This document shows positions 1-41,370 of a DNA stretch of 41,370 bases, in pieces. The position numbers and the translations under genes were made by a program. The stretch is from Planctomycetia bacterium (lineage in GTDB: Bacteria; Planctomycetota; Planctomycetia; Gemmatales; Gemmataceae): assembly GCA_005808665.1 (NCBI GenBank), contig SYLG01000095.1:1-41370 (forward strand). Reading direction: 5' to 3'. The notes beneath the pieces are model-generated. The model was not told the origin of the DNA, ran no database searches, and saw nothing but the letters and a program-made list of their open reading frames with translations. Each line of letters opens with the position of its first letter. The first letter of the stretch is position 1.

Positions 1-15
1 CGAATACATCAGATC

Positions 16-393
16 ATGCATCGAATCCTTCAGGAAAAAGCTTCCCTCACCTCGACTCATCCCACTACAGGGTTGAGAAAATCGGGACCCTGGCTACTAT
101 TCCTATACCCGTTTAGCACTAAAACCCGTGAACGCATACTCAATAACAATCCAAAGAAATGGAATCCAGGTTTTTCAGGGAATATGTGGTGGGGTTCACC
201 AAATGGAGGATCCACTTATTTGGGAGGGTGGGTAAATCCGGGGGGGCAAAGGGTACCAATTGATTATGAATTCAAATTTGGAGCTCAAAGGCCCGGGGGA
301 TTAAGAGGAAATGGAACACCGGGATCGTATACAGGTATAGGGTTGATTGTCAGTCCTAATTTTACCGGTATGCAAGTTATGTTCATTAAATAA
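16..393 (+). CDS. Gly/Pro-rich small protein, unknown, possibly 5'-truncated by window edge
   Basis: I do not recognise this protein. The reading frame is also open through the first 15 bases of the window, so the true start may lie outside and the product could be the C-terminal end of something longer. The second half, about residues 45-125, is rich in Gly, Pro, Asn and aromatic residues (for example WWGSPNGGSTYLGGW) and looks like a compact beta-rich domain rather than random sequence. There is no clear signal peptide, and no strong ribosome site precedes the ATG at 16. The stop is only 11 bases before the next gene, so the two may be co-transcribed. A secreted or toxin-like C-terminal domain is possible but nothing here proves it. 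Confidence 0.45.
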   Translation: MHRILQEKASLTSTHPTTGLRKSGPWLLFLYPFSTKTRERILNNNPKKWNPGFSGNMWWGSPNGGSTYLGGWVNPGGQRVPIDYEFKFGAQRPGGLRGNGTPGSYTGIGLIVSPNFTGMQVMFIK

Positions 394-404
394 AAAGCAA
401 ATCC

Positions 405-1391
405 ATGACAATTATATTTTTTGTGGCGTTTCAAATTTTGGCAGAATTTAATGAACCATATAATTCATTAGATTCTTCGTGCCTGTTAACAAATAAAATG
501 GAAGTAGATAGTCTACTTAACCATTTAATCGATTGGTCAAAAAAAGGACAAAAAAATGATTTGAAAACAGTTATTAAACTTATATCAGATTTGGAATTAA
601 TTTCAAAAGCAAACAAGGAAGTACAAAATGAAATTTTAAGACTAATTCATGAAATACTTGTAGAGGCAAACAAAGATGATGAAAATTTAAAAGACTCCTT
701 TTTTAAGGAAATTAACGACAAAGTTAAAAGACTTGAATCATTTTTTGGACAAGATTCGTTTTATATAATTTTATTAAAAATAAAAATAATGTCTTTCAAA
801 TCAACAGCTTCAATAGATGGTATTTCTTACAAGGAATTTGAAATCGTAAAAACATCTTGTATAAAAAATTTTGGTTTAGAAAGCGTGTTGACATCAGAAC
901 TATATGTTGTTTTGTGTATGACTAATAACAGGATCAAAAAATGGAGTGAACTTAAGAAAAACTCAGAGATCTCACTGGATGTAAAAACAAAACTTGGAAT
1001 TGATGGTCATAGAATTATAAAAACGGTAAGCTATTTAATAAAATCAGATGTTATGCTAGGCAATTACAGCGGTGCTATTAAAAATAAAGATAGACTTGAA
1101 TCATATTTATTAGAAGAGACTGATGATTTCTATTTAAGGCCGCAGCTCAGAATTTTTTCCTCACTGGCAACCGCTTATGCCAAACTGGATAAACTAACCA
1201 ACGCCATTTCGATGCAGGAAATGGCCGTCGCCGCCGCTTGTGAATTATTCAACAGTGATAGTCCCCAGGCAAAAGAACAGGCTCAGGTCCTGCGGGATTT
1301 GTTGGCAAAAAACAGGGAATTTACTTCCCTGAGGAATCTGGAGGACCGGTTCAAACTCCAACCGTTACCCCTTCAAAAAGGTGAAAAATAG
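405..1391 (+). CDS. Mosaic protein: AT-rich N-terminal part, TPR-like C-terminal part
   Basis: A 328-residue protein of unknown function. The N-terminus (MTIIFFVAFQILA) could be a short signal peptide or anchor; an alternative ATG lies at 498. Bases from about 400 to 1130 are strikingly AT-rich, using mainly AAA, AAT, TTA and ATT codons and encoding a Lys/Asp/Ile/Leu-rich helical region. From about 1135 the base use switches abruptly to that of the neighbouring genes. The last 85 residues or so resemble one tetratricopeptide unit followed by a helix (LATAYAKLDKLTNAI, then MQEMAVAAACEL), of the kind found at the ends of planctomycete TPR proteins. This suggests that foreign or rapidly drifting sequence has been joined to a native TPR tail. 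No ribosome site is evident. Coding status is likely; function is unknown. Confidence 0.65.
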   Translation: MTIIFFVAFQILAEFNEPYNSLDSSCLLTNKMEVDSLLNHLIDWSKKGQKNDLKTVIKLISDLELISKANKEVQNEILRLIHEILVEANKDDENLKDSFFKEINDKVKRLESFFGQDSFYIILLKIKIMSFKSTASIDGISYKEFEIVKTSCIKNFGLESVLTSELYVVLCMTNNRIKKWSELKKNSEISLDVKTKLGIDGHRIIKTVSYLIKSDVMLGNYSGAIKNKDRLESYLLEETDDFYLRPQLRIFSSLATAYAKLDKLTNAISMQEMAVAAACELFNSDSPQAKEQAQVLRDLLAKNREFTSLRNLEDRFKLQPLPLQKGEK

Positions 1392-1791
1392 TTATTCCAA
1401 GTTACGCAGTAGGAGTGTTTTTTTACAATTTATTGGTCAATTATGGGACCAGGATTGCCGTTTTTCCCAGGAATTTGGAGTAAGTCGAGTTCAAAACGGC
1501 ATGTAGTCCCGACCGGTTGACCGAAATGGACGACTACTTTTGCGATTTTGGCAAGGGAGGTAAGAGTTGTCGCAGGGCCGCCCTAAGGCTGGTTCGAAAC
1601 CATCCGCATTGGTTTTTACGGTTGAAAGCCATTGGAAACCAGGAACAACCGCTTTGAAACAGATCCGAAAAAGGGTTTTTTTGTCCCGATTTTTGCCGAC
1701 GGATTTGACCTTTCCCGTGGAAAAAACCAGATATTCATGGTCCCAAATGCGTAACTTTGGTTAGTCCAACTCCCTAAAACAATCCATCCTC
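1392..1791. other. Intergenic stretch without a supported gene
   Basis: About 400 bases between two convergent units. A T-run at about 1420-1426 follows the upstream gene but has no convincing stem in front of it. A 65-codon open frame at 1567-1764 starts with TTG, lacks a ribosome site and resembles nothing I know. I see no RNA gene or repeat here. Confidence 0.5.
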
Positions 1792-2646
1792 TCAATCAAA
1801 AACCACGGTTTTGTGATCGTATACCAATATTCGATGATTCAGGTGCCAGCGAAGGCCTCGCGAAAGGACGATCTTTTCAAGGTCGCGGCCCTTTTCCAGG
1901 AGGTCGTCAAGCGAATCGCGATGGGAGATCCGCATGACATCCTGTTCAATGATCGGTCCCTCATCCAATTCGTCGGTGACATAATGGCTGGTTGCCCCAA
2001 TGAGTTTCACCCCTCGTTCGAAAGCCCGGTGATAGGGTTTAGCTCCAACAAAGGCAGGCAGAAAGGAATGATGCACATTGATGATTCGCCGTGGAAACCG
2101 GGCTACAAAATCAGGGGTAATCACCTGCATGTATCTCGCCAACACCACAAGGTCGACCTTGTGCGCCTCCAAAAGGGCCAATTGCCTTACCTCTGCTTCT
2201 TTTTTACTTCCCGGTTCTACAGGGACATGGAAAAAGGGAATCCCGTAGAAATCGCACCACCGCCTCCCTTCTTCATGGTTGCTTATAACCAAAGGAATCT
2301 CGCAGGCCAATTCACCGGATTGATGCCGATAAAGCAAATCCACCAGGCAATGGACGCTCTTGGAAACAAACAGCCCCACACGCAGGGGGCGGTCCGATCT
2401 CTCGAGTCTCCACCGCATGGAAAAGCGATCTGCAACCGGAGCAAATCGCCTGGGGAAATCCTCAAGAGTAATGTCGAAACCATCAAGGTCCCATTCCACT
2501 CGCATCAGGAAGAGGTCCCGTTCGGCATCCTGATGCTGGTCGGCATGGAGAATGTTGGCATTGTGTCTGGATAGAAAATCTGCCACTCCGGCCACGATTC
2601 CCTTTTGATCAGGACAATCAATCAACAAAATTGCGGTTCGCTTCAT
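1792..2646 (-). CDS. purU: Formyltetrahydrofolate deformylase
   Basis: Hydrolyses 10-formyltetrahydrofolate to formate and tetrahydrofolate in the cytoplasm, balancing the one-carbon pool and supplying formate for purine synthesis. At 284 residues it has the family's usual length. Residues 1-80 form an N-terminal ACT domain (AILLIDCPDQKGIVAGVADF). The rest is the formyltransferase-fold domain, with the conserved INVHHSFLPAF segment and its catalytic His, and LDEGPIIEQD with the catalytic Asp. It is the last gene of a minus-strand run, 29 bases after the ABC permease stop, so it may be co-transcribed with the transporter. No strong ribosome site is visible. The ACT domain plus the hydrolase motifs separates it from GAR transformylase PurN, which has no ACT domain. 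Confidence 0.95.
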   Translation of the reverse strand: MKRTAILLIDCPDQKGIVAGVADFLSRHNANILHADQHQDAERDLFLMRVEWDLDGFDITLEDFPRRFAPVADRFSMRWRLERSDRPLRVGLFVSKSVHCLVDLLYRHQSGELACEIPLVISNHEEGRRWCDFYGIPFFHVPVEPGSKKEAEVRQLALLEAHKVDLVVLARYMQVITPDFVARFPRRIINVHHSFLPAFVGAKPYHRAFERGVKLIGATSHYVTDELDEGPIIEQDVMRISHRDSLDDLLEKGRDLEKIVLSRGLRWHLNHRILVYDHKTVVFD

Positions 2647-2675
2647 TGGAATTCCAAAAAGGTCAAAAGGATGGT

Positions 2676-4406
2676 TTAGAACTCCATCCGTTCAAGGGCA
2701 CGGCAACCCCGATCCAGGGCAAGGAAGGTCGTCAATACTCCGAGAATGGTAGCCAATACAAATCCGCCTGCCACCACTACCCAAACCCCAGGCGCAGGGC
2801 CGTTAGGTCCAGCCAGGGCTTGGGACATATGCCATGGAATGGCCCCCAAACCGAGCATTAACAATAAAAACACCAAGCCTACGATGAGATTGAGGGTACC
2901 GCCAAACCCTACCGCAATTTTGGACGGATCGGTCTCCCTGAAATTGGGCATTAGGGTTCCAAGCCCCACCCCAAGGGCCGAGAGGCCTGAGCTAATGAGC
3001 ACCAAAAGGCCTACATGGATGGCCATTCCCGACAGAGGCAGGGTGAGGGAAAAATCCGAAAGGACCACCAGGGGAAGGGTCACGAATAGGGAACCATAAA
3101 AGGAAAACCAAAATTTTGCCATCAGCATCCTTCTGCGCTCGATGGGCATCAGACCAAGTACCCAAAAACGCCTCCCTTCCAGGGAAAGTTGGGGGAAAAC
3201 AAAGCGGCCTGTGTAGGTACACATGAGGAGGGTCAGGCTCAACAAGTTAAGAAAACCAAGCCCCACCTGGAAGGGATACTCGATCTCCTTGGGAAACATT
3301 CGTTTGAGGTTGGAAAAATAAAGGGCCAACAACCCAAGGAATACAACGACCTGGCCCCATTGCTTTGGATCGCGGCGAAAGGACCGGAAATCCTTGAGCA
3401 TGAGGGCCGCAAGTCCCCTGTCCCCAGGGGCAAACCAATGAAAAATCCTGTCAATCCACGCTTGTGTTTTCGAGGTTGTCGCCTCGGGATTGACTGAAAG
3501 CCTGTCCACTCCCCTTCGGTAAGCAAGCTTTGCCAAGGTTGCCGCCAAAAGGTAGGCAAAGGCTCCATGGGTCCAAACCAGTGCCAAATACCATCCCGCC
3601 GTGGTAATGTCTCCAAACGCCACGGCACGAAGCCCCCTGGAAATCCAATAACTTGGCAAAACAGGAAGGCTAGCCACCTGCACCTGCCCCAGGGTTTTTT
3701 GCAAAAGATCTTCCCCCATCTGGATGTCCCCCTGACGGAGTCCACGAAGGGTTCCTGCGATCCAAAAAGAACCAAGTAAAATCGGCACGATCACGGCCAT
3801 GGAAACCAAAAGTGTCCGTCCCTTGGGTAGATAATTGACCATTAAAAGACAGAAAATCGCACCTACAGAACCGGGAATGAGGGCAAAGCCAACAAAAAAG
3901 AACGGCATCAATAAATAAAACAGGGGGCCTGCTCCTACCGAAAGGGCATAGGCCAAAAGAATGGGCCCCCCCAAGAGAAGGAAGGCCCAGGAACTAAACG
4001 ACCCGGCCACAAAAAATTTGTAGGCAAATACTTGGTCCTCCCCGACCGGTTTGCTCAACAGAAAAGCGGTTTCCGCCGAGTCAAACAGGCTCGCATGAAG
4101 GATCAGGCCTGTGGAGAAAACCAGAAGGCCAGCCAGGGACAAGAACAACATGTCAAACAAAAGGGCGACGATATTGCCACCCAAAGGAAGCTTTTGATCG
4201 ACAAGAAATCGGAAACCACCATAGGAGACACCAAAGACAAATAAGACCACGATCAGGCTACAAACCCCGATAACCACAGGCCGGATAAACGAGAATGCTG
4301 AAAAATTCTTCCATGTGTTCCAGGCGATCTTGGCCCCCAATCGCAGGAATAATTCGGCCCCTACTGAGGGAAAGTGGGACTTTTTTGCCATAGGTTTGCC
4401 GGTCAT
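2676..4406 (-). CDS. ABC exporter permease (multi-pass membrane protein)
   Basis: A 576-residue integral membrane protein with about a dozen hydrophobic segments, for example around residues 40-65, 80-110, 135-165, 175-195 and 200-220, and several after residue 345. It is the membrane partner of the ATPase encoded immediately upstream. The ATPase stop and this ATG overlap by one base (TAATG), which indicates translational coupling. An alternative start at 4391 (MAKKSHF) is possible. The segment DSAETAFLLSKPVGEDQVFAYKF resembles the 'exchange of lock and store subdomain' region common in ABC-2 type permeases that handle large or lipid substrates. The substrate cannot be read from sequence. The protein has two similar halves in hydropathy, suggesting a fused or duplicated permease. 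Confidence 0.85.
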   Translation of the reverse strand: MTGKPMAKKSHFPSVGAELFLRLGAKIAWNTWKNFSAFSFIRPVVIGVCSLIVVLFVFGVSYGGFRFLVDQKLPLGGNIVALLFDMLFLSLAGLLVFSTGLILHASLFDSAETAFLLSKPVGEDQVFAYKFFVAGSFSSWAFLLLGGPILLAYALSVGAGPLFYLLMPFFFVGFALIPGSVGAIFCLLMVNYLPKGRTLLVSMAVIVPILLGSFWIAGTLRGLRQGDIQMGEDLLQKTLGQVQVASLPVLPSYWISRGLRAVAFGDITTAGWYLALVWTHGAFAYLLAATLAKLAYRRGVDRLSVNPEATTSKTQAWIDRIFHWFAPGDRGLAALMLKDFRSFRRDPKQWGQVVVFLGLLALYFSNLKRMFPKEIEYPFQVGLGFLNLLSLTLLMCTYTGRFVFPQLSLEGRRFWVLGLMPIERRRMLMAKFWFSFYGSLFVTLPLVVLSDFSLTLPLSGMAIHVGLLVLISSGLSALGVGLGTLMPNFRETDPSKIAVGFGGTLNLIVGLVFLLLMLGLGAIPWHMSQALAGPNGPAPGVWVVVAGGFVLATILGVLTTFLALDRGCRALERMEF

Positions 4407-5191
4407 TACCTGGGGTTCCCCCCTGTTTGGATGACCGTTTCAACCAGGGATTCCTCTTCCGTCAGGCGAAGAAAAACCTCTTCAAGGGAACCTTGGAGGG
4501 AGGCCTGGGCCTTGAGGTCGGAAACCTTGCCTAGACCAATGAGTTTTCCCTTGTTAATGATGCCAATGCGCGTGGCCAATTCCTCAACCACATCGAGGGA
4601 GTGCGATGACAGGAAAACGGTTGTGCCTTGTTCCGCCTGCTCGCGGAGGATGTCCTTGAGTTGACGGACGCTTCGAGGGTCAAGCCCAACCGTCGGTTCA
4701 TCAACAATCAAAAGCCCGGGTTCATGCAAAAGAGCGGAAGCAAAAACGGTCCGTTGCCTCATACCATGGGAATAGCGTTCGGTAAGGTGGTCAATAAAGT
4801 TTTCCAAACGAAATAATTTGGCAACATGAGCAAGGCGTTCGGCCGCATAATCCTTTTCAAGGCCGTGCATATCCGCGACAAATTGAAGGAATTCACGACC
4901 CGTGAGCTTGTCGTAAAGGTAGGGCAAATCAGGTACATAACTCATGGTTGCCCTGGCCTTTCGGCCCTCTTTCAGCAGATCAAAGCCTCCTATCCGGATG
5001 GTCCCCCTTGTCGGGTAAAGCAACCCACAAAGCATCTTAATAGTGGTTGTTTTGCCCGCCCCATTGGGCCCGAGGAATGCAAACAATTCTCCCCGGGGAA
5101 TAACAAGGGTCATGTCGTCAACCGCTGGGGATCCCCCATATACTTTCGACACGCCGAGGATCTCGATCATCGGCCCAGTTGCATCAGGCAT
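4406..5191 (-). CDS. ABC transporter ATP-binding protein
   Basis: This is the nucleotide-binding subunit that powers the adjacent permease at the inner membrane. All motifs are intact: Walker A GPNGAGKTTT near residue 41, signature YSHGMRQR (a variant of LSGGQ), Walker B LLIVDEPTVGLDP, and the H-loop SSH. The C-terminal extension after the ATPase core (SLEEVFLRLTEEE) is typical of the ABC-2/CcmA-like subgroup. The open frame continues upstream to 5293, but that part overlaps the preceding gene. Two adjacent ATG codons at 5194 and 5191 sit behind a GGGAGGA ribosome site. I chose 5191 because its spacing to that site is better; the 5194 start would give an ATGA overlap with the upstream stop. 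Confidence 0.93.
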   Translation of the reverse strand: MPDATGPMIEILGVSKVYGGSPAVDDMTLVIPRGELFAFLGPNGAGKTTTIKMLCGLLYPTRGTIRIGGFDLLKEGRKARATMSYVPDLPYLYDKLTGREFLQFVADMHGLEKDYAAERLAHVAKLFRLENFIDHLTERYSHGMRQRTVFASALLHEPGLLIVDEPTVGLDPRSVRQLKDILREQAEQGTTVFLSSHSLDVVEELATRIGIINKGKLIGLGKVSDLKAQASLQGSLEEVFLRLTEEESLVETVIQTGGNPR

Positions 5192-6057
5192 CATTCCTCC
5201 CTTTCGAGAGTCCACCGATGGCGAAACTCCAAAACCACATCCTGTTTCATTACCCTGCCATTGTTGGGGTCGACCCAGATATCCATCTGGCATTCCTCCG
5301 AAACCGCCCGTAGCCTACGGCAAATCACCGCCTTGGGATCCTCTTTTTTCCAGGATTCCAAAAGGGCCAGGACTTCTACCTGCATTCGTTTCCCGGAAAT
5401 GCGACTCCCGGCGGCCCCATGCGATAAATCCCCCAGGGCATCGACACAGATGACCGTCCATTTCGACCCGGGGTTGAGCCTACCCAGTCTCCAAACGGGC
5501 ATTAGTGGAAACCAAACCATTCCGGGGTCGCCAATCTCCACCATGGGGAGTTCCCTCGTGGTTTCCCTTCCCCGGAATGTTTCGGAAACCTTCCGGGCCA
5601 ATTTGCCATTTTTGACGATACCCTCCATTTGAGCCCGTCCTTCCAGGGCAAGGTTGAGTGGGGGTTGCAGTTCCCATTTCCCTGAAATGGATTGGAGGTA
5701 GCCATTACGGCCGGTGGTGTATTCTGTCCGCAGGGATTTAAAAATGGTGGAGATACCCGATCCAGGCATGGGAGCAAGGTCCATCCAAAAAAGGAACGAT
5801 TCAACCGGTTTTTCGGTGTAATCAAGGCCCGAAATACCCCGGTATAACTCTTTGCCGTCACTAAAAATCCTCCACCTTGAAGAAGTCCGGCTTCCCACGG
5901 TTTCATCGGATAAAGCAATAAGGACAGGAGCGGGCATATCGATCGACCAAAGGGGCAAATATTCGGTCAAAAGGAGCCAACTTGTGGTTAGGATCCATCC
6001 GCCCAATATCAAAATCACAGCCCAACGGGGTGGCATCTGCAATGGTCTCCAAGGCAC
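5191..6057 (-). CDS. Membrane-anchored protein of unknown function in ABC operon
   Basis: A 288-residue protein with one N-terminal membrane segment at about residues 13-32 (AVILILGGWILTTSWLLL); the remainder is predicted outside the membrane. Soluble-part sequences such as NPGSKWTV and DIWVDPNNGRVMKQDVVLEF suggest a beta-rich fold like the LolA/outer-membrane-sorting type seen in exported proteins, but I cannot assign a family. The start is GTG at 6057, supported by GGGAG five bases upstream; an ATG at 6036 is the alternative. Its stop overlaps the start of the ABC ATPase gene, so the two are co-transcribed. It may be an accessory or substrate-handling subunit of the exporter. This is inference from context only. 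Confidence 0.8.
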   Translation of the reverse strand: MPWRPLQMPPRWAVILILGGWILTTSWLLLTEYLPLWSIDMPAPVLIALSDETVGSRTSSRWRIFSDGKELYRGISGLDYTEKPVESFLFWMDLAPMPGSGISTIFKSLRTEYTTGRNGYLQSISGKWELQPPLNLALEGRAQMEGIVKNGKLARKVSETFRGRETTRELPMVEIGDPGMVWFPLMPVWRLGRLNPGSKWTVICVDALGDLSHGAAGSRISGKRMQVEVLALLESWKKEDPKAVICRRLRAVSEECQMDIWVDPNNGRVMKQDVVLEFRHRWTLEREE

Positions 6058-6129
6058 GGAATCTCCCTATCATGTTAAGAACCCGGGTGGCATCCTCAAA
6101 TGCCCCCTGAAGTACCCATGGGAGGCCAT

Positions 6130-7245
6130 ATGAAAAGTCTGGTTGTAGGCGTGCCCAGTGAGGTCAAAAACCATGAATACCGGGTGAGCCTTACCCCTGT
6201 TGGGGTCGAAGAGTTATCCCTTAGAGGCCACAAAGTCCTTATTCAGGCAGGGGCGGGCCAAGGATCCGGGATCCCCGATGAGGCCTATCGCCATCAAGGC
6301 GCGGAAATCGTTGCGGACGCCAAAGCGATTTGGTCCAGGGCGGATTTGGTCGTTAAGGTTAAGGAACCCATGAAGGAAGAATGGCCTTTGATGCGAAAGG
6401 GGCAAGTGGTTTTCACCTTTTTCCATTTTGCCGCGGACAGGGACCTTACTGAGGCCGTTTTGAAATCGGGAATCAGTGCGGTTGCCTATGAAACCATTCG
6501 TGACTCCAAGGGAACCCTGCCACTTTTGACCCCGATGAGTGAGGTCGCAGGGAGGATGAGTATTCAGGAGGGAGCCAAATACCTCGAGCGACCTTTTGAA
6601 GGCCGCGGCATCCTATTGGGCGGAGTTCCAGGCGTGGCTCCAGCCCAAGTGGTCGTTCTGGGGGCTGGCGTGGTAGGTGCCAATGCCGCCCGGGTTGCGG
6701 CAGGTTTGGGGGCCCATGTCAAAATCCTCGATGTAAACCTTGACAGGCTCCGGTACCTGGCAGATGTTATGCCACCCAATGTTTCAACCCTTTTCAGTGA
6801 CCGACACAACATTCTCCAGTCTTTAACCAGTGCAGATTTGCTTATCGGATCCGTACTCATTCCAGGCGGTAGAGCCCCTCGTTTGGTGCGCACCGAGGAC
6901 CTAAAAAGGATGCCTCCCCGTTCCGTCATAATTGATGTCGCCATCGATCAGGGTGGGTGCGTGGAAACAAGTCGGCCTACCACCCATGAAAATCCAACCT
7001 TCATGGTAAACAATGTCGTTCATTATTGTGTGACAAACATGCCCGGGGCGGTGGGCCGCACTAGCACCTATGCCTTGACCAATGTAACTTTGCCCTATGT
7101 GCTTGACTTGGCCAATAAGGGACTTAAGGGTGCCGTGATGGACAATCCAGGTTTGGCGTTGGGGCTAAACATTCATGATGGCAAGGTAATCCAGCCTTTG
7201 GTTGCTGCTGCCTTTGGCCTCCCCTGTGAAGGGTTACTTTTTTAA
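6130..7245 (+). CDS. ald: Alanine dehydrogenase
   Basis: Catalyses NAD-dependent reversible deamination of L-alanine to pyruvate and ammonium in the cytoplasm. From the chosen ATG the product is 371 residues, the normal length. The N-terminus MKSLVVGVPSEVKNHEYRV is the family's start, and a GGAGG at 6121-6125 lies four bases upstream, so the longer frame from 6100 is rejected. Substrate-binding VKVKEP (Lys) and the FHFA segment (catalytic His) are present. The Rossmann motif VVVLGAGVVGANAARVA binds NAD. It opens a tight plus-strand unit, with its stop overlapping the xseA start by one base, and is divergent from the ABC operon across 72 bases. Pyridine nucleotide transhydrogenase alpha is related, but the length and the C-terminus fit Ald. 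Confidence 0.96.
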   Translation: MKSLVVGVPSEVKNHEYRVSLTPVGVEELSLRGHKVLIQAGAGQGSGIPDEAYRHQGAEIVADAKAIWSRADLVVKVKEPMKEEWPLMRKGQVVFTFFHFAADRDLTEAVLKSGISAVAYETIRDSKGTLPLLTPMSEVAGRMSIQEGAKYLERPFEGRGILLGGVPGVAPAQVVVLGAGVVGANAARVAAGLGAHVKILDVNLDRLRYLADVMPPNVSTLFSDRHNILQSLTSADLLIGSVLIPGGRAPRLVRTEDLKRMPPRSVIIDVAIDQGGCVETSRPTTHENPTFMVNNVVHYCVTNMPGAVGRTSTYALTNVTLPYVLDLANKGLKGAVMDNPGLALGLNIHDGKVIQPLVAAAFGLPCEGLLF

Positions 7246-8534
7246 TGAGTGGAGACCTGTTCGACCCTGAACCCAAAGCCCTGGAAGTTTCCGAACTGCT
7301 TTCCGGAATCAAGCAGCTTTTCCAACCCATGGCCAAGGTTATGGTAGCTGGTGAGGTTTCCAACCTGACCCTCGCCAAAAGTGGGCACGCTTACCTGACC
7401 CTAAAGGACGCCAAGGCATCGCTCAAGGTGGTTGCGTTTCGTAGTGTCGTATCCCGCGCCCGCTTTCAGTTGTCCCAGGGAATGCGCCTTAGGGTTCTTG
7501 GAAAACTGGATGTCTATGTGGAAAGGGGAGATCTCCAATTCAATGCCCAGGAACTGAGCCCGGAAGGAATCGGCGCCTTGGAGTTGGCGTTTCGGCAACG
7601 CAAAGAAAGGATGGAGTCGCTTGGGTGGTTTTCTCCCGAACGAAAGAGGCCTATCCCCGGGTTTCCCAGAGTCATTGGAATCATTACCTCCCCTACTGGT
7701 TCAGCGGTTCGGGACATGTTGGAAACCATTAAAGAAAGGTGGCCCATTGCCCGTGTGGTGGTGGCGCCATGTCAGGTCCAGGGAAACGGATCCGCGGAAC
7801 AAATGGCAAAAGCCTTGAGCCTGATGGCCAACCTGGATTTCGAAACAGGTGGCCCACCGGATGTTATCCTGCTAGGTAGGGGTGGTGGCAGCATGGAGGA
7901 CCTGTGGGCCTTCAATGAAGAGGTTTTGGTTCGAGCCATTGTCTCCTGTCCCATTCCCGTTGTTGCCGGTGTGGGCCATGAGGACGATGTGACATTGGTC
8001 GATTTGGCAGCAGACCTAAGGGGCCTTACTCCCACGCACGCCGCCCAGTGTGCAACTCCTAAACGAACCGACTGGGCTGCCCGAATCGATTCGCAAGCCA
8101 TCCGCATGGGGCAAATTCTTAACCTGAAGCTGGCGGATTGTAACCGCAATTTGGAATCGCTCGCTCGTCGGTCCGGGTGGCACCGTCCAAAAGAGTGGGT
8201 TCGGGAAAAACAAAACAGGCTGAAAGATTGGGAAGGTCGACTCCACCAAGCTTGCCTTCATGCCCTTGCCGTCAAACATTCCCATCTCGAATCATTTAAA
8301 GATCGACTTGCACTACTCAATCCCTTGCAGGTGTTGGAGCGCGGATATAGCCTGACCTCTCCATGGATGGGAAACCGGGTTTCCACCCTTTTACGCGACG
8401 CCGCCGAAATCCATCCCGGAGACCTCCTTGAAACCAGGCTGATGCGTGGGTCTGTAATTAGTCGGGTAGAGCGGATTTTGCCCCATCAAGAGTCTATTAT
8501 CTCCTACAAAGCCAACACGGAAAACCAGGAATGA
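7245..8534 (+). CDS. xseA: Exodeoxyribonuclease VII large subunit
   Basis: This is the catalytic subunit of exonuclease VII, which degrades single-stranded DNA from both ends to short acid-soluble oligonucleotides. At 429 residues its length is normal. An N-terminal OB-fold (about residues 10-105: VMVAGEVSNLTLAKSGHAYL) binds single-stranded DNA. The catalytic domain follows, with the conserved GIITSPTGSAVRDML, GRGGGS near residue 211 and GHEDDVTLVDLAADLR near residue 243. The C-terminal helical region carries the LNPLQVLERGYSLT tail motif. It starts within the ald stop (TAATG) and ends in an ATGA overlap with xseB, so expression is coupled to both neighbours. Confidence 0.96.
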   Translation: MSGDLFDPEPKALEVSELLSGIKQLFQPMAKVMVAGEVSNLTLAKSGHAYLTLKDAKASLKVVAFRSVVSRARFQLSQGMRLRVLGKLDVYVERGDLQFNAQELSPEGIGALELAFRQRKERMESLGWFSPERKRPIPGFPRVIGIITSPTGSAVRDMLETIKERWPIARVVVAPCQVQGNGSAEQMAKALSLMANLDFETGGPPDVILLGRGGGSMEDLWAFNEEVLVRAIVSCPIPVVAGVGHEDDVTLVDLAADLRGLTPTHAAQCATPKRTDWAARIDSQAIRMGQILNLKLADCNRNLESLARRSGWHRPKEWVREKQNRLKDWEGRLHQACLHALAVKHSHLESFKDRLALLNPLQVLERGYSLTSPWMGNRVSTLLRDAAEIHPGDLLETRLMRGSVISRVERILPHQESIISYKANTENQE

Positions 8535-8821
8535 GCTCAAACCAAGCCGACACAATTCCATTGGAACAAGACCTCCAGAAGCTTGAGGATACGGTTCGGG
8601 CCCTGGAGGGGAGTGGCCTGCCTTTGGAGAAACTCCTCGAACTCTATGAGGAGGGTATTCGCATTTATCGCCGCTGCCACGGTAAACTCCAAAGTGCACA
8701 ACTAAGGGTGGAGGCGATCAAAGTGGATGCGGATGGTCGGCCAGTGCTTGAACCTTTTGACCACCAGAGTAGTATTGAATCGGCCCGGAGTTCCCTTCGC
8801 CTTCGGTCCGAAGAGGAATAG
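8531..8821 (+). CDS. xseB: Exodeoxyribonuclease VII small subunit
   Basis: This is the small helical subunit that binds the large subunit in several copies to form active exonuclease VII. The 96-residue product has the family core LEKLLELYEEGIRIYRRC around residues 35-52, following the usual first helix (LEQDLQKLEDTVRALEG). It is slightly longer than typical because of a C-terminal tail of about 25 residues that contains no known motif. The ATG at 8531 overlaps the xseA stop by four bases, and ispA begins four bases after this stop, so all three are almost certainly one transcript. Confidence 0.94.
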   Translation: MSSNQADTIPLEQDLQKLEDTVRALEGSGLPLEKLLELYEEGIRIYRRCHGKLQSAQLRVEAIKVDADGRPVLEPFDHQSSIESARSSLRLRSEEE

Positions 8822-8825
8822 GCCC

Positions 8826-9755
8826 ATGGAAATGAAGGCACACTTCGACAACCTGAAGGACCGGGCCAACCAGGAGCTTGACCGAATCCTCCAGCCGCAC
8901 TCCGGGATGCCCGAGAGTTTGCTTGAAGCCATGCGGTATAGTGTTTTGGCTCCAGGCAAGCGAATGAGGCCACTATTGGCACATTTGGGATTCGAATTGT
9001 GCAAACCTGCCGATTCCATTCCGGTTAATCCCTGGCCTGCGGCTTGTGCGGTAGAGTTTGTTCATGTCTATAGCCTGGTTCATGATGACCTTCCGGCAAT
9101 GGACGATGATGACCTCCGCAGGGGAATTCCCACATGCCACCGGAAATTCGGCGAAGCTCTTGCCATTCTGGCTGGGGATGCCCTGCTTACCTTGGCCTTT
9201 GAGATTTTGGCGGAATCCTACCCGGGAAACCTGGGAACAGAAACCATTTTGGAACTGGCAAAGGCTTCCGGAAGGACAGGTATGGTGGCCGGGCAGGTGG
9301 TAGACCTTGCTTGGGAAGGAAAAATTCAACCCAAGGAGGGTGAAAATGGCGAGAAGTGTGTCTCCAAGTTGGAATCACTTCATATGCGGAAAACAGGTGC
9401 CTTGATACGCGGGGCCTTGCGCCTTGGGGCGATGATCGGCCTTGGGGAAACCAAATCCCCCAGGGCCTTGGAAACTTTGGATAGGCTATCCCGCTTTGGA
9501 ACATGGTTGGGGTTGGCGTTTCAGATCACCGATGACCTGTTGGATGTCGAAGGAGACGCCTCCAAAGCGGGGAAACGATTGGGAAAGGATGCGACCAGGG
9601 GAAAATTGACCTATCCGGGGCTCATAGGCATCCAGGCAAGTCGTGACCGCCTCAATGAACTGGAAACCATGGCCCTTGAAGTCCTCAAACCCTTTGGAGA
9701 GAGTTCCCTGGCTTTAAAATCCCTGTTGGGAACGGTCCTCCGTCGGGATCATTAG
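8826..9755 (+). CDS. ispA: Polyprenyl (farnesyl/geranylgeranyl) diphosphate synthase
   Basis: Condenses isopentenyl diphosphate with allylic diphosphates to make C15-C20 prenyl diphosphates, the precursors of quinones, carotenoids, hopanoids and undecaprenyl carriers. Both metal-binding aspartate motifs are present: the first in DDLPAMDDDDLRRG near residue 87, of the DDx4D type, and the second in ITDDLLDVEGD near residue 236. The product from the ATG at 8826 is 309 residues, the usual size. The longer open frame from 8727 overlaps xseB and is rejected because the family begins near this ATG. It lies four bases after xseB and shortly before dxs, a widespread gene order. Chain length (C15 or C20) cannot be told with certainty here. 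Confidence 0.95.
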   Translation: MEMKAHFDNLKDRANQELDRILQPHSGMPESLLEAMRYSVLAPGKRMRPLLAHLGFELCKPADSIPVNPWPAACAVEFVHVYSLVHDDLPAMDDDDLRRGIPTCHRKFGEALAILAGDALLTLAFEILAESYPGNLGTETILELAKASGRTGMVAGQVVDLAWEGKIQPKEGENGEKCVSKLESLHMRKTGALIRGALRLGAMIGLGETKSPRALETLDRLSRFGTWLGLAFQITDDLLDVEGDASKAGKRLGKDATRGKLTYPGLIGIQASRDRLNELETMALEVLKPFGESSLALKSLLGTVLRRDH

Positions 9756-10031
9756 GGCAAATGTTTTTGGGGATACGAAGGGCCTCCAGGAGGAGGATTC
9801 CAAAGGTAACATTTCACTTGGCCTTATGTTTGTTCCCGATCCATTTCAGTATCGATCGTCACCAGTCGAGGTGAAGGCTGGTTCCGATTATTCAAAACCA
9901 GATTACACTTTTACAATAACAAACAGAGGAGGCCCATTTCTAAGAGAGTATGCCTGAATCAATGTTGAAAAACCGACCTAATCTTACTAAAATAGGCCGT
10001 GAGATATTGCACCAGGGAAGGAGCCAAACCT

Positions 10032-11972
10032 ATGGATTTGCTGCTGGGGGGAATCAAATCCCCCAAAGACCTGCATCAGCTTTCCGAAGAACAGCTTAAG
10101 CAACTTGCCCAGGAAATGCGGGATGAGCTGGTTCGTATCCTTCGGGTGCGGCCTGCCCATTTTGCCAGCAACTTGGGTGTTGTGGAACTTTGCCTTGCTT
10201 TGCACCTTTCCTTTGACTTTACCCAGGACCGGCTCATTTGGGACACAGGCCACCAAATCTATCCCCACAAACTGATCACCGGCCGCTATGAGTCCTTTGG
10301 ATCAATCCGAACCAAAGGTGGAATCATGGGCTACCCCAACCCTGCTGAAAGCGAATATGACCTGTTCATGACAGGCCACGCTGGCTCAAGCGTTTCCACG
10401 GCCCTTGGGCTAAAAATGGGGGATGTGGTCAATGGCCATCATGATCGCCATAGTGTAGCCGTGATTGGTGATGGGGCTCTCCCTTCGGGCATCGTTTTCG
10501 AAGCACTTAATAATGCGGGAGCCTTAAACAAGAATTTCCTCGTCATCCTCAATGACAACGCCATGTCCATTTGCCCAAGGGTGGGCTCCCTGGCAAAATG
10601 CCTCGATCAGGCGAGGATGTCCGATTTGTACCTTGGTTCGAAAAGGCACATACGCGACCTTTTGCAAAAGGTGCCCCTTGTAGGCGGCATGGCCACGCAT
10701 TTTCTTGAACAAGCCAAGGAAGCGGTCAAGGCTTTTTTCCACGGTGGTGTCCTCTTTGAAGAGCTGGGCTTTCGCTACTTTGGTCCTATCGATGGCCACA
10801 ATCTTCCCGAATTAAGGCGTTGGATCAATGATGTCAAGCAGCTTAAGGGGCCGGTTTTGCTTCATGTCCTGACGAACAAGGGCGAAGGCGTGGCCCAGGC
10901 CAGTGCCGATCCGGTCACCTATCACACCCCCCCAGTGTTTGAAGAGGTTGGCCCGGAAAGGACCATTCTGTCGCTAAAAAAAGGTGGTTCCAAAGCGTAC
11001 ACGGATGCGTTTAGCGCAGCCATTCATGAAAAGATGGGAGCGGATAACAAGGTTTCCATCATCACTGCCGCCATGTGCCAGGGTAACAAGCTCGAAAAAA
11101 TTCGCATGGATTATTCCGATCGCTTTTTCGATGTGGGAATCTGTGAAAGTCACGGGGTTGCCTTTGCAGCGGGTATGGCAAAGGTGGGTGCCAAACCCAT
11201 TGTAGCGATCTATTCCACCTTTTTACAGCGTTCCTTCGACCAAATTTTCCAGGAGGTCTGCCTGCAAAACCTGCCCGTGGTTTTCTGCATGGATCGGGCG
11301 GGATTCACCGGCCCGGACGGTCCTACCCATCATGGGGTGTACGACATCCCCTATATGCGCATGTTTCCGAATATGGTCGTTATGGCTCCTGGGGATGAAG
11401 CCGATGTCAAGCCCATGCTTGACTTTTCCCTTGGGAATAACAGCCCGGTGGGAATTCGTTATCCCAAAGCCCCTTTGGAAAATCATGAACGAAATGTTGC
11501 CCCGGTGGAGCTTGGAACCGCAGAAGTTTTTGAGTGGGGAGACGATGCTATCTTTTTGGCGTTTGGCACCCTTTTGGGGAATGCGGTAAAGGCCGCCCAA
11601 ATCCTTCGGAATGAGGGCTATTCTGTTGGAGTGGTTAATGCCCGGTTTGCCAAGCCCCTTGACGAAACCATTACCCTGAAAGCGATCTCCCAGGCGGCGG
11701 TGGTTGCAACCATCGAAGAGGGATCTCTCGAAGGCGGGTACGGATCTGCGGTGCTGGAGGCTTGCAACCGGGCCGGGGTGGATTCCCGGAATGTGGTCCG
11801 GTTGGGCCACCCCGACCGCTTTATTCTCCACGCCGAACGCACGGAACAACTTCATGAAATTGGCCTTGATCCGGATGGTATGGCCAGCACTGTTCGCAAA
11901 CAGCTCCAATTACGGGCTCCCCAACCGGGAGTCCGGCGGGTCCGCAAAAGTGGGGCGAGCCAAAGCGCTTAG
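10032..11972 (+). CDS. dxs: 1-deoxy-D-xylulose-5-phosphate synthase
   Basis: This thiamine-diphosphate enzyme condenses pyruvate and glyceraldehyde-3-phosphate, the first and flux-controlling step of the MEP isoprenoid pathway. From the ATG at 10032 the product is 646 residues, close to the family norm. An AAGGAG at 10018-10023 with eight bases of spacing selects this start over the upstream frame at 9999. The ThDP-binding GDGA motif with downstream Asn is seen in VIGDGALPSGIVFEALNNAG. The segment GHAGSSVSTALGLKMG and the pyrimidine-domain DRAGFTGPDGPTHHG with its conserved histidines are also present. The C-terminal transketolase domain ends the protein. It sits 276 bases after ispA and 71 bases before nadK, so it may have its own promoter. 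Confidence 0.97.
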   Translation: MDLLLGGIKSPKDLHQLSEEQLKQLAQEMRDELVRILRVRPAHFASNLGVVELCLALHLSFDFTQDRLIWDTGHQIYPHKLITGRYESFGSIRTKGGIMGYPNPAESEYDLFMTGHAGSSVSTALGLKMGDVVNGHHDRHSVAVIGDGALPSGIVFEALNNAGALNKNFLVILNDNAMSICPRVGSLAKCLDQARMSDLYLGSKRHIRDLLQKVPLVGGMATHFLEQAKEAVKAFFHGGVLFEELGFRYFGPIDGHNLPELRRWINDVKQLKGPVLLHVLTNKGEGVAQASADPVTYHTPPVFEEVGPERTILSLKKGGSKAYTDAFSAAIHEKMGADNKVSIITAAMCQGNKLEKIRMDYSDRFFDVGICESHGVAFAAGMAKVGAKPIVAIYSTFLQRSFDQIFQEVCLQNLPVVFCMDRAGFTGPDGPTHHGVYDIPYMRMFPNMVVMAPGDEADVKPMLDFSLGNNSPVGIRYPKAPLENHERNVAPVELGTAEVFEWGDDAIFLAFGTLLGNAVKAAQILRNEGYSVGVVNARFAKPLDETITLKAISQAAVVATIEEGSLEGGYGSAVLEACNRAGVDSRNVVRLGHPDRFILHAERTEQLHEIGLDPDGMASTVRKQLQLRAPQPGVRRVRKSGASQSA

Positions 11973-12043
11973 GCTCCCAATCAGGTCAGCCAACCTTACC
12001 GGGAAAAAAACCTGACCCTTTGGTCCAATCGGAAAGGATTGCG

Positions 12044-12916
12044 ATGAGGCTTGTCGTGTTGGGAAATGCCCTCCGACATGGGGTATCGGAAGCGGCTGTC
12101 CAGATTATTCCCCAGTTAGAGCGTAGGGCCGATGTTCGCATTGTTGACCTTCATCAAACCGCAAACCTCTCCGAAATTGAGGCCGATTATGCCATCGTGC
12201 TGGGGGGTGACGGTGCGATCCTCCGGGCGGCCAGGCAAATGGGATATCGCCAAATTCCCACGCTAGGGATCAACTTGGGACGGCTTGGTTTTTTGGCGGA
12301 ATATCAGTGTCAGGAAATTCCCCACATTCTCGATTCGCTGGAATCCGGCCGCTTTAGCCTTACCCATCATCTCATGCTGGAATGCATCGGGCCCAGCACC
12401 GATAAACCCATTTTGGGGTTAAATGATTTGTCCATCAAGTCAGGGCCACCTTTTCGAATGGTGGAACTGAGCCTGTTCATTGATGGCTGCGAAGTCAGCC
12501 AATATCGGGCAGATGGGGTGCTCATCAGCACTCCGGTAGGGTCCACGGCCCATAGCCTGGCCGCCGGGGGCCCTATTCTTGGCCAAGAAATGGAGGCGTT
12601 TGTCATTACCCCCATTTGCCCGCATGCCCTTACCAGTCGCCCCTTGGTAGAATCTGCCGCCCGTGAACTTGTCCTGAAGCTTTGCGGTGACCGGGACCGG
12701 TTGATGGCGATTGTTGATGGCCAGGTTGAGATCCCCCTGGAACCGAATGGGTTAATCACCATCCGCAAAGCGCCCGTGTTTTTCCAGCTGATTAGGCTAT
12801 TGGATCGTTCCTTTTACCGGACCTTACGGGAAAAACTGGCCTGGGGCACCCTTCCAGGGTTTCGAACCGAGTTATTGCCTGGTTCCCCCTCGACCGACAT
12901 TAGGTCCCCCATATAG
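12044..12916 (+). CDS. nadK: NAD kinase
   Basis: Phosphorylates NAD+ to NADP+ using ATP or polyphosphate in the cytoplasm. The product from the ATG at 12044 is 290 residues and is preceded by GGAAAGGA, so the in-frame TTG at 12020 is unlikely to be used. The GGDG motif lies in AIVLGGDGAILRAARQM near residue 55. The NAD-binding strand RADGVLISTPVGSTAHSLAAGG matches the family's DGxxxxTPxGSTAY block. Where most NAD kinases have the NE pair, this one reads GLNDLSI, with Asp in place of Glu; this is conservative. NADPH demand by isoprenoid synthesis may explain its position after dxs. It is followed by the ABC-2-like gene after 51 bases. Confidence 0.95.
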   Translation: MRLVVLGNALRHGVSEAAVQIIPQLERRADVRIVDLHQTANLSEIEADYAIVLGGDGAILRAARQMGYRQIPTLGINLGRLGFLAEYQCQEIPHILDSLESGRFSLTHHLMLECIGPSTDKPILGLNDLSIKSGPPFRMVELSLFIDGCEVSQYRADGVLISTPVGSTAHSLAAGGPILGQEMEAFVITPICPHALTSRPLVESAARELVLKLCGDRDRLMAIVDGQVEIPLEPNGLITIRKAPVFFQLIRLLDRSFYRTLREKLAWGTLPGFRTELLPGSPSTDIRSPI

Positions 12917-12953
12917 AATGACATCCTCAGCTCTTTTTCTTCCATATTATCAG

Positions 12954-12967
12954 GGAATGGGTATTCC
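12954..12967 (+). promoter_or_regulatory. Short hairpin directly in front of a start codon
   Basis: Five-base arms GGAAT and ATTCC with the loop GGGT end one base before the ATG at 12968. The hairpin contains the only purine-rich stretch that could act as ribosome site, so folding could limit translation of the membrane protein. A chance occurrence is possible at this size. Confidence 0.3.
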
Positions 12968-14182
12968 ATGAATTTCTCGCTCGATTGGTTCGTTCCGGGG
13001 TTTTTACTCTGTTTGTTGCAGGTAATCCTTGCAATTCCATGGTTATTAGCCTCTGGATTGGTCCAAAATCCATTAAAACGCGGGTTTGCCACCCTCCTAC
13101 CCCCTTCTATTGCCGGTCTCCTTGCCTGTGTGGTCCTTCCGATAACGGTCATTAATACCTTTGAAGCGGATATTACCGAAGGAATGGGCCAATGGTTCGC
13201 CGCCATTGCCCAACTTCAATTGGTCCTGGATACCTTCATTATAGGGGTTCCTCTTCTGGGAATGCTTTGGCCCAAAGGTGGGGCGGTAGCCCAGGCCGCT
13301 TTCCGAGAGGGTGTTCGCCAACCCATGTTTTGGCTGCTGGGTGGCATGGGTTTTCTGATGATGCTGGCGGCCCCGATGGTACCTTACTTCACCTTTGGTG
13401 AAGACGACAAAATGGTGAAGGAAATCGGCTATGACCTCCTCATGCTTTGCGGTGCCATTTTCGGCGCTTTGGCCGCTGGTTTTTTTGTCAGCGAAGAAAT
13501 CGAAGGGCGGACCGCAGTAACCCTTCTCAGCAAACCCGTTTCCAGGCGCCAATTCCTCATTGGCAAATTCGTTGGCATCCTTATGGCCGCATTGCTCATG
13601 ATTTCGGTTCTTGGAACCTGGTTTGAGGTGACGATCTTCCTCAAGCGCCACATTGAAAGAATGGACCCTATCCCGGTTGGGGAATGGCTTCAATTATTGA
13701 CCAATCAGGCCAGGTTGCCTAATAGTGCATTAGGGATCTTTCGAGGCATAAGTCTATGGGTAGGAATGCTTTATGAGGTTGGTCCCGGGGTGTTCCTCTC
13801 CGGTTGGCAAATCACCCTTCTTACCGCCATTGCCGTTTCCTTGGCAACCCGGCTTCCGGTCACGGTCAATATGCCTGTGATTCTATCCATTTACCTCATG
13901 GCTCACCTGACCCCGGTTTTGGTAAAAATTGGTGCCATTGCCCGGGCCGCCTCGCCGAACGATCCAGTCGCCACCCTTCTGGAGTTTACTGGACGCGTTT
14001 TTGACACCGTTTTGCCCTCATTGGAGTTTTTCCGGGTCGGGCCGGCCATGCTTGGGGATGCCCCTCCGGCCCCAGGCCCATTTCTTGCTTATATTGGGAT
14101 GGTTAGCCTTTACGGAATAATGTACACCACGGTTGCCCTTTTGCTTGGCCTGATCCTTTTTGAGGATCGGGATTTGGCATAA
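12968..14182 (+). CDS. ABC-2 family membrane permease-like protein, no cognate ATPase nearby
   Basis: A 404-residue inner-membrane protein. Two N-terminal membrane segments (about 10-30 and 45-65) and further ones near 85-100, 115-135, 155-175, 200-220, 280-300 and 375-395 are visible. The segment EEIEGRTAVTLLSKPVSRRQFLIGKFVGI is the hallmark of ABC-2 type permeases: a cytoplasmic loop with coupling-helix character followed by the next membrane segment. Such permeases normally work with a separate ATPase, but no intact ATPase gene lies next to it; the following gene encodes an ABC protein with destroyed nucleotide-binding motifs. It might use an ATPase encoded elsewhere. The start is ATG at 12968, just after a small hairpin. 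Confidence 0.82.
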   Translation: MNFSLDWFVPGFLLCLLQVILAIPWLLASGLVQNPLKRGFATLLPPSIAGLLACVVLPITVINTFEADITEGMGQWFAAIAQLQLVLDTFIIGVPLLGMLWPKGGAVAQAAFREGVRQPMFWLLGGMGFLMMLAAPMVPYFTFGEDDKMVKEIGYDLLMLCGAIFGALAAGFFVSEEIEGRTAVTLLSKPVSRRQFLIGKFVGILMAALLMISVLGTWFEVTIFLKRHIERMDPIPVGEWLQLLTNQARLPNSALGIFRGISLWVGMLYEVGPGVFLSGWQITLLTAIAVSLATRLPVTVNMPVILSIYLMAHLTPVLVKIGAIARAASPNDPVATLLEFTGRVFDTVLPSLEFFRVGPAMLGDAPPAPGPFLAYIGMVSLYGIMYTTVALLLGLILFEDRDLA

Positions 14183-14259
14183 GGACCTATCGCAAAACAT
14201 GCCCTAACCTGGTCTGGGTGCGTATGTTAAAGCGTTAGCCAAAAGTTTGGGAGCCGTCG

Positions 14260-16356
14260 ATGAAAACCATCCCTGCTTTCCCAGCATGGGCAATGCGCCG
14301 GGCCCGAAATCAATGTTGGGGCCACCCCCATTATGGTCGTTTGAGCCTCCTGGGCTCATGCCTGGTTTCCCTATGCCTTGGCCTTTTGGTCTTTCCCCTT
14401 ATTTCCAGTTTCCTATTACTCCTTCAATTGGGAACGATTTCAGCCCAATCCTCCAATGAGCCCCGCCTTTCCCAAACGCTTACCAGAAGCTGGGGATTTG
14501 ACCTCCCCCAGGATCGTTTGGATGCCTTGGAACAATCCGGCGTAAACCCAATGGTGGCAAAATCCTTGGCCTTTGAAACTCAAACCTCGGAAATATCCCA
14601 AGAGCTTTGGGGGGGGATGGTAACTCTTTTTGCGAAACAAAATGGTATCGATCCAGCGACCGTTCGTCCAGGGAAAGATGGTGGACTAACAGGCATCCAA
14701 CTGCGCTTGGCTGCCTCCCGATTTGGGACAATGGCATGGGTTCATGGTATATTTGGAAAGCTTTCCGGCGCACACCAAACCGACTCTGCCCTTGGGTGGA
14801 ATTTTATGTTCAGCTCCCTTCTTTGCCTTGGCGCAATTTGGGGGCGATTTTTAGCCAAGGTTGGTGCCCTTCGTGCCGCTTCCGAAGGTGGAACCCGACT
14901 TGGCTTGATGATGGTTGCCCAATCCCAAAACCTCCAACGCCTTCGGATTTTGCCTCAAGCGGTTAACCAACTATTGCCATTGGAAGAGGGATTGGCCACC
15001 CTCACCCAATTCCTTGCTCGGGAAATTGCCAACCGGTATGGGCTGCCCCTTATTTGCCTTGGTCTTTTTTTGGTAGGACTTTGTACCGGAGTGTGGTCAT
15101 TCCTTGGACTCCTTGGCGTGGCACTTTTGATCATTGCTGCACGATTGGGATGGGATTTAATGGTTTCGGATGCCAAAGAGGTTGGCCGAATAGGTAGCTT
15201 ATCCCTGACGGGCCTGCTTCACGAAACACTTCTTCCCGTCCGTTTGACACACAGCCTTGGAATCGAGGGTGCCCAACAAGGGCATGCTGAACATTGGGTT
15301 GATCGCCTTGGGGCTTCCCGCCGCCGGATGGTTTGGTTGATTTGCACCTATGGAGCGGTAGAAGCGATTAGTATTCTGGTGATCCTTGGGGCAGGGTTGG
15401 TTATAGCCTGGGTCGGGCTTCGTGGGTCGGTTGAGGGTTTGGCAATGGCTCTTGGCGGGGCATATTGTGCGGCCGGGATTCAGGTAGCTGCTATAGAAAT
15501 GGCCAGGTTGGCCCGACGGGGTGAAGTTGTGTCACCCCTTGCCGCCACTCTCTACGAGTTTATTGATGAACGGGATCCACCCATGCGGCCGGGAACGCTT
15601 GCCTTGGGCCCATTAGTCGAAAAATTGGAACTTGATGATGTTTGCCTTCGGGAAGAGATATCGGGGAAACGGCTCTTGGAAGGGGTCACACTTTCACTCC
15701 CTGTGGGACATCGGGTTGCACTTGTTTGTGAAGATCCAAATACAATCCATGCCCTTTTCGCAGTTCTGGCAAGATTGGTGGAACCCAATTCGGGCGATAT
15801 CCGCTTTGATCGGACCAACCTCCGTTCCGCCCGTGAGGATGACCTTCGGCGGCAAGTATCCCTTATCTGTCCTTCGGATGGAATGCTTCCCGGGACGGTC
15901 CTTGATAACCTGATTGCGGGGCGGGAAATCAACGAGGCTGTGGCGATTGATTCCGCCAAGCGCGTTCACCTCGACAGGTTGATACGCGACCTACCTGAGG
16001 GATATCAAACCATTGTGGATGGAAAAGGTGCCCCACTTTCACCCCTTTCCAGGCATTTGCTATCCCTGGCCCGGGTCATTTCTGCAAATCCCTCATTGAT
16101 CCTTTGGGAGGATCCCGATTTCCCCCTTTCCCCATCGGAAGCGGCTCTTTTGGACGATGCCTGCAGGCGCTGGTTTGACGGAAAAACGGTGCTGATGCTC
16201 GCCCGTCGGGTTTCAACCCTAAAACATTCTGAAAAGGTCTTTTATTTCCGGGGTCCATCCCTTGAAGGATTTGGAAAACATCCAGAATTGATGGAAACAT
16301 CGGGAGAATATCGACATATTCTGGGGCGGATTATAGTTGAATCAGGTAATAAATAA
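14260..16356 (+). CDS. Degenerate type-1 ABC exporter: fold kept, nucleotide-binding motifs lost
   Basis: A 698-residue protein with the architecture of a half-size ABC exporter: an N-terminal membrane segment (about 27-65), a membrane domain with segments near 180-200, 255-300 and 365-405, and a C-terminal ABC domain (about 450-690). Every catalytic motif of the ABC domain is altered. The Walker A site reads VCEDPNTIHAL (about 488-498) instead of GxxGxGKS/T. The Q-loop reads ICPSDGML without Gln. The signature reads LSPLSRHLLSLAR instead of LSGGQ. Walker B reads LILWEDP, with Asp and Glu exchanged. The H-loop reads LARRVST, with Arg for His. The surrounding hydrophobic pattern is intact and the frame is open, so this is not simple decay. 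A GGGAG six bases before the ATG supports the start. It probably cannot hydrolyse ATP alone and may be a partner in a heterodimer or have a new role. Confidence 0.85.
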   Translation: MKTIPAFPAWAMRRARNQCWGHPHYGRLSLLGSCLVSLCLGLLVFPLISSFLLLLQLGTISAQSSNEPRLSQTLTRSWGFDLPQDRLDALEQSGVNPMVAKSLAFETQTSEISQELWGGMVTLFAKQNGIDPATVRPGKDGGLTGIQLRLAASRFGTMAWVHGIFGKLSGAHQTDSALGWNFMFSSLLCLGAIWGRFLAKVGALRAASEGGTRLGLMMVAQSQNLQRLRILPQAVNQLLPLEEGLATLTQFLAREIANRYGLPLICLGLFLVGLCTGVWSFLGLLGVALLIIAARLGWDLMVSDAKEVGRIGSLSLTGLLHETLLPVRLTHSLGIEGAQQGHAEHWVDRLGASRRRMVWLICTYGAVEAISILVILGAGLVIAWVGLRGSVEGLAMALGGAYCAAGIQVAAIEMARLARRGEVVSPLAATLYEFIDERDPPMRPGTLALGPLVEKLELDDVCLREEISGKRLLEGVTLSLPVGHRVALVCEDPNTIHALFAVLARLVEPNSGDIRFDRTNLRSAREDDLRRQVSLICPSDGMLPGTVLDNLIAGREINEAVAIDSAKRVHLDRLIRDLPEGYQTIVDGKGAPLSPLSRHLLSLARVISANPSLILWEDPDFPLSPSEAALLDDACRRWFDGKTVLMLARRVSTLKHSEKVFYFRGPSLEGFGKHPELMETSGEYRHILGRIIVESGNK

Positions 16357-16380
16357 TTCGGATTCCTGGCCTAATTGCAA

Positions 16381-16959
16381 ATGCCTTTATCCAAGGAAAT
16401 TCAAAGCGTTGGGGAATGGGGACATTTCATGGTAATGGATCCGGGAACATGGCTGCCAGAGGACTTTGGACTACCTTGGAGCGATCCCGGGCATCCCTTC
16501 CATACCGACCATATGAAGCTTGCGCTTGAGGAAGCCTCCATTGCTTTTGCTGAGGACGAGGTTCCTGTTGGGGCGGTGATTGTTTCGTTGGATAAAGGAG
16601 TCATCGCAAGGGCCCACAATCAGCGGGAAATGCTCAAAGACCCCACCGCCCATGCCGAAATGGTTGCCATAACGCAATCCGCCCAATATTTGAAATCTTG
16701 GCGATTGGAAAATTGTGTCCTCTATGTCACACTCGAACCCTGTCCCATGTGTGCCGGGGCCATTGTTCAAGCCCGATTACCCCATGTTGTGTATGGTTGC
16801 ACAGATCAAAAGGCCGGGGCCTGTGATACCCTTTATCAAATCACCAATGACCCAAGGCTAAACCACCGTAGCCAAGTCATGGGTGGAGTAATGCAAAAAG
16901 AATGTGCGGCCATCCTGAGTGATTTCTTTAGACAAAAAAGGCTTTTGGGAAAAAAATAA
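16381..16959 (+). CDS. tadA: tRNA-specific adenosine deaminase
   Basis: Deaminates the wobble adenosine 34 of tRNA-Arg(ACG) to inosine, so that one tRNA reads three Arg codons; it is normally essential. The zinc-dependent cytidine deaminase fold shows the HAE motif (zinc His and catalytic Glu) in [10 protein letters not shown] and the PCPMCAG motif with two zinc cysteines. The product is 192 residues from this ATG, with an N-terminal extension of about 40 residues compared with the family core beginning at [10 protein letters not shown]. An ATG at 16429 behind a GGGGA-containing stretch gives a shorter 176-residue form and is a serious alternative; the TTG at 16375 is less likely. It follows the degenerate ABC gene by 24 bases. 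Confidence 0.93.
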
Positions 16960-17100
16960 GCATCCTTGCACCTTGAATGGGTTGAATCCTTTCTTTTCCC
17001 AATAATCCTAAGACCCCTTACATAAGGATTCCTTGGCATGATCCTCCATGCATTCCCATTCTTTAGGCACGCGTTCCGGGCACCAAACCTGCCCCTGGGT

Positions 17101-17106
17101 TATAAT
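17101..17106 (+). promoter_or_regulatory. Candidate -10 element (TATAAT)
   Basis: A perfect TATAAT lies 45 bases before the ATG at 17152. No good -35 hexamer is seen at 16-18 bases upstream, and no TGn extension is present, so the call rests on the -10 alone. Its position between tadA and the exported propeller gene makes a promoter plausible. Confidence 0.35.
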
Positions 17107-17151
17107 GGGTAAGGAATGGTATTGTTTTTGGCGGCTAGTAGGAGGTGGGGC

Positions 17152-19116
17152 ATGCTCCGTTTCGCCCTGCGTACTTTTGTGGTAAGCTTGGTTTTGAGTG
17201 CCTTAATTGCCTCAAGTGCCATTTCCCAAACCCGATCAAGGGAATTTACTACTCCCAATACTCCCAAACGCGGCCAGCTTGAATCCCTCAATCTGATCCA
17301 TATGTGGAGCGCAAATCTCCCTATGGAAGACAAGCGGGATGGGGTACATGATATTTGGTTTGTGGGAGGCCAGGTTCTCGCCCAAACCCATCGGGGTGTG
17401 GTTGCATGCTACGATGCAGAAACCGGCACCCAGCTTTGGCACACTTTGCCTGGCCAGCCTTATCAAGTGACATTGACCCTGGCATGGAACAATAAGCTGG
17501 TCTTTGCCGTCAACAACGGCAGTATTCATGCCATCAATCGTAAAACGGGCAACCTTGACTGGCGATTCCCCATGGCAAGCAACCCATCCGGCCCCATGGT
17601 TGCGGATGAGTTCCAGTTATTCATACCAACCGAAAACCGCCACATTATTGCCATACATTTACCACAACCACCCACAAAAACCAAGACAAAGCAACCACTG
17701 TTTAAAGAACCTGAATTGCGCATTGGGGGTCGGGGGGTCAATCTCCAAAAGGAACAAAAAAAAGACCAGGAAAATGCCAAAGATGCATTGCGCAATCCCC
17801 AAGCCAAGCCCGATCCAAGCAATGAACCAAGCCCCGCTCCCAAGGAAGACCCTGCCGCACCCAAACCGGGTGCAGCACCGATGGCTCCCGAAGATCCCAT
17901 GGCCAAACCTGTCATTCGCACCGTGGAGGATGATATCCAGGTAGCGGAAGTCGACGAACCGGTTTTGATGGCAAAACTCAATTGGGCAGGCAACACCCGA
18001 AGCATCATCCCATTTCGCCCCCTTATTACGGAAAAATATATCCAGGCCGTGAATTACCAGGGTGATACTTTCACCTTTCTGAAGGAAGGAAACCTGGTGT
18101 TGAAAAACACGGAAGAACTGCATGTTCCCGATTTGCAGATCCGGGGAAGAGTAAACCACCAGCCTGTTCAGCACAACAAAACGAGTTACATAGCAACAAG
18201 TGACGGTGCAATCATTGCCGTGGATATTGAACAGGGTACCAAACTTTGGGAAAGGCCCCTCAGTTCGCCAGCCGATCGTCCTTTGTTTTGCACGGAAGAG
18301 GATGTTTTTGTCATTACGGCGGAGGGGTTAACCCGTATTGATGCCCGGACCGGAGCAATTGCCTGGAACTTTTCCACTGGTTTAAGGGTAAAGCATTTTC
18401 AACCAGGTATCAGCCATGTTGTTTCGGTGAATCCCAAATTTGTCTATGCTTATGACCTCCAGGGACACCTCCATATTTATGACCGGAGGCTTGGTCGGGA
18501 ACTTGCCTCGGTCAACTGGTCGGATTTCAATTTGCCCATTGCCAACCGTTCCTCCGATCGCCTCCTTTTGGCAAGTCAATCAGGCAAATTGGTCTGCCTT
18601 CGTGATCGGGAGTTTACCCTCGCCGAACTTCATGGCAAGGGTGAAAATGTAATGGAAGATGTTGTCGCCCAAAAGGTGGTTGCGGATTCCCTCTTGCAAA
18701 AAAGCCAAATTCAGGAAAACCCCAAAATCAACCTTCGTGATGTGATGGCCCAAGTGGCTGCCCGTCACCGTCTAAAAGTGTTCTTTTCGGACGGGGCTTT
18801 TCGCGACCTTAACCTTGTCCCTATTGCCGACAAGGTTGTAAAAGTGGCCAGTCCGGGTACCCAAACCCTTGGCGAACATCTGAAAGCGATTCTGGATCCG
18901 TTGAATGCAACCGTTTTCAATGTGGGTGGGGTCCTCATGGTGGTACCCAAACCGGGAACCGAACCAGCCTCCGGCAAGGATGCGGTAGCTCCGGTTGAAA
19001 AACCCCCCACCGATCCCGCCGATCCTAAAGATCCCCCTCCGGAGACCCCTCCCGAGGCACCTAAACCGGGCGCCAAACCGGGGGTTGTTCCCCCCACTCC
19101 GGCCCCACCCGCTTAA
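17152..19116 (+). CDS. Exported PQQ-type beta-propeller protein with STN-like C-terminal domain
   Basis: The product is 654 residues from the ATG at 17152, chosen because AGGAGG at 17140-17145 lies six bases upstream. An N-terminal signal peptide (about 1-27, FALRTFVVSLVLSALIASSA) sends it across the inner membrane. Residues of about 50-500 show PQQ/pyrrolo-quinoline-like propeller strands (GVVACYDAETGTQLWHTLPG, AINRKTGNLDWRFP, AVDIEQGTKLWERPL, RIDARTGAIAWNF). They are interrupted by a Lys/Gln then Pro/Ala-rich linker at about 190-255. Near residues 526-601 a segment beginning INLRDVMAQVAARHRLKVFF resembles the STN domain of secretins and TonB receptors. The last 50 residues are Pro-rich and probably unstructured. 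It may be a periplasmic scaffold. The CDGSH gene follows by 18 bases. Confidence 0.85.
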   Translation: MLRFALRTFVVSLVLSALIASSAISQTRSREFTTPNTPKRGQLESLNLIHMWSANLPMEDKRDGVHDIWFVGGQVLAQTHRGVVACYDAETGTQLWHTLPGQPYQVTLTLAWNNKLVFAVNNGSIHAINRKTGNLDWRFPMASNPSGPMVADEFQLFIPTENRHIIAIHLPQPPTKTKTKQPLFKEPELRIGGRGVNLQKEQKKDQENAKDALRNPQAKPDPSNEPSPAPKEDPAAPKPGAAPMAPEDPMAKPVIRTVEDDIQVAEVDEPVLMAKLNWAGNTRSIIPFRPLITEKYIQAVNYQGDTFTFLKEGNLVLKNTEELHVPDLQIRGRVNHQPVQHNKTSYIATSDGAIIAVDIEQGTKLWERPLSSPADRPLFCTEEDVFVITAEGLTRIDARTGAIAWNFSTGLRVKHFQPGISHVVSVNPKFVYAYDLQGHLHIYDRRLGRELASVNWSDFNLPIANRSSDRLLLASQSGKLVCLRDREFTLAELHGKGENVMEDVVAQKVVADSLLQKSQIQENPKINLRDVMAQVAARHRLKVFFSDGAFRDLNLVPIADKVVKVASPGTQTLGEHLKAILDPLNATVFNVGGVLMVVPKPGTEPASGKDAVAPVEKPPTDPADPKDPPPETPPEAPKPGAKPGVVPPTPAPPA

Positions 19117-19134
19117 CACCAAGGAGGGATTACC

Positions 19135-19359
19135 ATGCGCATTCGTTGTCGTGAAAATGGACCATTTGTGGTTGCCATGCCTGTCGAGGTGGTGGATTCG
19201 TTGGGAAACCCGTTTCCTATCGCTACCGACAAAGAATTTGTCGCTTTATGTCGCTGTGGAGCCAGTCAACGAAAACCCTTTTGTGATGGGTCACACAAAG
19301 GATGCGGGTTTACGGGTGCGGAATTAGCTCCGGTTCCACCTACGCCTGAACCCCTTTAA
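19135..19359 (+). CDS. CDGSH-type iron-sulfur protein
   Basis: A 74-residue protein with one CDGSH domain, which binds a [2Fe-2S] cluster through three Cys and one His. The ligand pattern is complete: CRC in VALCRCGASQRKPFCDGSH supplies the first two, FC the third, and the His of CDGSH the fourth. A strong AAGGAGGGATTACC precedes the ATG. It follows the propeller gene by 18 bases and is probably co-transcribed with it. Known members transfer clusters or electrons, but which partner it serves here cannot be told. There is no signal peptide, so it is probably cytoplasmic even though its upstream neighbour is exported. Confidence 0.93.
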   Translation: MRIRCRENGPFVVAMPVEVVDSLGNPFPIATDKEFVALCRCGASQRKPFCDGSHKGCGFTGAELAPVPPTPEPL

Positions 19360-19420
19360 AATCGGAGTGGAAGCCTTTCCTTCCCTGTTTGTTTTAACCA
19401 GGCTACCGGCAATAATTCTG

Positions 19421-19449
19421 TTGGGAGAAAAACCCTTGCGTGTTAGAAT
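19421..19449 (+). promoter_or_regulatory. Sigma-70-like promoter with extended -10 for the first cytochrome/DUF1501 pair
   Basis: The -35 hexamer TTGGGA at 19421-19426 and the -10 TAGAAT at 19444-19449 are separated by 17 bases, with TG placed one base before the -10 (TGTTAGAAT). Transcription would begin near 19456, leaving a leader of about 45 bases to the ATG at 19501. This is the best promoter-like sequence in the window. Confidence 0.55.
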
Positions 19450-19500
19450 ACCATAACCCGCCGGTTGGTGTTCCCCTGGTTTATTAGATTTGGCTTTCTC

Positions 19501-22473
19501 ATGAGCAATACCATTGCCTTAATGGTGATTTTGATTCCGGGTGTTGACCCCCGGGATGTTTTCTTTGAATCCCGCATTCGCCCCATCCTTGTTAACCATT
19601 GCCAATCTTGCCATGGTTTGGATAAACAAAAAGGAGGATTACGACTCGACTCCGCCCAGGGTTTTGCCCGAGGGGGTGATAGCGGCCCTTTGTTTCATAG
19701 GGACCATCCCGAAAAAAGCTCCATTCTTCTGGCCTTAAGCCACACTACCGATCTTAAAATGCCTCCCAAGGGAAAACTTCCTGACAAGGATATCCAAGCC
19801 CTTGAGGCTTGGATTCGGGCGGGGGCCGAATGGCCCAAAGACCCTTTTAATAAACCGGATTCAAAACCCTTGGCCAAGACCTTACCCTCTCCATGGTGGG
19901 TAAAAAAACCATTCGATCCCATCCCAAAGAATCCAAAAGCTCTCCGATCCAACCCCATTGACTCGTTTCTTTCCGACAAAAGGACCCAAATCGGGGTGAC
20001 CGAAGCCCCTCCAGCCGATCGTCGGACCCTTTTAAGGCGGATGACCTACGACCTCACGGGATTGCCCCCTTCCCAAAAAGAAATGGCCCAGTTCCTAGCT
20101 AACCCTGCTCCCGATGCGGTCGCCAAACAGATCGACAAGCTGCTGGAATCGCCTGCTTACGGGGAAAAATGGGCGCGAAAGTGGCTTGATATTTCACGCT
20201 ATGCCGACTCAAACGGCATGGACGAGAACCTTTCTCATGCCTTGGCTTGGAAATACCGCGATTGGGTCATCAAAGCCTTTCAAAAGGATCTACCTTATGA
20301 CCAATTCGTGGCCATGCAAATCGCAGGAGACCTATTACCACCCAATGTCAGTGATGAAGTTAGTAAAGACCGCCTGGTGGCTACCGGTTTTCTTTCGATT
20401 GGTCCCAAAATGCTGGCCGAAGACGACCCTGTCAAGATGCGCATGGACATCATAGATGAACAGCTTGACACTTTGGGCCAAGCCTTTTTGGGGCTTACCC
20501 TTGGTTGTGCCCGTTGTCATGACCACAAGTTTGACCCCATTTCTACCCGCGACTATTATGGGTTGGCCGGGATTTTCCATGGGACCAACACCATGGAAAC
20601 CTATTCCGTTGTGGCCCGTTGGATGGAAAGGCCCCATCTTGCGCCAGAAGAGGAGAAGAAAGTTCTTGCTAGGAAAAACCTCTTTGAAACGGAACTCAAA
20701 ACCCAAAAAGACCTTAAATCCCGATTGCGGAAAAAAGAGATTGAAAACCACCTGAAACAAGCAGGGGCCTATGCCCTGGCCGCCAAACAATGGATGGACA
20801 CGGAAGCCAATTCTCCCAAGGAACCTCCCAAACAAGCTGTGATTCTCGAGGCCGAGGATTTTACCAAGGGCAATTTAATCAAAGACTTTAACACCTATGG
20901 CAAGGGGATTGGCGTTTTGGTCAATCGGGGAGAGTTGCCAAACCAGGCCGAGTATGCCTCCGTTTCCCTCCCGGCCGGTTGGGTCCGGATCTGGACCCGC
21001 CATGCAGCAATGTCCTCGCGACCCGTCAAACTGTTTGTCAATAACAATCGCCTCACCGAAACGGCCGCCAATCAGGTCACAGGTTCCTGGACCCCTGAAA
21101 GCCAACAATGGCATATTGCCGCGACCACAAAAGGAAATTCAGGCCAATGGATTTTGCGGATTGAATCAGACGGAACTGTTCCCCACATTGATAAATTTGC
21201 CCTGGAATCCTTGCCCTCAGGGGTTGCCAAGGTGCAAACGATTGGTGCTTTCGCGGAATCGCAAGGACTTCATCCGCTGGTTCTTGAACGATTTGTGCAA
21301 TCCATGATGGCCCTCCAGGGAAAGCCTTGGGTGGAACAATGGGCCCACCTCGTGGATCCTCAAAAGGGACCGTTGAAGGACGATGCGGCTTTGGACCCTT
21401 TGATATTGCCCGCTACTTTGGCCGATATTAACAGGGCTGTTACAAAAATCGAGGAAGGCCTCAAAGAGGTCAAAGCTGTTCCCCATGTCATGGCGGTTCG
21501 CGAAGGAAAGCCCACCGACCTAAAGGTTCACATAAGGGGCAGTCACTTAAGCCTTGGCGATTTGGCCCCCCGAAATTTCCCCACCGCAATGCGCCTTAAC
21601 CAGGCGAGTCCCTTTCCCAAGGATCAAAGTGGCCGTTTGCAGCTTGCCCATTGGATCACAGAGCCCCATCATCCCTTGACGGCAAGGGTCATGATCAACC
21701 GGATTTGGCAGGGACATTTCGGCAAAGGTATCGTTCGCTCCGTGGACAACTTTGGCAATCTCGGAGACTTGCCCACCCATCCCGAATTGCTCGATTGGCT
21801 TGCGGCAAAGTTTGTCGAATCCGGTTGGTCGATAAAGGCTATGCACCGGCTTATCATGAATACTGCCGCTTACCAGTCTTCCATGCGCATGGATGAGGCC
21901 ATGTTTCAGGCGGATCCCGATAACCGAACCCTGTGGCGGTTTGACCGTCGCCGTCTCGATGCCGAGGAATTTCGCGACGCAATGCTTTTTGTTTCGGACA
22001 CGCTTGACAGAAAAGCGGGAGGTACCCTACTTACGATCGGGGATCGGCAATATGTCACCAGCACGGCCAATTTTGCGTATGACAGTCATTCTGCCCCAAG
22101 GCGTTCGATCTATCTCCCGGTCGTAAGAAGCGCTTTGTTTGAGTACTTTCAGGTTTTTGACTTTGCCGATCCAAGTGCCATCAAAGGGGAAAGAACGGCA
22201 ACCGTTGTGCCCACCCAGGCCCTTTTTCTCCTTAATGGAAAATTGTTGGACGATGCGGCCAAAGCCTTGGCAAAGCGTGTGCGCCCAAAAACCAACCACC
22301 CTGATCAGGCTACCTTGGCCATCCGGGAGGTCTTTGATTTGTCGTTGGGGCGATTACCCAATGACCGCGAGATAGTGGAAATCAAAGGATTCCTGAAAGA
22401 TCACCCAGGGGATGGTTGGAATGGATTGGCTAGGGCACTTTTATCGTCGAATGAATTTCTCTATCTGGATTAG
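19501..22473 (+). CDS. Planctomycete cytochrome (PSCyt1-DUF1549-DUF1553) with CBM6-like insert
   Basis: An exported protein of about 990 residues. An N-terminal hydrophobic signal is followed by the PSCyt1 domain with the heme-binding CQSCH near residue 34. The DUF1549 domain (about 155-350) follows, with a second CxxCH in CARCHDHKFDP. The DUF1553 domain (about 690-985) contains ARVMINRIWQGHFGKG and THPELLDWLA. Between the last two lies a beta-rich insert (about 445-570) beginning AVILEAEDFTKGN, which resembles a CBM6/galactose-binding module. The family is typical of Planctomycetota and its biochemical role is unsettled; binding and redox processing of polysaccharides has been suggested from context. 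Start alternatives are TTG 19465 and GTG 19468; none has a clear ribosome site. It is paired with the DUF1501 gene 11 bases downstream. Confidence 0.93.
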   Translation: MSNTIALMVILIPGVDPRDVFFESRIRPILVNHCQSCHGLDKQKGGLRLDSAQGFARGGDSGPLFHRDHPEKSSILLALSHTTDLKMPPKGKLPDKDIQALEAWIRAGAEWPKDPFNKPDSKPLAKTLPSPWWVKKPFDPIPKNPKALRSNPIDSFLSDKRTQIGVTEAPPADRRTLLRRMTYDLTGLPPSQKEMAQFLANPAPDAVAKQIDKLLESPAYGEKWARKWLDISRYADSNGMDENLSHALAWKYRDWVIKAFQKDLPYDQFVAMQIAGDLLPPNVSDEVSKDRLVATGFLSIGPKMLAEDDPVKMRMDIIDEQLDTLGQAFLGLTLGCARCHDHKFDPISTRDYYGLAGIFHGTNTMETYSVVARWMERPHLAPEEEKKVLARKNLFETELKTQKDLKSRLRKKEIENHLKQAGAYALAAKQWMDTEANSPKEPPKQAVILEAEDFTKGNLIKDFNTYGKGIGVLVNRGELPNQAEYASVSLPAGWVRIWTRHAAMSSRPVKLFVNNNRLTETAANQVTGSWTPESQQWHIAATTKGNSGQWILRIESDGTVPHIDKFALESLPSGVAKVQTIGAFAESQGLHPLVLERFVQSMMALQGKPWVEQWAHLVDPQKGPLKDDAALDPLILPATLADINRAVTKIEEGLKEVKAVPHVMAVREGKPTDLKVHIRGSHLSLGDLAPRNFPTAMRLNQASPFPKDQSGRLQLAHWITEPHHPLTARVMINRIWQGHFGKGIVRSVDNFGNLGDLPTHPELLDWLAAKFVESGWSIKAMHRLIMNTAAYQSSMRMDEAMFQADPDNRTLWRFDRRRLDAEEFRDAMLFVSDTLDRKAGGTLLTIGDRQYVTSTANFAYDSHSAPRRSIYLPVVRSALFEYFQVFDFADPSAIKGERTATVVPTQALFLLNGKLLDDAAKALAKRVRPKTNHPDQATLAIREVFDLSLGRLPNDREIVEIKGFLKDHPGDGWNGLARALLSSNEFLYLD

Positions 22474-22484
22474 GGGGAATAGGA

Positions 22485-23870
22485 ATGAATAATATGGCCC
22501 CCTTGCCCAATCGGAGAGACTGGCTTGCCTCCTCTGCTTGCGGATTTGGTTGGCTGGCTGGAAAAGGTCTCCTCGCTTCCACAAATTCTTTGCCACAAAA
22601 CCCACTCCCCCACTTTGCTGCCAAGGCCAAACGCATCGTCTTTTTGTTTATGCACGGTGGGCCAAGCCACATGGACACCTTTGATTACAAACCCCGGTTA
22701 ACCAAAGATGATGGCAAACCTTGCCCCATACCCAAGCCCCGTGTGGTTTCCTCCGAAACAGGAAACCTTTTAGGCTCTCCCTTTTCTTTTTCCCAAAAGG
22801 GAAAATGTGGGGCTTGGGTCAGTGAACTGTTTCCTCATATAGGACGCTCGGTCGATGACCTCTGTTTCCTTCACGGCATTCATGGTTCGAACAGTCGCCA
22901 CGGTGGTGCGCTTTTGGAGTTACACACAGGTTCCGATACTTTCATTCGACCCAGTATTGGATCCTGGCTAAGTTATGGCTTGGGTTCAGAATGTAACGAC
23001 CTTCCCGCCTTCATCACCTTGGCCCCAACCCTGACCCATGGTGGGGTAAACAATCAATCAAGCGCCTTTCTTCCTGCTGTCCATCAAGGGGTTCCCATCG
23101 GTTCAGCGGCCATTCCCGCTGAAAAAGCGCGTATTCCCTTCATAGAAGGAGGGCCAAACCGAAAAACACAACGGGCGGAAATGGACTTGATCCAACGCCT
23201 TAACACCATGCACCTGGATTCCAGCGGGGCCGATTCAAGGCTTTTGGCACAGATCGCTTCCATGGAAATGGCCTTCCGGATGCAGGCAACTGCCCCCATA
23301 GTTCAGAATCTCTCCGAGGAAACCAAGGCAACCCATGAGGCCTATGGGCTTAATAACCCTACCACTCAAAACTACGGCAAACTTTGCCTCATGGCTCGCC
23401 GATTTCTCGAAAAGGGCGTTCGGTTCGTGCAGGTAACACACAGCTACAAATGGGACCAACATGGTAGTCTGAGAGCCGATCTGAGGAAGAATTGCCTGGA
23501 GGTTGACCAACCCGTTGCGGCCCTGGTTTCGGACCTGAAGGCCAGAGGATTATTGGAAGATACTCTTGTTTGGTGGGGGGGCGAGTTTGGCAGGACACCT
23601 GTCTCCCAGGGAAATGATGGCCGGGATCACAATCCCCATGGCTTTACCCATTTCCTGGCAGGGGCCGGAGTCAAACCTGGATTTCGGTATGGTGCCACGG
23701 ATGATTACGGCTACTACGCCCAGGATGGCAAGGTCCATTTTCACGACCTTCATGCCACCATCCTCCACCTCATGGGTTTCGATCATACCCAATTGACCTA
23801 TCGGCATGCGGGTCGGGATTTTCGGTTAACCGATGTTAGCGGCGAAGTCGTCCATGAAATATTAGCCTAA
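22485..23870 (+). CDS. DUF1501 family protein (alkaline-phosphatase-superfamily fold), first copy
   Basis: A 461-residue exported protein. The N-terminus carries a twin-arginine-like signal (NRRDWLASSACGFGWLAG), which suggests folded export through Tat. DUF1501 hallmarks are FLFMHGGPSHMDTFDYKP near residue 50, WWGGEFGRTP near 365, GRDHNPHGFTHFLAGAG, and the tail DLHATILHLMGFDHTQLTY. The fold belongs to the sulfatase/phosphatase group, but a substrate is not known. The ATG at 22485 is preceded by a GGGGGA stretch that follows the cytochrome stop, so the two are co-transcribed. It ends 16 bases from the convergent minus-strand gene. It belongs to the subgroup ending in GRDFRLTDV, unlike the remnant at 38458, which has [10 protein letters not shown]. 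Confidence 0.92.
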   Translation: MNNMAPLPNRRDWLASSACGFGWLAGKGLLASTNSLPQNPLPHFAAKAKRIVFLFMHGGPSHMDTFDYKPRLTKDDGKPCPIPKPRVVSSETGNLLGSPFSFSQKGKCGAWVSELFPHIGRSVDDLCFLHGIHGSNSRHGGALLELHTGSDTFIRPSIGSWLSYGLGSECNDLPAFITLAPTLTHGGVNNQSSAFLPAVHQGVPIGSAAIPAEKARIPFIEGGPNRKTQRAEMDLIQRLNTMHLDSSGADSRLLAQIASMEMAFRMQATAPIVQNLSEETKATHEAYGLNNPTTQNYGKLCLMARRFLEKGVRFVQVTHSYKWDQHGSLRADLRKNCLEVDQPVAALVSDLKARGLLEDTLVWWGGEFGRTPVSQGNDGRDHNPHGFTHFLAGAGVKPGFRYGATDDYGYYAQDGKVHFHDLHATILHLMGFDHTQLTYRHAGRDFRLTDVSGEVVHEILA

Positions 23871-23886
23871 TTGCAGGCTTGTAAGG

Positions 23887-25146
23887 TCAATTGAACCAGG
23901 CAGCGAAACCAAAGAACTCCCCCCCGAATATCCGTTGCAAGCGGCCCCATGTCGCCTGTTTTGTAAATTCCCCGTTTTCAAGGTATGGGTTTGCCGCAGT
24001 TCCCTGAACCCAAAGGATGGCATCGAAGTCCCTCGAATGGGTAAACACCCGGCGTAAATTCACCCCACGATTATCCCCTGCACGCCAAAAAGGAATGAGT
24101 TTTTTTCCTTCCAGAAGGCTTTGGGCCTCATCCAAAAATTCAAGCCACCCATCGATCATTGGCCGCGGGACTGAAATTCCCATCACCCCCGTTTGTTTGG
24201 GATTGGGGACCCATTCCATATCGTTGTCTGTTTCCTCCAAAATCGAGGCCCAGGATTCCCTGCTTAGGGCAATCACTTTTTCCAGGTGTCCAAGTGCTGC
24301 CACCATTAGTTTTTGATCCTTAAGGGGAAAACGCCACATATGAACGAACGCAACGAGATCGAAAATTCTCTCGTCGAAAAGTTGGTTGTCCATTCGGCGG
24401 GGGATGTTGTTCAAAAAACCAAAGGGTGTTTTGACCTTGGGGAAAAACAGTGAAGCTGAAACTTCAAATGTTTCCCGGTGATCATGAGCCAGGATCACCG
24501 AACCCATGGCCAAAAGCAGATTGCAATACCCTTGGAGCCAAATGGCATCACCCTGGTCAAAAGAAACCGCCATTTCACCAAGAGGGATATTGGCCGCCCT
24601 GCCTGTTAGATATCTGGCAAGAATGGTCTTCAAATATTCGTCCGCCTTCCCGTCGTTATTGAGGTCCATTTTGACCAAGCCCATTTTCAATGGGAGTTTG
24701 ATTTTTGGATCACGAACCAAGGCAAGCGTTTTTTCGGCCTTGGTTAGTCCCTCCATAAACCGGGAAAAAAGGGATCGGAATTTTTCGTAATCAATCTCTT
24801 CGGGTTTCGGATTGACAGGAACAGGCATTCGGAAAAAAGGGAAGCCAAAGGAAGCACCAAGGTCCGGATTCAAGCCAAAGCGATACATATCCTGACCAAG
24901 GCCTTCCACAGAATGAATGAATTGCAAAGCCCCAAGGCCAAAGCGGGCCTCGGCGTCCTTTGGAAATTGTTTCAAATGGTCAAGTAAGGCTTTTTCACCG
25001 CCAGAATAATTGCCTTGGAGGAGATATGGTTCCACCATGGGGGGCCCGGCCAATAGCGGGCAGGCCATTCCAACCAGGAAAAGCTGACCAAGAAGGCCAA
25101 AGAATAAAGTCCTTTGAATGGAGTTTCCGGAAACTGGGCAGATCAT
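23887..25146 (-). CDS. Exported protein of unknown function, downstream partner of FGE-fold gene
   Basis: The product is 419 residues from the ATG at 25146, selected by AAGGAGG six bases upstream; the open frame continues to 25281 but overlaps the neighbouring gene. A signal peptide is visible at about residues 12-34 (LFFGLLGQLFLVGMACPLLA). Residues of about 40-75 look like a TPR-type helical pair (LLQGNYSGGEKALLDHLKQF, then FGLGALQF). A motif DLNNDGKADE near residue 168 resembles an EF-hand/dockerin calcium loop. The rest matches no family I recognise. It lies 38 bases after the FGE-fold gene on the same strand and is probably in one operon with it. Planctomycetes carry similar proteins of unknown role, but I cannot assign one here. 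Confidence 0.85.
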   Translation of the reverse strand: MICPVSGNSIQRTLFFGLLGQLFLVGMACPLLAGPPMVEPYLLQGNYSGGEKALLDHLKQFPKDAEARFGLGALQFIHSVEGLGQDMYRFGLNPDLGASFGFPFFRMPVPVNPKPEEIDYEKFRSLFSRFMEGLTKAEKTLALVRDPKIKLPLKMGLVKMDLNNDGKADEYLKTILARYLTGRAANIPLGEMAVSFDQGDAIWLQGYCNLLLAMGSVILAHDHRETFEVSASLFFPKVKTPFGFLNNIPRRMDNQLFDERIFDLVAFVHMWRFPLKDQKLMVAALGHLEKVIALSRESWASILEETDNDMEWVPNPKQTGVMGISVPRPMIDGWLEFLDEAQSLLEGKKLIPFWRAGDNRGVNLRRVFTHSRDFDAILWVQGTAANPYLENGEFTKQATWGRLQRIFGGEFFGFAAWFN

Positions 25147-25184
25147 GACAACCTCCTTGGCAAATAAAGTTAACCTAAAGCGAA

Positions 25185-26333
25185 TCAAGGTTTGATGGTT
25201 TTGATTTTTCCCAAACATAACCGGAATCCATCCCGGGAGTCGGAATAGGCAGGTCCTTGAAGGCCAAGGCGAACCGCACAACGGGCATTTCCTGGAACAT
25301 CAAAGTAGTTTCCGCCCCTACAAACGGGTTGGGGGTTTTTTGCCACAAAATAGCTTTCCTCATGGGCTCCCTTGGGATCGAAATGATCAAGCACTACTTC
25401 CCAAACCCCCCCGCACATATCCGCCAAACCGAATCCATTCCTCCCCTTTTCACCGTAATGATCCACCGGGGACACAAAGGCAAATCCATCACTCCAGGGA
25501 GCATTGGCAAGGGGCCAAATTCGTTTCCTGCCCGGGAGAAAATCGACAGCCGAGATGTTGAGTCGCCCTTCACCATCGCTGATTTCATTGCCCCACCAAA
25601 AATAGGTCCGTTCCTTGGTTCCTCCCCGGCAGGCATAAGACCACTCCGCTTCGGTGGGTAGCCGGTATTCCAAACCCTTGGCTAACCGGCCCGCCGCCCG
25701 TTCTTTTTGGGTTATCCACTCTGCGAACGCCCGACCATCCTGCCAACTCACGCAGACGACAGGAAAATTGTCCCTCAAAGGAAAATCAAAATTGGGATCC
25801 CGCCAACTTTTTCCAGGCATCGGTTTCCAGGGGTGCACCACCATCGTAGTCAGGTGATAGCCGTTCCATTGGGGATCAAAACACTGGGTGTGGCCGCCGG
25901 GTTTTTCCGCATCGCTTACATATCCGGATTCTTCCACGAATCTGCGAAACTGCCCCATAGTGACTTCGGTGCGACCTATCCAAAAATCGTCTTTGACCTG
26001 CATCCCACGGGCTTCGCCTTCATAGGACTCACGCACGGTTCCCGGGGTAGCACCACCTTCAATGCCCGTAGCCCAGGCCCGTTCGGCCGGTGTACTGCCC
26101 TCCATGAATTTGCCAGCCGGGATGGGCACCATCTCGATTGTGGTCCCTTTACCCAAGTCGATCCGGATCGCCGTATTTTTTGCAGTCTTGTCTTGGCCCA
26201 TTACCTCCCCACCCAAGCCTAGTGCCAAGGCTAGCCCCATCCACCTGAAAAAATAATGTGGCCCGTTTGCCAACACCCGCGTGGGTATCCAGATTCCCAA
26301 TAGCGAAGCTTTTTTTCCAAGTAGTTGGCTCAT
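25185..26333 (-). CDS. FGE/SUMF1-fold protein lacking the catalytic cysteines
   Basis: A 382-residue exported protein with a long N-terminal region containing a hydrophobic signal (about 27-47). The FGE-sulfatase (SUMF1) fold fills most of the rest: MVPIPAGKFMEGS, FWIGRTEVTMGQFRRFVEESG, FPVVCVSWQDGRAFAEW, RLPTEAEWSYACRGG, and a C-terminal RGGNYFDVPGNARCAVR with GFRLCLG. Formylglycine-generating enzymes have two active-site Cys in the segment after RGGS; here those positions appear to be Asp345 and Asn349, so sulfatase activation is unlikely. Many planctomycete SUMF1-fold proteins instead bind ligands. A GAGGT eight bases before the ATG supports the start. It sits 38 bases upstream of the gene at 23887-25146. 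Confidence 0.88.
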   Translation of the reverse strand: MSQLLGKKASLLGIWIPTRVLANGPHYFFRWMGLALALGLGGEVMGQDKTAKNTAIRIDLGKGTTIEMVPIPAGKFMEGSTPAERAWATGIEGGATPGTVRESYEGEARGMQVKDDFWIGRTEVTMGQFRRFVEESGYVSDAEKPGGHTQCFDPQWNGYHLTTMVVHPWKPMPGKSWRDPNFDFPLRDNFPVVCVSWQDGRAFAEWITQKERAAGRLAKGLEYRLPTEAEWSYACRGGTKERTYFWWGNEISDGEGRLNISAVDFLPGRKRIWPLANAPWSDGFAFVSPVDHYGEKGRNGFGLADMCGGVWEVVLDHFDPKGAHEESYFVAKNPQPVCRGGNYFDVPGNARCAVRLGLQGPAYSDSRDGFRLCLGKIKTIKP

Positions 26334-26872
26334 GTTGGATACCTCGTTTAGGTTTCAGCGGATTCCATTTCTGGTTTTTGAAAACTTAGACGCCCCTGGT
26401 GAGTCCTTCAAGCGATTCAAGCTGTCCCAGGTCCGTAAGCTTTTTCCTTTGGCCTTTGACCAATGCAATGTTTGGAAGGGTGGTTCTGTATTTCGTTGGG
26501 TTTTTTTGGGTAAATGGTTGGGGTTGTGGTTTCGAAGGACATCGGGTCTATGCTTCAAATTATGTCAGATTATGTCAGATTCGAGTATTTTTCCGGTCAA
26601 CATCCGATGGATCGGGGTTTGAGTTTGGCCATTTTCATTTTTCCTTTGAATGGAAACAAAAACGAAAGGTGTTTTACCCGTTCCGAAGGGATTTCGTTTC
26701 CCAATCACCCTAAATCGGTGGTGACTTGCCTGGGCAAAGGGCGGTATTATGGCCCTTGTGGGTCGCTACCCATTTGGATTTATCCGGTTTTTAGCCAACC
26801 CGAATGGTCCCAAAGGATTGGTTTCCCCCATGGTTTGGCGCTATGGGGCGATTCGGTTTGTGAGGGAATGGG
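26334..26872. other. 539-base intergenic stretch with a short tandem repeat
   Basis: No gene is supported here. Three overlapping plus-strand open frames and one minus-strand frame exist, but none has a ribosome site or a recognisable domain. The region is a divergent spacer between the FGE-fold gene (minus) and the DUF420 gene (plus), so promoters in both directions are expected. A TATTAT at 26745-26750 could be a -10 for the plus strand, but no matching -35 is clear. Confidence 0.45.
26559..26581 (+). repeat. Tandem 10-base repeat ATTATGTCAG, 2.3 copies
   Basis: Two perfect copies of ATTATGTCAG followed by ATT, in the divergent spacer. It is short; it could be a binding site for a dimeric regulator or simple replication slippage. 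Confidence 0.6.
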
Positions 26873-27274
26873 ATGACTGGCGAACAGGTTATTTTGGGAC
26901 TCAAGGTCGCCGTTTTGATTGTAACGATTCTTTTGGGGGCAAGTTTGATAGCCCTTTCCCAGGGGCGAGTAGCCCTCCATGGCCGGATCAATCTGGCCTT
27001 TTTTGTACTTACCCTCACCGCCCTTTTTGTTTTTGAGGGAATCATCCGATTTTGGCAACCCGAAGTTTTCGACTATATCCGCCAAAAACCGGAACTCCTC
27101 CAAAGTTTAAGAATTCATCTCGCTTTTTCTGTCCCCTCCGCATTGCTAATGCCCCTGATGCTTTGGTCCGGACTGAAGCATAACAAAAACTTCCATATTG
27201 GCTTGGGAATGGTGTTTCTGCTCCTATGGTCGGGTACCTTTGTCACAGGAATATTCTTCCTGCCCCACCAATGA
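26873..27274 (+). CDS. DUF420 membrane protein (CtaM-like)
   Basis: A 133-residue protein with four membrane segments: about 5-27, 38-60, 84-102 and 112-130. Family features include a GRVALHGRINL start of the second segment, RIHLAFSVPSALLMPLMLW and a last segment ending TGIFFLPH. The His residues at H36, H83, H104, H109 and H132 lie at membrane borders. DUF420 proteins such as CtaM of Bacillus and Staphylococcus are needed for maturation of heme-copper terminal oxidases. No oxidase gene lies nearby, so the specific partner is unknown. The product overlaps the scpB start by four bases (ATGA), an unusual pairing that suggests coupled translation rather than related function. Confidence 0.88.
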   Translation: MTGEQVILGLKVAVLIVTILLGASLIALSQGRVALHGRINLAFFVLTLTALFVFEGIIRFWQPEVFDYIRQKPELLQSLRIHLAFSVPSALLMPLMLWSGLKHNKNFHIGLGMVFLLLWSGTFVTGIFFLPHQ

Positions 27275-27939
27275 ATCCTCCACCGGCCAAGCCTCGTTCT
27301 TCCCCGGATTTCGATCTGGAACAATTCATTACCAAACCAGTCCATGGCGAACCCCTGGTGGAGGAAAAGGAGGGTCGCTGGGAGGATTTTCCCCGTCAAA
27401 AAAGCGAGGGTGGCCTTTCCCAGGAGGACATTCCTCCTCCCCCCCTGCAAATGTTGGAAGCTGCGCTTTTTTGTGCTCCGAGGCCCCTTGGAAGTCTGGT
27501 GTTGGCCAGGTTGTTTCCAGGTTGGCGACCCACCGAATTGGAAGGCTTGATAGGGGAACTCAATGACCGGTTTCGCCGGGTGGGCCGCCCATGCCGAGCC
27601 GTCCGGGAACCAACGGGTTGGGTCCTTAAACTAATGGCGGGAACGATTCCCATCCAGAAGGCCGCCCCGGTTTCACTTTCGAATGAGGTTGCCTTGGCAC
27701 CTGGAGAACTCGATGTATTGGCTTTGGTGGCCTATCGGCAGCCCATCGGGAGGGAGGAATTGGATTCCGTTCGTGGTTCCGATTCGGCGGTTTCGATAAG
27801 GCAACTTCTCAAACTGGGGCTGATACGAATGGAAACCAACCAGACAGGTCGCGTTTACTCGACGACCCCCGGTTTTCTGGAAGCCCTTGGCATCCGTTCG
27901 CTCAAAGACCTTCCAAGGGTGGAAGAAGCTCCCGGATAG
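27271..27939 (+). CDS. scpB: Segregation and condensation protein B
   Basis: This is the kleisin-associated winged-helix subunit that works with ScpA and SMC to compact and separate chromosomes. The product is 222 residues from the ATG at 27271, which overlaps the DUF420 stop. The first 55 residues or so form an extra Pro- and Glu-rich extension not usual in ScpB. Two winged-helix units follow, with MLEAALFCAPRPLGSLVLAR as the first helix and LDVLALVAYRQPIGREELDSVRG as the diagnostic ScpB block, then QLLKLGLIRMETNQTGR and YSTTPGFLEALGI. No scpA is in the window. There is no terminator immediately after it; the next strong hairpin is at 28205. Confidence 0.9.
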   Translation: MNPPPAKPRSSPDFDLEQFITKPVHGEPLVEEKEGRWEDFPRQKSEGGLSQEDIPPPPLQMLEAALFCAPRPLGSLVLARLFPGWRPTELEGLIGELNDRFRRVGRPCRAVREPTGWVLKLMAGTIPIQKAAPVSLSNEVALAPGELDVLALVAYRQPIGREELDSVRGSDSAVSIRQLLKLGLIRMETNQTGRVYSTTPGFLEALGIRSLKDLPRVEEAPG

Positions 27940-28204
27940 AAGGTGGGAATTTTTTTAAGGGCAAAGGTATCTTTGAGACCGTGATTCGTAACCCAATTTC
28001 TGTGTTTTTACTAGGTTTATCATTCGGTTTGTGAATGCAGTCCATGAATCCGAAAGAAGTTGAATCCTTGGCCTACACATACCCGGATCCCTCGAAACGG
28101 GTATCAAGGGAGGTTTTTTCTGATTTAGGATTTAATTGCTTTTCCAATCGGTTTGCAAGAAGTGAATCTGAAACAGCTCAACCCTTTTGGTTTTTCCAAG
28201 AAAC
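27940..28204. other. Spacer after scpB without a supported gene
   Basis: A 73-codon open frame (28035-28256) starts here but runs through the terminator hairpin and ends in it, and has no known domain, so I do not call it a gene. Nothing else is seen. Confidence 0.5.
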
Positions 28205-28236
28205 AAAAAAGGACCGCCTAAGGGAGGTCCTTTTTT
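28205..28236 (-). terminator. Symmetrical intrinsic terminator
   Basis: An AAAAAAGGACC arm at 28205-28215 and a GGTCCTTTTTT arm at 28226-28236 enclose a ten-base loop, giving a stem followed by a U-run when read from either strand. It lies 40 bases beyond the stop of the minus-strand PPIase gene, its most likely target. It could also stop any transcript reading through from scpB. Confidence 0.85.
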
Positions 28237-28276
28237 CAAGGTTGGCAATCGCTTAAACCCTATAAATTTGCCTACT

Positions 28277-29410
28277 TTAAGGTTTTTCGCCTACAGAAGG
28301 GTCAAGCTTTTTGGGAACCCCAAGGGGGGTACCAGGGGTTGCCCCACGACCTGTCACCTCGTCCTGGTTAAGCAAATCCTTGGTGGATTGGGTCAGGTTT
28401 TCCGGCCCACCTGCTCCGGTAAGGAGAAGCTTCGGTGCCGCTTTTTTGCGCATTTCGGCAAAAAGAACGGGGATCTCGGCCTGGATTTTTTTCTCCGTGA
28501 CCTCTTTGGTCAATTTGGGCCGCATGGCTTCGAAGTTTACGGTCGTGTCGGAGGGAACCCGATTGTCACATTTGATCACAACCAGTCCCTCAGGGGTACC
28601 CACCAAGGCACTTACTTCCCCCGGTTGGAGGCTAAAGGCTGCCTTTTCCAGGTCTTCGTTGCCGGTAGTGTTTCGGCTTAACGGTCTAATTTTTCCGCCA
28701 GCCGAGGCCAAAGTTGGGCTTTTCTGGTTTTTGGCGGCACGGGCAAATTCATCCTCGCTATCTCGGATTTTGGCATAATCCGACATGGCGGCCTTTTCCG
28801 ATCCCTTTTCCCACATAATGATTCGACAATCGACTTTTTCGCCATGGTAGGCATCAAAGGCCCGCTTCAGGTCCGCTTCGGTCACTTTGACCCGGTTCCT
28901 CACCAGTTTTCCCAACATGAGTTTTGGCTTCAGGACATCTTCCTTCCACTCAAGAAGTGTCTTTTTGTAGCCCTTCAGAACCCGATCCACGAACACTTTG
29001 CGGTCCACATTGAGGCCGGCAAGGTCCTCCTCCAGGGCGGCCTCAACCTCTGCCTCGGTCACCTCGATTTGGACCTTTTTGCACTCGATTTCGATAATTC
29101 TTTTGTTGACCAAGGCTTCGAGGCGTTCCGAACCCATCCGTTGGATAAGGTATTCGCCAAGTTCTTCACGAGTGATAGGTACGGCATCATAAACAAAGGC
29201 AACCACGCGGCTGGAGTAGTCGGTTTGGGGCGTTGCGGCGGGACTTATTTGGGTAACAGGACGGACCGGCTTGTTGGTTGGGCCCTGGGCCCCTGCCTGA
29301 GGCTGCCTTGTATTCCAGGCAATGGTGCCAAAAGTCGCACTCAAACCCAAGGCGAAAAGCCACGCCTTGGCGGTTTTCATGGATGGTTTGGTTGGGATGT
29401 TGCTGCTCAT
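28277..29410 (-). CDS. Exported peptidyl-prolyl isomerase of the SurA/PpiC parvulin type
   Basis: A 377-residue exported protein. The N-terminus has a signal segment (about 15-33, AWLFALGLSATFGTIAW), followed by a Pro/Gln/Thr linker. A helical chaperone region (about 80-185) with LVNKRIIEIECKKVQIEVTEAEVEAAL resembles the SurA N-terminal module. A parvulin-type PPIase core (about 190-300) includes DEFARAAKN, GKIRPLSRN, LEKAAFSLQPGEVSALVGTPEGLVVIK. A GGGAGGACC stretch before the ATG gives a convincing ribosome site. It ends at the symmetrical terminator. The parvulin core is shortened and its active-site residues are not clearly conserved, so chaperone activity may outweigh isomerase activity. 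It likely helps folding of exported or outer-membrane proteins. Confidence 0.87.
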   Translation of the reverse strand: MSSNIPTKPSMKTAKAWLFALGLSATFGTIAWNTRQPQAGAQGPTNKPVRPVTQISPAATPQTDYSSRVVAFVYDAVPITREELGEYLIQRMGSERLEALVNKRIIEIECKKVQIEVTEAEVEAALEEDLAGLNVDRKVFVDRVLKGYKKTLLEWKEDVLKPKLMLGKLVRNRVKVTEADLKRAFDAYHGEKVDCRIIMWEKGSEKAAMSDYAKIRDSEDEFARAAKNQKSPTLASAGGKIRPLSRNTTGNEDLEKAAFSLQPGEVSALVGTPEGLVVIKCDNRVPSDTTVNFEAMRPKLTKEVTEKKIQAEIPVLFAEMRKKAAPKLLLTGAGGPENLTQSTKDLLNQDEVTGRGATPGTPLGVPKKLDPSVGEKP

Positions 29411-29569
29411 GTTGGTCCTCCCTGACCGACAAATTGCCCTTGTTCCCTTGGGGTTGATCCGCCAGAGGAATAGTAAAATCTAACCCGATCCCTTTTTGGA
29501 CGCAAGCGCAAAGGGAATGGTTGGTAAAAAGGGGTGGATTACTTTCAAAACCGGAGGTGGAATAACCCC

Positions 29570-29589
29570 GAATAGGGGCCCCTTTATTC
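29570..29589. other. GC-core inverted repeat between the DUF4349 and PPIase genes
   Basis: GAATA and TATTC arms surround a GGGGCCCC core, pairing through about nine positions if two G-U pairs are allowed. It lies about 40 bases beyond the DUF4349 stop on the minus strand. There is no U-run, so it is not a standard intrinsic terminator; it could stabilise the mRNA end. Confidence 0.3.
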
Positions 29590-29630
29590 CTTGGGTCACG
29601 GGAGGATCCGGATCGAAAACGGTTTGCCAG

Positions 29631-30611
29631 TTAGAATCCTTTTGGTTTTCTGGATTGCCATGCCTTCCAAAGGAATCGAAGCCCCAAAAGGATAACTCCC
29701 CAAGCCACGACCCAGGGGGCCCATCCTACTATGCCAAGGACAATTCGTTGTCCGGTTTCCAGCAACTGTTCCAAAGAGGAGTCAAAAGTGCGTTGGATTT
29801 TGGTTTGGAAAGTCGGTGCGGCTTCGGGTTTGTAATCTTTGTGTTCGACAAAACTGACCTGGATGGTAGCCAGGCTTGAAAGGTTGGCCAGCATATTGAT
29901 ACGCCCCTGGGCCTGTTCAATTTCGCCCCGAACCCGGGTGATCTCTTTTTCGCACGCCAAAATGTCCACCAACTTGCCGGTGGAATCCTTCAAATGGAGG
30001 ATCAACCGGTCTTCTTCGATTTTCTTGTTTTTTATGCGAGCTTCAAGGTCATAATATTCCTCCGAAACATCCTTGGCGTCTGAGGATTGTTTGATCGGCT
30101 CCCCCAACCCAAGGATGTCCCTGGCAATGTCCGACGCCTTGTTTCCCGGCACCCGCAAGGTCCAGGAACCTTGACGCCTGGCCCCCGGATTCTTGCCGAT
30201 ATCCGAACGGGAAATGTATCCGCCGCTCAAGGCGACCAATTCAAGCAAGCTTTTTTCGGCAAAATCAAGGTCCTTGACCGCTACATCCAAGTGATGGTTC
30301 TGAATGATTTTGCGGGAAGGAATAACCTTTGCGGGGGAGGAAGTAGGGCTGGAAGGTTGGGGTTGGGTTCCGCCCAGGGAAACACCCCCATCGGCACTAT
30401 CCCCTCCTCTGGCTTCACGATAGTAATCACCCAATGCGATACTTTCTGAATAGGCTTGGGGTGCAATCTCCGCAGAAAAATAGTCGGATTTTGGTGAGGC
30501 AACGGAGGCTTTGGGGGCAAGGGCATCAAAACAGCCGAAAATAAGCACCAAACCAAGGGCAAAACCTGCCCCAATCACCCTGATAAAGCTTTGAAACCGT
30601 GATTTTTTCAT
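29631..30611 (-). CDS. DUF4349 membrane protein
   Basis: A 326-residue protein of the DUF4349 family. The N-terminus (FALGLVLIFGCFDA) is a signal peptide with a lipobox-like Cys at about residue 27. The DUF4349 core (about 105-285) begins RKIIQNHHLDVAVKDLDFAEKSL and includes GGYISRSDIGKN and WTLRVPGNKASDIA. A coiled coil spans about residues 190-245 (EEYYDLEARIKNKKIEEDRL and the following heptads). A C-terminal membrane segment (about 292-315) is followed by a basic tail. The family's function is not known. It is divergent from the S49 lipoprotein gene over 119 bases. AGGGG lies about nine bases before the ATG. Confidence 0.92.
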   Translation of the reverse strand: MKKSRFQSFIRVIGAGFALGLVLIFGCFDALAPKASVASPKSDYFSAEIAPQAYSESIALGDYYREARGGDSADGGVSLGGTQPQPSSPTSSPAKVIPSRKIIQNHHLDVAVKDLDFAEKSLLELVALSGGYISRSDIGKNPGARRQGSWTLRVPGNKASDIARDILGLGEPIKQSSDAKDVSEEYYDLEARIKNKKIEEDRLILHLKDSTGKLVDILACEKEITRVRGEIEQAQGRINMLANLSSLATIQVSFVEHKDYKPEAAPTFQTKIQRTFDSSLEQLLETGQRIVLGIVGWAPWVVAWGVILLGLRFLWKAWQSRKPKGF

Positions 30612-30730
30612 CGTGAAACCCCTTTGTTTACGAGGCTAACCTTCCGGGCAAGCGGTTCGTTGGAATTACTTTAGTAAAGATGTATGGTTTGTGCCGCCGA
30701 TAACGATTAGGTGGGTGCACGGAGTGGGAT

Positions 30731-31792
30731 ATGGCCAATGGGGTGGTGCGATGTGGGTGGTGCGGCCTTTTGGTCCTCTTTACCGGTTGTGTGGCACCGT
30801 TTGCCATTAAAGTCGATGGTGGGATAACCCAAACCAAGCCCATTGAAGCCGCCGTAAGGGCAGACCTCTCTCCGTATAATTCGCCAGATCCGTTCCTTCC
30901 CGTGGTTTTGCCCGGTACCAAGGGGCAAAAAAGGGTGGCAATCATCGAATTGGACGGATTATTGGTTCAGGATTCCCTGGTGGGTTTGGGTTCCCAAGGC
31001 TCCAATCCGGTGGTGGTATTTCACGAAAAACTCCAGGCCGCCGAAGCGGACCCCTTGGTGGAGGGAGTGGTCCTTCGGATCAACAGCCCGGGGGGCACTG
31101 TTTCCGCCTCGGAAATTGTTGCGGGTGAGGTTCGCCGTTTTCGGGAGCGAACCAGCAAGATGGTAGTTGCCCATATTTTGGAAACCGGCACGGGAGGGGC
31201 GTACCTTGTTGCCTCAGCCTCGAACCGGATTACGGCTTCACCCAGTGCCTTGGTAGGAGGGGTAGGGGTGGTGTTTCCAGTGGTATTGTTGGAGAAAATG
31301 CTCGACATATTCAGTTTAGCCGATCAATCCATCAAGGCAGGCGAACACATCGACATGGGCACCGCGATTCGAAAAATGGAGCCCCAGGAACGCGAAATGA
31401 TGGAGGTTATGGCCAGGGAACATCATGAACGGTTCAAGTCGGCTGTCACCCTTAACCGCAAAATCGCTGAAAAACTCCTCGATGGCAGGGTCATGACCGC
31501 AACAATGGCCCAAGCCGGTGGGTTTGTGGATGAAATTTGCACACTGAACGATGCCATCGCCCTTGCGGCGGGTCAAATGGGCAAGGATGGTTCCTCCCCC
31601 AAAGAGGTGGAGGTTGTCTTATATCGAAAAGGCCTGGAAACGGCCCGATCGGTCTACGATACCCTTCCCAACCAACCCCTTCAGGCCACGGCACTACCCC
31701 TATCCATCCCCGGATTGGATCGGACCCGCCAAGGGGGATTCTGGTATTTGTGGATGTCTGACCCTACCCTTACCCGCATGACCGGCAAGTAA
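30731..31792 (+). CDS. S49/SppA-fold lipoprotein without the catalytic dyad
   Basis: A 353-residue protein. The N-terminus (CGLLVLFTGCVAP) looks like a lipoprotein signal with Cys at residue 20. The S49 fold is recognisable through VAIIELDGLL, VVLRINSPGGTVSASEIV, GAYLVASASNRITASPSALVGGVGV and FVDEIC. In SppA the catalytic Ser lies in ASGGYY and the Lys in GKYKD/S. Here the matching segments read GTGGAY (Thr154) and GEHID (Ile207), 53 residues apart, the spacing expected of the dyad. Peptidase activity therefore looks unlikely, although Thr could in principle serve as nucleophile. GGAG seven bases upstream supports the ATG. It is convergent with cysK, 26 bases away. It may be a membrane scaffold or a substrate-binding homolog. 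Confidence 0.85.
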   Translation: MANGVVRCGWCGLLVLFTGCVAPFAIKVDGGITQTKPIEAAVRADLSPYNSPDPFLPVVLPGTKGQKRVAIIELDGLLVQDSLVGLGSQGSNPVVVFHEKLQAAEADPLVEGVVLRINSPGGTVSASEIVAGEVRRFRERTSKMVVAHILETGTGGAYLVASASNRITASPSALVGGVGVVFPVVLLEKMLDIFSLADQSIKAGEHIDMGTAIRKMEPQEREMMEVMAREHHERFKSAVTLNRKIAEKLLDGRVMTATMAQAGGFVDEICTLNDAIALAAGQMGKDGSSPKEVEVVLYRKGLETARSVYDTLPNQPLQATALPLSIPGLDRTRQGGFWYLWMSDPTLTRMTGK

Positions 31793-31818
31793 TCAAAAGG
31801 ATGAAGGCAGGGTAAGGT

Positions 31819-32787
31819 TTATTCGGGGAACAGGGGCGTGCTTAGATAGCGTTCGCCCAGATCGGGTAGGACCACAACGATCAATTTGCCTGCATTTTCA
31901 GGCCGTTTGGCAATTTGGATGGCCGCATGGGCCGCAGCTCCGCTACTGATTCCACAAAGCATCCCCTCCTCCGTGGCCAAGCGGCGGGTCATGGCAAAGG
32001 CATCTTCATCCGTGACCTGAATGACCTCGTCAATGATGGAGATGTTGAGAATACTCGGAATGAAGCCCGCCCCAATGCCCTGGATTTTGTGACGACCAGG
32101 TTTGATTTCCTGTCCGGCGCGCTTTTGGGTGATGATTGGGCTGGAAGCCGGTTCGATGGCAATGGATTTCATGGAGGGCCGACGACTTTTCAGGACCTCG
32201 GAACATCCTGTAATGGTGCCCCCTGTGCCTACGCCTGCAACAAGGAAGTCGATTTTTCCGTCGGTGTCACGCCAGATTTCCTCGGCGGTGGTTTTTCTGT
32301 GAATTTCCGGATTGGCAGGATTATCAAACTGGAGAGGGGCAAAGGAGTTGGGTAATTCTTTGGTCAATTCCGCCGCCTTTTGCACGGCCCCTTTCATACC
32401 CAAATCGCCGGGTGTCAAAACGATCTCTGCACCAAAGGCTTTGAGAAGTCGCCGTCTTTCCAGACTCATCGTTTCGGGCATGGTCACAATGAGCCGATAT
32501 CCCCTTGCCGCGCAGGTAAAGGCCAAGCCAATGCCCGTGTTTCCCGAGGTGGCTTCGATGACCACCGAACCCGCTTTGATTTTGCCTTCGCGTTCGGCTG
32601 TGTCGATCATGGCCACGCCAATACGATCTTTGACCGACCAAAGAGGGTTGAAGTTTTCGAGCTTGGCAGCAACGGTACCCAAGGCCCCATCGGTAGTGCG
32701 ACGGAGTCGGACAAGCGGTGTCCCGCCCACACATTGGGTAATGTTGTCGTAAATTTTGCCACGGAGGAGTGGGGTAGGTTGGTTCAC
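31819..32787 (-). CDS. cysK: Cysteine synthase A (O-acetylserine sulfhydrylase)
   Basis: A PLP enzyme that forms L-cysteine from O-acetylserine and sulfide. At 322 residues its length is normal. The PLP-binding Lys lies in [11 protein letters not shown] near residue 53; the substrate loop reads [11 protein letters not shown]; the phosphate-binding glycines are in [12 protein letters not shown]; and the C-terminal Ser contact is in [11 protein letters not shown]. It starts at ATG 32787. It is monocistronic as far as can be seen, with the DUF1501 gene 76 bases upstream on the same strand. Cystathionine beta-synthase is related but has a longer C-terminus, and CysM has different substrate-loop residues; CysK fits best. 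Confidence 0.95.
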
Positions 32788-32863
32788 GGAGTGTTTTCCT
32801 GATTTTTGGTTCTACAGTCTTTGTTTTTTTTAGGCAAATCGCCAGGTTGTCCCAGACCCCAAA

Positions 32864-34333
32864 CTAGGAAAGGATCTTGTCCAAAACTTTGGGGCCTTCT
32901 TCGGGGCCAATCAGCCTTGCCCCAAGGCCCTGGTAGGGATAGCTGAAAGTGTTGGGATTGAACCCCATCAAATGGAGGATTGTGGCTTGGAGATCGTGGA
33001 CTTCCACTGGGTTTTCGGCAACCGCATAGCCCAGTTCATCGGTGGCCCCATAGGCCATGCCGCCTTTGATTCCAGCCCCGGCCATCCAAATGCTCATGCA
33101 GTGGGGATGGTGGTCCCGGCCGAGGTATTTCGAACCTCCCCGGGCTTCGTTCATGGAGGTCCTGCCAAATTCACCACCCCAAACAACCAGCACATCCTCG
33201 AGCATTCCCCGTCGCTCCAAATCGGACAAAAGTGCGGCGATGGGCCGATCAATTTCTTTGCACTTTTTGGGTAAGGCTGTAACGATGTCGTCCCCTGGCC
33301 CTGTACCATGGGTGTCCCAGCCCCAGTCGAAGAGTTGGACATAGCGAACGCCCTGTTCGACCATCCTCCTTGCCAGGAGACAGTTATTGGCAAAGCTGGC
33401 CTGGCCGGGTTGGGCACCATACATGTCAATGGTTTGCCTGGTTTCCCGGTTGATGTCCATGACCTCGGGAACGGAAGTCTGCATGCGAAAGGCAAGCTCA
33501 TATTGTTCAATACGGGTCCGGGTTTCCGGGTCGCCAAATTGATTGGCCTCGATCTCATTGAGTGCCCTCAAGGTGTCCAGGCTTTGTCTCCTTGCGGTCC
33601 GGTCAATCCCGGCCGGATCAGCCACATAAAAGATCGGCTCCATGCCAGATCGGCATTGGACACCCTGGTACACGGAAGGCAGAAAACCGCTCCCCCAAAC
33701 GCTTTTCCCGGCAGTAGGGTCCGTCCCGCCTGAAACAAGCACAATGAACCCGGGAAGGTTGGCATTAGGGGAACCCAGGCCATAGGTCGCCCAGGCACCT
33801 ATGGCGGGAAACCCTGGCCGGTTTTCACCGGTATGGACATAGAGTTCCGCCGGGGCATGATTGAACTCTTTGGTGCGCATCGACCGAATGATGGTGGCGT
33901 GGTGGGCCACCTGGTGAAAATGGGGTAACAGGCTTGAAATCATGGCCCCTGATGGACCTCTTTTTGCGAACTCAAAAGGGGTACCCAATAGCACAGGGTG
34001 CCCTTTGATGAAGGCAAACCGTTTTCCTTTGAGGAGTTCATCCGGACACGGCTTGAGGTTGAATTCGATCAACTTGGGTTTGTAATCAAAAAGCTCCTGT
34101 TGGGGCGGAGATCCGGACATATGAAGGTAGATTACGGCCTTGGCCTTGCCTGGTTTCCGCGAGGGGCGAGGTTCCAGGGGACGATCAAACCCGGTATTTG
34201 CGGGACTGGAACTTGCACCTAGCAAGGACATGGCCCCAAGGGCAAGCGGGGATTCCCGCAGGAAATGTCGTCTTGTCCGAAGCTTCACCTTTTCGGTTTG
34301 AAGGCAGAGGGTGTTGGTAGAAAAAGGGTTCAT
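32864..34333 (-). CDS. DUF1501 family protein, second copy
   Basis: A 489-residue exported protein with a clear Tat signal (TRRHFLRESPLALGAMSLL at about 20-38). DUF1501 hallmarks are AVIYLHMSGSPPQQELFDYKP, WGGEFGRTS, GRDHHPHCMSIWMAGAG and LQATILHLMGFNPNTFSY. It belongs to the SPP subgroup, in which the first motif reads MSGSPPQQELFD; in the copy at 22485 the same block reads HGGPSHMDTFD. The ATG at 34333 has GAGGA overlapping the upstream cytochrome stop (TGAGGATCCCATG), so the two genes are translationally linked. The tail FSYPYQGLGARLIGPEEG differs from the first copy, so this is not a recent duplication of it. Confidence 0.92.
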   Translation of the reverse strand: MNPFSTNTLCLQTEKVKLRTRRHFLRESPLALGAMSLLGASSSPANTGFDRPLEPRPSRKPGKAKAVIYLHMSGSPPQQELFDYKPKLIEFNLKPCPDELLKGKRFAFIKGHPVLLGTPFEFAKRGPSGAMISSLLPHFHQVAHHATIIRSMRTKEFNHAPAELYVHTGENRPGFPAIGAWATYGLGSPNANLPGFIVLVSGGTDPTAGKSVWGSGFLPSVYQGVQCRSGMEPIFYVADPAGIDRTARRQSLDTLRALNEIEANQFGDPETRTRIEQYELAFRMQTSVPEVMDINRETRQTIDMYGAQPGQASFANNCLLARRMVEQGVRYVQLFDWGWDTHGTGPGDDIVTALPKKCKEIDRPIAALLSDLERRGMLEDVLVVWGGEFGRTSMNEARGGSKYLGRDHHPHCMSIWMAGAGIKGGMAYGATDELGYAVAENPVEVHDLQATILHLMGFNPNTFSYPYQGLGARLIGPEEGPKVLDKILS

Positions 34334-34340
34334 GGGATCC

Positions 34341-37300
34341 TCAGTTTCGTGTTAATACGGTATCGAGGTTGAGCAGGATATTGGCAACAAGTCCAAATGC
34401 TGCCCTTTCTGCGGGGTCCACCAAAGGGTTAACTGGGAGGCCTTCGAGGAATTTTCTGGTTTGCTCCGGGTTGGCCTTGAACCGGGCCTTTTCCAATTGA
34501 TAGAGGCTTTCAATGGCGGCAAATTCCTGCGTGGTTGCCTCCCTTGCCGTACTAACAAACCATCCAAACCGTAACCGTGAAGCCTGATCGCTTCCGGAAC
34601 CAATCATCCGATCCGCCAAGCCATGGGCTGCCGCCACAAAGTTAGGATCATTGAGGGTTACAAATGCCTGAAGGGGGGTGTTGCTTGCCACCCTGCGAAT
34701 CGTACACGATTCACGGCTAGGGGCATCGAAGGCTTGCATGGAAGGGTGGGGAACGGTCCTTCGCCAAAAGGTATAAAGGCCCCGGCGGCGGCTCTCTTCG
34801 CCAAGGCTGGTCGGATAGGTTCGTTCGCCGTTAAAAGCAGCCTGCCAAAGTCCGCCTGGCTGAGGAGGATAAACAGATGGACCGAACATTTTGGGACTTA
34901 AAAGACCGGAAATGGCAAGTGCCTGATCCCGGATCGATTCCGCTTCAAGCCGATACCGGGGCGCCCGGGCCAAAAAGACATTGGTGGGATCCAGGCGCAA
35001 ATGGTCCGGGGTGGTGGCCGAGGATTGCGCATACGCCTCGCTTGCAAGGATCAGGCGTAAAAGAGCTTTTGTGTCCCAGCCTTTCTCACGAAATTCCACC
35101 GCCAACCAATCGAGCAGTTCCGGGTGGGAAGGGGCTTGCCCCATGGTGCCAAAATCCTCTTCGGTTTCCACCAGTCCCCGACCGAAAATCAGGGCCCAAA
35201 GGCGATTGACAGCAACCCTTGAGGTAAGCGGGTTTTCGGCAGAAACAAACCATTGGGCAAAATCAAGTCGGTTTACGGCCTTGTTTTCAAGACCCTTGGC
35301 AAACGCCAAGGGTAATCTGGGGCCAACCTCTTCTCCCGGTTGCAGGAAATTGCCCTTGACGAGAACCTTGGTCTTTCGCTGTTTGTCCTTTGCAAGTTCC
35401 TTCAGGATCGGGGTCGTAACGATTTCTTTGTTCAAGGCTTCTTTGGATTTGGTCAATGCGTCCAATTCCCTGGAATACCCTTTGGATTCGGGCAAGGTTT
35501 CCCACCAAATGTCAACCAGTTTTTGGGGAGGAAGGCCAGGGTTTTTCCGGGCCGCCTGGACAATTTTCGGGTCTAAAGCTGGGGCCGGATTGGGCTGGGT
35601 TGTAGCTAGGATTCGGAACCTTCCCAGGATATGCTGATCCCCATAATCGCAATCAAAACCAAGGCGCACCGGCCCGGATGCCTGGGTTAGGGGTACATTG
35701 AGTTGTACAGCCAGGGTTTGATCTGATCCAATATTTCCCCCAATGGCCCAGCCGAGTTTGGGGTTGGTTTCCAAGGCCGCTTTGGCGACAAAACCCATGC
35801 CCTGTTCTGCGGTTGCCGTGGCAGAGTTAAGCGCTAATATCGATCCCTCAATGGTATTAAACACCATCGGCTTAATGGTCGGTTTCGCAATCGGTTTTTG
35901 CCAAATCACACTGTTCTTTGCATCACGAAGTTCCAAAGTGGCGCCGGCAAGCCTGGTGTAGGTGCCACCATCAGTACGATTGTGGACAACTATTTTTTCC
36001 ACAGGAAACTCACTACCCAAATCTACCTGCCACCATGGATCAGGATCCTGATTGGCATTGTGGGTCACAGACCCTTTATCATGGTCACCATTGGTGTTTC
36101 CGTCGATGCCAAGATGGGCCGGGCCATTGAATCCGGTGGTTGATTGGCTGGCTTTTCCCTTCAGGGCAATGTTGGTTTTGCCTGTGAAAACCTCTACCTC
36201 TGCCACATGAAGGAACTGATCCTTGGCGTGCCTCAGGCGAACGAACCTGGCAAGAACCGGTTTGGGCTGGCTGGCCGAAACCTCAAGGTGGCTTAAGGCA
36301 AAGTTGCCATGGGACCCAAGGCCAGGGCCGCGGTTTTTTGCATCTGCATCCGCCAAAGCCTCGATTCGTAATCCCGTGGTTCCCTTGGGTAGGCTTTCGA
36401 TATTTACCTCGAACCTGGAGGTTTTGGGAACAGGGCCAATTGCCTTCAGGGAACCATCGATTTGCTTTTCCAATTGGAGCCCACCAGTAGCTTTGGCAGC
36501 GGTAACCACAGGAGTTGTCCAGTACTTCGGGGCCTTCTCCAACTCCAAAAGCCAACGACTAAACTCCGGGTTTGGTTTGGGGGGAGCTTTACTCTTGAGG
36601 ACAAGGGCCGCATGCTTAGCGTCGATATCCGCAAGTCGTTTTGCCTGGTCTTCCGTTGGGGTGGGAATGCGCGGCAAGTCATCGTCATTGTCAGCATCCT
36701 CGGTCTGATTGAAGATGGCAAATAGTTGATAATATTCCCGCTGGGTCAAGGGATCAAACTTGTGGCTGTGACATTTGGCACACCCTGCCGTAAGGCCCAT
36801 CCATACCTGCATGGTGGTGTCGACCCTGTCCTTGACGGCGGCAATCCGGAATTCTTCATTGTCGGTGCCTCCCTCCGTGTTGGTCATGGTGTTACGATGA
36901 AAGGCAGTGGCGAGGATTTGATCGGTTGTTGCCCCGGGAAGTAAATCCCCGGCAAGTTGCTCAATGGTAAACCGGTCAAACGGAAGGTTCCGGTTGTACG
37001 CATTGATAACCCAATCCCGGTAACGCCAGATATAGAGCCTCAAGGGATCAGACCCAAACCCTTTGCTGTCGGCATAACGGGCCAGATCAAGCCAAGGCCT
37101 CGCCATCCGCTCTCCATAGGCGGGTGAAGCCAGGAAAGTGTCTACCATTTTCAGGAACGCATCCGGCCTGGCATCCGCCAAAAACCCGCGAACCTGTTCC
37201 GGAGAAGGGGGCAGCCCGGTAAGATCAAGCGATACCCGCCTTATGAGAGTGGATTTATCAGCCCTTGGATTGGGCTTCAGGCCAGCTTTGGCCATGGGGC

Positions 37301-37820
37301 CAACCAGGAATCTGTCGATCGGATTTTTGGCATAAAGCGGATCGGTTATCGTGGGAACAGGGGGTCGCTTGGGGGATTGAAAAGCCCAGTGGGTCCTTTT
37401 TTGGGCCGGTTGAAAATCTTTGGGCCATGGTCCACCCACCCCTATCCAATCCCGAATCAGCCTGATTTCACTTTCAGGCAGGGGTGGGCCCTTGGGAGGC
37501 ATTTGCTTCCCTTTAGCCCCCATGATCCGCAATAATACAGCACTTTCACCAGGTTTTCCCGGAATGACTCCCTTATCGCCCGAGTCGCCTCCCTCAAAAA
37601 GGGCTTTGGGTCCATCGACACGAAAGCCTCCTTTTTGTTGGGTAGGACCATGACAGTCGGCACATCTGGATTGCAATATCTGGATGGCTTGGCGATCAGT
37701 GCCAGTGGACTCATCGGATCGCACTTCGATTGGTAGGAAAAAGGGTAAAAAACAGACAAGGATCAGATACGATGGAACCCTCCCATGGTTGACCCGGTAA
37801 TTGGTTTTTAAACCGGCCAT
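34341..37820 (-). CDS. Planctomycete cytochrome (PSCyt1-DUF1549-DUF1553) with discoidin-like insert
   Basis: An exported protein of about 1159 residues. A signal segment lies at about 17-32 (YLILVCFLPFFLPIEV). PSCyt1 has CADCH near residue 52; DUF1549 (about 165-390) contains a second heme-type motif in CAKCHSHKFDP near 350; DUF1553 occupies about 850-1140 (NPLTSRVAVNRLWALIFGRG, THPELLDWLA). Between them lies a segment at about 545-635 with ALKGKASQSTTGF, PWWQVDLGSEFPVEKIVVHN and LELRD, the pattern of a discoidin/F5-8 type C or fucolectin-like sugar-binding domain. The frame extends upstream to 37943; I chose ATG 37820 because it gives a normal signal peptide, with 37844 as the alternative. 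It is paired with the downstream DUF1501 gene. Confidence 0.92.
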   Translation of the reverse strand: MAGLKTNYRVNHGRVPSYLILVCFLPFFLPIEVRSDESTGTDRQAIQILQSRCADCHGPTQQKGGFRVDGPKALFEGGDSGDKGVIPGKPGESAVLLRIMGAKGKQMPPKGPPLPESEIRLIRDWIGVGGPWPKDFQPAQKRTHWAFQSPKRPPVPTITDPLYAKNPIDRFLVGPMAKAGLKPNPRADKSTLIRRVSLDLTGLPPSPEQVRGFLADARPDAFLKMVDTFLASPAYGERMARPWLDLARYADSKGFGSDPLRLYIWRYRDWVINAYNRNLPFDRFTIEQLAGDLLPGATTDQILATAFHRNTMTNTEGGTDNEEFRIAAVKDRVDTTMQVWMGLTAGCAKCHSHKFDPLTQREYYQLFAIFNQTEDADNDDDLPRIPTPTEDQAKRLADIDAKHAALVLKSKAPPKPNPEFSRWLLELEKAPKYWTTPVVTAAKATGGLQLEKQIDGSLKAIGPVPKTSRFEVNIESLPKGTTGLRIEALADADAKNRGPGLGSHGNFALSHLEVSASQPKPVLARFVRLRHAKDQFLHVAEVEVFTGKTNIALKGKASQSTTGFNGPAHLGIDGNTNGDHDKGSVTHNANQDPDPWWQVDLGSEFPVEKIVVHNRTDGGTYTRLAGATLELRDAKNSVIWQKPIAKPTIKPMVFNTIEGSILALNSATATAEQGMGFVAKAALETNPKLGWAIGGNIGSDQTLAVQLNVPLTQASGPVRLGFDCDYGDQHILGRFRILATTQPNPAPALDPKIVQAARKNPGLPPQKLVDIWWETLPESKGYSRELDALTKSKEALNKEIVTTPILKELAKDKQRKTKVLVKGNFLQPGEEVGPRLPLAFAKGLENKAVNRLDFAQWFVSAENPLTSRVAVNRLWALIFGRGLVETEEDFGTMGQAPSHPELLDWLAVEFREKGWDTKALLRLILASEAYAQSSATTPDHLRLDPTNVFLARAPRYRLEAESIRDQALAISGLLSPKMFGPSVYPPQPGGLWQAAFNGERTYPTSLGEESRRRGLYTFWRRTVPHPSMQAFDAPSRESCTIRRVASNTPLQAFVTLNDPNFVAAAHGLADRMIGSGSDQASRLRFGWFVSTAREATTQEFAAIESLYQLEKARFKANPEQTRKFLEGLPVNPLVDPAERAAFGLVANILLNLDTVLTRN

Positions 37821-38020
37821 GGCAATGGCTCTCAAACCACGCATCAACCGAGTGCAATCAGGGACCATAATTCCACTTTTCATTCTACCTATCCAGGTGT
37901 TTGGCCAAGAATCGGATTTCCACCATTTCCCGGGTTCCTCCAAGAGGAAGAAATCCAGAGACTGCTATCCATCCCATTTGAGGTTATGTTTTCACCCTGG
38001 CAAATTTGAACCATTCTGGT

Positions 38021-38416
38021 TCAATCGCCTATTCGGGTCATGTGAAATTCGCCACCGTCTTTACCCGATTGGAAGCTGGCATGAAACTGACCGTTTTTCA
38101 CGGTGGCATTTGTGGTAAAGGTTCCAAATAGGGGGAGTTTTTGGCTTCCCGAAAGGTGGGTTCCCGTTTCATCGGTGCCTACCACGGTTAGTTGGCTTCG
38201 GTAGAGAAACGGTACAACCTTTAAAAATCGACCCCGAAAATGCACAGTCACCTTGTCACCACCGCTGTTCTGGATGCGGGCATTGAGGGGTCCGCTGTGG
38301 CCATTGGCAGAGCTGGTCCAAGTGCCTTTCCAGCTTCCGGCGAGCGATTCGGTCCCATCGGCCCAACCCAATGGTGCCAGGCAAAAAAGGCAGATCAAGG
38401 TTGAAAATCGCAACAT
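38021..38416 (-). CDS. Small exported protein of unknown function
   Basis: The product is 131 residues from ATG 38416, supported by GGGAG eight bases upstream; the longer frame to 38458 is rejected. A signal peptide covers about residues 1-19 (LRFSTLICLFCLAPLGWA). The mature part is beta-rich (LAGSWKGTW, KVTVHFRGRFLKVVPFLYR, GTFTTNATVKNGQFHASF), similar in look to small lipocalin- or avidin-like barrels, but I cannot name a family. It lies just downstream of the DUF1501 remnant on the same strand, so it may be the surviving partner of a lost gene pair. Confidence 0.8.
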   Translation of the reverse strand: MLRFSTLICLFCLAPLGWADGTESLAGSWKGTWTSSANGHSGPLNARIQNSGGDKVTVHFRGRFLKVVPFLYRSQLTVVGTDETGTHLSGSQKLPLFGTFTTNATVKNGQFHASFQSGKDGGEFHMTRIGD

Positions 38417-38457
38417 GACAAACAACTCCCTTTCCAAAAGATTGGATCCAGATTCCA

Positions 38458-38721
38458 CTAGGCCAGCAACTCTTTGACCACTTTTTGCGGTTCCACCCCG
38501 GTGAGCCTTTGATCCAACCCCTGAAACTTAAACCGTTCGTGGTCAACGCCAAGGCAAGGAAGGATGCTGGCGTTCAGGTCATTGACCGGGACGGGATCTT
38601 TTAGGATAGTATAGCTAAAATAGTCGGTTTCACCGTGGGTGATACCTCCCTTTTTGCCGCCTCCTGCCATCCACTTTCCTTTCCCTTGATTGTATTTCGG
38701 ACCATGGTTAGGAACAGGTAA
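38458..38721 (-). pseudogene. C-terminal remnant of a third DUF1501 gene
   Basis: The open frame of 87 residues reads through [39 protein letters not shown] and [20 protein letters not shown], which is the C-terminal end of a DUF1501 protein of the subgroup ending in GLDxRLTGVE. An in-frame TGA at 38722-38724 lies just upstream. No other DUF1501 blocks (the SPP/GGPS motif, the WGGEFGRT motif) appear in any frame between here and 39005, so about 80 percent of the gene is missing. The remaining part is well preserved, suggesting recent loss. The small exported protein follows by 41 bases. Confidence 0.82.
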
Positions 38722-39005
38722 TCAAAAAGAGTTTGCTGATTCTTAAACCGGAGATCAGATCGACCGGATGGTTCCTGACTTTGCAAAGTCTTGGGGATAG
38801 CATCCTTGGACGCCTTTAGGGAATGGCATGGGTCAATATAAACTCCCAATCCCTAAACCCCAAGCAACCCGATTACACCTCCCTTTATTAACCCAAACCT
38901 GGGAATAGAAACACCTCTTTAGGTTCTAAAAGGAGCTACTGTGGTTTTGGCAAGGAGGCTATTTGCTATATTTCGGGGACCCCGGATTGCTTTTCCAGGC
39001 AGGGC

Positions 39006-39992
39006 TTAAGGCATTTCGATAACCTCTCCCCCCGATCGGGTTGCCAGGTTGGGGAGAATGTCCCTTGCCGAGTAATCGAAAAATTTTACTGAACCATCGG
39101 CAAAAAGGAAATTTGCTCCCCCCGGATGGAAGCTCCAAAAATGCCACCGGTCACAAGCATTGTCCAAACGGCCCGGACCGAATCGGCATGGGTCCATGCA
39201 GCCCTCTTTAAAGTCAATGATAAAGGGGGAATCATCCATGGCATAGAGGCTTTCATCCGGCCCATAGGAAAGGCCCCAATAGGAATAGGGTGTGCGAGGC
39301 ATGAACCTTGAATACCATTGCCCGGCCTGAAGGGTGGCTGGTGGCGGCCTTTCCCCAACCATGAGGGTGTGGGTGAGGCCATCAAGGATGTCTGCAAACC
39401 GAATGCCATTCGTGTTCCCCATCACCCCTGGTCCCCAATGCGGTTTATTCAATCCTGAGACAAACAATCGGTTATTTAGGCTGGCCGCCTCTATGTAATG
39501 CGGACCACTCCCTTCGACTCCGAGATAGGAAGAGTAGGCGCAAAGGTAATTGTCCATATTGATCATTGGCCGCTGGATGCGACCGTCGGAGGGACAAACA
39601 AAAGGCTTTACAACCGTGCTAACCCCAAGGTGAGGCGGGTTATCATTGGGATTGGGGTGGGTGGCCATCGCCTGCTTCGTGACCATCCAGAGGGCTTCGT
39701 TGTCAAGATAAGGCAGTAAAATGACTCGCCATGATACCAACCTTTCGGGCTCCTTGAGCGTCTCGGCAATGATGTTCGAACTGGGGGCACCATGGGGCAA
39801 TCGTCCGTAAACATCATGGAAGGAGTGCAAGGCGATTCCCATTTGCTTAAAATGATTTTGACAAGCGACCCGTTCCGATGCTGACCGGACCTTCTGAACA
39901 CCTGCCAAAATCAGACTGAGAAACAGGCCAACGATTCCCAGGGAAATCAATAGCTCAATCAAAGTGAAACCTTGAGGTCGATTATTTACCAT
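39006..39992 (-). CDS. DUF1559 protein with type IV pilin-like N-terminus
   Basis: A 328-residue member of the DUF1559 family, which is greatly expanded in Planctomycetota. The N-terminus has a prepilin-type cleavage site and hydrophobic helix (QGFTLIELLISLGIVGLFL), as used by type II secretion pseudopilins and type IV pilins. The conserved CQNHFKQMGIALHSFHDVYGRLP-like start of the globular domain follows (about 40-65). The C-terminus carries the family's H-x9-DG motif (His, then FADGSVKF). AGGGGAC before the ATG is a fair ribosome site. It is probably processed by a prepilin peptidase and placed at the cell surface. The specific role is unknown. Confidence 0.94.
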   Translation of the reverse strand: MVNNRPQGFTLIELLISLGIVGLFLSLILAGVQKVRSASERVACQNHFKQMGIALHSFHDVYGRLPHGAPSSNIIAETLKEPERLVSWRVILLPYLDNEALWMVTKQAMATHPNPNDNPPHLGVSTVVKPFVCPSDGRIQRPMINMDNYLCAYSSYLGVEGSGPHYIEAASLNNRLFVSGLNKPHWGPGVMGNTNGIRFADILDGLTHTLMVGERPPPATLQAGQWYSRFMPRTPYSYWGLSYGPDESLYAMDDSPFIIDFKEGCMDPCRFGPGRLDNACDRWHFWSFHPGGANFLFADGSVKFFDYSARDILPNLATRSGGEVIEMP

Positions 39993-40030
39993 TTTTGTCC
40001 GTCCCCTGGATGGAAAGTATTTTTTCAGGT

Positions 40031-41110
40031 CTACCCGGATATGGATTTACCAAATCGTTTCATTGTCAGCAAAATCAAACCAGTCAAAATCAAGGCTATT
40101 GCCACCAGAAAAACCCATTCGCCAAGGGAGGCAGGCTCACTTTTTGTGGGATATTTTGATTCGGGCAATTGCACATTAGCCAACCCACCACCTTCCTTGT
40201 ATTCATGGATTGTTCCATCTTCCAATCGGGCTTCCCCACCGATTTCCCCCGCCTCATCGGTCCTCCAGACTTTTTGCTTGACTGCATCAAAAACCAGGAT
40301 ATCGGCCGGAAAATGGAACTCGAACGCGGTTGGTAACGGCGGCCGGTTGATTTCGATTTCGGTGAGGAGGATGGTTCCCTCCCTTTGGAATTCACCAGTT
40401 TTAGGCTTGTAATTCCTTGAAATCACCTTGGCGGGAAAGAACACTCCCGGAGAAACTTCTTGAAACTCCTTTACTTCGCGTTCCCATGCCACCGCTTTGG
40501 CATCTGGTGGATACCACTGGTGGATTTTTTTAATTAAATAATTATGCTTTTTCGAGAACCATATTTTTAATTTCGCTTTTTCATGAGATAATGTTACAAT
40601 GTCATAATCATCACCTTCAATAGTAGCGTTTTCAATGGTTGTCGAATGACGGGGTTCCTCCAGGAGTGTCCAGAAAGGTACATCCCTTGTTTTTCCGCTA
40701 CTAAACACTCTAAAGAGACAATAGGGCAAAGGGTTTCCCATAACATAACCGATATTAATTCCAATAGCACCATTGTTGCTTCCAATTCCAGTCTTTGTTA
40801 TAGTAGTATTGGAATATGTTTTACTAATGCCTCCTTTTGTATTGGTATCATTAAAAAGAGAAAACTCACCTTTTGTCCGATAGATTACTCTAAAATTGTC
40901 ACCATCTACCCAACACTCCGACATTTCGTTTCCGAATTCTGTTTCGGGGCTATTAGATATTAACATTTTTAGATGAAGAGTAGATATCGATTCCAAGGTC
41001 TGCCTGTGTCTTGCAACAACCTCTGTAAGACCCGGCGGATCCGCTGCCTGGCTTTGACCAAATAAAAAGGTAGCGAGAAAGCAAATAGCGGATAAAAACC
41101 AAGTTCGCAT
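40031..41110 (-). CDS. Exported single-pass protein with AT-rich middle, unknown function
   Basis: A 359-residue protein. A signal peptide spans about residues 1-22 (FLSAICFLATFLFGQSQA), and a C-terminal membrane segment (about 328-348) with a basic tail anchors it, with most of the chain outside. The middle (HLKMLISNSP, DIVTLSHEKAKLKIWFSKKH, then VSPGVFFPAKVISRNY) resembles the beta-strand pattern of LolA/LppX-type lipid-binding proteins, but the match is too weak to name. Bases of about 40510-40990, encoding residues 40-200, are much richer in A and T than the two ends, with runs such as SNTTITKTG. GAGGA lies nine bases before the ATG. The alternative explanation of a frame-shifted or fused gene is not supported: the frame is intact throughout. 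Confidence 0.8.
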   Translation of the reverse strand: MRTWFLSAICFLATFLFGQSQAADPPGLTEVVARHRQTLESISTLHLKMLISNSPETEFGNEMSECWVDGDNFRVIYRTKGEFSLFNDTNTKGGISKTYSNTTITKTGIGSNNGAIGINIGYVMGNPLPYCLFRVFSSGKTRDVPFWTLLEEPRHSTTIENATIEGDDYDIVTLSHEKAKLKIWFSKKHNYLIKKIHQWYPPDAKAVAWEREVKEFQEVSPGVFFPAKVISRNYKPKTGEFQREGTILLTEIEINRPPLPTAFEFHFPADILVFDAVKQKVWRTDEAGEIGGEARLEDGTIHEYKEGGGLANVQLPESKYPTKSEPASLGEWVFLVAIALILTGLILLTMKRFGKSISG

Positions 41111-41279
41111 TGTACGATTTCCTCGTAAGCAATTCGATTATTTCATACAGTAAAATGTCCTAAAGATCGGGATGAGAATTAATTGATCAGCCTCGCCCTA
41201 CAACGGCATCTGGTATGCGTTCACGGGATTTTGAGATTTTAGTTGACACGAGTGGGTCTTTCCAGCGATACCAGCTGGC

Positions 41280-41370
41280 ATGCAGTCACCCGACATACTT
41301 TCGGAAACGGAACACGATCTCGAGACTTTACTCAGATGTGCCAGGGAGGAGATCCGTTTCCTTCGTAAAA
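41280..41370 (+). CDS. Start of a plus-strand gene cut by the window edge
   Basis: From ATG 41280 the frame is open to the window end and encodes 30 residues (MQSPDILSETEHDLETL, then LLRCAREEIRFLRK), a charged, helix-forming sequence that looks like genuine protein. Upstream, a TTGACA at 41243-41248 matches the -35 consensus and is followed after 18 bases by a weak GATACC. That would place the transcript start almost at the ATG, giving a leaderless or nearly leaderless message. No Shine-Dalgarno sequence is seen. Too short to assign. Confidence 0.4.
   Translation, partial: MQSPDILSETEHDLETLLRCAREEIRFLRK

Follow-up and report, generated by a model that had tools for sequence, protein, structure and literature searches.

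What keeps a gene in a genome when it retains the architecture of an ABC exporter and its ATP-site motifs have gone? This question is raised by a gene at positions 14260–16356 (+ strand) of a 41,370-nucleotide stretch of planctomycete DNA (hereafter, the window), which an earlier note had described as an ABC exporter with all five nucleotide-binding motifs altered, lying beside an ABC-2-like permease and apparently selected for a non-hydrolytic role. The reading frame is intact over 698 codons, as that note had stated, with an ATG start and no internal stops, and the complementary strand across the same interval is crowded with stops and thus non-coding. We refer to the gene and its product as pABC, and to the neighbouring permease as PERM. 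Taken singly, the ABCB exporter fold, the ABC-2 permease and degenerate ABC sites are each of a known kind, and an ABC exporter with a degenerate ATP site as a rule retains one working site. Among the Pfam and NCBIfam models that we used, none describes a class-wide exporter family without any complete site, and the open-access literature searched yielded no description of degenerate ABC proteins in planctomycetes, while subscription papers may hold pseudo-exporters of other families.

The reading frame, Pfam, phmmer and the predicted structure identify pABC as a 698-aa type IV (ABCB-like) ABC exporter half with a degenerate nucleotide-binding domain (NBD), i.e. a pseudo-ATPase. An AlphaFold2 model (mean pLDDT 77.9, pTM 0.59) predicts six long membrane helices, distributed as TM1 (residues 23–56; 14326–14427) and TM2–TM6 (residues 174–435; 14779–15564), with an extracytoplasmic helical loop domain (approximately residues 60–172; 14437–14775) between TM1 and TM2, followed by the pseudo-NBD (residues 455–698; 15622–16353), which the model places at residues 455–690; all of these lie on the + strand. 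The loop domain is the most variable region of pABC within the genus. Structural comparison of the model with MsbA, TmrAB and TM287/288 gave Z-scores of 28–30 over ~540 residues, Foldseek matched it to exporters with an E-value of 2.6e-25, and phmmer matched ABCB exporters across both the membrane domain and the NBD. At the level of profiles, ABC_tran is matched by the window protein at 29.7 bits (cut-off 25) and by 37/37 family members (E 0.001), and ABC_membrane (PF00664) by 32/37, the window protein not among them. The claim that the membrane domain and the ABC framework are kept is thus borne out by ABC_tran, phmmer and the predicted structure, although the window protein does not reach the ABC_membrane model. 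ABC_tran has 47 matches in the genome of the window, and pABC scores lowest, at 33.6 bits against 74–136 bits for the other 46, a gap that places its divergence beyond chance. By its model, pABC has the ABCB-like type IV exporter fold, a six-helix membrane domain fused to an NBD, and this predicted NBD retains its fold but not its ATP site.

All five motif strings quoted in the earlier note are present in the translation, and all are altered with respect to the canonical paralogs to which pABC was aligned. The former Walker A (residues 490–497; 15727–15750) reads CEDPNTIH where the canonical motif is GxxGxGK[ST], the changes being G490C, G493P, G495T, K496I and S/T497H. The former Q-loop glutamine is a proline (Q538P; 15871–15873) and the former H-loop histidine an arginine (H649R; 16204–16206). 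In the former signature (residues 593–597; 16036–16050), LSPLS stands in place of LSGGQ, with L593 and S594 retained and G595P, G596L and Q597S changed. The former Walker B acidic pair (residues 617–619; 16108–16116) reads EDP, keeping two acidic residues in swapped order (D617E, E618D), where most of the family has EEP and the canonical paralogs DEA or DEF. Hence, of the features that mark a functional ABC ATPase (Walker A, signature, Walker B Asp and Glu, Q-loop Gln and H-loop His), the window pABC carries none.

The same losses recur across the family, in a graded manner. We counted residues in 67 non-redundant pABC sequences and 24 canonical exporters (paralogs) from the same genome group: the 4th and 6th Gly of Walker A are present in 0/67 and 1/67 pABC, its Ser/Thr in 2/67, its Lys in 34/67, the Q-loop Gln in 36/67, the H-loop His in 30/67 and the Walker B Asp in 0/67 (Glu in 62), whereas each of these residues is found in 24/24 canonical sequences, and the 67-member set having been chosen after removal of P-loop proteins, its motif counts are partly circular. 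The unbiased check on P-loop loss is the gene adjoining PERM, and in the loci read, outgroup loci included, this position held no P-loop-bearing pABC-type gene. A P-loop was likewise found in none of the pABC orthologs read, distant ones included, and LSGGQ/E is absent from every one of them. At the second acidic position of Walker B, the 67 sequences have Glu in 63 cases and Asp in 4, so that the motif has been rebuilt as a near-invariant EEP and not simply lost; the statement that every motif is lost therefore stands for the window protein but not, with respect to Walker B, for the family as a whole. Conservation by domain is highest in the NBD (0.61, compared with 0.45 for TM2–6), and its near-invariant columns are the Walker B pair, the Pro that comes next, and residues of the framework. 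Walker A after its first Gly, the Q-loop, the H-loop and the S, G and G of the signature fall mostly within the lowest 8–35% of NBD columns, and the residues that replace the P-loop Gly and Ser/Thr differ from family to family. A highly divergent subgroup of ~620–660 aa proteins, also adjoining PERM and matching the profile at 127–141 bits, has NBD motifs that are eroded further (loci L121, L122, L124, L125, L127, L128, L130, L150, L185 and L186).

A profile search with follow-up detected pABC in 50 of the 59 Planctomycetia genomes sampled; this figure, like those for adjacency to PERM given below, was tallied by hand from match tables. In the remaining nine (G004, G007, G015, G016, G032, G046, G047, G052 and G056) pABC went undetected, and the absence is weak for G004 and G007, which are only ~75% complete. 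A match in G052 (L074) was rejected as pABC, being a canonical exporter. Widening the sample to 392 genomes from the phylum, we found pABC in Planctomycetia only: every listed genome of family f4 has it, whereas families f6, f8 and f98 yielded no pABC. One strong match from beyond the class was read, and it proved to be a canonical exporter. Several public records that bear a name also hold pABC, among them Gemmataceae, Limnoglobus roseus, Zavarzinella formosa and an Isosphaeraceae bacterium, and these identify the class as Planctomycetia. The same losses in these records and in independent genomes rule out an error of sequencing or assembly confined to a single genome. When the tree is computed with the motif columns left out, a fully supported split sets pABC apart from the remaining sequences, with finer detail limited because branches are long and an outside root is lacking. 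Judged from these sequences, the motif loss is class-wide and old, with pABC inherited since early Planctomycetia.

Low dN/dS had been proposed as a check on selection, and pairwise Nei–Gojobori estimates between the window gene and its closest relative gave 0.127 overall and 0.10 for the NBD, with 0.07–0.26 in other close pABC pairs. Two orthologs from the same genus (83% and 65% identity) have intact frames and the same altered motifs, and share with the window the gene order nadK, permease, pABC, tadA. Together, the intact orthologs with the same losses and the low dN/dS support the earlier proposal that a non-hydrolytic role is under selection, and they indicate purifying selection on the pABC scaffold, from which the ATP site has been released. 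They also bear on the opposite explanation, a normal exporter in recent decay towards a pseudogene, whose expected signs were intact motifs in orthologs, or reading frames broken by stops and frameshifts in close relatives. The former were not found, even among orthologs adjoining PERM, and neither were the latter, the two congeneric genes being intact. In favour of decay, one may note that the branch of the window genus is, like several others, a fast one, and that its loss of motif residues goes further than in most. However, with frames intact, dN/dS low and the loss as old as the class, we rejected this explanation as extremely improbable.

PERM is encoded directly upstream, at 12968–14182 on the same strand. 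It is a 404-aa ABC-2 permease (NosY-fold, type V), as assigned by PF12679 (38.7 bits) and predicted structure; its predicted structure (residues 102–401) aligns with NosY over 248 residues (Z 20.3, rmsd 4.1). A strong PERM match is present in 59/59 sampled genomes. Among the 50 genomes with pABC, PERM lies directly upstream of it in 35, from several families, and the adjacency persists though the surrounding gene order differs; in ~15 genomes the two are on separate contigs or loci. PERM also occurs in the 9/59 genomes without detectable pABC, which shows that pABC is not its obligatory engine. As the earlier note had observed for the window, the permease has no ATPase of its own, and an ABC ATPase gene was not found beside PERM in the window, in relatives or in the outgroup loci examined. 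The idea that PERM uses pABC as its ATPase is rejected by the motif loss and by the persistence of PERM without pABC. A canonical ABC_tran ATPase does exist at 4406–5293 (−), but its role as the PERM engine is unsupported: it lies on the other strand, ~7.7 kb upstream, with putative partner genes of its own. It forms part of a separate ABC system (2676–6057, −), along with a PF16949 "Putative ATP-binding cassette protein" at 2676–4406 (−) and a 288-aa ORF without a Pfam match at 5191–6057 (−).

Other features of these loci are worth recording. Upstream of PERM, in the window (7245–12916, +) and in several relatives, lie xseA, ispA, dxs and nadK, a common bacterial gene cluster. Downstream of pABC, many relatives (L039, L040, L049, L060, L069, L038, L044 and others) carry a conserved gene of 270–310 aa with an inositol-monophosphatase/PAP-phosphatase-like motif (DPIDGTRGF), which is absent from the window. 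Relatives of PERM in outgroup classes adjoin a metallophosphoesterase-like gene (GDIHGNLEAL; L199, L200, L203 and L204) and not an ABC ATPase. The PERM of family f6, one of those without pABC, is extended at its N-terminus by a module of ~200 aa, in which membrane helices flank an extracytoplasmic stretch (L194, L196 and L197), and one may guess that this module substitutes for something that pABC provides elsewhere.

What, then, might pABC do? It retains six predicted TM helices, the extra extracytoplasmic helical domain and the entire NBD scaffold, while the P-loop, the Mg-binding Walker B Asp and the LSGGQ clamp could no longer be formed. With these three lost, pABC would be expected neither to bind ATP in the usual way nor to power transport, and a loss of ATP function is well supported at the sequence level. 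A composite ATP site is built from the Walker A of one NBD and the signature of the other; as pABC lacks both, any dimer that contains it, whether homo- or heterodimeric, would by this architecture have no complete site. The likeliest role for pABC is that of a membrane subunit with a structural or regulatory function, by analogy with SUR1 for Kir6, and gene order points to PERM, encoded next door, as its most likely partner. PERM itself may be energised by an ATPase encoded elsewhere, which is the least certain step. For this reading as a whole, an ancient ABCB-type pseudo-ATPase serving as a structural or regulatory subunit, with the NosY-like PERM as likeliest partner and an ATPase elsewhere supplying the power, we consider the chances to be about even. 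Against it stand the nine genomes with PERM but no detectable pABC, the ~15 in which the two genes lie apart, and the Walker B Glu pair and Walker A Lys retained in many members, with which some residual or unusual ligand binding is conceivable; the adjacency of the two genes could also mean shared expression only. A stricter form, in which the class-wide pABC family has abandoned ATP entirely and provides a fixed regulatory or structural subunit of a NosY-type permease, so that a pseudo-exporter (type IV) and a permease (type V) make up a two-fold complex with any ATPase coming from elsewhere, is put forward more tentatively.

The last possibility leads to the explanation that pABC works alone, as an ATP-free homodimer serving as a channel, scaffold, sensor or secondary carrier, with the proximity of PERM reflecting only co-expression. 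The separate loci in ~15 genomes, the nine genomes that have PERM without pABC and the retention of a complete six-helix membrane domain all fit such a protein; however, the same permease adjoins pABC in families with little other gene order in common, and we regard independent action as possible but somewhat doubtful. Another candidate is a degenerate half of a heterodimeric exporter, with a canonical half encoded elsewhere as in TM287/288. In its favour, many heterodimers have one degenerate site (PMC7756269), and canonical exporters of the same superfamily occur in the genomes examined. Yet the known heterodimers keep one complete composite site, whereas with pABC neither site could be complete; moreover, the nearest canonical paralogs have every motif intact and occur also where pABC is missing, and no canonical half-transporter gene directly adjoins pABC in the loci read, all of which makes a heterodimer unlikely.

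Just as unlikely, or marginally more so, is a remodelled site that binds a nucleotide or another phosphate ligand through EEP, helped in many members by Walker A Lys and H-loop His. The frequencies of the Walker B Glu pair (62–63/67) and of K (34/67), H (30/67) and Q (36/67) speak for it. Against it, the P-loop Gly and Ser/Thr have disappeared, with different substitutes in different families, the K, H and Q columns rank within the bottom third of the NBD by conservation, and the window genus has lost all three of these residues (Walker A Lys, H-loop His and Q-loop Gln) as well.

Comparison with known systems places the subunit reading in context. Like MsbA, Sav1866, TmrAB, TM287/288 and P-glycoprotein, pABC combines a six-helix membrane domain and a C-terminal NBD in one chain; it differs from these ABCB-type exporters in lacking the P-loop, the Walker B Asp and the Gly pair of the signature, and in having the additional extracytoplasmic helical domain between TM1 and TM2. 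With Pdr5, in which all motifs of one site are reportedly changed (PMC7756269), and with TAP, BmrCD and MsRv1273c/72c, it shares altered motifs in a retained fold, but these transporters keep one complete catalytic site, whereas pABC lacks both site halves and has no canonical half gene adjoining it. An exporter fold that regulates another membrane protein is exemplified by SUR1, a regulatory ABC subunit (PMC6699824), and SUR2 in KATP channels, and for pABC this is proposed as an analogy only: SUR is a nucleotide-binding protein that pairs with a K+ channel, whereas pABC, from its sequence, appears not to bind nucleotides and its partner would be an ABC-2 permease, the two proteins being unrelated beyond the superfamily. 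PERM, in turn, shares its predicted fold and its ABC-2 permease type with NosY; NosY has the ATPase NosF, whereas next to PERM, in the window as in the relatives examined, there is no gene for an ATPase.

These findings have consequences for annotation and for planctomycete biology. Profile-based annotation would label pABC genes as ABC transporter ATP-binding proteins, yet ATPase activity is unlikely in view of their sequences. PERM emerges as a core planctomycete permease that lacks a known energy source. Finally, pABC, its exporter fold kept under strong selection for the age of the class with no complete site possible, constitutes a natural test of the scaffold role of the NBD apart from ATP hydrolysis.
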